From a virus, in the IMG/VR virus record IMGVR_UViG_3300044699_000093, positions 1 to 37,213 of that record: 37,213 nucleotides of DNA; one strand, given 5' to 3'. The position numbers and the translations under genes are program-made. Positions 1 through 37,213 of this stretch are shown here, in pieces (position 1 is the first letter of the stretch; every line of letters starts with the position of its first letter). The notes beneath the pieces were generated by a model. That model had not been told where the DNA came from, did no database searches, and saw only the letters and a program-made list of their open reading frames with translations.

Positions 1-670
1 CAAGGCGCGACACTCGATTCCGCAGAAGCCCAGAGCGGCCTGCGTCGGCTGAACCAGCTGACTCGCGCAGTGGCGCTTGATGCCGCTCACAATGACGGCG
101 ACGGCCCGCAAGGTGTTTCCGCTCATCGACGGGAAGGGCACGCCACAGAATCCCTACACCATTGGCCCGGGCGGCGATTTGGACATGGACCGTCCGACCT
201 CGCTCGATGCGTGGGCATTCTCGTCGCCGCGGCCCCACCGTTCGAACTCACGCGCACGATCTACACCGACAGCGCCTATCAAGCCATCAGCGACAAGACG
301 CTGCGCTCGACGTTCTTTTCGGCGCGTATCTCTCGCCACGATTGCGGGCGGTCTCGCGCAACTCTTTCTTACCCGATTCCGACTGGCGCGAACGCCATCG
401 TGCTTTACGACAAGACCGCTGTCTCCAGTTTTTCCCGACCTGACCACGCCGGTTGATCTGCCTCCTGGCGCAGCGGATGCGATCACGTATGAACTCGCAC
501 GGCGGCTGCGGCGTTCTATCAGCGCGTGTGGTCGCCCGACCTCGCGAAAGATGCCGCCGACTACCTCGCGCCTCTTCAAGCGCGGCAACACGCGCATGGT
601 GGATCTGTCGCTCGATGCGGCACTCATCGATGACAGCGCAAAACCCTGGGACATCCTGAGCGATCCGTAA
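1..670 (+). CDS. gp4-like head-tail adaptor protein (5' partial, frameshifted)
   Basis: This is a P22 gp4-type tail accessory factor, which plugs the portal after DNA packaging. The first bases already read in frame as SAEAQSGLRRLNQL, so the gene begins left of the window. Reading across frames gives TARKVFPLIDGKGTPQNPY, a TIGPGGDLD segment, GANAIVLYDKTAVSSF, PDLTTPVDLPPGAADAITYE and AFYQRVWSPDLAKDAADYLA. The pattern 'LVLY..l..F.DLTT...lPpG..dAl.y.LA.rL' is characteristic of this family. I count about eight frame changes (near 90, 207, 316, 337, 375, 431, 510 and 585). The mixture of insertions and deletions with unbroken family similarity points to sequence error. The stop TAA overlaps the ATG of the next gene (TAATG). 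Typed as CDS because I judge the gene real and functional in the source phage. Confidence 0.75.
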
Positions 671-2172
671 TGGCGATGACGCTCGTGCCGTTCCCGCAAT
701 TTTCTGGGCGCTGACTACACCGCGCAGTCGGTGAATGTCGCCGCGTCGGAACTCGTGAACTCTACATCGAGCAGCAACGGAGTCAGCCGCGGACCAGACG
801 TTCCCGGCGCGGCTCCAACCGACGCCAGGGCTGAAGGTGTTTTGCCACCGCATGCAGGGCCAATCCGCGGGATCAATTCGCAGACGGCCGCGTGTTCGTC
901 GTCGGCGGCAGCAAGCTCTACGAACTCCACGGCGACGGCTCGTTCAAAGAACTCGGAACAATGGCGCAGGACGATCAGCCCTGCACGCTCACGTCGAACG
1001 GCAATCGCGGCCACCAGCTGCTCGTCCACAAGCGCTGGTCTCGGCTACATCCTCGATCTGGTCACGGCAGCTTCGGACAGGTGCCGGGATTTCCCGCGAA
1101 CATCATCATGGCGGATGGCATCGACGGGTGTTCCTGGCGCTCCAGGCGACGACCTCCGTCTTCTATCTGTCGGATGATTTCAACGGCCTGAAGTGGTCGT
1201 TGCAGAACCGCGAGAATGAGAGCGATCCCTGGGTGGGTTGGCTTCGGCCAGATTTCCTCATCGAGCGATGACCTCCTGGCGTTCCGTGTGCTGTCGCGCA
1301 ACGTCTGGTTCACGGGCAGTCTGCGCACGGAAGTCTGGTCGAACCAGGGCGACCTGTTCCGCTGGCCCCGGTGCAGCCGCTCATGGAGACCGGTATCGCT
1401 GCGCCGTGGTCGTTGGCTGATGCGTTTGGATCGCTCTGCTTCATTTCGAAAAACGAAAACGGCGAGGCGGGCGTGGTGCGGACCAATGGCTACACCATCG
1501 AGAAGATCGCCACGCCGAATGAAGTGCGCATTCTCTCGGCCTTGCCCGATTTGTTCAACACGCGGGCCTTTACGTATCAGGACGCCGGTCACGTCTTCTA
1601 TGTGATCTGTCCGAACACCGGCCCTGCGCTCGTGTTCGACATGGTGTCGAACCTTCTGGCATCGCTGGGTCGTGTGGGATCCGGCACGAAGACCTACGGG
1701 CCGCTCAAGCAGTGGTGCCACGCGTTTGGCCACGGCCTGCATCTGGTCGGCGACCGCACGACCGGCACGATCTACGAAATGGCGCTCCACCACGGCACCG
1801 ATGCGGGCACGCCGATCCGTCGCGTGCGCACCTGTCCGCACGTGAATCAAGAGCAGCAGTGGCTGTTTGGATCGCAAGTCTCGCTCGGCGTCGAGACGGG
1901 CCTCTCGCCGGGGCACGTCCACGCCGGAAGGCGTCTGGTTTCCGCAGACCGTCTTACTGTCGTTCAGCAAAGACGGCGGGCACACGTTCTCTGAGCCTCG
2001 CAGCGGCTCCATGGGGGGCGCTCGGGCACTTACGGCAAGCTCCTGGACATGGCAGCAGACGCCTGGGCGCTTCCACGACCTTGTGCTGCGGGCTGAGACC
2101 TCTTCGACGTTCCCGGTGCGGTTCAACAGCTTGCCAGCTGCGTGTTGAGACAGGACGGGTTGGCAACGCTAA
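670..2172 (+). CDS. gp10-like tail accessory / packaged-DNA stabilisation protein (frameshifted)
   Basis: This gene resembles the P22 gp10 family, hexameric tail proteins that sit below gp4 and hold packaged DNA in. The start reads MAMTLVPFPQF followed by DYTAQSVNVAASELVNLYIE, the usual gp10 opening. Later segments recovered across frames include DGRVFVVGGSKLYEL, NRGHQLLV, LGYILDLVTG, DLLAFRVLSRNVWFTGS, TEVWSNQGD, FGSLCFISKNENGEAGVV and GTIYEMALHHGTDAGTPI. These beta-propeller-like repeats are typical of the family. About 500 codons is slightly longer than the roughly 470 aa of P22 gp10. There are many single-base frame changes; the longest clean stretch is about 1371-1900. The C-terminal LRVETGRVGNA ends at TAA 2170-2172, overlapping the next ATG. 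Confidence 0.75.
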
Positions 2173-2747
2173 TGCCGACGCCCTGGCCTCCGCTCATCAC
2201 GCCGATGATCGATCCTGAAGAGCGGTCTCGTCACGCCGCACTGGCTGGACCTATTTCACCGACACGAACAAGCGGCTCCTGAAGGCCACGCAGCTGCTCG
2301 GCGAGATACCCGACGAACGGCCTGTGCCCACGGTTGCCCGATGCACCGCCACCGCCGCCGCCGATCACATCGCTGCTGTTTGCGAACCGTGGCCTGCGCG
2401 TGCGCGACCAGGGGCCAACGTGGGCGCTCACGCTTCAGCCGCTCGGCGTCTATAGCGGCCATCGCACGCTGGGTCCTCAAGCTGAACAACGCCGACCGCA
2501 CGATCAACCTGCTCGGCGATCCGACGCTCGATGATTGGTTCGATCAGTGCGTGAAGACGACATGCACGCCGGAGAGTTTGCTGGCCTCACGGTGAACGGT
2601 TCGTCGTTGCCGGTCACTGGTGGCGGCGCGTTGCCGTCGATTGCGGCGAATCGCCTGCTCGGCCGGGGCAGTGCGTCAGGTGCGGGGACACCGGAAGAAC
2701 TGCTCGTTGGTCAAGGCCTCGCCCTGATCGCGACGACGCTCGGGTGA
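2172..2747 (+). CDS. Tail-fibre-associated virion protein (frameshifted)
   Basis: Starts MPTPWPPLITPMIDPE. Across frames it continues as YFTDTNKRLLKATQLLGEIP, a poly-proline stretch (PDAPPPPPPP), and a C-terminal part with LPSIAANRLLGRGSASGAG followed by TPEELLVGQGLALIATTLG. The 'RLLGRgsasGaGtpEel.vG.GL....ttL' signature is very common at the C-terminal side of phage tail fibres and tail proteins. Its placement between gp10 and the collar-domain fibre fits a fibre connector or N-terminal anchor. There are at least four frame changes. The stop TGA at 2745-2747 overlaps the GTG start of the next gene. The exact role is inferred from the motif and position only. Confidence 0.55.
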
Positions 2748-3864
2748 CGGTGCCGGAGTATCTGGGCGACTACATCGCGGGCACTTACAACGACGGCGAC
2801 ATCGTCGTCGCTGATGACGGCGTGGCCTACATCTGCACGCAAGAACAACGTCTCTCGACGCCACCCGCGCCGTGGCCGGGAAGCAGCTTCGGCCCGCCGA
2901 GTGGCGGTCACCCGATTGGCGCGAATGGTGCTGTGGCCGGGGAGTGGATTCTGCCGGTGCGTTACCTCTGGTGTGGACGGCACGCTCTACGACAAGGTGA
3001 CCTACGCGGCGCTCTACGCGGCGCTCGGCGGCGCGGCGAGTCCCTGGGGACAGAACGCCACGCACTTCAACGTGCCCAACATGATCGACCGCGTGGCGAT
3101 GGGGTGCGGGGACGTTCGCACGCGGCACGTATGGCGGCACGCTGAACCACACGCACACCGTGCCTGCGCATCAACACGCGGCTGGCACCCTCGCCGTCGC
3201 GAGTCACACGCACGACCAGGGCAGCTTCGCCGTCGCCTCGCACACGCACGGCGCGGGCCACGCTCGTCGCGGCGAGTACACACACACGGCGTCGGCTCGG
3301 TGACGATTGGCGCACACACGCACGGCGTGGGCACGCTCCGCACCGACGATCCACGGCCACGGCTTCAACCTCTGGACGAGCGAAGACGGCGATCACTCGC
3401 ACACTGGCGGCGGCACGACCTTCGGCGCGGCACGCACTCGCACAACGTCAACCTTGCTACTGGCGCACGCGGAACAGATGCTGGATTCGAGTTTTAATTC
3501 TGTCTTCGCCACCGGCTACGGCACTGATGCTGTCGCTGATCACAGTCACTCGTCGACGTGTCCACGAACACCACCGGCAAGCATTCACATACGGTGGGCG
3601 GCTACGTTAGCGGCACCGGCAACACTATCGGCATTACCGGCGAGACCGCGTCCACCGGAGGCGTGCAGGCAAACCGGCGCGACGGACGCCGCCAGCCCGA
3701 CCGTTTCCCGGTCGTGACGGCCGCCAGCAGCGCCGCTCGTCTCCGGCACGTCCGGTGCGTCCGCGCCTGCGTGACTGGCGCGACGGCGATTGATGGGCGC
3801 GATCACAACCGGCGCGGCCAATCAGGCCTTCGCCGCGATTCCTTACATCATCAAATACGCGTGA
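2744..3864 (+). CDS. Tail fibre with phage tail-collar domain and HTH-repeat region (frameshifted)
   Basis: The GTG start gives VTVPEYLGDYIAGTYNDGD, followed by IVVADDGVAYICTQ. A collar (receptor-binding type) domain follows: AVAGEWILPV, SGVDGTLYDKVTYAALYAAL, GGAASPWGQNATHFNVPNM and IDRVAMG, matching the 'G..lY.kvtYa.LyaaLG..yG....tFnvPdm.dRv..G' consensus. After it comes a histidine/threonine-rich repeat region (HTHGAGT, ASHTHDQGS, HTHGVGS) and the typical ending AIPYIIKYA. Frame changes were located near 2962, 3102, 3258, 3278, 3338, 3431, 3493, 3557 and 3670. Such proteins form distal fibres or short tail-fibre tips; His pairs in HxH repeats coordinate metal in T4 gp12-like needles, an analogy only. 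Confidence 0.7.
3150..3440 (+). repeat. His/Thr-rich HTHGxGt repeats in the tail fibre
   Basis: Within the collar-domain fibre, at least six copies of a 10-12 residue unit follow one another: NHTHTVPAHQHAAGT, ASHTHDQGS, ASHTHGAGT, HTHGVGS, GAHTHGVGT and IHGHGFN, with further DHSHTGGG and THSHNVN units downstream. DNA copies are visible as recurring cacacgcacggcg-like strings. HxH-bearing repeats in trimeric phage fibres can bind iron along the shaft (known for T4 gp12 and lambdoid J/gpV tips); metal binding here is inference. Repetitive DNA may also have contributed to the local indel errors. Confidence 0.7.
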
Positions 3865-3867
3865 CTC

Positions 3868-4505
3868 ATGGCCAGCCCTGACCCCAGCAACAACGCCGTG
3901 GGTGCCGATTTGGCAGACTCGCACCGAAGGCCCGACCGGTCCAGAAGGTCCGATTGGTCCGATGGTCCGGAAGGCCCGAAGGGCGATCAAGGCGATCCTG
4001 GGGCCGACAGGTCCGAAAGGTGATACAAGGCGATCCTGGCGCGACCGGAGCGCAGGGCATTCAAGGCCCACAGGGCATTCAAGGCCCCCAGGGACCAGCA
4101 GGCGATCCGGCGAGTCTCGTGTGGACATCGGTTGCCGTTCGCGAGTCTCACGTTTTCAACATCTGGATCGATGGTCTGGACGGTCACGGCGGGCAACGTC
4201 GGCTATTTCAAATATGCCCGCATGGGCAAGGTGCTGCTGATTAAGGGGGCGATCACCGGCACGTCGCTCAGTGGCACCGCGACCAGTGGTCTACGCCGTG
4301 GCGGTTGCGGGCCTGACATTTGGCACGAACGACAGCTTCGGGATGACCGTTTACAGCAATGACGGGTTCGCCTCGCAGGCCCTCGGGCAGTCCATCGCCA
4401 GGGCCTCTGGAAATTATTTGGAATTCAAACGAGTCGATGCATCCAACTGGGCCGTGCAGAGGTGGTGTCGCCGTGATCTTTAACCTTGTCGTGGAATTGG
4501 TGTAG
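3868..4505 (+). CDS. Collagen-like tail fibre protein (frameshifted)
   Basis: Starts MASPDPSNNAV and continues across frames into VPIWQTRTEGPTGPEGPIGP, then GPTGPKGD, GATGAQGIQGPQGIQGPQG and PAGDPASLVWTSVAV. The remainder is a beta-rich C-terminal domain: FSTSGSMVWTVTAGNV, GYFKYARMGKVLLIKGAIT, VAVAGLTFGTNDSFGMTV, SIARASGNYLEFKRVDASNW and VIFNLVVELV. Gly-X-Y stretches that trimerise as collagen helices are common as phage fibre shafts; the C-terminal domain resembles small fibre-tip domains. The stop TAG at 4503-4505 is followed 3 nt later by the next ATG. There are several frame changes, including ones in the collagen region. Confidence 0.65.
3920..4115 (+). repeat. Collagen-like Gly-X-Y repeat
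   Basis: Glycine falls every third residue over about 60 residues once the frame is followed through indels: EGPTGPEGPIGP, GPTGPKGD, GATGAQGIQGPQGIQGPQG. The DNA shows direct near-repeats of ggcccacagggcattcaa. The stretch encodes the shaft of the preceding fibre protein. Confidence 0.75.
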
Positions 4506-4508
4506 GCC

Positions 4509-4671
4509 ATGGCGAAGTCGGTTGAACAAATTTTGCGCGAATACATCGGGGATCAGGTGCTGACGCTCGTGAAGCTGACCGCGGACAACGAACGGTTTGC
4601 AGGAAGAACTCGCGGCGGTGCGCCGGGACGCGCCGACGCCGACGCTCAAACCGAACGGAAGAACATGCTGA
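4509..4671 (+). CDS. Small coiled-coil protein (frameshifted)
   Basis: Starts MAKSVEQILREYIGDQVLTL, then VKLTADNERLQEELAAVRRD and a Pro-rich tail ending NGRTC once one indel near 4602 is bridged. About 53 aa. Heptad-like spacing of L, V and A suggests one helix or coiled coil. Its place between fibre genes and the GNAT-like gene, with ATG/TGA overlap with the next gene, suggests a structural or chaperone-type accessory. The function is not recognised. Confidence 0.5.
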
Positions 4672-5057
4672 CGACGCGCCCGTCTCAACCGCAGTGAATG
4701 GCCGACGATCCTGGCGGGCACGCCGCTCGGGAACGTCGCGGACCATGTGACCGCTGACGATGATGCGCACGTCATCGTCGTGGAAGATGACGGCCGTCTG
4801 GTCGGCTGTGTGAGCCTCGTCCGCATGTGGCACGCCGAAGGGATCTGGATCACGCCTGCGCTCCGGACGAAGGGCACCGTGCTGCGCCGTCTGCTCGATG
4901 CGATGAAAACCACCGCGAAGGATCTGGACGCGCGGTCATTCTCTCAGCCGCGAAGATCGTGATTACATGATGCAGCGCCTCTTGGAACACGTGGGCGCAG
5001 CGCCGATTTGGCGTCTCGATTTATCGCTGGCCCATTCTCAATGAAGGGGTGAACTGA
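4665..5057 (+). CDS. GNAT-like small acetyltransferase-fold protein (frameshifted)
   Basis: Reads MLTTRPLNRSEWPTILAGTP, then DDDAHVIVVEDDGRLVGCVS, LVRMWHAEGIWITPALRTKG, TVLRRLLDAMKTTAKDLGAR, MMQRLLEHVGA and IYRWPILNEGVN. The order (beta strands ending in '..dgrlvGc.sl', a strand ending in '.i.P..rgkGv...Ll..m', then a C-terminal 'll...Ga.......y') follows the GNAT N-acyltransferase fold. Similar short GNAT-like proteins occur among tail or ejection genes of related phages; the substrate is unknown. It overlaps the upstream stop by 7 nt and its TGA overlaps the next ATG. At least three frame changes. Confidence 0.5.
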
Positions 5058-5758
5058 TGCCCTGGGCTGTCATCGCTCCTAGCACTGATCGCAGGCGGGT
5101 TTAGCACCGGCCAAGCGATCTACCAAAACAAGCAGAACCAGAGTGCCGCCGAACGGATGCGCTCTCGCGAACTGGCCGCGGCGAAGATTCGCTGACGAAT
5201 CGAGCCGTCGTGCGTTCGACCTCGGCAAGGAGCAGCTGAACTACGACCCGCTGGTTGACCGCGGCCGACACCGCCGCACGGCAACCGTATCTCGGGATGA
5301 TTCGCGTCCGCCGGGTGGCGGTCGTGACTACAGCCCTGCGCCCTACACGCCCGCGGCTCCGTTCGTCGCGCCGACGCGTGAGGAAGCCACAAAATAGATC
5401 CTGGCTAATCAGATGGCCGTCGAGGAAGGGGACGCGGTCTCGACACGTCGGCCGCGGCGCAAGGCACGGTGCTCCAGGGCGGCAATCTCCAGGCGCTCCC
5501 AGGGCTTCGGGCGGGCGCGGGCGACCGGCCAGTATGACCGGGTCTACGACCGCGCTCTGGGCGCGTATGCGCTCCGTGAGGCCCTGCGTGGCAACGCGTG
5601 GGACCGCAACACACGACGCGGCTTCAAGGCCGCGAGTCTCGGCAATCAGGCGTCGTTCGTCGCGTCTGGGCAGTGCGCTTTCTCTCGCGCAGCTGGCCGG
5701 AGCCGGGAAGTATCCCGGCTACGTGGACGCGCCGCTCATCCCGGGAGGGCACTACTAA
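5057..5758 (+). CDS. Internal virion / DNA-ejection-type protein, paralogue 1 (frameshifted)
   Basis: Begins MPWAVIAALALIAGGFSTGQ, a hydrophobic N-terminal helix, then AIYQNKQNQSAAERMRSREL (the usual 'q.n...A...q...a' segment), YSPAPYTPAAPFVAPTREEA, and a C-terminal half reading GTVLQGGNLQAL, ATGQYDRVYDRALGAYALRE and LSLAQLAGAGKYPGYVDAPL across frames. The order 'rG.lls.g.l..l....qgla...Y...y.ra...y' matches a widespread phage family encoded near gp10-type tail genes and presumed to enter the virion or be ejected. The same motif recurs in the next gene, making the two tandem paralogues. The stop TAA overlaps the next ATG. Confidence 0.55.
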
Positions 5759-6565
5759 TGCCATCACGATTTCCGGCGCACCGCCCGCACGTTGAGACGC
5801 CAGAAGAAGCCGCTGATCGAATGCAGCGTGAGGCGAACTATCGCGCCTACCTGCTCCAGCTGGAGAATCAACACTACGACCGCTGGCTGCGTGAATCGAC
5901 GCAGACGGCGCGACAGCCGTATCTCGAATCAGGCCGCAGAGGCGATGGGCGGGTTCAGTGACTGGACGCCACCGACCTATGAGCCTGCCGCGCCGTTCCA
6001 AGCGCCCGACAAAGATGACGGCGCTCAACGATCCGGCGTATCGCTTCGCGCTCGGCATGGGGACGCAATCAGATTCGAACGCAACGCGTCGGCCCGCGGC
6101 ACGATTCTTGACCAGCGGGCACGCTTCAGAATTTGCAAAACTTCAGTCAGCAAGCTGCGGCCGATCAATACGAAAAGGTTTACGGGAAGGCGACAGAACG
6201 AATACAACCTCGCCGAACAGCAACGCGCCCAGGCCTTCGACCGCAACAGCCAAGCGGTGTTACCAATCGGCGGCACTGCGCAACCAGAACGCCGCAACGC
6301 GCATGCAGCAATACCTTGCGATGGCGGGCCTCGCTGGCCCTGGCGCGTATCCTGGGTTCCCGGCCGACAAGCTGCCGCCGCCGCTCTCGCCGCCAGGAGG
6401 CGTTCGCGGGGCCGCGTAATCCTGGCGTGGCGCTGCCGCCACCCCAACCGGGCTATCAAGCGCCCGCGTCGTTTGCGCAACTTCAGCAGCGACGACCGGC
6501 CCAGGGATTCCAGACGGCGAACTTCGGCAGTGTCGGAATGCGGAAACTACGCAGGAGCTTACTGA
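5758..6565 (+). CDS. Internal virion / DNA-ejection-type protein, paralogue 2 (frameshifted)
   Basis: Starts MPSRFPAHRPHVETPEEAAD. Downstream segments, in several frames, are YRAYLLQLENQHYDRW, TQTARQPYLES, WTPPTYEPAAPFQAPDKDD, ALNDPAYRFALGMGTQS, GTLQNLQNFSQQAAADQYEK, VYGKA, NLAEQQRAQAFDRNSQAV and MQQYLAMAGLAGPGAYPGFP. The 'DPaYrFal..G...ieR.a.arGt.l..g....l..f.q..a..qY...y..a...y' pattern matches the upstream paralogue. The end is GNYAGAY with TGA at 6563-6565 overlapping the next start. It probably belongs to the virion ejection apparatus; this is an inference from the family and gene order. Confidence 0.55.
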
Positions 6566-8144
6566 TGCCATCGCTGGCTGAAATCGTCATGCTCGGTGGT
6601 CAGCAACGTGCTGACTCGATGCGGCGCGTGGCCGACATCGACTACCAGCGCCGCCAACAGTCGCAGGCGCTCTGGGCACCTCGGCATGAACCTAGCGCAG
6701 CTGGGCACGAACGCGTTTTCTGCATATCAGCAGGAGAAAAAGAAACGCGCCGCTGCGTGACCTTCAGCTGGAGAGCGAACGCCAACGGATCGCTGAATCA
6801 AAGCTCCGCACGCAGACCGCCCAGACAGAGGCCACGACCGCGCAGGCGGCGCTCGACCGCAAAGCGAAGATCGATATGTTCATGGGGTCATCGCTCACCG
6901 AAGACGAGCATGGCAACAAAATTTACGACCTCGATAAATTCGCCGAGAACTTGGCGGCGTCGGGATTGAATCTCGATCTGCCCGCGGTGAGTGCGTCCCT
7001 TCAAGGCTTCAACACTCTCGCAAAGCAGCGCCAGCAGCTGGACATCGACGCGGTTGGGCATCTCGCGTGGCCACCGCCAATGCGAAATACGATCCGCAGT
7101 TTGCGATCAATCACATCAAGCTGGCGATGTCGCATGGAGCCGTGAAGCAACAGGTCGGCGCGGACCTGATCAAACAGATCGAGGCCGCGCCGGATGCGGC
7201 CACCGTGAAGCAGCTGGTCGATTCGGCCATCGCGTTTGTCATCGGACGACGTGAAGAAAAACCTACTGGTGCCGAAGGCCGCAGACTTCATCGAACACGA
7301 TCCGACGAAGTCGCTGATCAATAAAGCCACCGGCAATGTGGTGATTGCCGCCAGCCGGAAGTGCCGAAGGCTCCGAACTCGCAGTCGGAAGAATTCATGC
7401 TCGACGGCCGACGCGTGAAGGGTGACTACCTCCCTGGCGCAGCGGGTCAGCCTGGGCGCTTACTTCTACCAGGGCCAGGACGTGACCGGCCGTGCGCGTG
7501 GCATTCCGCCCGCCTCCCAGCTGCCGCCGCAAACGCCCACGGGCCTGCCGCCGCGCACCGAGTCCCAGGTGAAGTCGAAGTCGGATGCCTTCGGCCGGGA
7601 GCCGGTCGTCAGGCGTGTGCAGACGATGGCCGAAGCGGTGCAGTTCATCAATTCGCTCGACCCGAAGACGGACAACCCGGCCGACGATCAGGCGCTCATT
7701 TATGCGTTCGCGAAGGCGATGGATCCGGAGTCGGTCGTGCGCGAAGGTGAATACGCGACGTGCAGAAATACGCGCTAGTCGTGGCTGGAGACCTATGGGT
7801 TCGATGCGCGGCGCGTCGTCGCGGGCGGTGCGTTCTTGACGGGGCAGGCCCGCCAGAACATGAAGTCCACCATCGGCCAGAAATTCGAAGCGGGCCGTGC
7901 GCAATACGACAACCTCGCGAAGTCCTACGCGAACCAGATCAACAAACTCACCGGGCGCAATGACGGCGCAGACTTTCTCATCGACTACGGCGGCGCGTTC
8001 CCGGTGCGCCCGGGCAGCGGCGCGGGTGGTGGGGCGACACTCGGCCCGAACGTCGTGGATCAGATCGTCACGCAAGGCGGCGTGCGCTACAAAGTTTCGA
8101 CCGACGCGAAAGGCAACGTGATCAAGTCGGAGGTAATCCGCTAA
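6565..8144 (+). CDS. Large internal virion protein (frameshifted)
   Basis: About 525 codons reconstructed. The N-terminus MPSLAEIVMLGGQQRADSMR is followed by a long helical, Gln/Ala/Arg-rich region (LQLESERQRIAESKL, QTEATTAQAALDRKAKID). Next come IYDLDKFAENLAASGLNLDL and INHIKLAMSHGAVKQQVGAD. The C-terminal half contains TMAEAVQFINSLDP, DDQALIYAFAKAMDPESVVR, EGEYATVQKYAQSWLETYGF and GQARQNMKSTIGQKF. The 'aLiyaf.KamDP.SvVREGEyat' signature is widely shared among phage internal or ejection proteins. The final stretch (about 7836-8144) is in one clean frame ending VIKSEVIR, with TAA at 8142-8144 overlapping the next ATG. Confidence 0.6.
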
Positions 8145-10105
8145 TGCCGCAGCAGTCGCGTCCGTCGTTGCCGCCAGTCGGATCGCCAACGCGTCCGCTC
8201 ACGATGACGCTGTCGTCGGGCGACAAGCCGCAGGAGCCGAAGTTCGATCCGTCAAAGCCCTACACCGTCTTCGACCCGACGCAGCCGTTCGAAATTGAGA
8301 CGACACCCGAGAAGCCGAAGGAGCGCAACTGGCTCAGTGATGTCGTGGACACGCTGTCGGGGATGTGGAAAACACACCGATCCATCCCATCGACATCGCC
8401 ACCGGCACCGCGGAGGCCGGTTCGTCATCCGCTCGACACCGGCAAGGCGGTTGATGCAGGCGCACGGGCGCACCGCCGAACGTGCGGAAGCGGCGTTCAA
8501 GCGCGGAGACTATCGCGACGGGCGTGCTGGAGGCCATCGAAGCGATCCTGCCGATCATCGGCCCGCAGTTGGTCGGACATCAATGCGCGTCGAGACGCCG
8601 GAGAAATATCGAACGAGGAATACACGGGACAAATTGCGGCGTCGGCCTGGGCGCGATGTGCCGGGTGCCATGAAGAATGCGACCGCGCCGCAGCTGCCGC
8701 GTTTGATGCGCCCGAACCCGAACCCCGCGGTGCGCGAAGCGGTCGAGTGGGGCTCAGCGGCAGCAGCCGCCAATTCCTGTGGACGCGGCGACCGCGACCG
8801 GCAATCGTGCGGTGCGCGGTGTGCAACATCTCGCGGATCGATCTGTCGGGGGGCCTTGCTCTCTGCCCCCAGGGAACAGGCGACCGCGCAGGCAATGACA
8901 CAGCAGGGCCGACGCTTGGCCGAAGCGGCGCATCCGGCCGGTAGTCGCGACTCCAATCACCGCAGGCGAGGCGGTGCCCGCAGGCATCGAGGCGAGTCGT
9001 CGGGCCTACAGTGCGGCGTCACGTCAAGGCTACGAAGCGCTGGAGCGCATCGAGGCCAGCCCGACGATGACGCGCAACGTCACGATGAGCATTCCGACGA
9101 CGGCCCGCGGACGGCACGACCGTCATGTCACGCGTCACCGTGCCGATGCAGATGCCGGTGAACCTGCGGGCCGCGAAGGCGCAGCTGCGACCGATCTTCG
9201 ACCGCATGATGCGGCAGATGCCGTCACGCAGCGCGATGCGAGTGCAGGCCTGCAAGCGATCAAAAACATTCTGGACGCGCCTGACTATCTGCCCGCCTCG
9301 ATGGTCGATATGGATCTGAGCGCCATTAAAGCCCTGGCGCGTGAGAGCGCCGGTCGGAGTCACGGGCTGTCCGCGCAGGCGGTGCGCACGCTCGAAACGG
9401 AACTGCAACGGGCCATCGCGATTGGAGGCCGACCGGCGCAGCAGGCTCTCGCCGCGGGCCGTCGAGCGCACGTCGAAGGGATCCGTGCGACGGAACTCCT
9501 TGAATCGCTGAAGACCGAACCGGCGCAACTGTTCAAGAACCTCACGCAGCCGAACGACGCGTGGCTGAACCGCCTGCGTGCGGTCGCCAGGGAAGCGCCG
9601 GAGGCCGTGCCGCAGATCGCCCGGGCCTTTCTCGATGAACTCATCAATAAGGCCACCCAGGGCGGCGGGCTTCAGCCGCGAGGCAGGCATCGGTCGCATC
9701 TGGGACAACCTGGGCGCGGAAACCAAACGCGTGCTGTTCCCTGATGCGCGACACCGCGCCGATCTGGATCACTTCTTCACCCTGGCGAAGTCGATGGCGG
9801 AAAACCCGAACCCGTCTGGGACCGGGCACCTCGCCTCACTCACGGCCCAGGGTGTGTATGCACTCACGGAACCCATCACCGGAGCCAAGATGGTGATCGG
9901 CGGTGCGGCGCTGTCAAGCTTGCTGCATTCGCCTGCGGCGGTGCGTGCGCTCACACAGGGGTTGCGCGTGCCGGTCACTGGCAATCGAGCCGCGGCGGTG
10001 TCGGCGTTCGCCGCCATCTCTCGCGCTCTTGAAAACGCGAAGGCCGCAGTCGGCGAGGCGAAGGGCGCGGCTCCCTGGATGCCTGCGCCGGTTGGCGTCA
10101 GATAG
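8144..10105 (+). CDS. Large structural / ejection protein with conserved C-terminal phage domain (frameshifted)
   Basis: Starts MPQQSRPSLPPVGSPTRPLT, followed by a Pro-rich linker (KPYTVFDPTQPFEIETTPEK). A middle part carries GVLEAIEAILPIIGPQLVDI and REQATAQAMTQQGRRLAEA. The helical C-terminal half includes EASRRAYSAASRQGYEALER, PIFDRMMRQMPS, LSAQAVRTLETELQRAI and AREAPEAVPQIARAFLDELI. The end shows the well-conserved DNLGAETKRVLFPDARH and DLDHFFTLAKSMAENPNPSG, then small hydrophobic helices (GAKMVIGGAALSSLLHSPAA). Such proteins occur downstream of gp10-type genes and are thought to be ejected. Frame changes stop after about 9690; the last 400 nt are clean. Confidence 0.6.
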
Positions 10106-10115
10106 GACGTGACGT

Positions 10116-11636
10116 GTGAATAGTGCGCTTGGGGTTCCGCTCTTCCCGTATCCGTTCCGGCATCCGGCGACGGCGGTGCCGCTGGCATTCGGCAGTGTCA
10201 CGACGATGCTGGCGGGCACGCAGACGCTCGTCGCGACGTTCGCTGACGCGGCGCTCACACAGCCGAACCCGAACCCGTGCCCGCTCGATTCGTCGGGGTA
10301 TGCGCGGTTGTTTTTCTCGCCGCTCAACGGCGGCACCGCGGGCGTCTCCTACGACGTGGTCGTGAAAGATGCGGCGGGCCTCGTGCAGTGGACGTTTGAA
10401 GATGTCGTCGTGCCGGTGCCGACTGCGGGCGGCAACGCGACCGACATCGTCATCGGCCACGGGGCCGCGCCCACACTCACGATTGCCGGTGGTTCGATCA
10501 CGCCCTGGAAGAACCTGCATCTCATCACGCCGGAAGGGGGAGCCGCGGACAACCTCGACGCAATTTCGATTGCGCAGTTTCCAGAGGGTGGCCGACTGAC
10601 GATCAGCAACACGAACGGCGCGGCAACGATCACGATCCGCAACAACCAGGGCAACATCTTCACGTCTGACGGCCAGGACGTGCTGCTGAACTCCACGTCG
10701 CAGCGGCTCTCGCTCATCCGCTACGGCGCGAACTTCTACGTCGATATGCAGGTTGGCGGTGGGACTGGCGGTGGGGGCGGCACGACGATCATCCAGGGCG
10801 GTGGCAACTTTGCGGCCACGGGGCGCTTGACGGGTCTCAGCGGTGCCGCCGTGCCAACCATCGACTACGGCACCGCGAACATCTACTACACGCCGTATCA
10901 CGGGAACGTGATCGACCTCTACGACGGCGTGTCGGCGTTCCAGCGGTTCACGTTTTCCGAATTGACCCTGCCGCTCTCTGGTATCGCGGCGGGCGTGGAA
11001 GTGATCGACGTGTTCGCGTTCAACAGCGCCGGAGTCGTCGCGCTCGTTGCCGTGCCCTGGTCGAGTGCCATCGCCCGCGGCTCCGCGCTCGTGCGTCAGC
11101 AGGGCGTCTTGGTGAACTCGGCGCAGCCGACGCAGCGGTATCTCGGAACGGTCGCAATGAACGGCACCGGCACCACCGCAGACGGTGTGACCGCCCGCTA
11201 CATCTGGAACTACTACAACCGGGTGCGTCGAGCGATGCGTCGGCTCGAAACGACGGCGTCCTGGGACTGGAGTGTCTCGGCCTATCATCAAGCGAACGCG
11301 TCGGCGCTCAACCAGCTGAACTTCGTGATCGGGGTATCGGAAGATGCGCTCGACGTGGATGTGGTCGGTCGGGTGCTAGTGCAGGATCCGGAAGCGCCTG
11401 CGGGCGTGTCTATCGGCCTCGACTCAGCCACGACGCCCGCGGTCGGCGTGATCGATCAGTCGAACGGTCTCTTCACGCCCTACATCACGCAGAACATTCG
11501 GGCGTCCCTGATGATGGCCGTGCCGGAAGGGAAGCACGCCTTCGTGTGGTTGGAACGCGGGCACGAATCCGGGGCAACGTGGACAGGCGTGGGGACACTC
11601 TTTCGGGCAGGCATGAGTGGCTCGGTGCTGGCCTAG
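10116..11636 (+). CDS. Tail fibre / spike protein
   Basis: An intact 506-aa ORF starting at GTG 10116. The first 100 residues (PLAFGSVTTMLAGTQTLVAT, PCPLDSSGYARLFFSPLNGG) resemble an N-terminal fibre-anchor beta domain. The centre is rich in Gly and Thr (QVGGGTGGGGGTTIIQGGG). The C-terminal part NIYYTPYHGNVIDLYDG, RFTFSELTLPLSGIAAGVEV, DVFAFNSAGVVALVAVPWSS and TADGVTARYIWNYYNRV is a domain often seen at the end of fibre proteins of environmental phages. The likely role is receptor binding. It is the first gene after the indel-rich block with no frame interruption. A perfect 8-bp hairpin lies over its stop codon. Confidence 0.7.
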   Translation: MNSALGVPLFPYPFRHPATAVPLAFGSVTTMLAGTQTLVATFADAALTQPNPNPCPLDSSGYARLFFSPLNGGTAGVSYDVVVKDAAGLVQWTFEDVVVPVPTAGGNATDIVIGHGAAPTLTIAGGSITPWKNLHLITPEGGAADNLDAISIAQFPEGGRLTISNTNGAATITIRNNQGNIFTSDGQDVLLNSTSQRLSLIRYGANFYVDMQVGGGTGGGGGTTIIQGGGNFAATGRLTGLSGAAVPTIDYGTANIYYTPYHGNVIDLYDGVSAFQRFTFSELTLPLSGIAAGVEVIDVFAFNSAGVVALVAVPWSSAIARGSALVRQQGVLVNSAQPTQRYLGTVAMNGTGTTADGVTARYIWNYYNRVRRAMRRLETTASWDWSVSAYHQANASALNQLNFVIGVSEDALDVDVVGRVLVQDPEAPAGVSIGLDSATTPAVGVIDQSNGLFTPYITQNIRASLMMAVPEGKHAFVWLERGHESGATWTGVGTLFRAGMSGSVLA

Positions 11637-11646
11637 TCGCCAGCAC
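11625..11646 (+). terminator. Stem-loop over the tail-fibre stop codon
   Basis: GTGCTGGC, six-base loop, GCCAGCAC: a perfect 8-bp stem that includes the stop TAG, between two convergent transcription units. No T-run follows on either strand, so simple intrinsic termination is uncertain. Confidence 0.4.
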
Positions 11647-11659
11647 CGGCCCACACACG

Positions 11660-12313
11660 TTACGCCTCGGCGTTCTTCTCCGCGACGGGGAGCCGCGGTT
11701 CTCGCTTCTGCTTCTCGCCATACTTCTTGCGCATCGCCGCTTGGAAATTCGCACGATGCTCTGGCGTCCAAGCTTTTCGCGGTTGACGGAGCGGCCCTTT
11801 GCCGTCCGCTCTCATCGTCACGCCGTTCATCGCCGCTGCGTGGCCGTGGTGTAGCGACCGGCCGTTCGTGGCGGGCTTTCTCTTCAACGTCTTCGCCAGC
11901 TTGTTCAGCTTCTGCCCCTTCGCGGCTAACGTCGCCGCGTATTTGCGGCGGCGCTCCGGCGTCCACGCTTTCCTCGCGACCGCACTCGCGGCGCTCTTCT
12001 TCTTAGGATGCTGCGCTCGGTAGCGTTGCCGACGCTTGGCGTTGTAGTCGTCATACTCGGCTCGACGCTCCGCGTTGGTTGGCTTCGCCGTTTTGGGTGC
12101 CGCCTTCGCGGCTCTCTTCTCTTCCCATCTCTTCGTCATCGAATTGATGAACTTCTTTCGCTGCGACGGCGACCACTTGTGCGCTCCGGTCTTGCTCTCG
12201 CTAGTGACGGGCCTCGGGCTGCTGCTCGATAAAAGCTTCGCGGTGAGTGTTTCGAGGCCGAGTTGAATTAGCTGCTGCTCTTGCTTCGCGGTGAACGCGA
12301 TTTGGATCTTCAT
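11660..12313 (-). CDS. Very basic repeat protein, probably nucleic-acid binding
   Basis: 217 aa from ATG 12313, chosen because GAGAGGAAAC precedes it. MKIQIAFTAKQEQQLIQLGL opens the protein, followed by Lys/Arg-rich sequence. Three copies of a W-(S/T)-P-x-x-R unit are visible: KWSPSQRKKFINSMTKRW, AWTPERRRKYAATLAAKGQK and AWTPEHRANFQAAMRKKYG. Each looks like a short helix starting at WTP, reminiscent of NUMOD3-like or histone-H1-like DNA-binding repeats. Between the repeats lie basic linkers (KPATNGRSLHHGHAAAMNG). It could coat or compact phage or host DNA; this is inference. It is the last gene of the leftward operon and overlaps the upstream gene by 113 nt. Confidence 0.7.
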   Translation of the reverse strand: MKIQIAFTAKQEQQLIQLGLETLTAKLLSSSSPRPVTSESKTGAHKWSPSQRKKFINSMTKRWEEKRAAKAAPKTAKPTNAERRAEYDDYNAKRRQRYRAQHPKKKSAASAVARKAWTPERRRKYAATLAAKGQKLNKLAKTLKRKPATNGRSLHHGHAAAMNGVTMRADGKGPLRQPRKAWTPEHRANFQAAMRKKYGEKQKREPRLPVAEKNAEA

Positions 12314-12512
12314 GTTTCCTCTCGATGTAAGTGGGGATGGGAACGTCGAGGTATTCAAGAATCATCTCTTCCATGATCAAACTCATGGATTTGTTCTCTC
12401 TGCGGGCGATGCGACGGATGCCTTCTTTGACTGGTTCTGGTAACCCATGGCCGAACGGGACGCGGGCTTTACCGTTCGCAAGTCGAGGGCAGATTAGTCT
12501 CGGACGCTTCAT
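12201..12512 (-). CDS. Ribbon-helix-helix-like small DNA-binding protein
   Basis: About 103 aa from ATG 12512, chosen because GAGGTT lies 6 nt upstream; ATG 12524 is an alternative. MKRPRLICPRLANGKARVPF is followed by GHGLPEPVKEGIRRIARREN and KSMSLIMEEMILEYLDV. A short strand and two helices with an 'S.S..iee.i..y' second helix are typical of Arc/MetJ-type RHH proteins. It is likely an operon-local repressor. The C-terminal 37 residues (after IPTYIERKHEDPN) overlap the next gene in another frame and are Arg-rich and low in conservation signals, so the true end could be earlier if an indel is present. Confidence 0.55.
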   Translation of the reverse strand: MKRPRLICPRLANGKARVPFGHGLPEPVKEGIRRIARRENKSMSLIMEEMILEYLDVPIPTYIERKHEDPNRVHREARAAANSTRPRNTHREAFIEQQPEARH

Positions 12513-12726
12513 TTGGAACCTCATATTGTTAGACCCACATGAACCTTCGCGCCGGGATGAGGGCGTCTCCACGGCCGGTTTTACGACATGTCAAGCGTTT
12601 TTACAAGTTAGATTTGCTTTGGCAGAGTAAGGACTCCGGCCTCCGGTTAGTGGCCCACAGCGCCCCCTCAGAGCGAATTCCCTGAGTGTTCCCAGCCTGT
12701 TGCCACTAGACCGAAGGCCGAAAGGT
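12513..12726. other. Non-coding gap in the leftward operon with hairpin
   Basis: No credible ORF. CTAGACC, 11 nt, GGTCTAG (12707-12731 approximately) forms a perfect 7-bp stem just after the stop of the small membrane gene. There is no T-run, so it may be a processing or attenuation hairpin. On the minus strand upstream of 12512 a possible promoter reads TTGTAA, 17 nt, TAAAAC (around 12580-12610), so the last two genes may have their own transcript. Confidence 0.35.
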
Positions 12727-12906
12727 CTAGCGAGGTAAGACGTTAGGGATCGTGATCAATTTCGTGATCACCCACAGCACCAGCACGATCAGCGCTAACA
12801 CTTGGATCGCTCTGGCCCACCCTGGCGGCATCGGCACGTGCGTCGTCAGTAGATACACGAGGAACCCGATCAGGACAGCGATGAGAATTACAACGATCAG
12901 ATCCAT
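12727..12906 (-). CDS. Small two-helix membrane protein (Thivi_2564-like)
   Basis: 59 aa from ATG 12906. GGAAGG sits 1 nt before the upstream ATG 12912 but about 7 nt before ATG 12906, which therefore fits better. LIVVILIAVLIGFLVYLL and AIQVLALIVLVLWVITKLI are two membrane segments joined by TTHVPMPPGWAR. The pattern 'll..yiPm.......l......v.lllWl...' matches the small Thivi_2564 membrane family known from bacteria and phages. The role is unknown; holin-like or superinfection-exclusion activity is possible but not shown. Confidence 0.65.
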   Translation of the reverse strand: MDLIVVILIAVLIGFLVYLLTTHVPMPPGWARAIQVLALIVLVLWVITKLITIPNVLPR

Positions 12907-12920
12907 GTTCATCCTTCCGG

Positions 12921-13316
12921 TTAGCTAACGATGATCGACACGGTGCGGACCACGGTGCCGCCCGCGTTGGTGCAGGACAAGAGATAGTCGCGACTGATGC
13001 CTGGGCGCACTTGCGCGAAGCCGCCCAGCGCGACGTTGCCCAGGTTCTGACTCGGTTGACCGGGTGAGTCGATCCGGCAATGCGTGTCGGCGCTGCCGCT
13101 CACATCCCAACGCAGGAACGTGTCGAGCGTTGCGCCGTTAGGTGGACCGAGTCGTGTCGCGTCAGCTGTGAACGCGTGAATCGTCGGCGCGACGACCGGG
13201 GCTGATGGCGCGGTGGGTGACCGGTCATCGCCCGGGCCATTGATGCGCAGGTTGCACGCCGCGACACAGCCGGTGAGGGTGAGAGCGAGAACAGCAACGA
13301 CGGCACAGTGACGCAT
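12921..13316 (-). CDS. Phage-encoded lipoprotein with Ig-like C-terminal domain
   Basis: 131 aa from ATG 13316, preceded by AAGGAG. The N-terminus MRHCAVVAVLALTLTGCVAA is a signal peptide with a lipobox (LTGC), predicting lipidation at Cys17. After a Pro/Ser linker (SPTAPSAPVVAPTIHAF) comes a small beta domain: TLDTFLRWDVSGSADTHCRI, LGGFAQVRPGISRDYLLSC and VVRTVSIIVS, like bacterial Ig/PKD-type folds with a possible Cys-Cys pair. Prophage lipoproteins often alter the host surface (superinfection exclusion, lysogenic conversion) or act as outer spanins. Its length and Ig-like fold favour a surface role. This is inference. Confidence 0.7.
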   Translation of the reverse strand: MRHCAVVAVLALTLTGCVAACNLRINGPGDDRSPTAPSAPVVAPTIHAFTADATRLGPPNGATLDTFLRWDVSGSADTHCRIDSPGQPSQNLGNVALGGFAQVRPGISRDYLLSCTNAGGTVVRTVSIIVS

Positions 13317-13326
13317 AGAGACTCCT

Positions 13327-13536
13327 TCAGGTTGACGTGTGATGACGAACTGGTGGCGTCGGGCGCTCGTGCTTCTTGCGCTTCAGCGCGTTCAGTTCTT
13401 TCTGACAGCGACCGCAGTAACGATCTGGAAACCCAGTCGAGGTGTCGGGTTGCAGTCCCGGCTCTCCACAGTTCAGGCACCGGTTCTCGATGCGTCGTCG
13501 CAGCAGTTCTGGGCCGGTCAGGTCTTTCACCGCCAT
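13327..13536 (-). CDS. Small zinc-ribbon protein
   Basis: 69 aa from ATG 13536. MAVKDLTGPELLRRRIENR is followed by CLNCGEPG and, 16 residues on, YCGRCQKELNALKRKKHER. Two CxxC knuckles predict one zinc site with a basic tail, suggesting nucleic-acid or protein contact. It starts 2 nt after the previous stop in the operon. No family recognised. Confidence 0.6.
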   Translation of the reverse strand: MAVKDLTGPELLRRRIENRCLNCGEPGLQPDTSTGFPDRYCGRCQKELNALKRKKHERPTPPVRHHTST

Positions 13537-13538
13537 GG

Positions 13539-13859
13539 CTATGCCTTCACTTTCTTGACGCGCTCGACACGGTCGGGCGGCGCGTCCATCAGGAAATTCA
13601 AAAACCATTTCGTCAGGTCGGAGCGGTAGAACGTCGTGTTGCCGTGGTCTTTCACGATCCGGAACAACTGAAGTGCCGCACGGGCCTGGGCAGGCACGTC
13701 CGCGTCTTCTGGCGGCTCCAGCAGCCGCACCGCATGCACGTCGGTCGATTCGACCACGCAGATGTGCGCCAGTCGCTCCATGCGTCGAATGTCCTTCGGG
13801 CTGATGGTGTCTTTTTTTACGATGAACACCGGCAGCGCCCGCGTGGGTGTCTCAGCCAT
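13539..13859 (-). CDS. Hypothetical phage protein
   Basis: 106 aa from ATG 13859, which overlaps the TGA of the upstream replication-type gene. MAETPTRALPVFIVKKDTIS, PKDIRRMERLAHICVVESTD, then a helical C-terminus (ARAALQLFRIVKDHG, DLTKWFLNFLMDAPP). No recognised motif or membrane segment. Translational coupling to the replication-type gene suggests a partner in replication or recombination, but this is positional only. Confidence 0.6.
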   Translation of the reverse strand: MAETPTRALPVFIVKKDTISPKDIRRMERLAHICVVESTDVHAVRLLEPPEDADVPAQARAALQLFRIVKDHGNTTFYRSDLTKWFLNFLMDAPPDRVERVKKVKA

Positions 13860-14515
13860 CAGCCGGTTCTCCGTTCGCGTTTGGAACGCACGCCGCGCAC
13901 GCCCGAGATGAGCGCCGTGATTTCTCCGCTGTTGTTCCACGTGAAACCAAGCGGCCGACACAGGGTCTTCACCATCTCTGCCAAGTCGTCCGTCGTTGTG
14001 TCTGGTGCTGCGTCTAACTGTTTGTGCAGAGCGGCTTGCAGGTGTCGTCTGACTTCAGGGAGTGAGAGCGTAGCGCGAAGCGCGGATCTTGATCTACTGC
14101 TCTTGTTCAGTTCCGTTAAGTTCCGTTCGACTGGAATGTCTTGGAAGTTCCTAGAACTTCCTGGCGGGTCAGGAAAGTGTGAGTGCGTGCGCTTGTTCAG
14201 TCCTGTCTGGTGTTGTTCAAACTTGGCTATTTCATAACAGCGCCGACCGTCCGCGTCATACCAGCTGATGAGGCCCACCGCGTCGAGCGCCGCGAGTGCG
14301 GCGGTGAAGTCTTCTACGGCTCTGGGCGACCGTGGGTGGAACCGAAATTTCACCGTGGCGGCGTCCCCCTCTTCGCGGCCGAAGTCGTCGCTGTGAGCCA
14401 CTAGGAGCGTGTAGAGGCTCTGTGCGAACTCGGCCAGACTGGGACACACGTCGAACAGCTGCGCGAAGCGGGCAGAGGTGCTGAGAGTTTTCGAGAGCAT
14501 GCGACCGCGGGCCAT
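13859..14515 (-). CDS. Replication-initiation-type (DnaD / replisome-organiser-like) protein
   Basis: 218 aa from ATG 14515. MARGRMLSKTLSTSARFAQL opens like many phage replication proteins of the 'MARarml...f..s..f..L' type. EFAQSLYTLLVAHSDDFGRE, AVEDFTAALAALDAVGLISW and YDADGRRCYEIAKFEQHQTG fit the N-terminal winged-helix domain in which a small 'd..Gr' turn follows the second helix. A disordered linker (HFPDPPGSSRNFQDIP) and a C-terminal helical part (LPEVRRHLQAALHKQLDAA) follow. It probably loads the host replisome onto the phage origin. The context next to ERF, exonuclease and HNH genes supports a DNA-metabolism role. Confidence 0.65.
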   Translation of the reverse strand: MARGRMLSKTLSTSARFAQLFDVCPSLAEFAQSLYTLLVAHSDDFGREEGDAATVKFRFHPRSPRAVEDFTAALAALDAVGLISWYDADGRRCYEIAKFEQHQTGLNKRTHSHFPDPPGSSRNFQDIPVERNLTELNKSSRSRSALRATLSLPEVRRHLQAALHKQLDAAPDTTTDDLAEMVKTLCRPLGFTWNNSGEITALISGVRGVRSKRERRTG

Positions 14516-14667
14516 TACTCGTCTCGTTTCAGGAGTGGGACCGCGTAGCCGCAGTCGTAACAGACGAGATGCAGGACGCCGTCGATCCGCCTCCGCAGCA
14601 TCGTGGAGTGTCGGCAGAACCCCAGCCAGCCGAAGATTTGAAAGCACCAGCGGAGCAGCATGGTCAT
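14515..14667 (-). CDS. 50-aa Cys-containing small protein
   Basis: ATG 14667 overlaps the HNH stop (ATGA) and the TAA stop overlaps the ATG of the next gene (TAATG), so it is tightly coupled on both sides. It reads MTMLLRWCFQIFGWLGFCRH, STMLRRRIDGVLHLVCYDCG and YAVPLLKRDE. A Cys/His pair plus CYDC could form a zinc knuckle; the N-terminus is hydrophobic and Trp-rich. It exactly fills the space between two certain genes, which is the main support. Confidence 0.65.
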   Translation of the reverse strand: MTMLLRWCFQIFGWLGFCRHSTMLRRRIDGVLHLVCYDCGYAVPLLKRDE

Positions 14668-15074
14668 CGCCGCCTCGCGATCCCGAACTGCACCTCGGTG
14701 GCGATCCGGATCATCCGGCCGTCACGATTGGGCGCGTGGAACGCCACCAGCCCGTCGCACCACTCGGGCGTCTGTGGTTCGATTTCGAGCTTGCCCGCAT
14801 CGAGCAGGCCGTGACAGCCGCGGCAGAGCGAGATGATCAGATCGGTTGAGGCGGTGCGGTCGAGCTTGGGGTTGCCGCCCATGCCGCGATGCCGGAACGC
14901 GTGACACGGATCGACCGGCAGCTGACGACCTTTGAATGTGCAGCGTGGGTTGCGACACTTGCGGTTGTCGCGTTTGAGCGCCGCCTGCATCACGGCGTCT
15001 TCGGCGGCGCTCCTGGCGGCGCTCCGCTCTCGACGCTCGATCAGGAATTCACCGCGCATCGGCTTTTCGTTCAT
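14664..15074 (-). CDS. HNH endonuclease-like protein
   Basis: 136 aa from ATG 15074. Around residues 40-95 it shows CRNPRC, GRQLPVDPCHAFRHRGMGGN, DLIISLCRGCHGLLDAG. Two Cys pairs (CxxxxC and CxxC) plus the His of 'DPCHAFRH' and of 'CRGCHGLL' match the zinc-binding beta-beta-alpha HNH fold. In recombination cassettes such proteins (NinG/Rap-like or RusA alternatives) cut branched DNA or act as homing-type nicking enzymes. Here it follows the NinB-like gene, with a 26-nt overlap, so a junction-processing role is plausible. Confidence 0.75.
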   Translation of the reverse strand: MNEKPMRGEFLIERRERSAARSAAEDAVMQAALKRDNRKCRNPRCTFKGRQLPVDPCHAFRHRGMGGNPKLDRTASTDLIISLCRGCHGLLDAGKLEIEPQTPEWCDGLVAFHAPNRDGRMIRIATEVQFGIARRR

Positions 15075-15504
15075 CAGTCACCGCCTCGTCGGGCAGAGGC
15101 ACGACCACATCAAAATGCTCGGCGGCGAATCGCACGAGCCATTCCATGTAGTCGGCGAATTCTTTGGTGCTTAGTTCTGAACTCGTGCGGGCGGGTTTCG
15201 TGCGCGGAGCCACGCCAGGGATGAGCGGCGTGACGGTGACCGTGCCGAAGCGCACGGCGAGAAGATCGTAGTGGAGCGTTTCGTGTTCGTGGAAATCGTA
15301 GCCGCAGTGATCGGCGATGGCCGGATAGCAGACACCCCAGAGCCAATTGTTCTGCGCGACGGATCGCTTCTCGCCGTGTTCGACTACCGTGACATCGACA
15401 CGCTTGCCCAGGAGCGCCACCCGCAGGTAGGCGTCAAAACGAACGCGGGCGTCTAGGTGCAGACGCCCGCGTGTATCGACAAACCCTGGCCAGGAGACGG
15501 GCAT
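15049..15504 (-). CDS. NinB/Orf-like recombination protein
   Basis: About 151 aa from ATG 15504, with AGGT a few nt upstream. The core VDVTVVEHGEKRSVAQNNWL, WGVCYPAIADHCGYDFHEHE, TSSELSTKEFADYMEWLVRF and AAEHFDVVVPLPDE matches the NinB arrangement 'v.v.e..k.RS..QN...wg.....i..h.G......e..H......f......tSs.lst.eFa.ym..i..fa.e.gi..P.p'. Lambda NinB (Orf) binds ssDNA and works with exonuclease and annealing protein. It sits downstream of exactly those two genes. Confidence 0.65.
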   Translation of the reverse strand: MPVSWPGFVDTRGRLHLDARVRFDAYLRVALLGKRVDVTVVEHGEKRSVAQNNWLWGVCYPAIADHCGYDFHEHETLHYDLLAVRFGTVTVTPLIPGVAPRTKPARTSSELSTKEFADYMEWLVRFAAEHFDVVVPLPDEAVTDERKADAR

Positions 15505-15511
15505 CACATAC

Positions 15512-16198
15512 CTAATGCGGTGCTGTCACCGCCGCTGCTGCCTGGAACTGCCGCACTGCATTCGCCATCGTCCGGAGTGCCTCGGTCTCGGTCTCGCACT
15601 CGCGCAGGAACTTCATCACCTTCGCTTCGAACTCGTTGATCACCGCGTCGTCGCGATGCATGCGCACCACGAACAGCTGCAACGCTTCCGGTAGATCGGG
15701 CGAGTAGCTGACGAAGTCCCACCAGTCGGCATCGCAGATCCACATCGAGTGCAGCAGCTGCGGCACGTATTCGGACGGCACGCCGCCCGTGCGCAGATAC
15801 TCGACGTGCGTGGCCGTCTTCGGCACCTTCAGTTCGACGCCGCCGACGCCGTCGTCCACGAGGCCGTCCGGTGAGCAGCCGACCGCCAGGGTGTCGTGCA
15901 TGATGAAGCCGACCGGATCCACCCAGATGTCGGTTTTCAGTTCGTATGCGGCCAGCGCGTCCGGTTGCAGGTCCGTGCCGCGCTGCATCCAGCCCGACAC
16001 GTAGTCGTCTTCAATCGGCCGACCACTCAGTCGCTCGGCGACGATGCGGTAGCGCAGATCGCGACGACCAGCGGACTCGCTGCCGTTCTTGAGAAACGAA
16101 ATCGCCTTTGCCGCGAGACTCGCGGTGAGTCTCCCGGCGCGGGCGGCTTTCCACTCGGGCGTGCCCTGCTCCATGCGGAGGATGGTGGCGTGCGTCAC
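15512..16198 (-). CDS. YqaJ-type (lambda exonuclease-like) viral recombinase exonuclease
   Basis: 228 aa from GTG 16198, overlapping the ERF stop (GTGA). EQGTPEWKAARAGRLTAS is the N-terminal QGxxEWxxAR.G..TAS signature. YVSGWMQRGTDLQPDALAAY forms the second helix; TLAVGCSPDGLVDD supplies the catalytic Asp and GVGGVELKVPK the E-x-K of the PD-(D/E)XK site. YVPQLLHSMWICDADWWDF follows the usual QxQ-type helix. It makes 3' single-stranded tails for the annealing protein encoded just upstream, giving a Red-like two-component recombination system. Confidence 0.85.
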   Translation of the reverse strand: MTHATILRMEQGTPEWKAARAGRLTASLAAKAISFLKNGSESAGRRDLRYRIVAERLSGRPIEDDYVSGWMQRGTDLQPDALAAYELKTDIWVDPVGFIMHDTLAVGCSPDGLVDDGVGGVELKVPKTATHVEYLRTGGVPSEYVPQLLHSMWICDADWWDFVSYSPDLPEALQLFVVRMHRDDAVINEFEAKVMKFLRECETETEALRTMANAVRQFQAAAAVTAPH

Positions 16199-17007
16199 TT
16201 CGCCACCGCCTTCACCTGGGCCGCGGTGCGCTTGATCGCTTCCCAGTCCTTGTTGCGATGCCGCAGCATGTGATCGCGGAACGCGTCGGCGCTCTTCACC
16301 CAGGCCGCACGGAGCGCCACGGTGCCCTGTGCCGCGATGCGCTGCATGTCGGCCAGCCAGGGCGCGAGGCCTGCGGGTTCCGTCACAACGGGCGCAGGCG
16401 GCTTGCCATAGGCCGCGCCGTCATCGTCCCTGGTCGCCACGCCCAGCAGATCGCACGTCGTGTAGCGACGGCCGTAGCTGTTCGCAGAGCCGAGACCCTG
16501 GATGCCGTTCTTCGATCCAGTCGTGTCGGCCTGTGAGAGAAATTCTGAGCGGCGCGAGTGGCCCAGGCGGTGCGTGAGAATGCCGATGACGCGCATCGTC
16601 TTCGCGTCGGGCCACTCGACCTGATGCGACAGCGAGAAGCCGTGCTTCCGCATAATGGGCCGCACCTGCTCAACAATCGCGTCGAGCGAGGCGTAGTTCC
16701 ACTTACCGTTGTCGCCTTCGCTGGTCTTGGCGATGATCGGTAGTTCGTCCTGCATGTCCACGAACGCGCTGGCGAACGCGGCTGCGGCCTGCGAGGCCAG
16801 CATCTGCTTCTGCATCTCGATTAAGGCCTGGAGCTTGGACACGTCCAGATCCTTGTTCGCGGCCATGCGGACGATTTCTGTCGCAAGGTCGGGCGCGGTC
16901 TGGGCCACAGACTGAAGCGCCTGTGTGTCTGGCAGGGTCATAGGCACGGACCTCCGTGGCCGTTTGGTGGTGGGGTTCCCGTTGGGTGTAGACTCGGTCT
17001 GTAACAT
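16195..17007 (-). CDS. ERF-family single-strand annealing protein
   Basis: 270 aa from ATG 17007, chosen because AAGGAG lies 8 nt before it. The ERF signature is clear: NGKWNYASLDAIVEQVRP, IMRKHGFSLSHQVEWP, VIGILTHRLGHSRRSEF, TTGSKNGIQGLGSANSYGRR and YTTCDLLGVATRDDDGA. These match P22 Erf-type annealing proteins ('yasld.i...vrP...khGls', 't..l.h..G..', 'D..gs.n..Q..GsA.tYarRY.l..llgi'). It pairs complementary ssDNA during recombination or circularisation. It is followed by the YqaJ exonuclease with start/stop overlap. Confidence 0.88.
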   Translation of the reverse strand: MLQTESTPNGNPTTKRPRRSVPMTLPDTQALQSVAQTAPDLATEIVRMAANKDLDVSKLQALIEMQKQMLASQAAAAFASAFVDMQDELPIIAKTSEGDNGKWNYASLDAIVEQVRPIMRKHGFSLSHQVEWPDAKTMRVIGILTHRLGHSRRSEFLSQADTTGSKNGIQGLGSANSYGRRYTTCDLLGVATRDDDGAAYGKPPAPVVTEPAGLAPWLADMQRIAAQGTVALRAAWVKSADAFRDHMLRHRNKDWEAIKRTAAQVKAVAK

Positions 17008-17071
17008 CTGTCTGTCTCCTTGATCGCCGGGGCCACGTTGCTGCGTGGCCCCTCTTTTTGTGTTCACGTTC

Positions 17072-17281
17072 CTACGCCGCCGTGCGCAGCCGCAGGCGGG
17101 TGATGGCGTAGACGCCCTTCTTCACTTCCGGCGTCAGCGTGCGCTGGCCCGACAAAATCAACGACAACTGGCTTTCCGAGATGCCCACGCGCCTCGCCAG
17201 CCATCGCTGCGTTTTGTCGTGGCTGGCCAGCCACGTCCGCACGAGCCGTCGTTGTTGCTTCACGGAAAGGAACTTTATCAC
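17072..17281 (-). CDS. Cro-like HTH regulator
   Basis: About 69 aa if GTG 17281 is used; TTG 17302 would add seven residues. No strong ribosome site decides this. VIKFLSVKQQRRLVRTWLAS, HDKTQRWLARRVGISESQLS, LILSGQRTLTPEVKKGVYAI is a Cro/CI-type helix-turn-helix (T-x-x-x-LA-x-x-x-GIS-x-S-x-LS-x-I-L-S-G-x-R-x-L-T). It is the first gene of the leftward recombination operon and is divergent from the regulator at 17371, the position of cro-like early genes. Confidence 0.75.
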   Translation of the reverse strand: MIKFLSVKQQRRLVRTWLASHDKTQRWLARRVGISESQLSLILSGQRTLTPEVKKGVYAITRLRLRTAA

Positions 17282-17299
17282 AGGGCCACACCCGGAAGG

Positions 17300-17370
17300 C
17301 AAGTCGAGGGTGTGCCTGCATAGTAAATTTGCAAATGTCTGCTCTGATGCGAAACACTAGTGTGGACAAC
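17300..17370. promoter_or_regulatory. Operator region between divergent regulators
   Basis: Two perfect 10-bp palindromes, ATTTGCAAAT (17327-17336) and ACACTAGTGT (17354-17363), have centres 27 bp apart. A third, interrupted repeat CACACCC/GGGTGTG flanks 14 nt at about 17287-17314. They lie between the Cro-like gene (-) and the regulator (+), where an immunity-type operator is expected. The sequences differ from each other, so two different proteins may bind. Confidence 0.5.
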
Positions 17371-17889
17371 ATGACTGCAATGAAGCTGAAAAAGACACCG
17401 AAACCGCCTGACCTGAACCAGTTACTGCGCCGCGGGTTCGAAGCGTGCTTGACTGACATCGAGCATGAGACCGGGGTGAACACTAATCCCAGGACGCTGG
17501 GCCTTAAGGCCAAGCGGCCATCGTCGGCGCTCTACGCGTGGCTGAATGGACGCGCGGGCATCTCGTGGCAAACGCTCAATGAGTGGATTGTGATTTTGGG
17601 GATCACGCCGCATCAATTTCTGCGTCGATGCGTTGCAATCAACGCGGGGCAGGCGTATAACGATCTTTCATCCCAGAAAGAACAGGTAACGACTCATGCG
17701 ACCGTTGAAGATGCCATGGCGCGGATCGGTGCAGAAGATATTGCCGTTCTCCGGCAACACATTGAAGCCGTCGCGGAACGCGCCATTGAAAAGCACGCGG
17801 CGCGATTGGCTCTCGGCCTGCAACAAACATCTTCAGTGGCTGGCCAAGCACAATCCGGTTCGCGCCGCTCTTCTCGCAAAACTGGTTAA
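17371..17889 (+). CDS. Phage regulator, CI-position (possible C-terminal frameshift)
   Basis: Starts considered: ATG 17335, 17347, 17371 and 17380. I prefer 17371 because the earlier ones lie inside the palindromes; no start has a good ribosome site. MTAMKLKKTPKPPDLNQLLR, RGFEACLTDIEHETGVNTNP, SSALYAWLNGRAGISWQTLN and EWIVILGITPHQFLRRCV suggest a divergent HTH (A-L-Y-x-W-L-N-G-R-A-G-I-S). The in-frame end after about 17805 (QQTSSVAGQAQSGSRR) looks unnatural. The +1 frame continues as DWLSACNKHLQWLAKHNPVR and LLAKLVKDTYLDHKQKQL to TGA 17969-17971, so a one-base indel near 17808 is likely. Confidence 0.6.
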   Translation: MTAMKLKKTPKPPDLNQLLRRGFEACLTDIEHETGVNTNPRTLGLKAKRPSSALYAWLNGRAGISWQTLNEWIVILGITPHQFLRRCVAINAGQAYNDLSSQKEQVTTHATVEDAMARIGAEDIAVLRQHIEAVAERAIEKHAARLALGLQQTSSVAGQAQSGSRRSSRKTG

Positions 17890-17907
17890 GGACACCTATC
17901 TCGACCA

Positions 17908-17946
17908 CAAACAAAAACAGCTGCGCATGACGGCCACGCGCAGCTG
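17908..17946 (-). terminator. Rho-independent terminator of the 19.3-18.0 kb operon
   Basis: A perfect 9-bp stem CAGCTGCGC/GCGCAGCTG with an 11-nt loop (17918-17946) is followed on the minus strand by TTTTTG TTTG. It lies 27 nt past the stop of the last leftward gene (17973). It also lies within the extended reading frame of the plus-strand regulator. Confidence 0.75.
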
Positions 17947-17972
17947 TTCCCGAGAAAAAGTCGGATCGTGAA

Positions 17973-18212
17973 TCAGACCCGGTCGTAGGCGTCGGCCTCC
18001 CAGTCTGGTTCGCGCTCGTCATCGTCGTCGCGCACGGTTGCGTAGAACTCTTCGTTCTCGACGCACCCTGCGCACCAGTCTGCGACCACCGCGTCGTAGC
18101 CTGGGCAGTCCCTGGTCATCTTCTCGGCAGGCTCCACGACGACGGTCGTGAGACCGTCGTCGGAGATGCGCCCGCAGAAATCGCAGATGTGTTCGTCGTT
18201 CACGTAGGCCAT
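17973..18212 (-). CDS. Small acidic zinc-ribbon protein
   Basis: 79 aa from ATG 18212, overlapping the TGA of the upstream gene. MAYVNDEHICDFCGRISDDG, then PGYDAVVADWCAGCVENEEF and a very acidic tail (RDDDDEREPDWEADAYDRV). CDFC and CAGC make one zinc ribbon. The acidic tail could mimic DNA or contact a basic partner; that is inference. Last gene of its operon. Confidence 0.65.
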   Translation of the reverse strand: MAYVNDEHICDFCGRISDDGLTTVVVEPAEKMTRDCPGYDAVVADWCAGCVENEEFYATVRDDDDEREPDWEADAYDRV

Positions 18213-18832
18213 CACGCCACCGCCTGTTCTTCGACCATCGGCAGCAGTTCCGGTGACCCCTTCGGCTCGTGCGGCAGGCCGTAGCGGGCCGCGCACGTCG
18301 GGCCGTAGCCGACCTCGACGCTGCCTGCATCCGACAGCGGCAACGCGCAGAACGAGCAACGCGCCATCAGAGCGCCGTAGGCCTTCGCGTGCTTCGCCGG
18401 GTCCGTTGCGATTTCGAGCAGCAGCGAGAGCAGCGGGCCGTCACCGCGCAGTGGGCCATGCACGTCACCCTCGGCCGTGATGCGGCCCTTCCAGGCACCG
18501 GCCACGACGACCGTGATGCTGCCCGGGATCCGCGCCTGGGCACCGGCCAGCGACAGCCGCAGTTCCTCGACGCCGTCCGCGGCCAGGAAGCGGGCCTTCG
18601 GAAATTTCAGGCCGCGCTCTTTCGCTGCGGTGAGGAACGCGATGATCGCCGTGCCGTCCACCGTCGTCGGCGCAGCGGGCTGCACAGGCTTCGCCTTCGC
18701 CCGTGCCGCCTCGCACTCCGTCTCGTTCACGTGGGACGCGCCGAAGCCGCGCACCCAGTCGATCTGGGCACCGGCCGGAATGAACACGCCGCACTTCGCG
18801 CAGCGACCGTTGAACTTGGCGGTGATGGTCAT
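18212..18832 (-). CDS. Phage zinc-binding protein with DUF6011-like C-terminus
   Basis: 206 aa from ATG 18832, overlapping the upstream TAA (TAATG). The N-terminus MTITAKFNGRCAKCGVFIPA, GAQIDWVRGFGASHVNETEC is a small zinc-ribbon-type domain. The middle (GTAIIAFLTAAKERGLKFPK, ARIPGSITVVVAGAWKGRIT) carries a small beta module. The C-terminus ARCSFCALPLSDAGSVEVGY, GPTCAARYGLPHE matches the 'C.fCgrpLtd..Sv.vGyGp.Ca..ygl' pattern I know as DUF6011. Common in temperate phages; function unknown. Confidence 0.65.
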   Translation of the reverse strand: MTITAKFNGRCAKCGVFIPAGAQIDWVRGFGASHVNETECEAARAKAKPVQPAAPTTVDGTAIIAFLTAAKERGLKFPKARFLAADGVEELRLSLAGAQARIPGSITVVVAGAWKGRITAEGDVHGPLRGDGPLLSLLLEIATDPAKHAKAYGALMARCSFCALPLSDAGSVEVGYGPTCAARYGLPHEPKGSPELLPMVEEQAVA

Positions 18833-19314
18833 TACCGCACCTCCTGTCCGGTCGCCACGTCGAAGATTTTGACCGTGCGGTAGGTGCGGGCGATGTCGCC
18901 GTTCGCGAGTTTGCGGGCCAGATCGATCCGGCCGCACCAGCCGATGATGCCGAAGCTGTTGGGGCCACCGTCTTGCGTGATGGGACCGCCCGCGATGATC
19001 AGCGCCGCGGCCTCTTCGCACTTCTCGGCCCACTTCGCGTAGGAGCCATCGGCGAGGTATTGCGCTTGGCACTCGCGGTCGAACGCTTCCGAGACCGGGT
19101 GGTCCGTGCGGATGTCGATGTTCTTCTCGCCCGCCAGGATGCGGCGATACTTTGCCGCCTGCGCCAGCTGACTCTTCAGGTCTTCCTGCCGCCGTGCTTC
19201 GGCGACCTCGTGCTTGTAGCCAGCGACCAGCACGATGTGCGTGTAGGTGCGGGCCGTGGTGCGGGTGAAGGTGCCGATTGCGGTGGTCACGGTGAGGGTC
19301 GTTTTCTTTGCCAT
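18832..19314 (-). CDS. Hypothetical protein, first gene of leftward accessory operon
   Basis: 160 aa from ATG 19314, preceded by AGGAGAGAGAC. MAKKTTLTVTTAIGTFTRTT, ARTYTHIVLVAGYKHEVAEA, a charged helix (RRQEDLKSQLAQAAKYRRIL), then GGPNSFGIIGWCGRIDLARK and ARTYRTVKIFDVATGQEVR. No domain recognised. It is translated from the leftward member of the mirrored promoter pair, 54 nt from the -10 box, and is coupled to the downstream zinc proteins. Confidence 0.65.
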   Translation of the reverse strand: MAKKTTLTVTTAIGTFTRTTARTYTHIVLVAGYKHEVAEARRQEDLKSQLAQAAKYRRILAGEKNIDIRTDHPVSEAFDRECQAQYLADGSYAKWAEKCEEAAALIIAGGPITQDGGPNSFGIIGWCGRIDLARKLANGDIARTYRTVKIFDVATGQEVR

Positions 19315-19367
19315 GTCTGTCTCTCTCCTAAGAGGCCGGGTTGCTGCCCAGCCGGTCAACAGGGACA

Positions 19368-19397
19368 ATTATGATGCACATCGGAATTACCTGTCAA
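19368..19397 (-). promoter_or_regulatory. Sigma70-type promoter, leftward
   Basis: On the minus strand TTGACA (19397-19392), an 18-nt spacer ending TGTGCAT, and CATAAT (19373-19368). A perfect -35 with a five-of-six -10, 54 nt upstream of ATG 19314. Confidence 0.8.
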
Positions 19398-19459
19398 CCC
19401 CTGAAAACTGGCCTGAAATTGGGCGAATTGTCGAGCCGTCCAGGGCCTGCCTGGGGCGC

Positions 19460-19489
19460 TTGACAGGGTAATTGGTTGTGCATGATAAT
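19460..19489 (+). promoter_or_regulatory. Sigma70-type promoter, rightward
   Basis: TTGACA (19460-19465), an 18-nt spacer ending TGTGCAT, and GATAAT (19484-19489), 52 nt upstream of ATG 19541. It is nearly the same sequence as the leftward promoter at 19368-19397, including TAATT early in the spacer and the TGTGCAT just before the -10. Confidence 0.8.
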
Positions 19490-19540
19490 TGGCTCCATTG
19501 ACCGCCGCGCAGCAACGCGGCTTTGACAGGAGACAGACAG

Positions 19541-20095
19541 ATGAAAACTTACGGCTTCAACATCCGCTTCACCCGCCCCGACGAGAACAACGCCAACGTC
19601 TACGAAATCGGCTACAACGCCTACGGCCGGGACGTGGTGGACAGCGACACCGCCGCCGATCAGGTGCGTGAGCGGAACGCGCACGTGACGCTGCTCGACG
19701 TGGAACTGGTCGTGATCTTCGATGAAGACGGCAACGTGATCTGGCGGCGTGCGCCGCGTGTCGGCGACAAGTTCTACACCGCGTCGGCCTTCGTCTTCGG
19801 CGACAACCCGGCCAGCGTTCACATCAGCGAATTCACGGTGAAGAGCGTGAAGTCGCTGGTCATCCTCGTGCAGCGCGACCTGACGCAGCAGACGCGGGTG
19901 CCCGTCCAGGCCATTCACGCCCGCTACGCGGCATCGCCTGCCGAAGCGGTGTTGCGGCTCGAAAAGCAGATTGACGAGGAAGTTCTGAAGGCGCGGAAGC
20001 GCAAGTCGATTGTCGCGTCCTGGCTCACCGAGAACCTCACCGATGCGAACTACCTCGCGGCCCTGAAGTCCATCAAGCTCACGGAGGCGAAGTAG
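19541..20095 (+). CDS. Hypothetical protein under the rightward mirrored promoter
   Basis: 184 aa from ATG 19541, preceded by AGGAGACAGACAG. MKTYGFNIRFTRPDENNANV, YEIGYNAYGRDVVDSDTAAD, VTLLDVELVVIFDEDGNVIW, then ASVHISEFTVKSVKSLVILV and a helical C-terminus (SPAEAVLRLEKQIDEEVLKA, RKRKSIVASWLTENLTDANY). No family recognised. An alpha/beta N-terminal half and coiled C-terminal half. With the next gene it forms a two-gene operon closed by the terminator at 20401. Confidence 0.65.
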   Translation: MKTYGFNIRFTRPDENNANVYEIGYNAYGRDVVDSDTAADQVRERNAHVTLLDVELVVIFDEDGNVIWRRAPRVGDKFYTASAFVFGDNPASVHISEFTVKSVKSLVILVQRDLTQQTRVPVQAIHARYAASPAEAVLRLEKQIDEEVLKARKRKSIVASWLTENLTDANYLAALKSIKLTEAK

Positions 20096-20097
20096 CC

Positions 20098-20391
20098 ATG
20101 TCGCTGCTCACGCTCGACGCTGCTATCTTCATCACGAAGACCACCGCCGTGGCGACCACCGCCTGCGCGTGCGGCCACGCAGACCGCCAGCCGACCATCG
20201 TGCGCGTGCCGATGTATTCGGACTACTGCGATTGCTGCCAGGACATCTCGGCGGCGTTCGACTACTGGGCTGCTTGCACCAGCTGCAACGACCGCGTGTG
20301 CCCGTCGTGCAGCGCCACGCCGCACGAGGCCGAAGACGAACGCGGCGCGAAGACCCTCTGCCACCGCTGCGCCGCGGATCCCCAGAACTAG
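20098..20391 (+). CDS. Cys-rich zinc-binding small protein
   Basis: 97 aa from ATG 20098, two nt after the previous stop. CACGH, YCDCCQDISAAFDYWAACTS, CNDRVCPSCSATPHEAED and LCHRCAAD give at least four CxC/CxxC pairs, enough for two zinc sites like a treble clef or double ribbon. Probably a nucleic-acid or protein adaptor; no family assigned. Confidence 0.65.
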   Translation: MSLLTLDAAIFITKTTAVATTACACGHADRQPTIVRVPMYSDYCDCCQDISAAFDYWAACTSCNDRVCPSCSATPHEAEDERGAKTLCHRCAADPQN

Positions 20392-20400
20392 CGCATCACA

Positions 20401-20428
20401 CACCGCCGCAGGATCGCCTGCGGCGGTG
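20401..20428 (+). terminator. Strong stem-loop terminator before the integrase
   Basis: CACCGCCGCAGG, loop ATCG, CCTGCGGCGGTG: a perfect 12-bp GC-rich stem 10 nt after the stop of the zinc protein. The following bases (CTACACTTTG) contain only a short T-run. The stem is also an obstacle to read-through into the integrase. Confidence 0.65.
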
Positions 20429-20472
20429 CTACACTTTGCAACCAGAAAGTAAATTCACAGGAGACAGCACAC

Positions 20473-21657
20473 ATGAAGGGGCACGTTCGCAAACGCGGCA
20501 ACAGCTATTCGGTCACCATCTATCGCGGCCTGAAGCCGCACCCAACCGCCGAAGGCAAGTTCATCAAGGACTACAAGACCATCTCGCTCGGACAGGTCAG
20601 CAAGAAAGAGGCAGATCGGCTGGCGTTGAAATATGCCAGCAACCAGCACGACGGCATGTTGATCGAACCGTCAAAGCTCGTCACGGCCGACTACCTGACG
20701 ACGTGGCTCACGAATCTGGCCGCGTCGGGCCGCGTGCGTGAGGGCAGCATCGACCGGTATCGGTGTTCTGTTGGACGCCTCATCGAAGCGCCGGAAGGGA
20801 AATTGCCGCTGCAAAAACTCACGACGCAGAATCTCGACACGCTGGTCGGCCGGTTGCTACTCGACCGGATGCCGTCCACCGTGCGCCAGATCATCCGCAC
20901 GATCAAGATGGCGCTGGAGAAGGCGCGGAAGACGAAGCTGGTGGCGGTCAACGTCGCGAAGGACGTAGACCTCCCGCGCAACATCGAGGGCACCGACACC
21001 GACAAGGGCAGCGAGGCGCGAGAGCATTGCTGGACGAAAGCTGAAGCGCAGGCCGTCATCGAGACCGCCGACCTGATGGGCGAATTCTGGGGCGCGTTCT
21101 ATGCCCTGGCGCTCGACGCTGGCCCACGGCTCCGCGAACTGGCCGGGGTGCGCTGGGCCGACCTCGACCTCACGGCGGGCACCGTTGACATTCGGCACCA
21201 GCTGAACGGGAAGTATCGGCGCAAGAGCATCGGCAAAGTGAAGCTGTTTGTGCCCACGAAGACCGGCCGCATCCGTGTCGGCATCACGCTCCACCCGGAG
21301 ACGGTGGCGCGGCTCAAGGCGTGGAAGAAGGCCCAGGCCGCAGCACGGCTGAAGCGCGAGGGCACCTACACGGACCTGGGGCTGGTGTTCGCGGTGGCTG
21401 ACGGTCAGCCCTTCGTGACGCACTCGATCAATTCGACCGCGCACGCGGAAATCATCGCCGGGGCCAAAGTGAAGCCGATCAAGTTCCACGGCACGCGACA
21501 CACCGCCGCCACGCTACTGCTCCTGGCAAACGTGCCGGTCATCGTGGTGGCCAATCGGCTGGGCCACAAGCGCCCGTCCGAGACGCTCGACACCTACGCG
21601 CACGTCCTGGCTGAAGTGTCCAAGCGCCCACTCCCCGCGGACGTTCTCTACGGATAG
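20473..21657 (+). CDS. int: Tyrosine recombinase (phage integrase)
   Basis: 394 aa from ATG 20473, preceded by AGGAGACAGCACAC. The N-terminal MKGHVRKRGNSYSVTIYRGL is an arm-binding, AP2-like three-strand segment. Residues 70-160 are the SAM-like core-binding domain. The catalytic domain shows R219 (DAGPRLRELAGVRW), K263 (PTKTGRIRV), H339 and R342 (FHGTRHTAATLLL), H365 (NRLGHKRPSETLD) and the nucleophile Y375 (TYAHV). All six expected residues are present, so it should be active. The stop is immediately followed by repeats that look like its own binding sites; an excisionase-like gene lies just beyond. Confidence 0.93.
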   Translation: MKGHVRKRGNSYSVTIYRGLKPHPTAEGKFIKDYKTISLGQVSKKEADRLALKYASNQHDGMLIEPSKLVTADYLTTWLTNLAASGRVREGSIDRYRCSVGRLIEAPEGKLPLQKLTTQNLDTLVGRLLLDRMPSTVRQIIRTIKMALEKARKTKLVAVNVAKDVDLPRNIEGTDTDKGSEAREHCWTKAEAQAVIETADLMGEFWGAFYALALDAGPRLRELAGVRWADLDLTAGTVDIRHQLNGKYRRKSIGKVKLFVPTKTGRIRVGITLHPETVARLKAWKKAQAAARLKREGTYTDLGLVFAVADGQPFVTHSINSTAHAEIIAGAKVKPIKFHGTRHTAATLLLLANVPVIVVANRLGHKRPSETLDTYAHVLAEVSKRPLPADVLYG

Positions 21658-21659
21658 AC

Positions 21660-21894
21660 TGACAATCTTTTGCCAATCCGTTGCAAAAAACCACAAAACA
21701 CAGGACAACACAGCAACGGCTGCAACCGCATGAAAACACAGAACTTAAGACCACTAGAGCGAACTAGGCAAAACAGCGAAAAACAGCCAAAATGGACAGC
21801 GTTGATGTATTAGGAGACGAAAAAAGGCCCGAAAAACGGGCCTTTTTCGTTGTTGGGGGTCAGATTTGACAATCTTCTGACAATCCGATTGTCA
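21660..21894. other. Candidate integrase/excisionase arm sites (attP region)
   Basis: TGACAATC occurs at 21660-21667, 21867-21874 and 21878-21885. Its complement GATTGTCA lies at 21887-21894, making a perfect palindrome TGACAATCCGATTGTCA (21878-21894). A variant TGCCAATC lies at 21671-21678. In both clusters the second site starts exactly 11 nt after the first, one helical turn. The two clusters flank about 200 nt of AT-richer, gene-free sequence directly after the integrase. The crossover core itself is not identifiable without the host sequence. Confidence 0.55.
21821..21847. terminator. Bidirectional terminator after the integrase
   Basis: AAAAAGGCCCG, short A loop, CGGGCCTTTTT: A-run, GC stem and T-run on both strands, ending both the integrase transcript and the leftward excisionase transcript. 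Confidence 0.85.
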
Positions 21895-22122
21895 GTCGCC
21901 GATTCGGCGCTGCAAATGCCGGTCAGGCGGCTGGTTCCCAGGCGTCAGCGAGGCACGCGGAATGCGGATGAGACGGCCCACGCGGACGTAGGGCAGATCG
22001 CCTGCGGTCAGCGCCGCGTAGATGCACGACCGGCTGCACCGGAGAATGCGCTGGGCCTCCGCTGGCGTCAGGAAGTCTTCGTCGTCCGCTACGGCGCTCT
22101 GTGCGGTGGCTGTCTTCGTCAT
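21892..22122 (-). CDS. Excisionase-like MerR/HTH_17 DNA-binding protein
   Basis: 76 aa from ATG 22122, five nt after the upstream stop, with CGAGG before it. DDEDFLTPAEAQRILRCSRS, CIYAALTAGDLPYVRVGRLI and RIPRASL are the winged-helix 'ltv.EaA..lgvsr..vy.li..G.lp.vrvGr..rIp...l' of the excisionase family. The stop codon lies inside the TGACAATC palindrome. Convergent orientation towards the integrase end fits control of excision directionality. Confidence 0.8.
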   Translation of the reverse strand: MTKTATAQSAVADDEDFLTPAEAQRILRCSRSCIYAALTAGDLPYVRVGRLIRIPRASLTPGNQPPDRHLQRRIGD

Positions 22123-22127
22123 AGCTC

Positions 22128-22439
22128 TTACCTCGACTCGGTGGTCTTCGGTGCGTCCTGGGTCACGGTGGGGGCTGGGACGGTCGGCAGCGGCAGTGGT
22201 GACAACCCGGCCTCGATGGTTGTGGTGATCGAGAGGGGCACCGGCATCGTGACGTAGGCGGTCTCGACGCCTGGGTCACCGCTCGTCCACGTCTTGCCGA
22301 AATTCGCTGGCAGCTGACCTGGGGGCACCTTGAACAGCTGCGCGGCGTAGGTCACGCCCGCGGTCGTGGCGGTCACCACGCCGACCACCCAGTCACCTTC
22401 GCCCAGCACCACTACGTCGCCCAGCTTCATCATCAACAT
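22128..22439 (-). CDS. Hypothetical small phage protein
   Basis: 103 aa from ATG 22439 (AAAGGGA 7 nt upstream). MLMMKLGDVVVLGEGDWVVG, VVTATTAGVTYAAQLFKVPP, then a Pro/Thr-rich C-terminus (LSPLPLPTVPAPTVTQDAP). The N-terminal 50 residues look like a small SH3-like beta barrel ('lGDvVvlgeg.wvvGvVta'). Middle gene of a leftward operon ending in the excisionase. Confidence 0.6.
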   Translation of the reverse strand: MLMMKLGDVVVLGEGDWVVGVVTATTAGVTYAAQLFKVPPGQLPANFGKTWTSGDPGVETAYVTMPVPLSITTTIEAGLSPLPLPTVPAPTVTQDAPKTTESR

Positions 22440-22451
22440 CGCATTTCCCTT

Positions 22452-22799
22452 TCAGACCATCACCGTCGCAGGCCGGGGGATTTCCCAGTCCTGCGGACGC
22501 CAGAGATGCAGGCAGAACCGATGCGTGTTTTGGTGATCTGCCCGAGGCACGTGCAGCTGCATCGCGGTTTCGCCGTCTTTGAAGAACAACTGCTTGACAA
22601 AATCCATTTCTTCCCAGGTGGGACAGCGGTGCGCGAGAGAGACGCTCACGTGGTCCCAGCCCAGGCCGTCCGATGCCTGGACGGTCAGCATCGCGCCCAG
22701 CGGGCCAGGAATGCGGTAGGCCCCGTTCACGTCTTCGTAGACGCGTCCGTCTTCCGGCAGCTTGAACTTCAGCGCCCGTAGGATGGGAGCGTGCCGCAT
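22452..22799 (-). CDS. DUF7694-like phage protein
   Basis: 115 aa from ATG 22799 (TAGGAA upstream). MRHAPILRALKFKLPEDGRV, LGWDHVSVSLAHRCPTWEEM, DFVKQLFFKDGETAMQLHVP and HRFCLHLWRPQDWEIPRP match a recurrent phage family ('gWdHVSVS...r.PtW.eM..vK.lFf...e...qlH.P......h...lHLWrP') that I recall as DUF7694. Function unknown; often found near phage DNA-metabolism genes. First gene of the leftward operon that ends with the excisionase-like gene. Confidence 0.7.
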   Translation of the reverse strand: MRHAPILRALKFKLPEDGRVYEDVNGAYRIPGPLGAMLTVQASDGLGWDHVSVSLAHRCPTWEEMDFVKQLFFKDGETAMQLHVPRADHQNTHRFCLHLWRPQDWEIPRPATVMV

Positions 22800-22866
22800 A
22801 GTGTGTGTTCCTACCACACACTTCGCCGTGTTGGCAAATTGCCTTTACGATTGGGTAGTAGACTTT

Positions 22867-22913
22867 CTCTTGACATCGGGTGTAACAATAAGCGGGCAAC
22901 AAAATGTCAAGAG
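22867..22913. promoter_or_regulatory. 10-bp inverted repeat overlapping the terminase start
   Basis: CTCTTGACAT (22867-22876) and ATGTCAAGAG (22904-22913) are perfect inverted copies 27 nt apart. The right arm contains the ATG of the small terminase gene, and both arms contain TTGACA (pointing right and left). This suggests an operator or divergent promoter pair between the 22799 gene (-) and terS (+). No good -10 pairs with either. Confidence 0.5.
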
Positions 22914-23296
22914 GGCAAGCCGAAGGCAAAATCGTGCGTCGTCAGCGGGCGCTCGACCTTCGCATCGCAGGCCAGCGGTATCGCGCCATCGCGGCCGAAC
23001 TGGGCGTCAACCACGTGCAGGCCTATCGCGACGTGCGTGCCGCACTCGCGGAAATCAACACGAAGAATCACGAGAAGGCAGAGCAGCTGCGCGATCTGGA
23101 ACTGCGCCGCTACGACCAGCTGATGTCGCTGCTCTGGACGAAGTGCGAAGCCGGTGACGTGCAGGCGGCGCGTGCCGTCGTGGCGCTCATGGAACGTCGC
23201 GCCAAATTGCTCGGCCTCGATGCGCCCACGAAGGTGGGCCTCAGTGGAGATGGTGAAGGCGGGCCGGTCACCGTCGTTCATCAATACCTGCCATGA
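22904..23296 (+). CDS. terS: Terminase small subunit (HTH type)
   Basis: 130 aa from ATG 22904. MSRGQAEGKIVRRQRALDLR, IAGQRYRAIAAELGVNHVQA, YRDVRAALAEIN is an N-terminal helix-turn-helix. The rest, EQLRDLELRRYDQLMSLLWT, GDVQAARAVVALMERRAKLL and GLDAPTKVGLSGDG, is the helical oligomerisation part and 'LLGLDAPtkv' tail typical of small terminases. It recognises packaging sequences for the large subunit encoded downstream. No SD-like sequence is obvious; the start lies in an inverted repeat. Confidence 0.75.
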   Translation: MSRGQAEGKIVRRQRALDLRIAGQRYRAIAAELGVNHVQAYRDVRAALAEINTKNHEKAEQLRDLELRRYDQLMSLLWTKCEAGDVQAARAVVALMERRAKLLGLDAPTKVGLSGDGEGGPVTVVHQYLP

Positions 23297-23748
23297 CGAT
23301 GCTGGAAACGCCGCGGCAGACGGCGACTCAGGACGCGATAGCCAATCGCCTCGCGGCCGCGTGGCGCTGCGAGTGGGGCCGCATGGGGCCGTATTCGCCG
23401 TTCGATGTGTATCTGATGCGCGAGAAAAAGATCGTCGCCCTGGTGGAAATTCGCACGCGTCAGAACCGCCAGTTCGCGACGTTCCCGACCGTGATGCTTG
23501 ACCTCGACAAGTGGTTCCACCTGATGCAGGGCGAAGTGGTGATGCAGCTGGCAGGCGTCTACGTCGTGGCGTTCCCTGATGGCATCTGGTGGCTGCGCAT
23601 CGGCACATTGCCGGTCAACACGTTCAAGGTGACGTTCCGTGGGCGCACGGATCGACCGGAAGCGCCGAACGATCAATCGCCGGTCATCGAAGTGCCCTGC
23701 GCAAGTTTTCACCGGCTCGGCTCATCGGACGGAGTGTTCACGCCATGA
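23293..23748 (+). CDS. PD-(D/E)XK nuclease-fold-like protein
   Basis: 151 aa from ATG 23293, overlapping the terS stop. TATQDAIANRLAAAWRCEWG supplies the N-terminal helix. SPFDVYLMREKKIVALVEIR is the motif (D about residue 38, E about 52, with Arg in place of the usual Lys). TRQNRQFATFPTVMLDLDKW follows the 't.......l...K' helix of restriction-like folds. KW may contribute the conserved Lys. Whether it still cuts DNA is doubtful because E-x-K is E-x-R. Position after terS suggests a packaging- or genome-processing role. Confidence 0.55.
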   Translation: MTMLETPRQTATQDAIANRLAAAWRCEWGRMGPYSPFDVYLMREKKIVALVEIRTRQNRQFATFPTVMLDLDKWFHLMQGEVVMQLAGVYVVAFPDGIWWLRIGTLPVNTFKVTFRGRTDRPEAPNDQSPVIEVPCASFHRLGSSDGVFTP

Positions 23749-24107
23749 CGCCACGCGCTGCGGTGCGCCCGCGTGTTGTGGTGCGCCCGCATCGCCGGAA
23801 ACCCATCTTGCGAGTTACTCGGAAACCCGTTGTTCAAAAGCCCATCAAACGACAAAGGACACGCATCATGACGACGACAACTAAAGCTCCCCAGGATCCC
23901 GGCGCTCTGCCCGCGAGTGAACTGACGAAGCGCGAACACTTCGCTGCCGTGGCGATGCAGGGCGCGTTCGCGAATCCGAACACGGACCTGGGCACCGCAG
24001 CCGCGCAGGCCGTGCGTGCCGCTGATGCGCTCGTGGGTGCGCTCAACCCTGTGCCGCCGCCAACTGTGGCGACTGCGGAACCTGAGAAGACCGAAGCGAA
24101 GAAGTAG
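23745..24107 (+). CDS. Small phage protein with 'ELTKRE' motif; two possible starts
   Basis: From ATG 23745 (overlapping the previous stop) 120 aa; from ATG 23868 (AAAGGACACGC upstream) 79 aa. The longer form adds a 41-residue arginine-rich lead (MTPRAAVRPRVVVRPHRRKP). The core ASELTKREHFAAVAMQGAFA, NTDLGTAAAQAVRAADALVG is shared with the gene at 24322 and is a recurring phage family of unknown function. The internal site has the better ribosome signal, so both forms, or two proteins, may be made. Confidence 0.6.
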   Translation: MTPRAAVRPRVVVRPHRRKPILRVTRKPVVQKPIKRQRTRIMTTTTKAPQDPGALPASELTKREHFAAVAMQGAFANPNTDLGTAAAQAVRAADALVGALNPVPPPTVATAEPEKTEAKK

Positions 24108-24109
24108 CC

Positions 24110-24325
24110 ATGACCGTTGACGAAGCCCGCGCTGCGATTCGTCTCGCGCTCGATGAGCGGCGTGCGCGTCTCCTGGCGCGTGAACCGTTGCGCGACGTTG
24201 TTGAACGCTGGCAAGCGATGACACGTGAGGCGCTCGATGTCATCTACGCGGATGCGCATCACGCCTACCGCGAACAGCGCAACAAGGACGCCGCCTGGAA
24301 CGCCGCCCGCGAACGTGAACGATGA
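24110..24325 (+). CDS. Hypothetical helical protein
   Basis: 71 aa from ATG 24110, two nt after the previous stop. MTVDEARAAIRLALDERRAR, LLAREPLRDVVERWQAMTRE and ALDVIYADAHHAYREQRNKD are almost wholly helical and charged. The TGA overlaps the next ATG. No family recognised. Confidence 0.6.
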   Translation: MTVDEARAAIRLALDERRARLLAREPLRDVVERWQAMTREALDVIYADAHHAYREQRNKDAAWNAARERER

Positions 24326-24564
24326 GCCGCAGTGTCGAACGGAGGCTTGCTCTGATGAGAACACAACCACATGTGACGTTCGCCAGCGATCCCTACGCGG
24401 AACTGACGAAGCGGGAATACATGGCCACGCACATTCTCGCGGGCAAGATCGACATCACCGTCGCCGAAGCAGTCGCCCTGACCGACATGCTCATTGCGCA
24501 GCTGAATGCTGCGGTGCAGCAGGGCGTTACGCAAAACGACGTAACGGAGCAGAGCGATGGATGA
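24322..24564 (+). CDS. Small phage protein, paralogue with 'ELTKRE' motif
   Basis: 80 aa from ATG 24322 (ATGA overlap) or 69 aa from ATG 24355 (GGAGG about 9 nt upstream). FASDPYAELTKREYMATHIL, AGKIDITVAEAVALTDMLIA and QLNAAVQQGVTQND have the same layout as the protein at 23868 ('ELTKRE..A......g......aaa.a..aD.L...Ln'), so the two arose by duplication or form a pair. Function unknown. Confidence 0.6.
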   Translation: MSRSVERRLALMRTQPHVTFASDPYAELTKREYMATHILAGKIDITVAEAVALTDMLIAQLNAAVQQGVTQNDVTEQSDG

Positions 24565-24739
24565 CCGCGTCACCGTCCGCATCACCGTGGAGACGACGCC
24601 GCCCGTGACTGTCACGGCCGACATCAGCCACGACGATCTGACAACACTGAGCGCCACCGACTTCGTGCAGCGCTTCATGCTGCCCGCAATCATCTGCATC
24701 CGCACGCAGATGCTGGAAGACATCACCGCGCAGGAATAA
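24557..24739 (+). CDS. Hypothetical small protein
   Basis: 60 aa from ATG 24557, overlapping the previous gene by 8 nt. MDDRVTVRITVETTPPVTVT, ADISHDDLTTLSATDFVQRF and MLPAIICIRTQMLEDITAQE. A beta-rich half and a helical half. No family recognised. Confidence 0.55.
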   Translation: MDDRVTVRITVETTPPVTVTADISHDDLTTLSATDFVQRFMLPAIICIRTQMLEDITAQE

Positions 24740-24763
24740 CCACCAACGAACAAGGAGTCACGA

Positions 24764-25135
24764 ATGCCATCACGTCTTGCTGTTATCTCGTTTCTCGACG
24801 AACCCGGTTCGCCGAACTACCCGTCGCAGGGGCCAGGGTTCCCATCGCAGGGTCTCCCGGGCATTCCGCCGTATCCGTCGCAGGGCTTGCCAGGGTTCCC
24901 AGGCTTGCCGAACCAGGGTCTGCCGGGTGGGCCGGTGCATCTGCCGGTCTATCCGTTCGATCCCACGCGTCCCGACAACTCACTGCCAGGAACACCGGGT
25001 AGTCCCTCGCAGGGACCGGGCTTCCCGACGCAGCCCATCGCTCCAGGCGGGCGCTTCATCGTGAAGTGGCTGGCCTGTGTCGGTCTCATCCTCGTGCCCG
25101 ACAACTCGCTGCCGCCCACAGCCGAACCGCGGTAA
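24764..25135 (+). CDS. Pro/Gly-repeat protein with PDNSLP motifs
   Basis: 123 aa from ATG 24764 with AAGGAG 10 nt upstream. After MPSRLAVISFLDEPG there are about eight short repeats: NYPSQGPGFPSQGLPGIP, PYPSQGLPGFPGLPNQGLPG and TPGSPSQGPGFPTQPIAPG. Then a folded end, GGRFIVKWLACVGLILVPDN. PDNSLP appears twice. The layout (x-D-N-S/T-L-P repeats around a 'fivkW..g.GlilVp' strand) is one I have seen in uncharacterised phage and bacterial proteins. It lies just before the large terminase and has no membrane segment; it could be a virion decoration or flexible spacer. Unproven. Confidence 0.6.
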   Translation: MPSRLAVISFLDEPGSPNYPSQGPGFPSQGLPGIPPYPSQGLPGFPGLPNQGLPGGPVHLPVYPFDPTRPDNSLPGTPGSPSQGPGFPTQPIAPGGRFIVKWLACVGLILVPDNSLPPTAEPR

Positions 25136-25145
25136 CGGTGCGCGG

Positions 25146-26563
25146 ATGCTCTCCCTCGATGTCCCACGTGCGGTGACCATGCAGTGGCGCGGCCTCCAGG
25201 CTGACGCCATGCAGGACACGACACGTGAACTGGACATCGAGGGCGCACTGCGTGCGTCGAAGACGACCATCTGCCTCTGGAAAGAACTGAACGCGTGCCT
25301 CGCGAACCCGGGCATCCACGGCATGCTCTGCCGCTGGTCCGACGATGCCACGCACGGCATCCTGAAGCCCGTGTGGCGGGCGATCTGCCGTCAGGCGGGC
25401 GTGCGCCTCACGTGGCACGGTGACGAGCAATACGACGAACTGGACAACGGCAGCTGGATGTATATCCGCGGCCTGCGCAGCCAGGACCAAACGACGCGCT
25501 ACTCGAAATTCCGCGGGTTGACGCTGGCCCGCGCCTACATCGATCAGGCCGAAGAAGTCCCGCGGGATGTGTATCTGGAACTCGCGGCGCGGCTCTCGCA
25601 GTCTGGACATCCGCATCAGATTGTGATCAGCCCCAACGCGGTGGAAGAGACGCATTGGATCGCGCAGGAATTCCCGGCCGACAATTCGAACCCGCACCGC
25701 AAATACATTTCGCTCTCGGTCTACGCGAACGAACACAACTGCCGCCTGAAGTCATCCCCAACCTGTGTCGGCTCTTCCCGGTAGGCCACCCGAAGCACCG
25801 CACGATGGTTGAAGGGAAGCGCGGTCTCAACGTCGTCGGCGATCCGGTCTACGCGGGCGCGTTCGTGCGTGCGCTCCACGTGCGACCGTGCGACTACAAC
25901 AAACAGCTGCCGCTCGATGAAGCGATTGATTTCGGGAAGCACCATCCGTGCATCGTCTGGCGGCAGCAGACCGCACTGGGCCAGACGCTCTATCTCGGCG
26001 GCATTCTTGGCCAGGGCATGTATCTGGAAGATTTCCTGCCCATCGTCAAGCAGCACCGCCAGCGCTGGTTTCCGGACCCGGTCGAGATTCGCACGTGCTG
26101 CGATCCGGCCGGGGCCAGCGATAACTCGCACGGTGTCCGTGACAACGGCGTGAAGGTGCTGAAAGACCACGGCTTCGCTCCCAGGTGGACACCGAACGCG
26201 AACGCGCCTGATGTGCGTCTCGCGATGGTCGAGCGCACCGCGGGCCTCATGCGCCGACGCACACCCAGCGGTGAAGCGCTCGGCGTGGACAATTCGCGCT
26301 GGCTGCGCGTGTCGAACAATGCGGTGGTCGAAGACAACTTCCTCGCGGACGGCTTCGAAGCGGGCTACGTCTGGGATGAACACATGGTCTCGGTCGGCTC
26401 GAAACAAATTCGCAAGCCGAAGAAGGATGGCTGGTTCGAACACGCGCAGAACTGCGCCGAGTATCTGGAACTGACCTTCGGCCATCAACCCGACAAGAAG
26501 AAAGCGCCCGCGCCGCCACCGCCGCCTCCGGTGCCGATTGGGCCGAATGCGTGGATGTCGTGA
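25146..26563 (+). CDS. terL: Terminase large subunit (one frameshift near 25740)
   Basis: Start ATG 25146 (MLSLDVPRAVTMQWRGLQAD); poor ribosome site, but nothing better. The Walker A-like motif is IEGALRASKTT (residues about 32-41), Walker B is ARAYIDQAEEV, and motif III is HQIVISPNAV. At about 25740 one base appears lost: reading resumes as LPPEVIPNLCRLFPVGHPKH. The nuclease half carries EIRTCCDPAGASDNSHGV (first catalytic Asp) and GLNVVGDPVYAGAFVRAL. The Pro-rich end is APAPPPPPPVPIGPNAW. About 472 codons, normal for TerL. Shares a GTGA overlap with the next gene. The single indel is more likely error than inactivation. Confidence 0.8.
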
Positions 26564-26781
26564 AGCACGTGCCTTGTTCTCGATGCAGTGACACGGCGTT
26601 CCCGGTGACGGCCGTCGCCGATGACGTGTTCCTCTGCGGCGATTGCTGGCGTTGGTTTGGCTCGTTGAAGGATTCGGCGGCGCTGCTCGATGCGCAGACT
26701 GTGGCCCACGCCGCCATCGCTCCAGGCCGTGGCGATCATCGCGACCACGTGCGCCGCACTGCTCAAGCGTTACTACCTTGA
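26560..26781 (+). CDS. Small zinc-ribbon protein after terL
   Basis: GTG 26560 overlaps the terL stop. VKHVPCSRCSDTAFPVTAVA, DDVFLCGDCWRWFGSLKDSA and ALLDAQTVAHAAIA are convincing; CxxC pairs form a zinc ribbon. After about 26722 the frame (PGRGDHRDHVRRTAQ) looks like a shadow of the overlapping 26690 ORF. Either the gene ends here or one base is inserted and it continues as LQAVAIIATTCAALLKRYYL into a membrane segment. Confidence 0.5.
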   Translation: MKHVPCSRCSDTAFPVTAVADDVFLCGDCWRWFGSLKDSAALLDAQTVAHAAIAPGRGDHRDHVRRTAQALLP

Positions 26782-26866
26782 CCAGAAACAGAAAGAACGC
26801 GACCGGCGCGAGAAGGACGCGCAGCGCATCGCCCGCGAGAAAGGCCCGCAGTATGCACGACGATGA
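26690..26866 (+). CDS. Short membrane protein with charged tail (or C-terminus of the preceding gene)
   Basis: 58 aa from ATG 26690: MRRLWPTPPSLQAVAIIATT, CAALLKRYYLDQKQKERDRR and EKDAQRIAREKGPQYARR. One weak membrane helix (AVAIIATTCAALL) is followed by a long charged helix. It is either a separate gene or the C-terminal part of the zinc-ribbon gene at 26560 if that contains an indel. The next gene overlaps its end by 14 nt. Confidence 0.5.
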   Translation: MRRLWPTPPSLQAVAIIATTCAALLKRYYLDQKQKERDRREKDAQRIAREKGPQYARR

Positions 26867-27098
26867 CGACGACAGCCGTATCTGCCATTTGAGAGCAGAC
26901 GCCACCACGTGGTCAGCTCGGGCGACAGTCCGCGAGAGCGCCGGAAGAATCGCGGACACCGCCGCGGCGCTCGATCTTCTCGCACGCACACGCGCCGTGT
27001 TCATCGAACGTGGGCGGGCCATCGCTCGGCAACAGGCGGCGCTGCTGGGCGAAACCCATGCGCGATCCGTGCTGGAGGCCATGGGCGAACAAGGCTGA
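26853..27098 (+). CDS. Small coiled-coil protein
   Basis: 81 aa from ATG 26853. MHDDDDDSRICHLRADATTW, SARATVRESAGRIADTAAAL, DLLARTRAVFIERGRAIARQ and QAALLGETHARSVLEAMGEQ. Acidic start, then one long amphipathic helix. Located in a chain of overlapping small genes between terminase and the 921-aa protein. Function unknown. Confidence 0.6.
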   Translation: MHDDDDDSRICHLRADATTWSARATVRESAGRIADTAAALDLLARTRAVFIERGRAIARQQAALLGETHARSVLEAMGEQG

Positions 27099-27107
27099 AG
27101 GAAGACG

Positions 27108-27263
27108 GTGTGCCGGGATTACTGGCTGGCGCATCATGCTTCCCGCGCACGCGAATTCGCGTGGACCGGTCGGTGGTGGCAAGCGCCGGTTCCGGATGGT
27201 CGGGCCGCTCACTGCGTGGCGACCATCGACAGTGTGGAAGCTGAAGGAGGCAGACCATGGTGA
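27108..27263 (+). CDS. 51-aa Trp-rich small protein
   Basis: GTG 27108 has AAGGA 6 nt upstream, and the TGA overlaps the next gene's ATG region. MCRDYWLAHHASRAREFAWT, GRWWQAPVPDGRAAHCVATI and DSVEAEGGRPW. It fills a gap in the cluster that would otherwise be empty for 160 nt, and has a good ribosome site; not supported by a known family. Confidence 0.5.
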   Translation: MCRDYWLAHHASRAREFAWTGRWWQAPVPDGRAAHCVATIDSVEAEGGRPW

Positions 27264-27535
27264 ACATCGTTTGTGAAGGCGCTTGCAGCAACGGGCGCGT
27301 GCAGCAGTGGGACGCAATGATCAAGGCGCACGCGCCGCGGGCCGAGAATGGTGGCTTCGGCGCGAACTCGACCACGTTTTCGAAGATGTCGGCGGTCGAT
27401 CTGGCGCTCGGCCGCACGCTCACGCACACACCGCACATCGAAATCGATCCTGCGGTGCTATCGCTCGGGACGATTTCGCGGCAGTTTCGCTGCCAAACGT
27501 GCGGCACCGAACGTCGCTACGGTCTCGGGCAATGA
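27257..27535 (+). CDS. Small zinc-ribbon protein
   Basis: 92 aa from ATG 27257 with AAGGAGGCAGACC upstream, the strongest ribosome site in this cluster. MVNIVCEGACSNGRVQQWDA, FSKMSAVDLALGRTLTHTPH, ISRQFRCQTCGTERRYG. CxxxC near the start and CQTCG near the end form a zinc site; the end resembles 'fRC..CGt.RryG' ribbons in phage proteins. Next gene overlaps by 4 nt. Confidence 0.6.
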   Translation: MVNIVCEGACSNGRVQQWDAMIKAHAPRAENGGFGANSTTFSKMSAVDLALGRTLTHTPHIEIDPAVLSLGTISRQFRCQTCGTERRYGLGQ

Positions 27536-27816
27536 CGCCGCACTTTCAGCGCCTGATGATGCGCATCGAGCCGGAGCGGATCGTGGCCTGCACCGCGGAA
27601 CATGAAGAGAAAGTCAGTGACGCTGTCATCCGCCTGGAGAAGTGGCTCACCGGGGAACCGGATTTCCTGTTGCAACAGGACGTGCGGCTCATTCTCGACA
27701 CGCTCCGCGAGGCTGACGACATCCGCTACGAGATGCTGCGCCTGGAACAGAAGCACGCGAAGCTGCGTGGCGATGTCGAGACGCTGCTCGTGCGCCTGGG
27801 GCAGGTTGAATCGTGA
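27532..27816 (+). CDS. Hypothetical coiled-coil protein
   Basis: 94 aa from ATG 27532 (ATGA overlap). MTPHFQRLMMRIEPERIVAC, EEKVSDAVIRLEKWLTGEPD, FLLQQDVRLILDTLREADDI and RYEMLRLEQKHAKLRGDVET form a long helix with a heptad-like C-terminal half (LEQKHAKLRGDVETLLVRL). No family recognised. Confidence 0.6.
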   Translation: MTPHFQRLMMRIEPERIVACTAEHEEKVSDAVIRLEKWLTGEPDFLLQQDVRLILDTLREADDIRYEMLRLEQKHAKLRGDVETLLVRLGQVES

Positions 27817-28019
27817 ACGACAAGCCTGGGTGCTGCCTGCACGGCCGTCCGCTGCTGTCCGAGTGCCCAGGCTGTCGTCTGATGGTCGAGCAGGCCTGCG
27901 CGGAATTCGACCGCGACGTGTTTTTCGGCAAGTATGACCGCGAGGGCTACACGCCCGCGGAGCGGAAGGCGCAACAGATTCGCAATTCGCGAATCGCGAA
28001 TAAGAAAGCGGTGGCGTGA
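27813..28019 (+). CDS. Small Cys-rich phage protein
   Basis: 68 aa from GTG 27813, overlapping the previous stop. MNDKPGCCLHGRPLLSECPG, CRLMVEQACAEFDRDVFFGK, YDREGYTPAERKAQQIRNSR. Residues C7, C8, H10, C18, C21 could bind zinc. The TGA overlaps the next short ORF. Confidence 0.55.
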   Translation: MNDKPGCCLHGRPLLSECPGCRLMVEQACAEFDRDVFFGKYDREGYTPAERKAQQIRNSRIANKKAVA

Positions 28020-28087
28020 TGGCTCGACCGCAGTCGATTCCCTACAACCGGTGGGCTGCGCAGCAGCTGATGGGAGGCGCTCCCTGA
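28019..28087 (+). CDS. 22-residue ORF between the small-gene cluster and the 921-aa gene
   Basis: MARPQSIPYNRWAAQQLMGG AP from ATG 28019, which overlaps the upstream TGA. Its only support is stop/start overlap and that it fills the gap; it may instead be a leader for translation of the following gene, which lacks a good ribosome site. Confidence 0.25.
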   Translation: MARPQSIPYNRWAAQQLMGGAP

Positions 28088-28094
28088 TCCGTCG

Positions 28095-30860
28095 ATGTCT
28101 ATGGGCGCACCGCCTGCCGACATCAGCATCGCGCAATCGATCAACGGGGCCACGCGTCAACCACGTGACCCAGCCGACCTCGATGAAGAACGCTTGCGGC
28201 TCGTGCAGGAAGGCGTCCGCAAGGGTCTCTCCCTGGACGAGGCGATCAAAGCTGCGGACGCGGCGCTCCGGCCGCTGCTCGACCGGCGCACGATGCAACC
28301 GCTGCCGCCGACGTTGCCCCAGGCTCCACTCGACCGCATCCTGGCTCCAGAGCCGACGCATACGCCCGAAGGTGCCGTCGTGCCGGAGGCGCAGGCGCAG
28401 AACCTCGTGCGCGGTTACGTGCGCGAAGGGCCGGTGCTGGCGGCGAAGAGCCTGGGCAACCTCATCACAGGCGAAGGAGGCCGCGCTAAGGCCATCACAA
28501 ACCTGAGTCGTGCCGCGGGGACGACGGCGCTCCCGTTCGCGCCCTACGCGGCTCCGGCGATGGCGGCGCAGGTTGCGGCGAATCCCATCGGCACGCTCTC
28601 CACGCTTGGCACGGCGGCGCTGGCCACGACGGTGGCTCCACACATCGCAGCGCAGCAGGGCGCAAGCCCAGAGACCGCAGAGGCCATCGGGGAAGTCGTC
28701 GGCAATCTCGATCCAGGGATGGCGGAGGGCATGGGTAAGCTCGGCATGGCGGGCATGCTCGGCGCGTCTTCGATGCGCGACATCTTCGGCAAAGCCGTGA
28801 CCGGCGATGCGAAACGCTGGATCCAGCATCTGGCTGCGCCGGAGGCGACCGCGCTCAAGCTCTCGCCTGCGCTCACGGAAGAATTCATGCGCGTGCGCAG
28901 CCAGCTGCCGAAGGTGGATCTGGTTGTCGGCGCGATCATGGGCGGGCGCGACAAACGCGGCTGGTATGAACACTCGCGGCAGGCGATCCAGCAAGTCTTC
29001 GGCACCGACGCGGATCTGTTCGCGGGCCTCCTGGCGGCAACGTCGCCGCAAAACAGTGTCGAGATGAACCTCCAGAACGCGACGAACATCTACGCGAACT
29101 GGGCGAAGGCCGGTCGGCCGCAGGACCGCGACACGATCATCAAGATCATGGAACAGAGTGTCGTCGGCGCTCGTGGACCGGACAGTGTGCTGGACGCCTG
29201 GAAGAACAACACCGTGCGGGCACTCACAGGTGAGTCCACGATCAGCGGCCCGAAGGTGGATAGCTTCTGGACAAACCTGCGTCAACGCGGACGCGTCACG
29301 CCGCACGGCACCGTTGCGCCCGATGAAGCCGTCACGCTCGATGCCTGGATGGCCAACGTGTTTGGCGTCGATAACCAGCTGTTCCGCGGCAAGAAGCCCA
29401 CCGCGAAAGAACTGGCCACCGGCAACCCGGGCTACAGCGGCGGGTATCTGGCGGGCACGTCGCTGATGCGCGAGGCCGCAACCAAGCTCGGCGTCGAACC
29501 GGCCGAAGCGCAAGAGATGGCGTGGTCATTCGGCAAGGTGCTTTACGAGATGTCGGAGGCGACCGGGCGCTCGGCGCGTGAACTCGTGGCGTCGGGTGCG
29601 ATCACGCCGCAGGCGATCAGCGGCACGCCGGATTTCAACACGCTCCTGCAACATCCGCAGCATGCAGGCGCACTTCAGAACGTGCCAGGACTCGCGTCAC
29701 GCATCTCGGCGCTCAAAGCGCAGAGCGGGAAGGCGCTGCCGCCACCCAACGCGCAGCAGCAGGAGTGGATGCTCCAGGCCGCGGACAAACTCGATGAACT
29801 GCGCAGCGTGCGCAAGACCGCCAGCGACTATCGCACTGCGCAATCGCCGGAAGGCACAGCGAGTGTGTCGTTTCCGCTGGAGGCCGCGCCTGGACAGCAG
29901 TCGAAAGTGGATCCCGGCTTCGCGCAGCTGACGCCAGGACAACAGGATCGCCTGTCGTCAGAACGGCTCGGTATGATCGAAGACTTGCGTGGGCGCAACG
30001 TGTTCGCAGAGGCGATGCGGCCAGGACAAACCGCGCCCACGCGCCGCGGGCGTGGCTACTGGCCCAACAGCGAGACCGGCCAGATCGAGTCGAATGTTCT
30101 CAGCACCACGCCGATGTCGCTGCGCACGCTCCAGAAGGGCGGGCTGCATCCACGTGACACCGCCGCGGCGGATTTCGTTGCGAACTTGCAGGCCACCGCG
30201 CTCGGCCAGGACATGCCCAGCTGGTCGGCGATCAAATTCCACGCGGGCGACGGGGCGCAGTCGGATGCGGTGCGCGTCGTGATGGCGAACAAGCTCACCG
30301 ACGATCAGTTCAAGCAGTTTGCGCAGGCGCTGCCCGAAGGCACGTATCCGATCCATAAGACGGACGGCCTCGACATCGTGAAGTGGGACGGCACGAAGCT
30401 GTCTGAGGCCGAACAGCAAGCGATTGGCGACCGTGTGAAGGCGCTGCTCCCGCCGATGAAGAAGTCAGAGGCGCGGAAATTCCGCGTGGCTCCAGGCGAC
30501 GTGGTGGGCAGCGGTGGCGGTGAGAATTTGCCGTGGGGTGCGGAAGGGGCGCGGTCGATGACGACCATGCTGGCGAAGGGCTACGAGAACCTGACGAACG
30601 CGGAACGTGCCCGCATGAATGCGCCCGCGGTCAAGACGGTCTTCTCCAGGCTAGCGTCGTCGTTCGAAAAAAACCCCAATGCGCGACAGGATCATCTGAA
30701 CCTGCTACGCATCGGGGCCAAAGAGGGCATCGCCGGAATTGTTAAGGCTCTCGGCGATTCGTCCCAGCTACTGCCGGTCCTGGCGGCGCTGGGCGTCGGC
30801 GCATCGCTGGCGGGTGCCATTGGGAAGCGTGGAGTCGCCCCCGAACGGGGCGGCTCGTAA
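28095..30860 (+). CDS. 921-aa phage protein with a helical HhH-GPD-like central domain (DUF7178-type)
   Basis: An intact long ORF. The N-terminus (MSMGAPPADISIAQSINGAT) is followed by DEERLRLVQEGVRKGLSLDE and an Ala/Gly-rich hydrophobic stretch, about residues 135-240 (ALPFAPYAAPAMAAQVAANP). The central domain, about residues 280-500, has GWYEHSRQAIQQVFG, DADLFAGLLAATSPQNSVEM, ISGPKVDSFWTNLRQRG and AVTLDAWMANVFGVDNQLF. I recall similar phage domains listed as DUF7178. The layout resembles HhH-GPD DNA glycosylases (see findings). The C-terminal third is mixed, with SRISALKAQSGKALPPPNAQ, TDGLDIVKWDGTKLSEAEQQ and a hydrophobic end (LLPVLAALGVGASLAGAIG). It lies between terminase and portal, so it may be a virion or ejected protein. 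No good ribosome site at 28095. Confidence 0.7.
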   Translation: MSMGAPPADISIAQSINGATRQPRDPADLDEERLRLVQEGVRKGLSLDEAIKAADAALRPLLDRRTMQPLPPTLPQAPLDRILAPEPTHTPEGAVVPEAQAQNLVRGYVREGPVLAAKSLGNLITGEGGRAKAITNLSRAAGTTALPFAPYAAPAMAAQVAANPIGTLSTLGTAALATTVAPHIAAQQGASPETAEAIGEVVGNLDPGMAEGMGKLGMAGMLGASSMRDIFGKAVTGDAKRWIQHLAAPEATALKLSPALTEEFMRVRSQLPKVDLVVGAIMGGRDKRGWYEHSRQAIQQVFGTDADLFAGLLAATSPQNSVEMNLQNATNIYANWAKAGRPQDRDTIIKIMEQSVVGARGPDSVLDAWKNNTVRALTGESTISGPKVDSFWTNLRQRGRVTPHGTVAPDEAVTLDAWMANVFGVDNQLFRGKKPTAKELATGNPGYSGGYLAGTSLMREAATKLGVEPAEAQEMAWSFGKVLYEMSEATGRSARELVASGAITPQAISGTPDFNTLLQHPQHAGALQNVPGLASRISALKAQSGKALPPPNAQQQEWMLQAADKLDELRSVRKTASDYRTAQSPEGTASVSFPLEAAPGQQSKVDPGFAQLTPGQQDRLSSERLGMIEDLRGRNVFAEAMRPGQTAPTRRGRGYWPNSETGQIESNVLSTTPMSLRTLQKGGLHPRDTAAADFVANLQATALGQDMPSWSAIKFHAGDGAQSDAVRVVMANKLTDDQFKQFAQALPEGTYPIHKTDGLDIVKWDGTKLSEAEQQAIGDRVKALLPPMKKSEARKFRVAPGDVVGSGGGENLPWGAEGARSMTTMLAKGYENLTNAERARMNAPAVKTVFSRLASSFEKNPNARQDHLNLLRIGAKEGIAGIVKALGDSSQLLPVLAALGVGASLAGAIGKRGVAPERGGS

Positions 30861-31149
30861 CCTTCTCCCACGCCTTCAGGATGTAGGCAGGCGCACGCGT
30901 CCAGCTGAACGCTCGGAAGATGCCGATGGTGCGGTCACCCGCGGCCGTCTTCCACACGATGACCGCGTGGTCGTCATCGTCCATGCCGATCACGGTCGGC
31001 TTCTTCGGCTGTGGGTCAGCCAGCGTGACGTAGGACGCCTCCAGCGCGAACTCGCCTGCGGCCCTGGTGCCGTCGTGGGCGATCCACTCGATGTGCGCAT
31101 ACTTGTCGTCGGTCATCCGCGTCACCCGCGGTGTAGTCGTCGTCTTCAT
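30742..31149 (-). CDS. Hypothetical protein, convergent with the 921-aa gene
   Basis: 135 aa from ATG 31149 (GAAGGGAAAGGGCAC upstream). MKTTTTPRVTRMTDDKYAHI, EWIAHDGTRAAGEFALEASY, TVIGMDDDDHAVIVWKTAAG, DRTIGIFRAFSWTRAPAYIL. The beta-rich first 100 residues look real. The last 35 (RGRLHASQWHPPAMRRRP) overlap the end of the 921-aa gene on the other strand and may be wrong if an indel hides the true stop. Third gene of the leftward operon led by the RHH-like gene. Confidence 0.55.
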   Translation of the reverse strand: MKTTTTPRVTRMTDDKYAHIEWIAHDGTRAAGEFALEASYVTLADPQPKKPTVIGMDDDDHAVIVWKTAAGDRTIGIFRAFSWTRAPAYILKAWEKVTSRPVRGRLHASQWHPPAMRRRPAPPGPAVAGTNRREP

Positions 31150-31166
31150 GTGCCCTTTCCCTTCTG

Positions 31167-31349
31167 TCAAGCTTCTCCAGAAACGCGTGCGCCTCGCACG
31201 AGGAACACCAGCGGGCCTTCGGCCGTTTCGCCGTGCGGCACGTCTCGGTCGTGTCGATAGGTTCGTCGTTTCGAACACGCGACGAGCGAGGCCAGACGAC
31301 GAAGGTGGAGCAGTGCCTCGCGTTCCTGTGCTGGAGTCAGTCTCGTCAT
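31167..31349 (-). CDS. Hypothetical small protein
   Basis: 60 aa from ATG 31349 with AAAGGG just upstream and ATGA overlap with the RHH-like gene stop. MTRLTPAQEREALLHLRRLA, SLVACSKRRTYRHDRDVPHG and GPLVFLVRGARVSGEA. A short helix, then a basic part. No family recognised. Confidence 0.55.
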   Translation of the reverse strand: MTRLTPAQEREALLHLRRLASLVACSKRRTYRHDRDVPHGETAEGPLVFLVRGARVSGEA

Positions 31350-31532
31350 CGCCCTTTCAATCCCTGTTCACGTAGATACGTCGAGGTGCCCATGCCGTGC
31401 GCGTTCGCGTTGGCTTCAATCAGTGCTTTCTCGGCGTGCGTCATCACAACATGCAAGCGCACGGTGCGCCGGAGCGCCGCGGGCTTCGGTTTCGGTCCCC
31501 GCTTTTGCGGTTTTCACTTTCTTCGGTGTCAC
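31346..31532 (-). CDS. MobC/RHH-like DNA-binding protein with one frameshift
   Basis: GTG 31532 has AAGGAG 7 nt upstream; the ATG two bases earlier is followed at once by TGA. The frame starts VTPKKVK. After one extra base in the A4 run (31511-31514 on the plus strand) it continues PQKRGPKPKPAALRRTVRLH, VVMTHAEKALIEANANAHGM, GTSTYLREQGLKGR. The pattern '..r.v.v.l...E...ie..A...gms.s.yLRe..L' is that of MobC/RHH-type proteins, which bind operators as dimers. The stop overlaps the next ATG. Not visible as one ORF because of the indel. Confidence 0.65.
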
Positions 31533-31605
31533 ATTCGGTCTCCTTCCGGCAGGCATGGTAGCACAATACACACCACATAGAGAAACAGGGCGTATTTCGG
31601 CCCAA

Positions 31606-31645
31606 AACAGGCCTGTTGACCCCAAAACTGGATGTGTGAGACAAT
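31606..31645 (+). promoter_or_regulatory. Promoter with palindromic operator
   Basis: A perfect 12-bp palindrome AACAGGCCTGTT (31606-31617) overlaps the -35 TTGACC (31616-31621); after 18 nt comes -10 GACAAT (31640-31645), 25 nt before the ATG at 31670. The spacer carries TGTG as in the mirrored promoters at 19.4 kb. The divergent RHH-like gene is the obvious candidate regulator. Confidence 0.6.
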
Positions 31646-31669
31646 TCCCAGGTCGAAGGAGACTGACCG

Positions 31670-31891
31670 ATGGCGAAGAGAGCGAAGAAGCAGACAGTGT
31701 TCGTAGATTTCACGGTCGAGAACCACGGGACGATCTTTCTGCTGCGGCCGAACACCGCGGCGGCGCGTCAGTGGATCGAAGATCACATTCCAGACGACGC
31801 GCAGAAGTTTGGCGGCGCAGTGGTGGTCGAACACCGCTACATCGCCGACATCGTCCAGGGCATCGTGAACGACGGCTACGGGGTGAACTGA
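31670..31891 (+). CDS. Hypothetical small phage protein
   Basis: 73 aa from ATG 31670, preceded by AAGGAGACTGACCG. MAKRAKKQTVFVDFTVENHG, TIFLLRPNTAAARQWIEDHI, PDDAQKFGGAVVVEHRYIAD. Beta-alpha-beta look, common among short phage proteins ('..f.v...gti.ll.p.t..a..wi.e.i'). First gene under the promoter at 31616. TGA overlaps the next ATG. Confidence 0.65.
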   Translation: MAKRAKKQTVFVDFTVENHGTIFLLRPNTAAARQWIEDHIPDDAQKFGGAVVVEHRYIADIVQGIVNDGYGVN

Positions 31892-32177
31892 TGGCGACCT
31901 TTCGAAACGCGGCAGTGCGATGGGACGGCGACGATGTCGTCCACATCGCGTCGAATTCAGTTCACGAGCGGTCGGCGAAGTTTGTCCTGTGCGCCAAGCG
32001 CATCGGCGCGAAACCCGGTCTACGACGGCGATTCAGGCGTCGGCCCGCGCACGGCGTTGGTGCGGCGATGCCTTTGGCTCGACGTCGCTGGTGCCGACGT
32101 GCGCGGTGTGCCGTGAACGAGAGCAGCGCGTGTGTCGGCCCAGTGAACACGTCGTCGTGGCAGGGAGGGCAACGTAG
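31891..32177 (+). CDS. Small Cys-rich protein with two indels
   Basis: ATG 31891 gives MATFRNAAVRWDGDDVVHIA, SNSVHERSAKFVLCAKRIG. Frame one then degenerates. Inserting breaks near 32010 and 32063 recovers NPVYDGDSGVGPRTALVR and DAFGSTSLVPTCAVCREREQ, RVCRPSEHVVVAGRAT, ending at TAG 32175-32177. C34, then CAVC and C near the end suggest a zinc knuckle. The reconstruction is a guess but gives the only sensible coding path here, and ends exactly at the next start (TAGTG). Confidence 0.4.
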
Positions 32178-32380
32178 TGGCGATCTACTGGACGAAGCCG
32201 TATCACGGCGTGCAGCACGCGACCGTGAACGGCCAGCAGGCCACCGTGACTGACTACGGGTCATTCGCGGTGGCCACGATCTTTCCACGAGTCGGTGCGC
32301 CCGGGTTCTTCAGCGCACCGGAACGACCGTTCGACACCGCTGTCCAGGCCCGCGCCTGGGTGGCGTCACAGCAGCAGTAA
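32177..32380 (+). CDS. Hypothetical small protein
   Basis: 67 aa from GTG 32177 with GGGAGGG upstream. VAIYWTKPYHGVQHATVNGQ, QATVTDYGSFAVATIFPRVG, APERPFDTAVQARAWVASQQ. Small beta-sheet plus a C-terminal helix ('..ersF.t..eAr.Wv..qq'), a pattern seen in short phage proteins of unknown function. Confidence 0.6.
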   Translation: MAIYWTKPYHGVQHATVNGQQATVTDYGSFAVATIFPRVGAPGFFSAPERPFDTAVQARAWVASQQQ

Positions 32381-32399
32381 CGATCACAGGGAGACAGCA

Positions 32400-32882
32400 A
32401 TGGCAGACGACAAGAATTTCAACCAGTTCAACGACGGCACCGTCAGCGGAAATCTGCCTGACGTGTTCGACGCCACCATCGGTGCGCTCTTGCACCGCCA
32501 GGGCGTGGACAGCACCAGGGCCACGCTCATTCGCTCAGTGCCACTCTTCGGCATCGGCGGTTCGATGTCCTACAGCGTGCAGACGTTCCGGCAGGCGGGC
32601 GACATCTTGGAAGAGGATCCGGAGAAGGGCACCATTCGTCGCGGGCCTCCGGCCTTCACCGTGGCCCTGGAAGTCGCACACCGCGACAACCTGCGCCGCA
32701 TCATCCTGCCGCACGAGGTGCTGGACGTGATCATTCGTCAGCGTGACAGTCTGACGACGACGGCGCTCCGGCGCTCGGCGAAGGCCTCGGCGAAGGCACG
32801 CAAGGCGCGAGGTATCGTGCCCGACGTGACGAAGATGCAGGCCGCACGCAAGCGCAAGCGCAAGGAGGCTGGCAAGAAGTAG
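32400..32882 (+). CDS. Hypothetical basic-tailed protein
   Basis: 160 aa from ATG 32400 with GGGAGACAGCA upstream. NQFNDGTVSGNLPDVFDATI, GALLHRQGVDSTRATLIRSV, TVALEVAHRDNLRRIILPHE, VLDVIIRQRDSLTTTALRRS, then a lysine-rich tail (KMQAARKRKRKEAGKK). A globular alpha/beta part and a disordered, probably nucleic-acid-binding tail. Followed by a clear terminator. No family recognised. Confidence 0.65.
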   Translation: MADDKNFNQFNDGTVSGNLPDVFDATIGALLHRQGVDSTRATLIRSVPLFGIGGSMSYSVQTFRQAGDILEEDPEKGTIRRGPPAFTVALEVAHRDNLRRIILPHEVLDVIIRQRDSLTTTALRRSAKASAKARKARGIVPDVTKMQAARKRKRKEAGKK

Positions 32883-32906
32883 CACTCGCCTACGCCCGAC
32901 AGACAA

Positions 32907-32945
32907 CGCCCTGGTCAGCAGCAACTGGCCAGGGCGTTTGTTTTT
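32907..32945 (+). terminator. Rho-independent terminator
   Basis: CGCCCTGGTCAG, short loop, CTGGCCAGGGCG (12-bp stem, one G-T) followed by TTTGTTTTT. It ends the plus-strand unit just before the opposing tRNA gene. Confidence 0.9.
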
Positions 32946-32947
32946 AG

Positions 32948-33029
32948 TGCCGGGGATGGGAGTCGAACCCACACGCCTTGCGGCTCGGAATTTTAAGTCC
33001 CGTGCGTCTGCCTGTTCCGCCACCCCGGC
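32948..33029 (-). tRNA. tRNA-Leu (UAA anticodon)
   Basis: An 82-nt cloverleaf on the minus strand. The acceptor stem GCCGGGG pairs with CCCCGGC plus discriminator A. The anticodon stem CGGGA/TTCCG (one G-T) holds loop CTTAAAA with anticodon TAA. A long variable arm (about AGCCGCAAGGCGT) marks a class II tRNA, and the T-arm is GTGGG-TTCGACT-CCCAT. CCA is not encoded. It reads UUA, a rare codon in a high-GC genome. It could be phage-carried or a leftover from an integration site; there is no integrase next to it. Confidence 0.95.
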
Positions 33030-33081
33030 CAGTAAAACTTACTTTACAGCTGCTGCGCCAGGGTCTAGCCTGTGGCTTCCA

Positions 33082-33315
33082 ATGTCCATGCTGCGGTGTT
33101 ACTCGATTTATCAAAACCCCCGCGACTATCCCGGCAAGATCGTGGTGCGCGGCACGACCATCGCAGGCGGCACCTGCGAACCCGACGAGACCGCGGTGTA
33201 TATCGGCGAGAGTTTGAACGATGCCCGTGCGGTGATCGAAGCGCTCGATCCGAACCTGATTTGTTTTCCGCGGGACGAGAATGACGAACCGCAGATCGTG
33301 GAGACGTGGCTGTGA
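33082..33315 (+). CDS. Hypothetical small protein
   Basis: About 77 aa from ATG 33082 (ATG 33088 also possible; no clear ribosome site). MSMLRCYSIYQNPRDYPGKI, VVRGTTIAGGTCEPDETAVY, IGESLNDARAVIEALDPNLI. The 'f.vYqnP.DyPgk.VvR' start is common in small phage proteins of unknown function. The stop overlaps the next gene's GTG. Confidence 0.65.
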   Translation: MSMLRCYSIYQNPRDYPGKIVVRGTTIAGGTCEPDETAVYIGESLNDARAVIEALDPNLICFPRDENDEPQIVETWL

Positions 33316-33521
33316 ACGTCCCGAGTGAAGCCGACACCGTCGTCTGTGTCCGTGCATTCTTAACGGACGAGCATTTCGGATACGAGCATTGGCAGGCGCG
33401 GCAATTTTGCGCACCCGACAACGCCCGACCAGCTGTTTTGGTTATCTGCGAGACCCCTGACGACGCGGAGGATGCCGCCCGTCGCATTCGCGAAGCCCTG
33501 GGCCTACGGGAGGGCGCATGA
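33312..33521 (+). CDS. Hypothetical small protein
   Basis: 69 aa from GTG 33312 (GTGA overlap with the previous stop); GTG 33306 would add two residues. VNVPSEADTVVCVRAFLTDE, HFGYEHWQARQFCAPDNARP, AVLVICETPDDAEDAARRIR. Alternating beta and helix; no known family. The stop overlaps the next ATG. Confidence 0.55.
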   Translation: MNVPSEADTVVCVRAFLTDEHFGYEHWQARQFCAPDNARPAVLVICETPDDAEDAARRIREALGLREGA

Positions 33522-33829
33522 CCAGACGTAAGACGTTCATCGAAGACGCGGAGGCGCTGCACCGTGCGCAGCATCGTGCCCAGACCAGCGCCGCTGACTA
33601 CATTGCCAACAGCAGCCCGCTCACCAGGGAACGCATCATCGAACTCGGCGAGAACTATCGCCACTACACGCTGCGGCGCAATCGTTCCGATTTGTTTGGC
33701 ACCGACGACGAACGCGTCGAACTCTGCCGTCTGGCACTAGCAGCGTTACAGCGGTCTGTGATCTACAAGAATCCAGCCTGCACCATTGACCATCCCGGGC
33801 AATCGTGCAACGTCGCGTGCGGTTATTGA
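33518..33829 (+). CDS. Hypothetical protein
   Basis: 103 aa from ATG 33518 (ATGA overlap). MTRRKTFIEDAEALHRAQHR, PLTRERIIELGENYRHYTLR, ELCRLALAALQRSVIYKNPA. Helical, with four-residue Cys pattern at the end (C..H..C...C). No known family. Directly followed by the SLOG-like gene. Confidence 0.6.
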   Translation: MTRRKTFIEDAEALHRAQHRAQTSAADYIANSSPLTRERIIELGENYRHYTLRRNRSDLFGTDDERVELCRLALAALQRSVIYKNPACTIDHPGQSCNVACGY

Positions 33830-33831
33830 CG

Positions 33832-34257
33832 ATGGTTCTCGGCATTGTCGGCGCAGAGGCGGCGAAGTTCACCGCGAAGACGGAAGCGAAGGCCCGCGTC
33901 GTGATTCGGGCACTGTTCACGCCGGAGGTGACCTCGGTCGTCAGCGGCGCGTGTCACCTGGGCGGCATCGACATCTGGGCTATCGAGGAAGCGCAGAAGC
34001 ACGGCCTGCCCACGCTCACGTTCCCGGCGCGGCACCACAGCTGGTCGGCCGGTTACATGCCGCGCAACATCAAGATCGCCGAGACCTCCGACACGGTGGT
34101 GTGCGTCGTCGTCAAAGAACTTCCGGCAGGTTACACCGGCATGCGGTTCCGGCTCTGCTATCACTGCGGCACGACCGACCACGTGAAGTCGGGCGGCTGC
34201 TGGACGGTGAAGCATGCGAAGCGGCTGGGCAAGCTGGGTCTGGTGGTGATCGTGTGA
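33832..34257 (+). CDS. SLOG/DUF2493-like Rossmann-fold protein
   Basis: 141 aa from ATG 33832. MVLGIVGAEAAKFTAKTEAK begins with a nucleotide-binding-type strand and glycine turn. EVTSVVSGACHLGGIDIWAI, EEAQKHGLPTLTFPARHHSW and ETSDTVVCVVVKEL follow the SLOG/DUF2493 order '..vvSGgc.lGGID.wae..A...glp...fp......' in which a small-molecule or nucleotide is bound. A C-terminal CYHC, then C, may be a zinc knuckle. SLOG proteins sense or process nucleotide ligands in phage and defence systems. The exact role is unknown. Confidence 0.7.
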   Translation: MVLGIVGAEAAKFTAKTEAKARVVIRALFTPEVTSVVSGACHLGGIDIWAIEEAQKHGLPTLTFPARHHSWSAGYMPRNIKIAETSDTVVCVVVKELPAGYTGMRFRLCYHCGTTDHVKSGGCWTVKHAKRLGKLGLVVIV

Positions 34258-34814
34258 GACCGATTGATCTGCCGCCGCCGTCGCACTGGGCCACGCGTCC
34301 GCACGGCACACGCCTGCGCTACATCTCTGGCTGTCGCTGCGTGCCGTGTCGCGCTGCCCGCAGTCGCTACGAAACGCTGCGCACCCTCAAGCGGGCGCAG
34401 GGCCACTGGAACGGGCTGGTGGACGCGCTGCCTGCCCGTCAGCACCTCCAGGCACTCAGCCGCCAGGGCATGGGCTACAAGCGCGTGGCGCGGGCCGCAG
34501 GCGTCTCCATCACGGTCGTGCAGCTGATCGTGACCGGCCGTCGCACGCAGATGCGGGCGCAGGCGCGGCGGAAGATCCTGGCGGTGCGTCTCTCGCTGGC
34601 TCCGCATGCGCTCGTGCCCGCAGGGCCGACCTGGGTGCTGCTCGACGCCCTGGTGGCAGAGGGCTATCCCAAGTGCCGCCTCGCGTGGATGCTGGGCTAT
34701 CGTGGCTGGGGGCTGCAAATTTCGCGGCGTCAGGTCACCGTGAAGACGGCCGCACGCGTCGAGGCGCTCTACAGCTGGGTCTCCGAACAGGCATCTGCCG
34801 CAATGACGCGGTAG
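34254..34814 (+). CDS. HTH DNA-binding protein (mycobacteriophage-type family)
   Basis: 186 aa from GTG 34254, overlapping the SLOG-like stop. HGTRLRYISGCRCVPCRAAR is the 'HGt..rY..GCrC.pCr.A' start of a family widespread in actinobacteriophages. HWNGLVDALPARQHLQALSR, QGMGYKRVARAAGVSITVVQ is the HTH region; LLDALVAEGYPKCRLAWMLG forms a second, related helix pair. The CxC..C group may bind zinc. The family is thought to bind DNA. It ends just before a long stem-loop. Confidence 0.75.
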   Translation: MRPIDLPPPSHWATRPHGTRLRYISGCRCVPCRAARSRYETLRTLKRAQGHWNGLVDALPARQHLQALSRQGMGYKRVARAAGVSITVVQLIVTGRRTQMRAQARRKILAVRLSLAPHALVPAGPTWVLLDALVAEGYPKCRLAWMLGYRGWGLQISRRQVTVKTAARVEALYSWVSEQASAAMTR

Positions 34815-34818
34815 AGAC

Positions 34819-34884
34819 GGCACCGGGTGCGTGGGCCGCTGTGAATCACAACCGAAAAGGGAAAAGAACCCACGCCCCGGTGCC
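34819..34884 (+). terminator. Long stem-loop after the HTH gene
   Basis: GGCACCGGGTGCGTGGG (34819-34835) pairs with CCCACGCCCCGGTGCC (34869-34884), a 16-bp stem with one bulged base and a 33-nt loop. No T-run follows, so it may be a structured RNA or a factor-dependent end rather than a simple terminator. Confidence 0.5.
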
Positions 34885-34947
34885 GGAAATTGTCAACTTG
34901 TTTTACACACCTCGCCTCTGAGAGAATTCCTGCCAGGAGTGTAAATA
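34885..34947. other. Short non-coding stretch with AT-rich promoter-like sequence
   Basis: ATTGTCAACTTGTTTTACAC and a later TGTAAAT are promoter-like, but no clean -35/-10 pair is seen. The left arm of an inverted repeat (34914-34928) lies here. Confidence 0.3.
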
Positions 34948-35040
34948 GTGGCAGAGCAGCAGAATGAGCAGGCAGATTGGGGATCGGTGTTGTGGTTGGT
35001 TGTGGCCGTGGGGTTAATTCTCAGAGGCTTAGGAGCCTAG
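34948..35040 (+). CDS. 30-aa single-pass membrane peptide
   Basis: GTG 34948 with CAGGAG about 10 nt upstream gives MAEQQNEQADWGSVLWLVVA, VGLILRGLGA. One membrane helix (SVLWLVVAVGLILRGLG) with a polar Gln/Asp-rich start. It precedes the next membrane gene by 4 nt, so the two may form a holin-type or membrane pair. An inverted repeat flanks it. Confidence 0.45.
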   Translation: MAEQQNEQADWGSVLWLVVAVGLILRGLGA

Positions 35041-35044
35041 CCCG

Positions 35045-35449
35045 ATGGTGCAACAACGGATGGCGCACGAGTGGTTGCTGTTGATGTTTTGTGCGGTGGC
35101 GGCAACCGTCTGGTTTGCCAGCACGACCGGGCACGAGATTGGACTGGGAGAAACGGTCGCGGGCGTGGCGATTGCGCCGATCTTCTACGCGGCGCTCTGG
35201 GTGCCGCGGTTGACGTGGTGGGCGTTCAAGCAGGTAAAGGGGGCGGTGATGGCCGACGACGACGCGGAATTCATGATCGACACGAGCGGGGCGCAGCTGC
35301 TGGTGTTGGTGCGCGTCATCGAAGGCATGGTGTCGGTCTTCGTGCTGTCGCAGATGCCGCCCGCGGTGATGGCGGACATGCTCCACGACATCGCGACGAA
35401 GCTGGAGTCGGGCGCGATCCGGCCCGTCAGCGAAATGACGAAGCATTGA
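35045..35449 (+). CDS. Two-helix membrane protein with internal start
   Basis: 134 aa from ATG 35045. EWLLLMFCAVAATVWFAST and ETVAGVAIAPIFYAALWVP are membrane segments (about residues 9-27 and 36-54). The cytoplasmic part (MADDDAEFMIDTSGAQLLVL, VRVIEGMVSVFVLSQMPPAV) starts at an in-frame ATG 35249 preceded by AAAGGGGGCGGTG, so a 66-aa shorter protein may also be made. The small size and helices suit a holin, but nothing else in the window is a lysis gene. Confidence 0.55.
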   Translation: MVQQRMAHEWLLLMFCAVAATVWFASTTGHEIGLGETVAGVAIAPIFYAALWVPRLTWWAFKQVKGAVMADDDAEFMIDTSGAQLLVLVRVIEGMVSVFVLSQMPPAVMADMLHDIATKLESGAIRPVSEMTKH

Positions 35450-35550
35450 GTTTGAGCAATGCCGTCTTGGGACGTGACGGCAAGGCTCCCCGGCGCGGCT
35501 GGCAAGAGAGGCCGTGGTCAGCCGTCGCCGGGTTAGTTCAGGAGGTGAGC
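35450..35550. other. Non-coding gap
   Basis: 101 nt without a convincing gene. An ATG at about 35459 would give a 25-aa GC-rich peptide ending just before the next ribosome site, but nothing else supports it. Confidence 0.3.
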
Positions 35551-35778
35551 ATGGCGAAGGACTATGAGGACGCCAGGGCCAGGATCGAAGCATTGATCGA
35601 GACGCTGCTTAACGAGGGTGTATCGCTGCCGGAAGTCGTCGCAGGCCTGGGCGCGAACCTCGGCGTGGCGCTGTTCAGCATGGAACTGGGTGCGCCAAAC
35701 GCGAAAGTGGTTGTGGATAACTTCATCCGCACCCTGCGCGAGGACATGGTGGTTATACGTCGCGGCGTCATTCAGTAA
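35551..35778 (+). CDS. Hypothetical small protein
   Basis: 75 aa from ATG 35551 with AGGAGGTGAGC, an excellent ribosome site. MAKDYEDARARIEALIETLL, NEGVSLPEVVAGLGANLGVA and LFSMELGAPNAKVVVDNFIR. Helical; the size and layout resemble the C-terminal half of the gene at 35045, possibly distant relatives. It is the last gene before the portal. Function unknown. Confidence 0.65.
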   Translation: MAKDYEDARARIEALIETLLNEGVSLPEVVAGLGANLGVALFSMELGAPNAKVVVDNFIRTLREDMVVIRRGVIQ

Positions 35779-35834
35779 TTCCGACCACACCGTAAACTTT
35801 CCAACGTCGTGCTACACTCGCCGCCATCATCCCG
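35779..35834 (+). promoter_or_regulatory. Candidate promoter before the portal gene
   Basis: GTGCTACACT (35812-35821) contains a TACACT -10-like box. The same GTGCTACACT ten-mer occurs at about 20426-20435 before the integrase. The -35 region is weak. Low confidence. Confidence 0.3.
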
Positions 35835-37213
35835 ATGGCAGACGAGGCTCCGGCTGGCGTCACTGATCTTCACAGTCAGGCCGTCGCACGCTTCCACTTC
35901 ATCGCCGAGACCGACTCCCAACAACGCACCAGTGAAATCGAGGCGCTGAACTTCGAAGCGGGCGACCAGTGGCCCGAAGACGCGAAGATCAGCCGCCAGG
36001 GCACGCCTGCGAACGCGGCGCTCGGCACACCGGCCGTGCCGCCGCGGCCGATGCTCACCATGCGCACGCTGGATCAGCCGCTGGCGCAGATTTCGAGCAT
36101 GGCGCGGGCCGCAGACCTCGGCATCAAGATCGTGCCGAAGGACGGGGACGCGAACGAGAAGACCGCGGAGGTGATCGCAGGCCTCTGCCGCGCCATCGAG
36201 GCCGATAGTCACGCCGAAGAGGCCTACTACTGGGGCTTCCAGCGGATGCGGGCCTGCGGTCGTGGCTATTGGCGCGTCAACAAAACCTACGCGAACGATG
36301 ACAGCGGCTTCGATCAGGTGCTGCGCATCGAGCCGATTGAAAACGGCGCGTCGGTCTATCTCGATCCGATGCCGTTCTGGCATGCGGCGGGCGGCTTCTG
36401 GGAACCCGATTTCGCGTTCATCACCGAAGACGTAGCGGAAGACGACTACAAGCGGCGCTTCGGCCGGTCGAAGCTGGCGAACGCGAGTGCGGGCGAACTG
36501 CTCACCGCGGTCGGCGACATGAAGCAGGACTGGGTGGTCGAGGGCGAGGCCGGTCGCTACTTCCGCATCGCCGAATACTTCTACGCCACCTACGACGAAC
36601 GCACCGAGACCGACAAAGAAACCGGCACGACCCGCGAAATTCGCACGCGCAAAATCATGTGGGCGAAGATGAACGGCGTTGAATTCCTCGAAGAGCCGCA
36701 GGAATGGGACGGGCAGTTCATTCCGGTGATCGAGTGCGTCGGCAATCGGTTCAACATCGCGGGCAAGCGCATCGCCGAAGGCATGGTGCAGCCGAACATC
36801 TCCGCGTGCCGCATGTTGAACTACATGGTCTCAGCTGCGGCCGAAAAGATCGGTCTCGGATCGCTGGCTCCCTGGATCGGCATCGCCGGTCAGTTCGAAG
36901 GGTTCGAAAACTGGTGGGACCAAGCGAACACGCGCAACTTTTCGAAGCTGGAATACAACGCGGTCACCGAGAAGACCGGCAACACGGTGCTGCCGCCGCC
37001 GACGCGCAACAACGACGAACCCGCGATCCTCGCCTTCGCGAACATGATCGCGCTCTTCACGAATTTCATCCGCTCAACAACCGGTGTGCCGGATGCGGCC
37101 CTGGGCCACGTCAACCCGAACGATAAGTCCGGAGTCGCCATTCAATCGCTCCAACGCGCCGCGGAGCAGGGCGCTTCGAACTGGCTCGGTTTTCTCGCCC
37201 GGGCGATCCGGCA
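35835..37213 (+). CDS. P22-like portal protein (3' end outside the window)
   Basis: An open frame from ATG 35835 to the last base (459 codons, no stop). HSQAVARFHFIAETDSQQRT, SEIEALNFEAGDQWPEDAKI opens in the way usual for P22-family portals. Further on come RPMLTMRTLDQPLAQISSMA, AYYWGFQRMRACGRGYWRVN, DQVLRIEPIENGASVYLDPM, WVVEGEAGRYFRIAEYFYAT, FIPVIECVGNRFNIAGKRIA and NISACRMLNYMVSAAAEKIG, matching the P22 portal order. A dodecameric ring through which DNA is packaged by terminase and to which gp4/gp10 attach. The remaining roughly 200-300 codons lie to the right. Confidence 0.85.
   Translation, partial: MADEAPAGVTDLHSQAVARFHFIAETDSQQRTSEIEALNFEAGDQWPEDAKISRQGTPANAALGTPAVPPRPMLTMRTLDQPLAQISSMARAADLGIKIVPKDGDANEKTAEVIAGLCRAIEADSHAEEAYYWGFQRMRACGRGYWRVNKTYANDDSGFDQVLRIEPIENGASVYLDPMPFWHAAGGFWEPDFAFITEDVAEDDYKRRFGRSKLANASAGELLTAVGDMKQDWVVEGEAGRYFRIAEYFYATYDERTETDKETGTTREIRTRKIMWAKMNGVEFLEEPQEWDGQFIPVIECVGNRFNIAGKRIAEGMVQPNISACRMLNYMVSAAAEKIGLGSLAPWIGIAGQFEGFENWWDQANTRNFSKLEYNAVTEKTGNTVLPPPTRNNDEPAILAFANMIALFTNFIRSTTGVPDAALGHVNPNDKSGVAIQSLQRAAEQGASNWLGFLARAIR

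Follow-up and report, generated by a model that had tools for sequence, protein, structure and literature searches.

A large phage protein carries a central domain that is probably an HhH-GPD DNA glycosylase/AP-lyase with an OGG-type guanine pocket, embedded in a small putative virion protein of the polyvalent type. The protein (921 aa) is encoded on a stretch of viral DNA of 37,213 nucleotides (IMG/VR record IMGVR_UViG_3300044699_000093), subsequently referred to as the window. The domain belongs to DUF7178, which Pfam annotates as a family of unknown function and which has hundreds of phage members. Our analysis gives this family a testable function, with a substrate class predicted from the pocket residues, and it would extend the set of presumably injected phage proteins by a DNA glycosylase. 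If the domain is active on damaged or modified guanine, base excision could take place at DNA entry, either repairing the incoming genome or attacking the host. This reading draws on family membership, invariant residues, fold similarity, the polyvalent architecture of relatives and the genome-end placement of standalone members, all of which were computed here.

The 921-aa protein and its genomic context

The coordinates of all features are collected in Table 1. The motif strings quoted in a first-pass annotation of the window were all found in the translation of the 921-aa ORF. Its third codon positions are GC-rich (GC3 of 0.79), like those of the other likely genes of the window, and the protein has one hydrophobic stretch (residues 892–910). 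As that annotation had stated, the gene lies between the terminase and the P22-type portal genes; it is thus encoded with packaging or virion genes, as polyvalent proteins are. The window also harbors an integrase and ERF/YqaJ recombination genes (Pfam and PHROG matches), a gene content that suggests a temperate phage bearing a P22-type portal. The terminase large subunit is split into two overlapping frames (25077–25784 and 25655–26563) by a frameshift that breaks the gene near 25.75 kb, and a sequencing error, decay or a programmed shift are alternative causes.

Table 1. Features of the 921-aa protein and of its neighbouring genes (positions refer to the window)
Feature	Position	Strand	Evidence or remark
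921-aa ORF, polyvalent-type phage protein	28095..30860	+	ORF list, translation
DUF7178 / OGG-like HhH-GPD domain, residues ~257–486	28863..29552	+	PF23802, phrog_3842, leave-out HMM, AF2
S317-P318, end of first core helix	29043..29048	+	S317 invariant, P318 in 101/106
K387, invariant	29253..29255	+	106/106; equivalent of catalytic Lys (EndoIII K120, hOGG1 K249)
F391, invariant K+4 residue	29265..29267	+	106/106; position of hOGG1 Cys253 (AGOG: Phe)
D416, invariant	29340..29342	+	106/106; equivalent of catalytic Asp (EndoIII D138, hOGG1 D268)
W418 at D+2	29346..29348	+	family W 56 / H 50; as hOGG1 His270 / CacOGG1 Trp243
Q473-x3-W477, invariant pair	29511..29525	+	106/106 each; cf. hOGG1 Gln315/Phe319, OGG2 Asp194/Trp198, AGOG Asp218/Trp222
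Companion region, residues ~594–797, C-terminal to DUF7178	29874..30485	+	companion HMM; common to giant polyvalent proteins
Terminase large subunit (context)	25077..26563	+	two overlapping frames; PF04466, phrog_979
P22-like portal protein (context)	35835..37211	+	PF16510 E 2.6e-70; phrog_156; extends past window end

The central domain is a member of DUF7178

The whole protein matched DUF7178 (PF23802) with an E-value of 1.5e-6 and 28.7 bits, which exceeds the curated cut-off of 27, and the domain alone reached 32.8 bits. The domain also matched phrog_3842 (E 2.7e-9), and an HMM built from 13 phage relatives with the window left out scored 42 bits on the window protein. The scores of these three profiles rule out chance as an explanation of the match. 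Close relatives of the domain or of the whole protein were not found by direct search in viral contigs, genomes and plasmids. Direct tblastn searches gave only weak phage matches, and a single-sequence search of the PDB returned only noise (PRELI proteins). Relatives of the domain were gathered through family profiles and pattern alignments. Profile matches to LapB were rejected, as they covered the first helices alone and left the active site outside.

A search from one mycobacteriophage member located standalone members of about 200 aa in 148 phage records, and hundreds of viral contigs carry them as well. Some phage records already label them glycosylase, N-glycosylase or N-glycosylase/DNA lyase. 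We found no description of the OGG pocket of DUF7178 or of its polyvalent form, nor any literature on DUF7178; the genome-end position of standalone members and the clade within giant phage proteins are new findings. In cells, the domain is rare. Scanning 84,980 species genomes by pattern yielded eight loci, and family searches, with the centre genomes counted in, found carriers in 2 of 398 Pseudomonadota and 1 of 198 Actinomycetota. Two phage genes stand out by their annotation. ORF111 of Tunturiibacter phage Tunturi_3 (L158, 11902–12498) is labelled 'portal protein', a label that we rejected; it is a 198-aa standalone DUF7178 gene and probably misannotated, and the gene immediately upstream is annotated as an ATP-dependent DNA ligase. 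In phage BTCU-1 (NC_021533.1), a partial DUF7178 match at 44081–44290 lies beneath a gene annotated as transcriptional repressor.

Fold and relationship to HhH-GPD glycosylases

The AF2 model of the window domain is all-helical (pLDDT 82.9). Its Foldseek matches in the PDB were weak, with probabilities of 0.41 for Mag2, 0.35 for EndoIII-3 and 0.28 for the queuosine hydrolase DUF2419; the next-best match listed beyond DNA glycosylases and DUF2419 had 0.16. A standalone relative (L059) was modelled with a pLDDT of 95.2 and a pTM of 0.89, and the first 11 PDB matches of this model were all 8-oxoG glycosylases (OGG2, AGOG, OGG1). The top seven had a probability of 1.00 and TM-scores of 0.52–0.58, with a best E-value of 0.017 and none reaching 0.001. 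In an hmmsearch of the PDB with the family profile, the 8-oxoG glycosylase/AP lyase entries 9o00 (E 0.0041) and 9o02 (0.0069) ranked best, followed by 3knt and 3fhf.

HMM-HMM comparison was carried out with five HhH-GPD groups from nine genomes, and 36 unrelated phage families served as negatives. Four of the five groups scored 20–24, compared with a maximum of 17.7 and a median of 12.2 for the negatives, and in the alignment that we inspected, the K and D of the family were in register with those of HhH-GPD. For the AlkA-like group (L249), the score failed to exceed those of the negatives, and PF00730 gave no match for the window up to an E-value of 10, nor for 14 family members up to 1.

The homology of the domain to HhH-GPD DNA glycosylases is near certain. 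The first-pass annotation had proposed this fold from motifs, and its proposal is supported by the predicted fold, by HMM-HMM scores above all negatives and by the invariant Lys and Asp. It had made the reading depend on structure prediction, where the closest structures turned out to be HhH-GPD 8-oxoguanine glycosylases for the family model, with the window's own model giving a weaker result. The likeness to endonuclease III that it had drawn holds in part: the order of motifs and the register of K and D agree with it, but the nearest kin are OGG2 and AGOG, the hairpin is shortened and the window copy contains an insertion of 11 residues. The comparisons thus support OGG2/AGOG, rather than endonuclease III, as the closest kin of DUF7178.

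Predicted active site and base pocket

Conservation was assessed in 106 non-redundant homologues that share 16–32% identity with the window domain, and pocket positions were equated with those of OGGs by sequence order and spacing, not by superposition. The catalytic pair of hOGG1 is Lys249 and Asp268, and the position of its Cys253 (Lys+4) is occupied by His in OGG2 and by Phe in AGOG (PMC3397491). The phosphate is contacted by His270 in hOGG1 (Asp268+2) and by Trp243 in CacOGG1, and the base by Gln315 and Phe319 in hOGG1, with Asp194/Trp198 as equivalents in OGG2 and Asp218/Trp222 in AGOG (PMC3397491). All six positions (K, K+4, D, D+2 and the Q/D-x3-F/W pair) are matched in DUF7178 by residue type and spacing. 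The Lys and Asp had earlier been placed at about residues 385 and 415; both residues were correctly picked, with the numbering slightly off (K387 and D416), and their conservation, on which the proposal had been made to hinge, is complete in the homologues.

The distance from K to D is 18 residues in standalone members and 29 in the window copy, owing to the insertion. The corresponding spacing in endonuclease III (K120 to D138) is also 18. AGOG likewise has a long linker between the two residues (Lys140, Asp172). Compared with the canonical L-P-G-V-G-x-K, the hairpin is shortened to L-x-G-x-K in most members and reads G-D-G-P-K in some; the hairpin of AGOG is also non-canonical (PMC3397491). 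Residues 257–490 of the window protein contain no Cys and therefore no 4Fe-4S cluster, which confirms the earlier remark that the usual cysteines are absent.

Catalysis by the domain is likely. A preference for guanine is a reasoned prediction from pocket residues other than the N7-H sensor, which tells 8-oxoG from G and is Gly42 in OGG1, a C-terminal Lys in OGG2 and Gln31 in AGOG. In the proposed mechanism, the target is a modified guanine, either 8-oxoG or a purine related to it, which the domain would flip out of the DNA. F391 and W477 would sandwich the flipped base, Q473 would read it, and its removal by D416 and K387 would leave an abasic site or a nick.

Relatives in giant polyvalent proteins

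One of the 398 Pseudomonadota genomes carries DUF7178 inside a 3,600-aa protein together with InPase, ART-PolyVal and LPD38; this is a prophage protein of a proteobacterial genome (L151, G089:C12:261910-272712). A pattern search seeded from it returned 68 loci, mostly ORFs of 952–4,744 aa, which provided 43 distinct companion sequences. Two more giants combine the domain with ART-PolyVal, RadC and LPD22 in one case and with LPD38 and LPD23 in the other. The predicted viral structures retrieved by Foldseek also included proteins whose names refer to ART-PolyVal and to large polyvalent domains, and among the neighbours of fused copies are genes for tail, fibre and virion structural proteins and for major head proteins. 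One polyvalent-type copy (L188, 8701–10242) is distributed over two ORFs, with the split falling within the DUF7178 domain.

On the window, the companion HMM scored 13.7–14.4 bits, compared with a best score of 3.7 in 200 shuffles and of 4.2 in 138 unrelated ORFs. DUF7178 and this shared companion are the parts recognised in the window protein, which has no named polyvalent domain. In a midpoint-rooted tree, all 23 fused sequences, including that of the window, fell into a clade of 24 (support 0.95), and the nearest neighbour of the window domain was a standalone member (L217) inside this otherwise fused clade (support 0.95). The fusion in the window may have arisen within the polyvalent radiation or independently of it.

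Polyvalent proteins have been described as entering the cell by injection with the DNA (Iyer et al., PMC5512222). Gene position by itself suggests that the window protein is packaged, and it may be injected: it would be co-expressed with the structural genes, incorporated into the virion and brought into the cell along with the DNA.

Standalone copies and possible roles

In 21 of 22 sampled phages, the standalone gene lies within 10% of the record length from an end (binomial p 4e-14 against 20%), and the same test by lineage found it near an end in 13 of 13 lineages (p 8e-10). The sample consisted of linear records hand-picked from the set of 148, with circular and partial records excluded. 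Early genes are often located at genome ends. The best reading is that the OGG-like domain acts at the start of infection, with either the virion or a gene at the genome end as its source.

Among 114 sampled neighbours of standalone copies, we found no recurring base-excision partner (AP endonuclease, ligase or repair polymerase). C-5 cytosine DNA methylases account for four of these neighbours in viral contigs, which may hint at a link to modified DNA. SprT-like protease genes lie near the DUF7178 gene in the unrelated actinophages Herbertwm (L002, 4649–5119) and Cece (L008, 2694–3155).

Two purposes of such an enzyme come into question; we give them equal weight and regard each as tentative. 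The domain may serve base-excision repair of the phage's own DNA, removing on entry guanine that was oxidised in the packaged state. The OGG-like pocket fits this purpose, as would early expression or entry together with the DNA, and many carriers come from environmental samples, where virions are exposed to light and oxidants. However, hosts usually own Fpg/MutM, the repair partners do not recur in the sampled neighbourhoods, and the presence of ART and further conflict domains in fused proteins points to warfare. The domain may equally be a conflict enzyme that excises bases of host DNA, or bases modified by the host, and thereby, soon after the onset of infection, cripples either the host or a defence system. 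Restriction glycosylases act similarly in the opposite direction. The polyvalent context of the injected type (PMC5512222), the genome-end position and the rarity in cellular genomes speak for a conflict role. Against it, direct evidence for a target is lacking, PADLOC gave no match, and pockets of the OGG type exclude undamaged G (PMC3397491).

A bolder proposal, which we rate as rather doubtful, is that DUF7178 forms a fourth, phage-specific class of OGG-type enzymes with an OGG1-like Gln, an OGG2/AGOG-like Trp and an AGOG-like Phe, and that polyvalent proteins injected from the virion have taken it up as a weapon, used early to create abasic sites in the DNA of the host or in marked DNA. 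To our knowledge, a conflict role has not been described for glycosylases of the 8-oxoG type.

The fold could also have been kept for another chemistry, such as hydrolysis of free nucleotides or RNA bases, as in the queuosine hydrolase DUF2419/QNG1, or a transfer reaction resembling thymine hypermodification. Ranked by TM-score, DUF2419 is indeed the best match of the window model (0.44). In the better family model, however, the OGGs come first and DUF2419 falls outside the top 50, and the invariant Lys is a hallmark of AP-lyase glycosylases. Hypermodification was dropped as a role because its partner genes are absent among the 114 neighbours; altogether, another chemistry seems improbable. 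That the fold serves only for structure or DNA binding, without catalysis, would agree with the occurrence of the domain in large virion-type proteins adjoining structural genes, but it is very improbable, since a mere scaffold would not need six pocket positions that admit one or at most two residue types across 106 divergent sequences.

Comparison with known systems

Read as an OGG-like glycosylase domain, DUF7178 can be set beside several known systems. It differs from the glycosylase-fold enzymes of thymine hypermodification in that no 5-hmdU kinase or other partner gene accompanies the standalone copies in the sampled neighbourhoods. The fused forms resemble the phage polyvalent proteins (PMC5512222), which are large, multidomain, equipped with ART, InPase, LPD and RadC domains and predicted to be injected. 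The main text of Iyer et al. 2017 (PMC5512222) names no glycosylase domain, and we found none in polyvalent proteins elsewhere in the literature.

As in endonuclease III and MutY (PF00730), the core helix is followed by the hairpin Lys and then by the helix with the Asp, and K and D are in register in the HMM-HMM alignment, whereas the family lacks the 4Fe-4S cluster, a PF00730 match and a full-length hairpin. OGG1 (hOGG1, CacOGG1) is similar in the positions of Gln315-x3-Phe319 and of His270/Trp243, but DUF7178 has no N-terminal A-domain and carries Trp in place of Phe319. AGOG (Pa-AGOG, 1xqp) has Phe at K+4, the equivalent Trp222, a non-canonical hairpin and a Foldseek probability of 1.00; it differs in being archaeal and in having Asp218 where DUF7178 has Gln. 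OGG2 (MjaOGG2 3fhf/3knt, TmaOGG2 3n0u) has Asp194 at the position of this Gln and His at K+4 instead of Phe, and shares about 10% identity with DUF7178, which is phage-borne and often found within giant proteins. Nevertheless, OGG2 and PDB entry 9o00 come out on top by profile and by fold. They share with DUF7178 the size, the all-helical fold without the OGG1 A-domain, the stacking Trp and, with its standalone members, the spacing of 18 residues between Lys and Asp.
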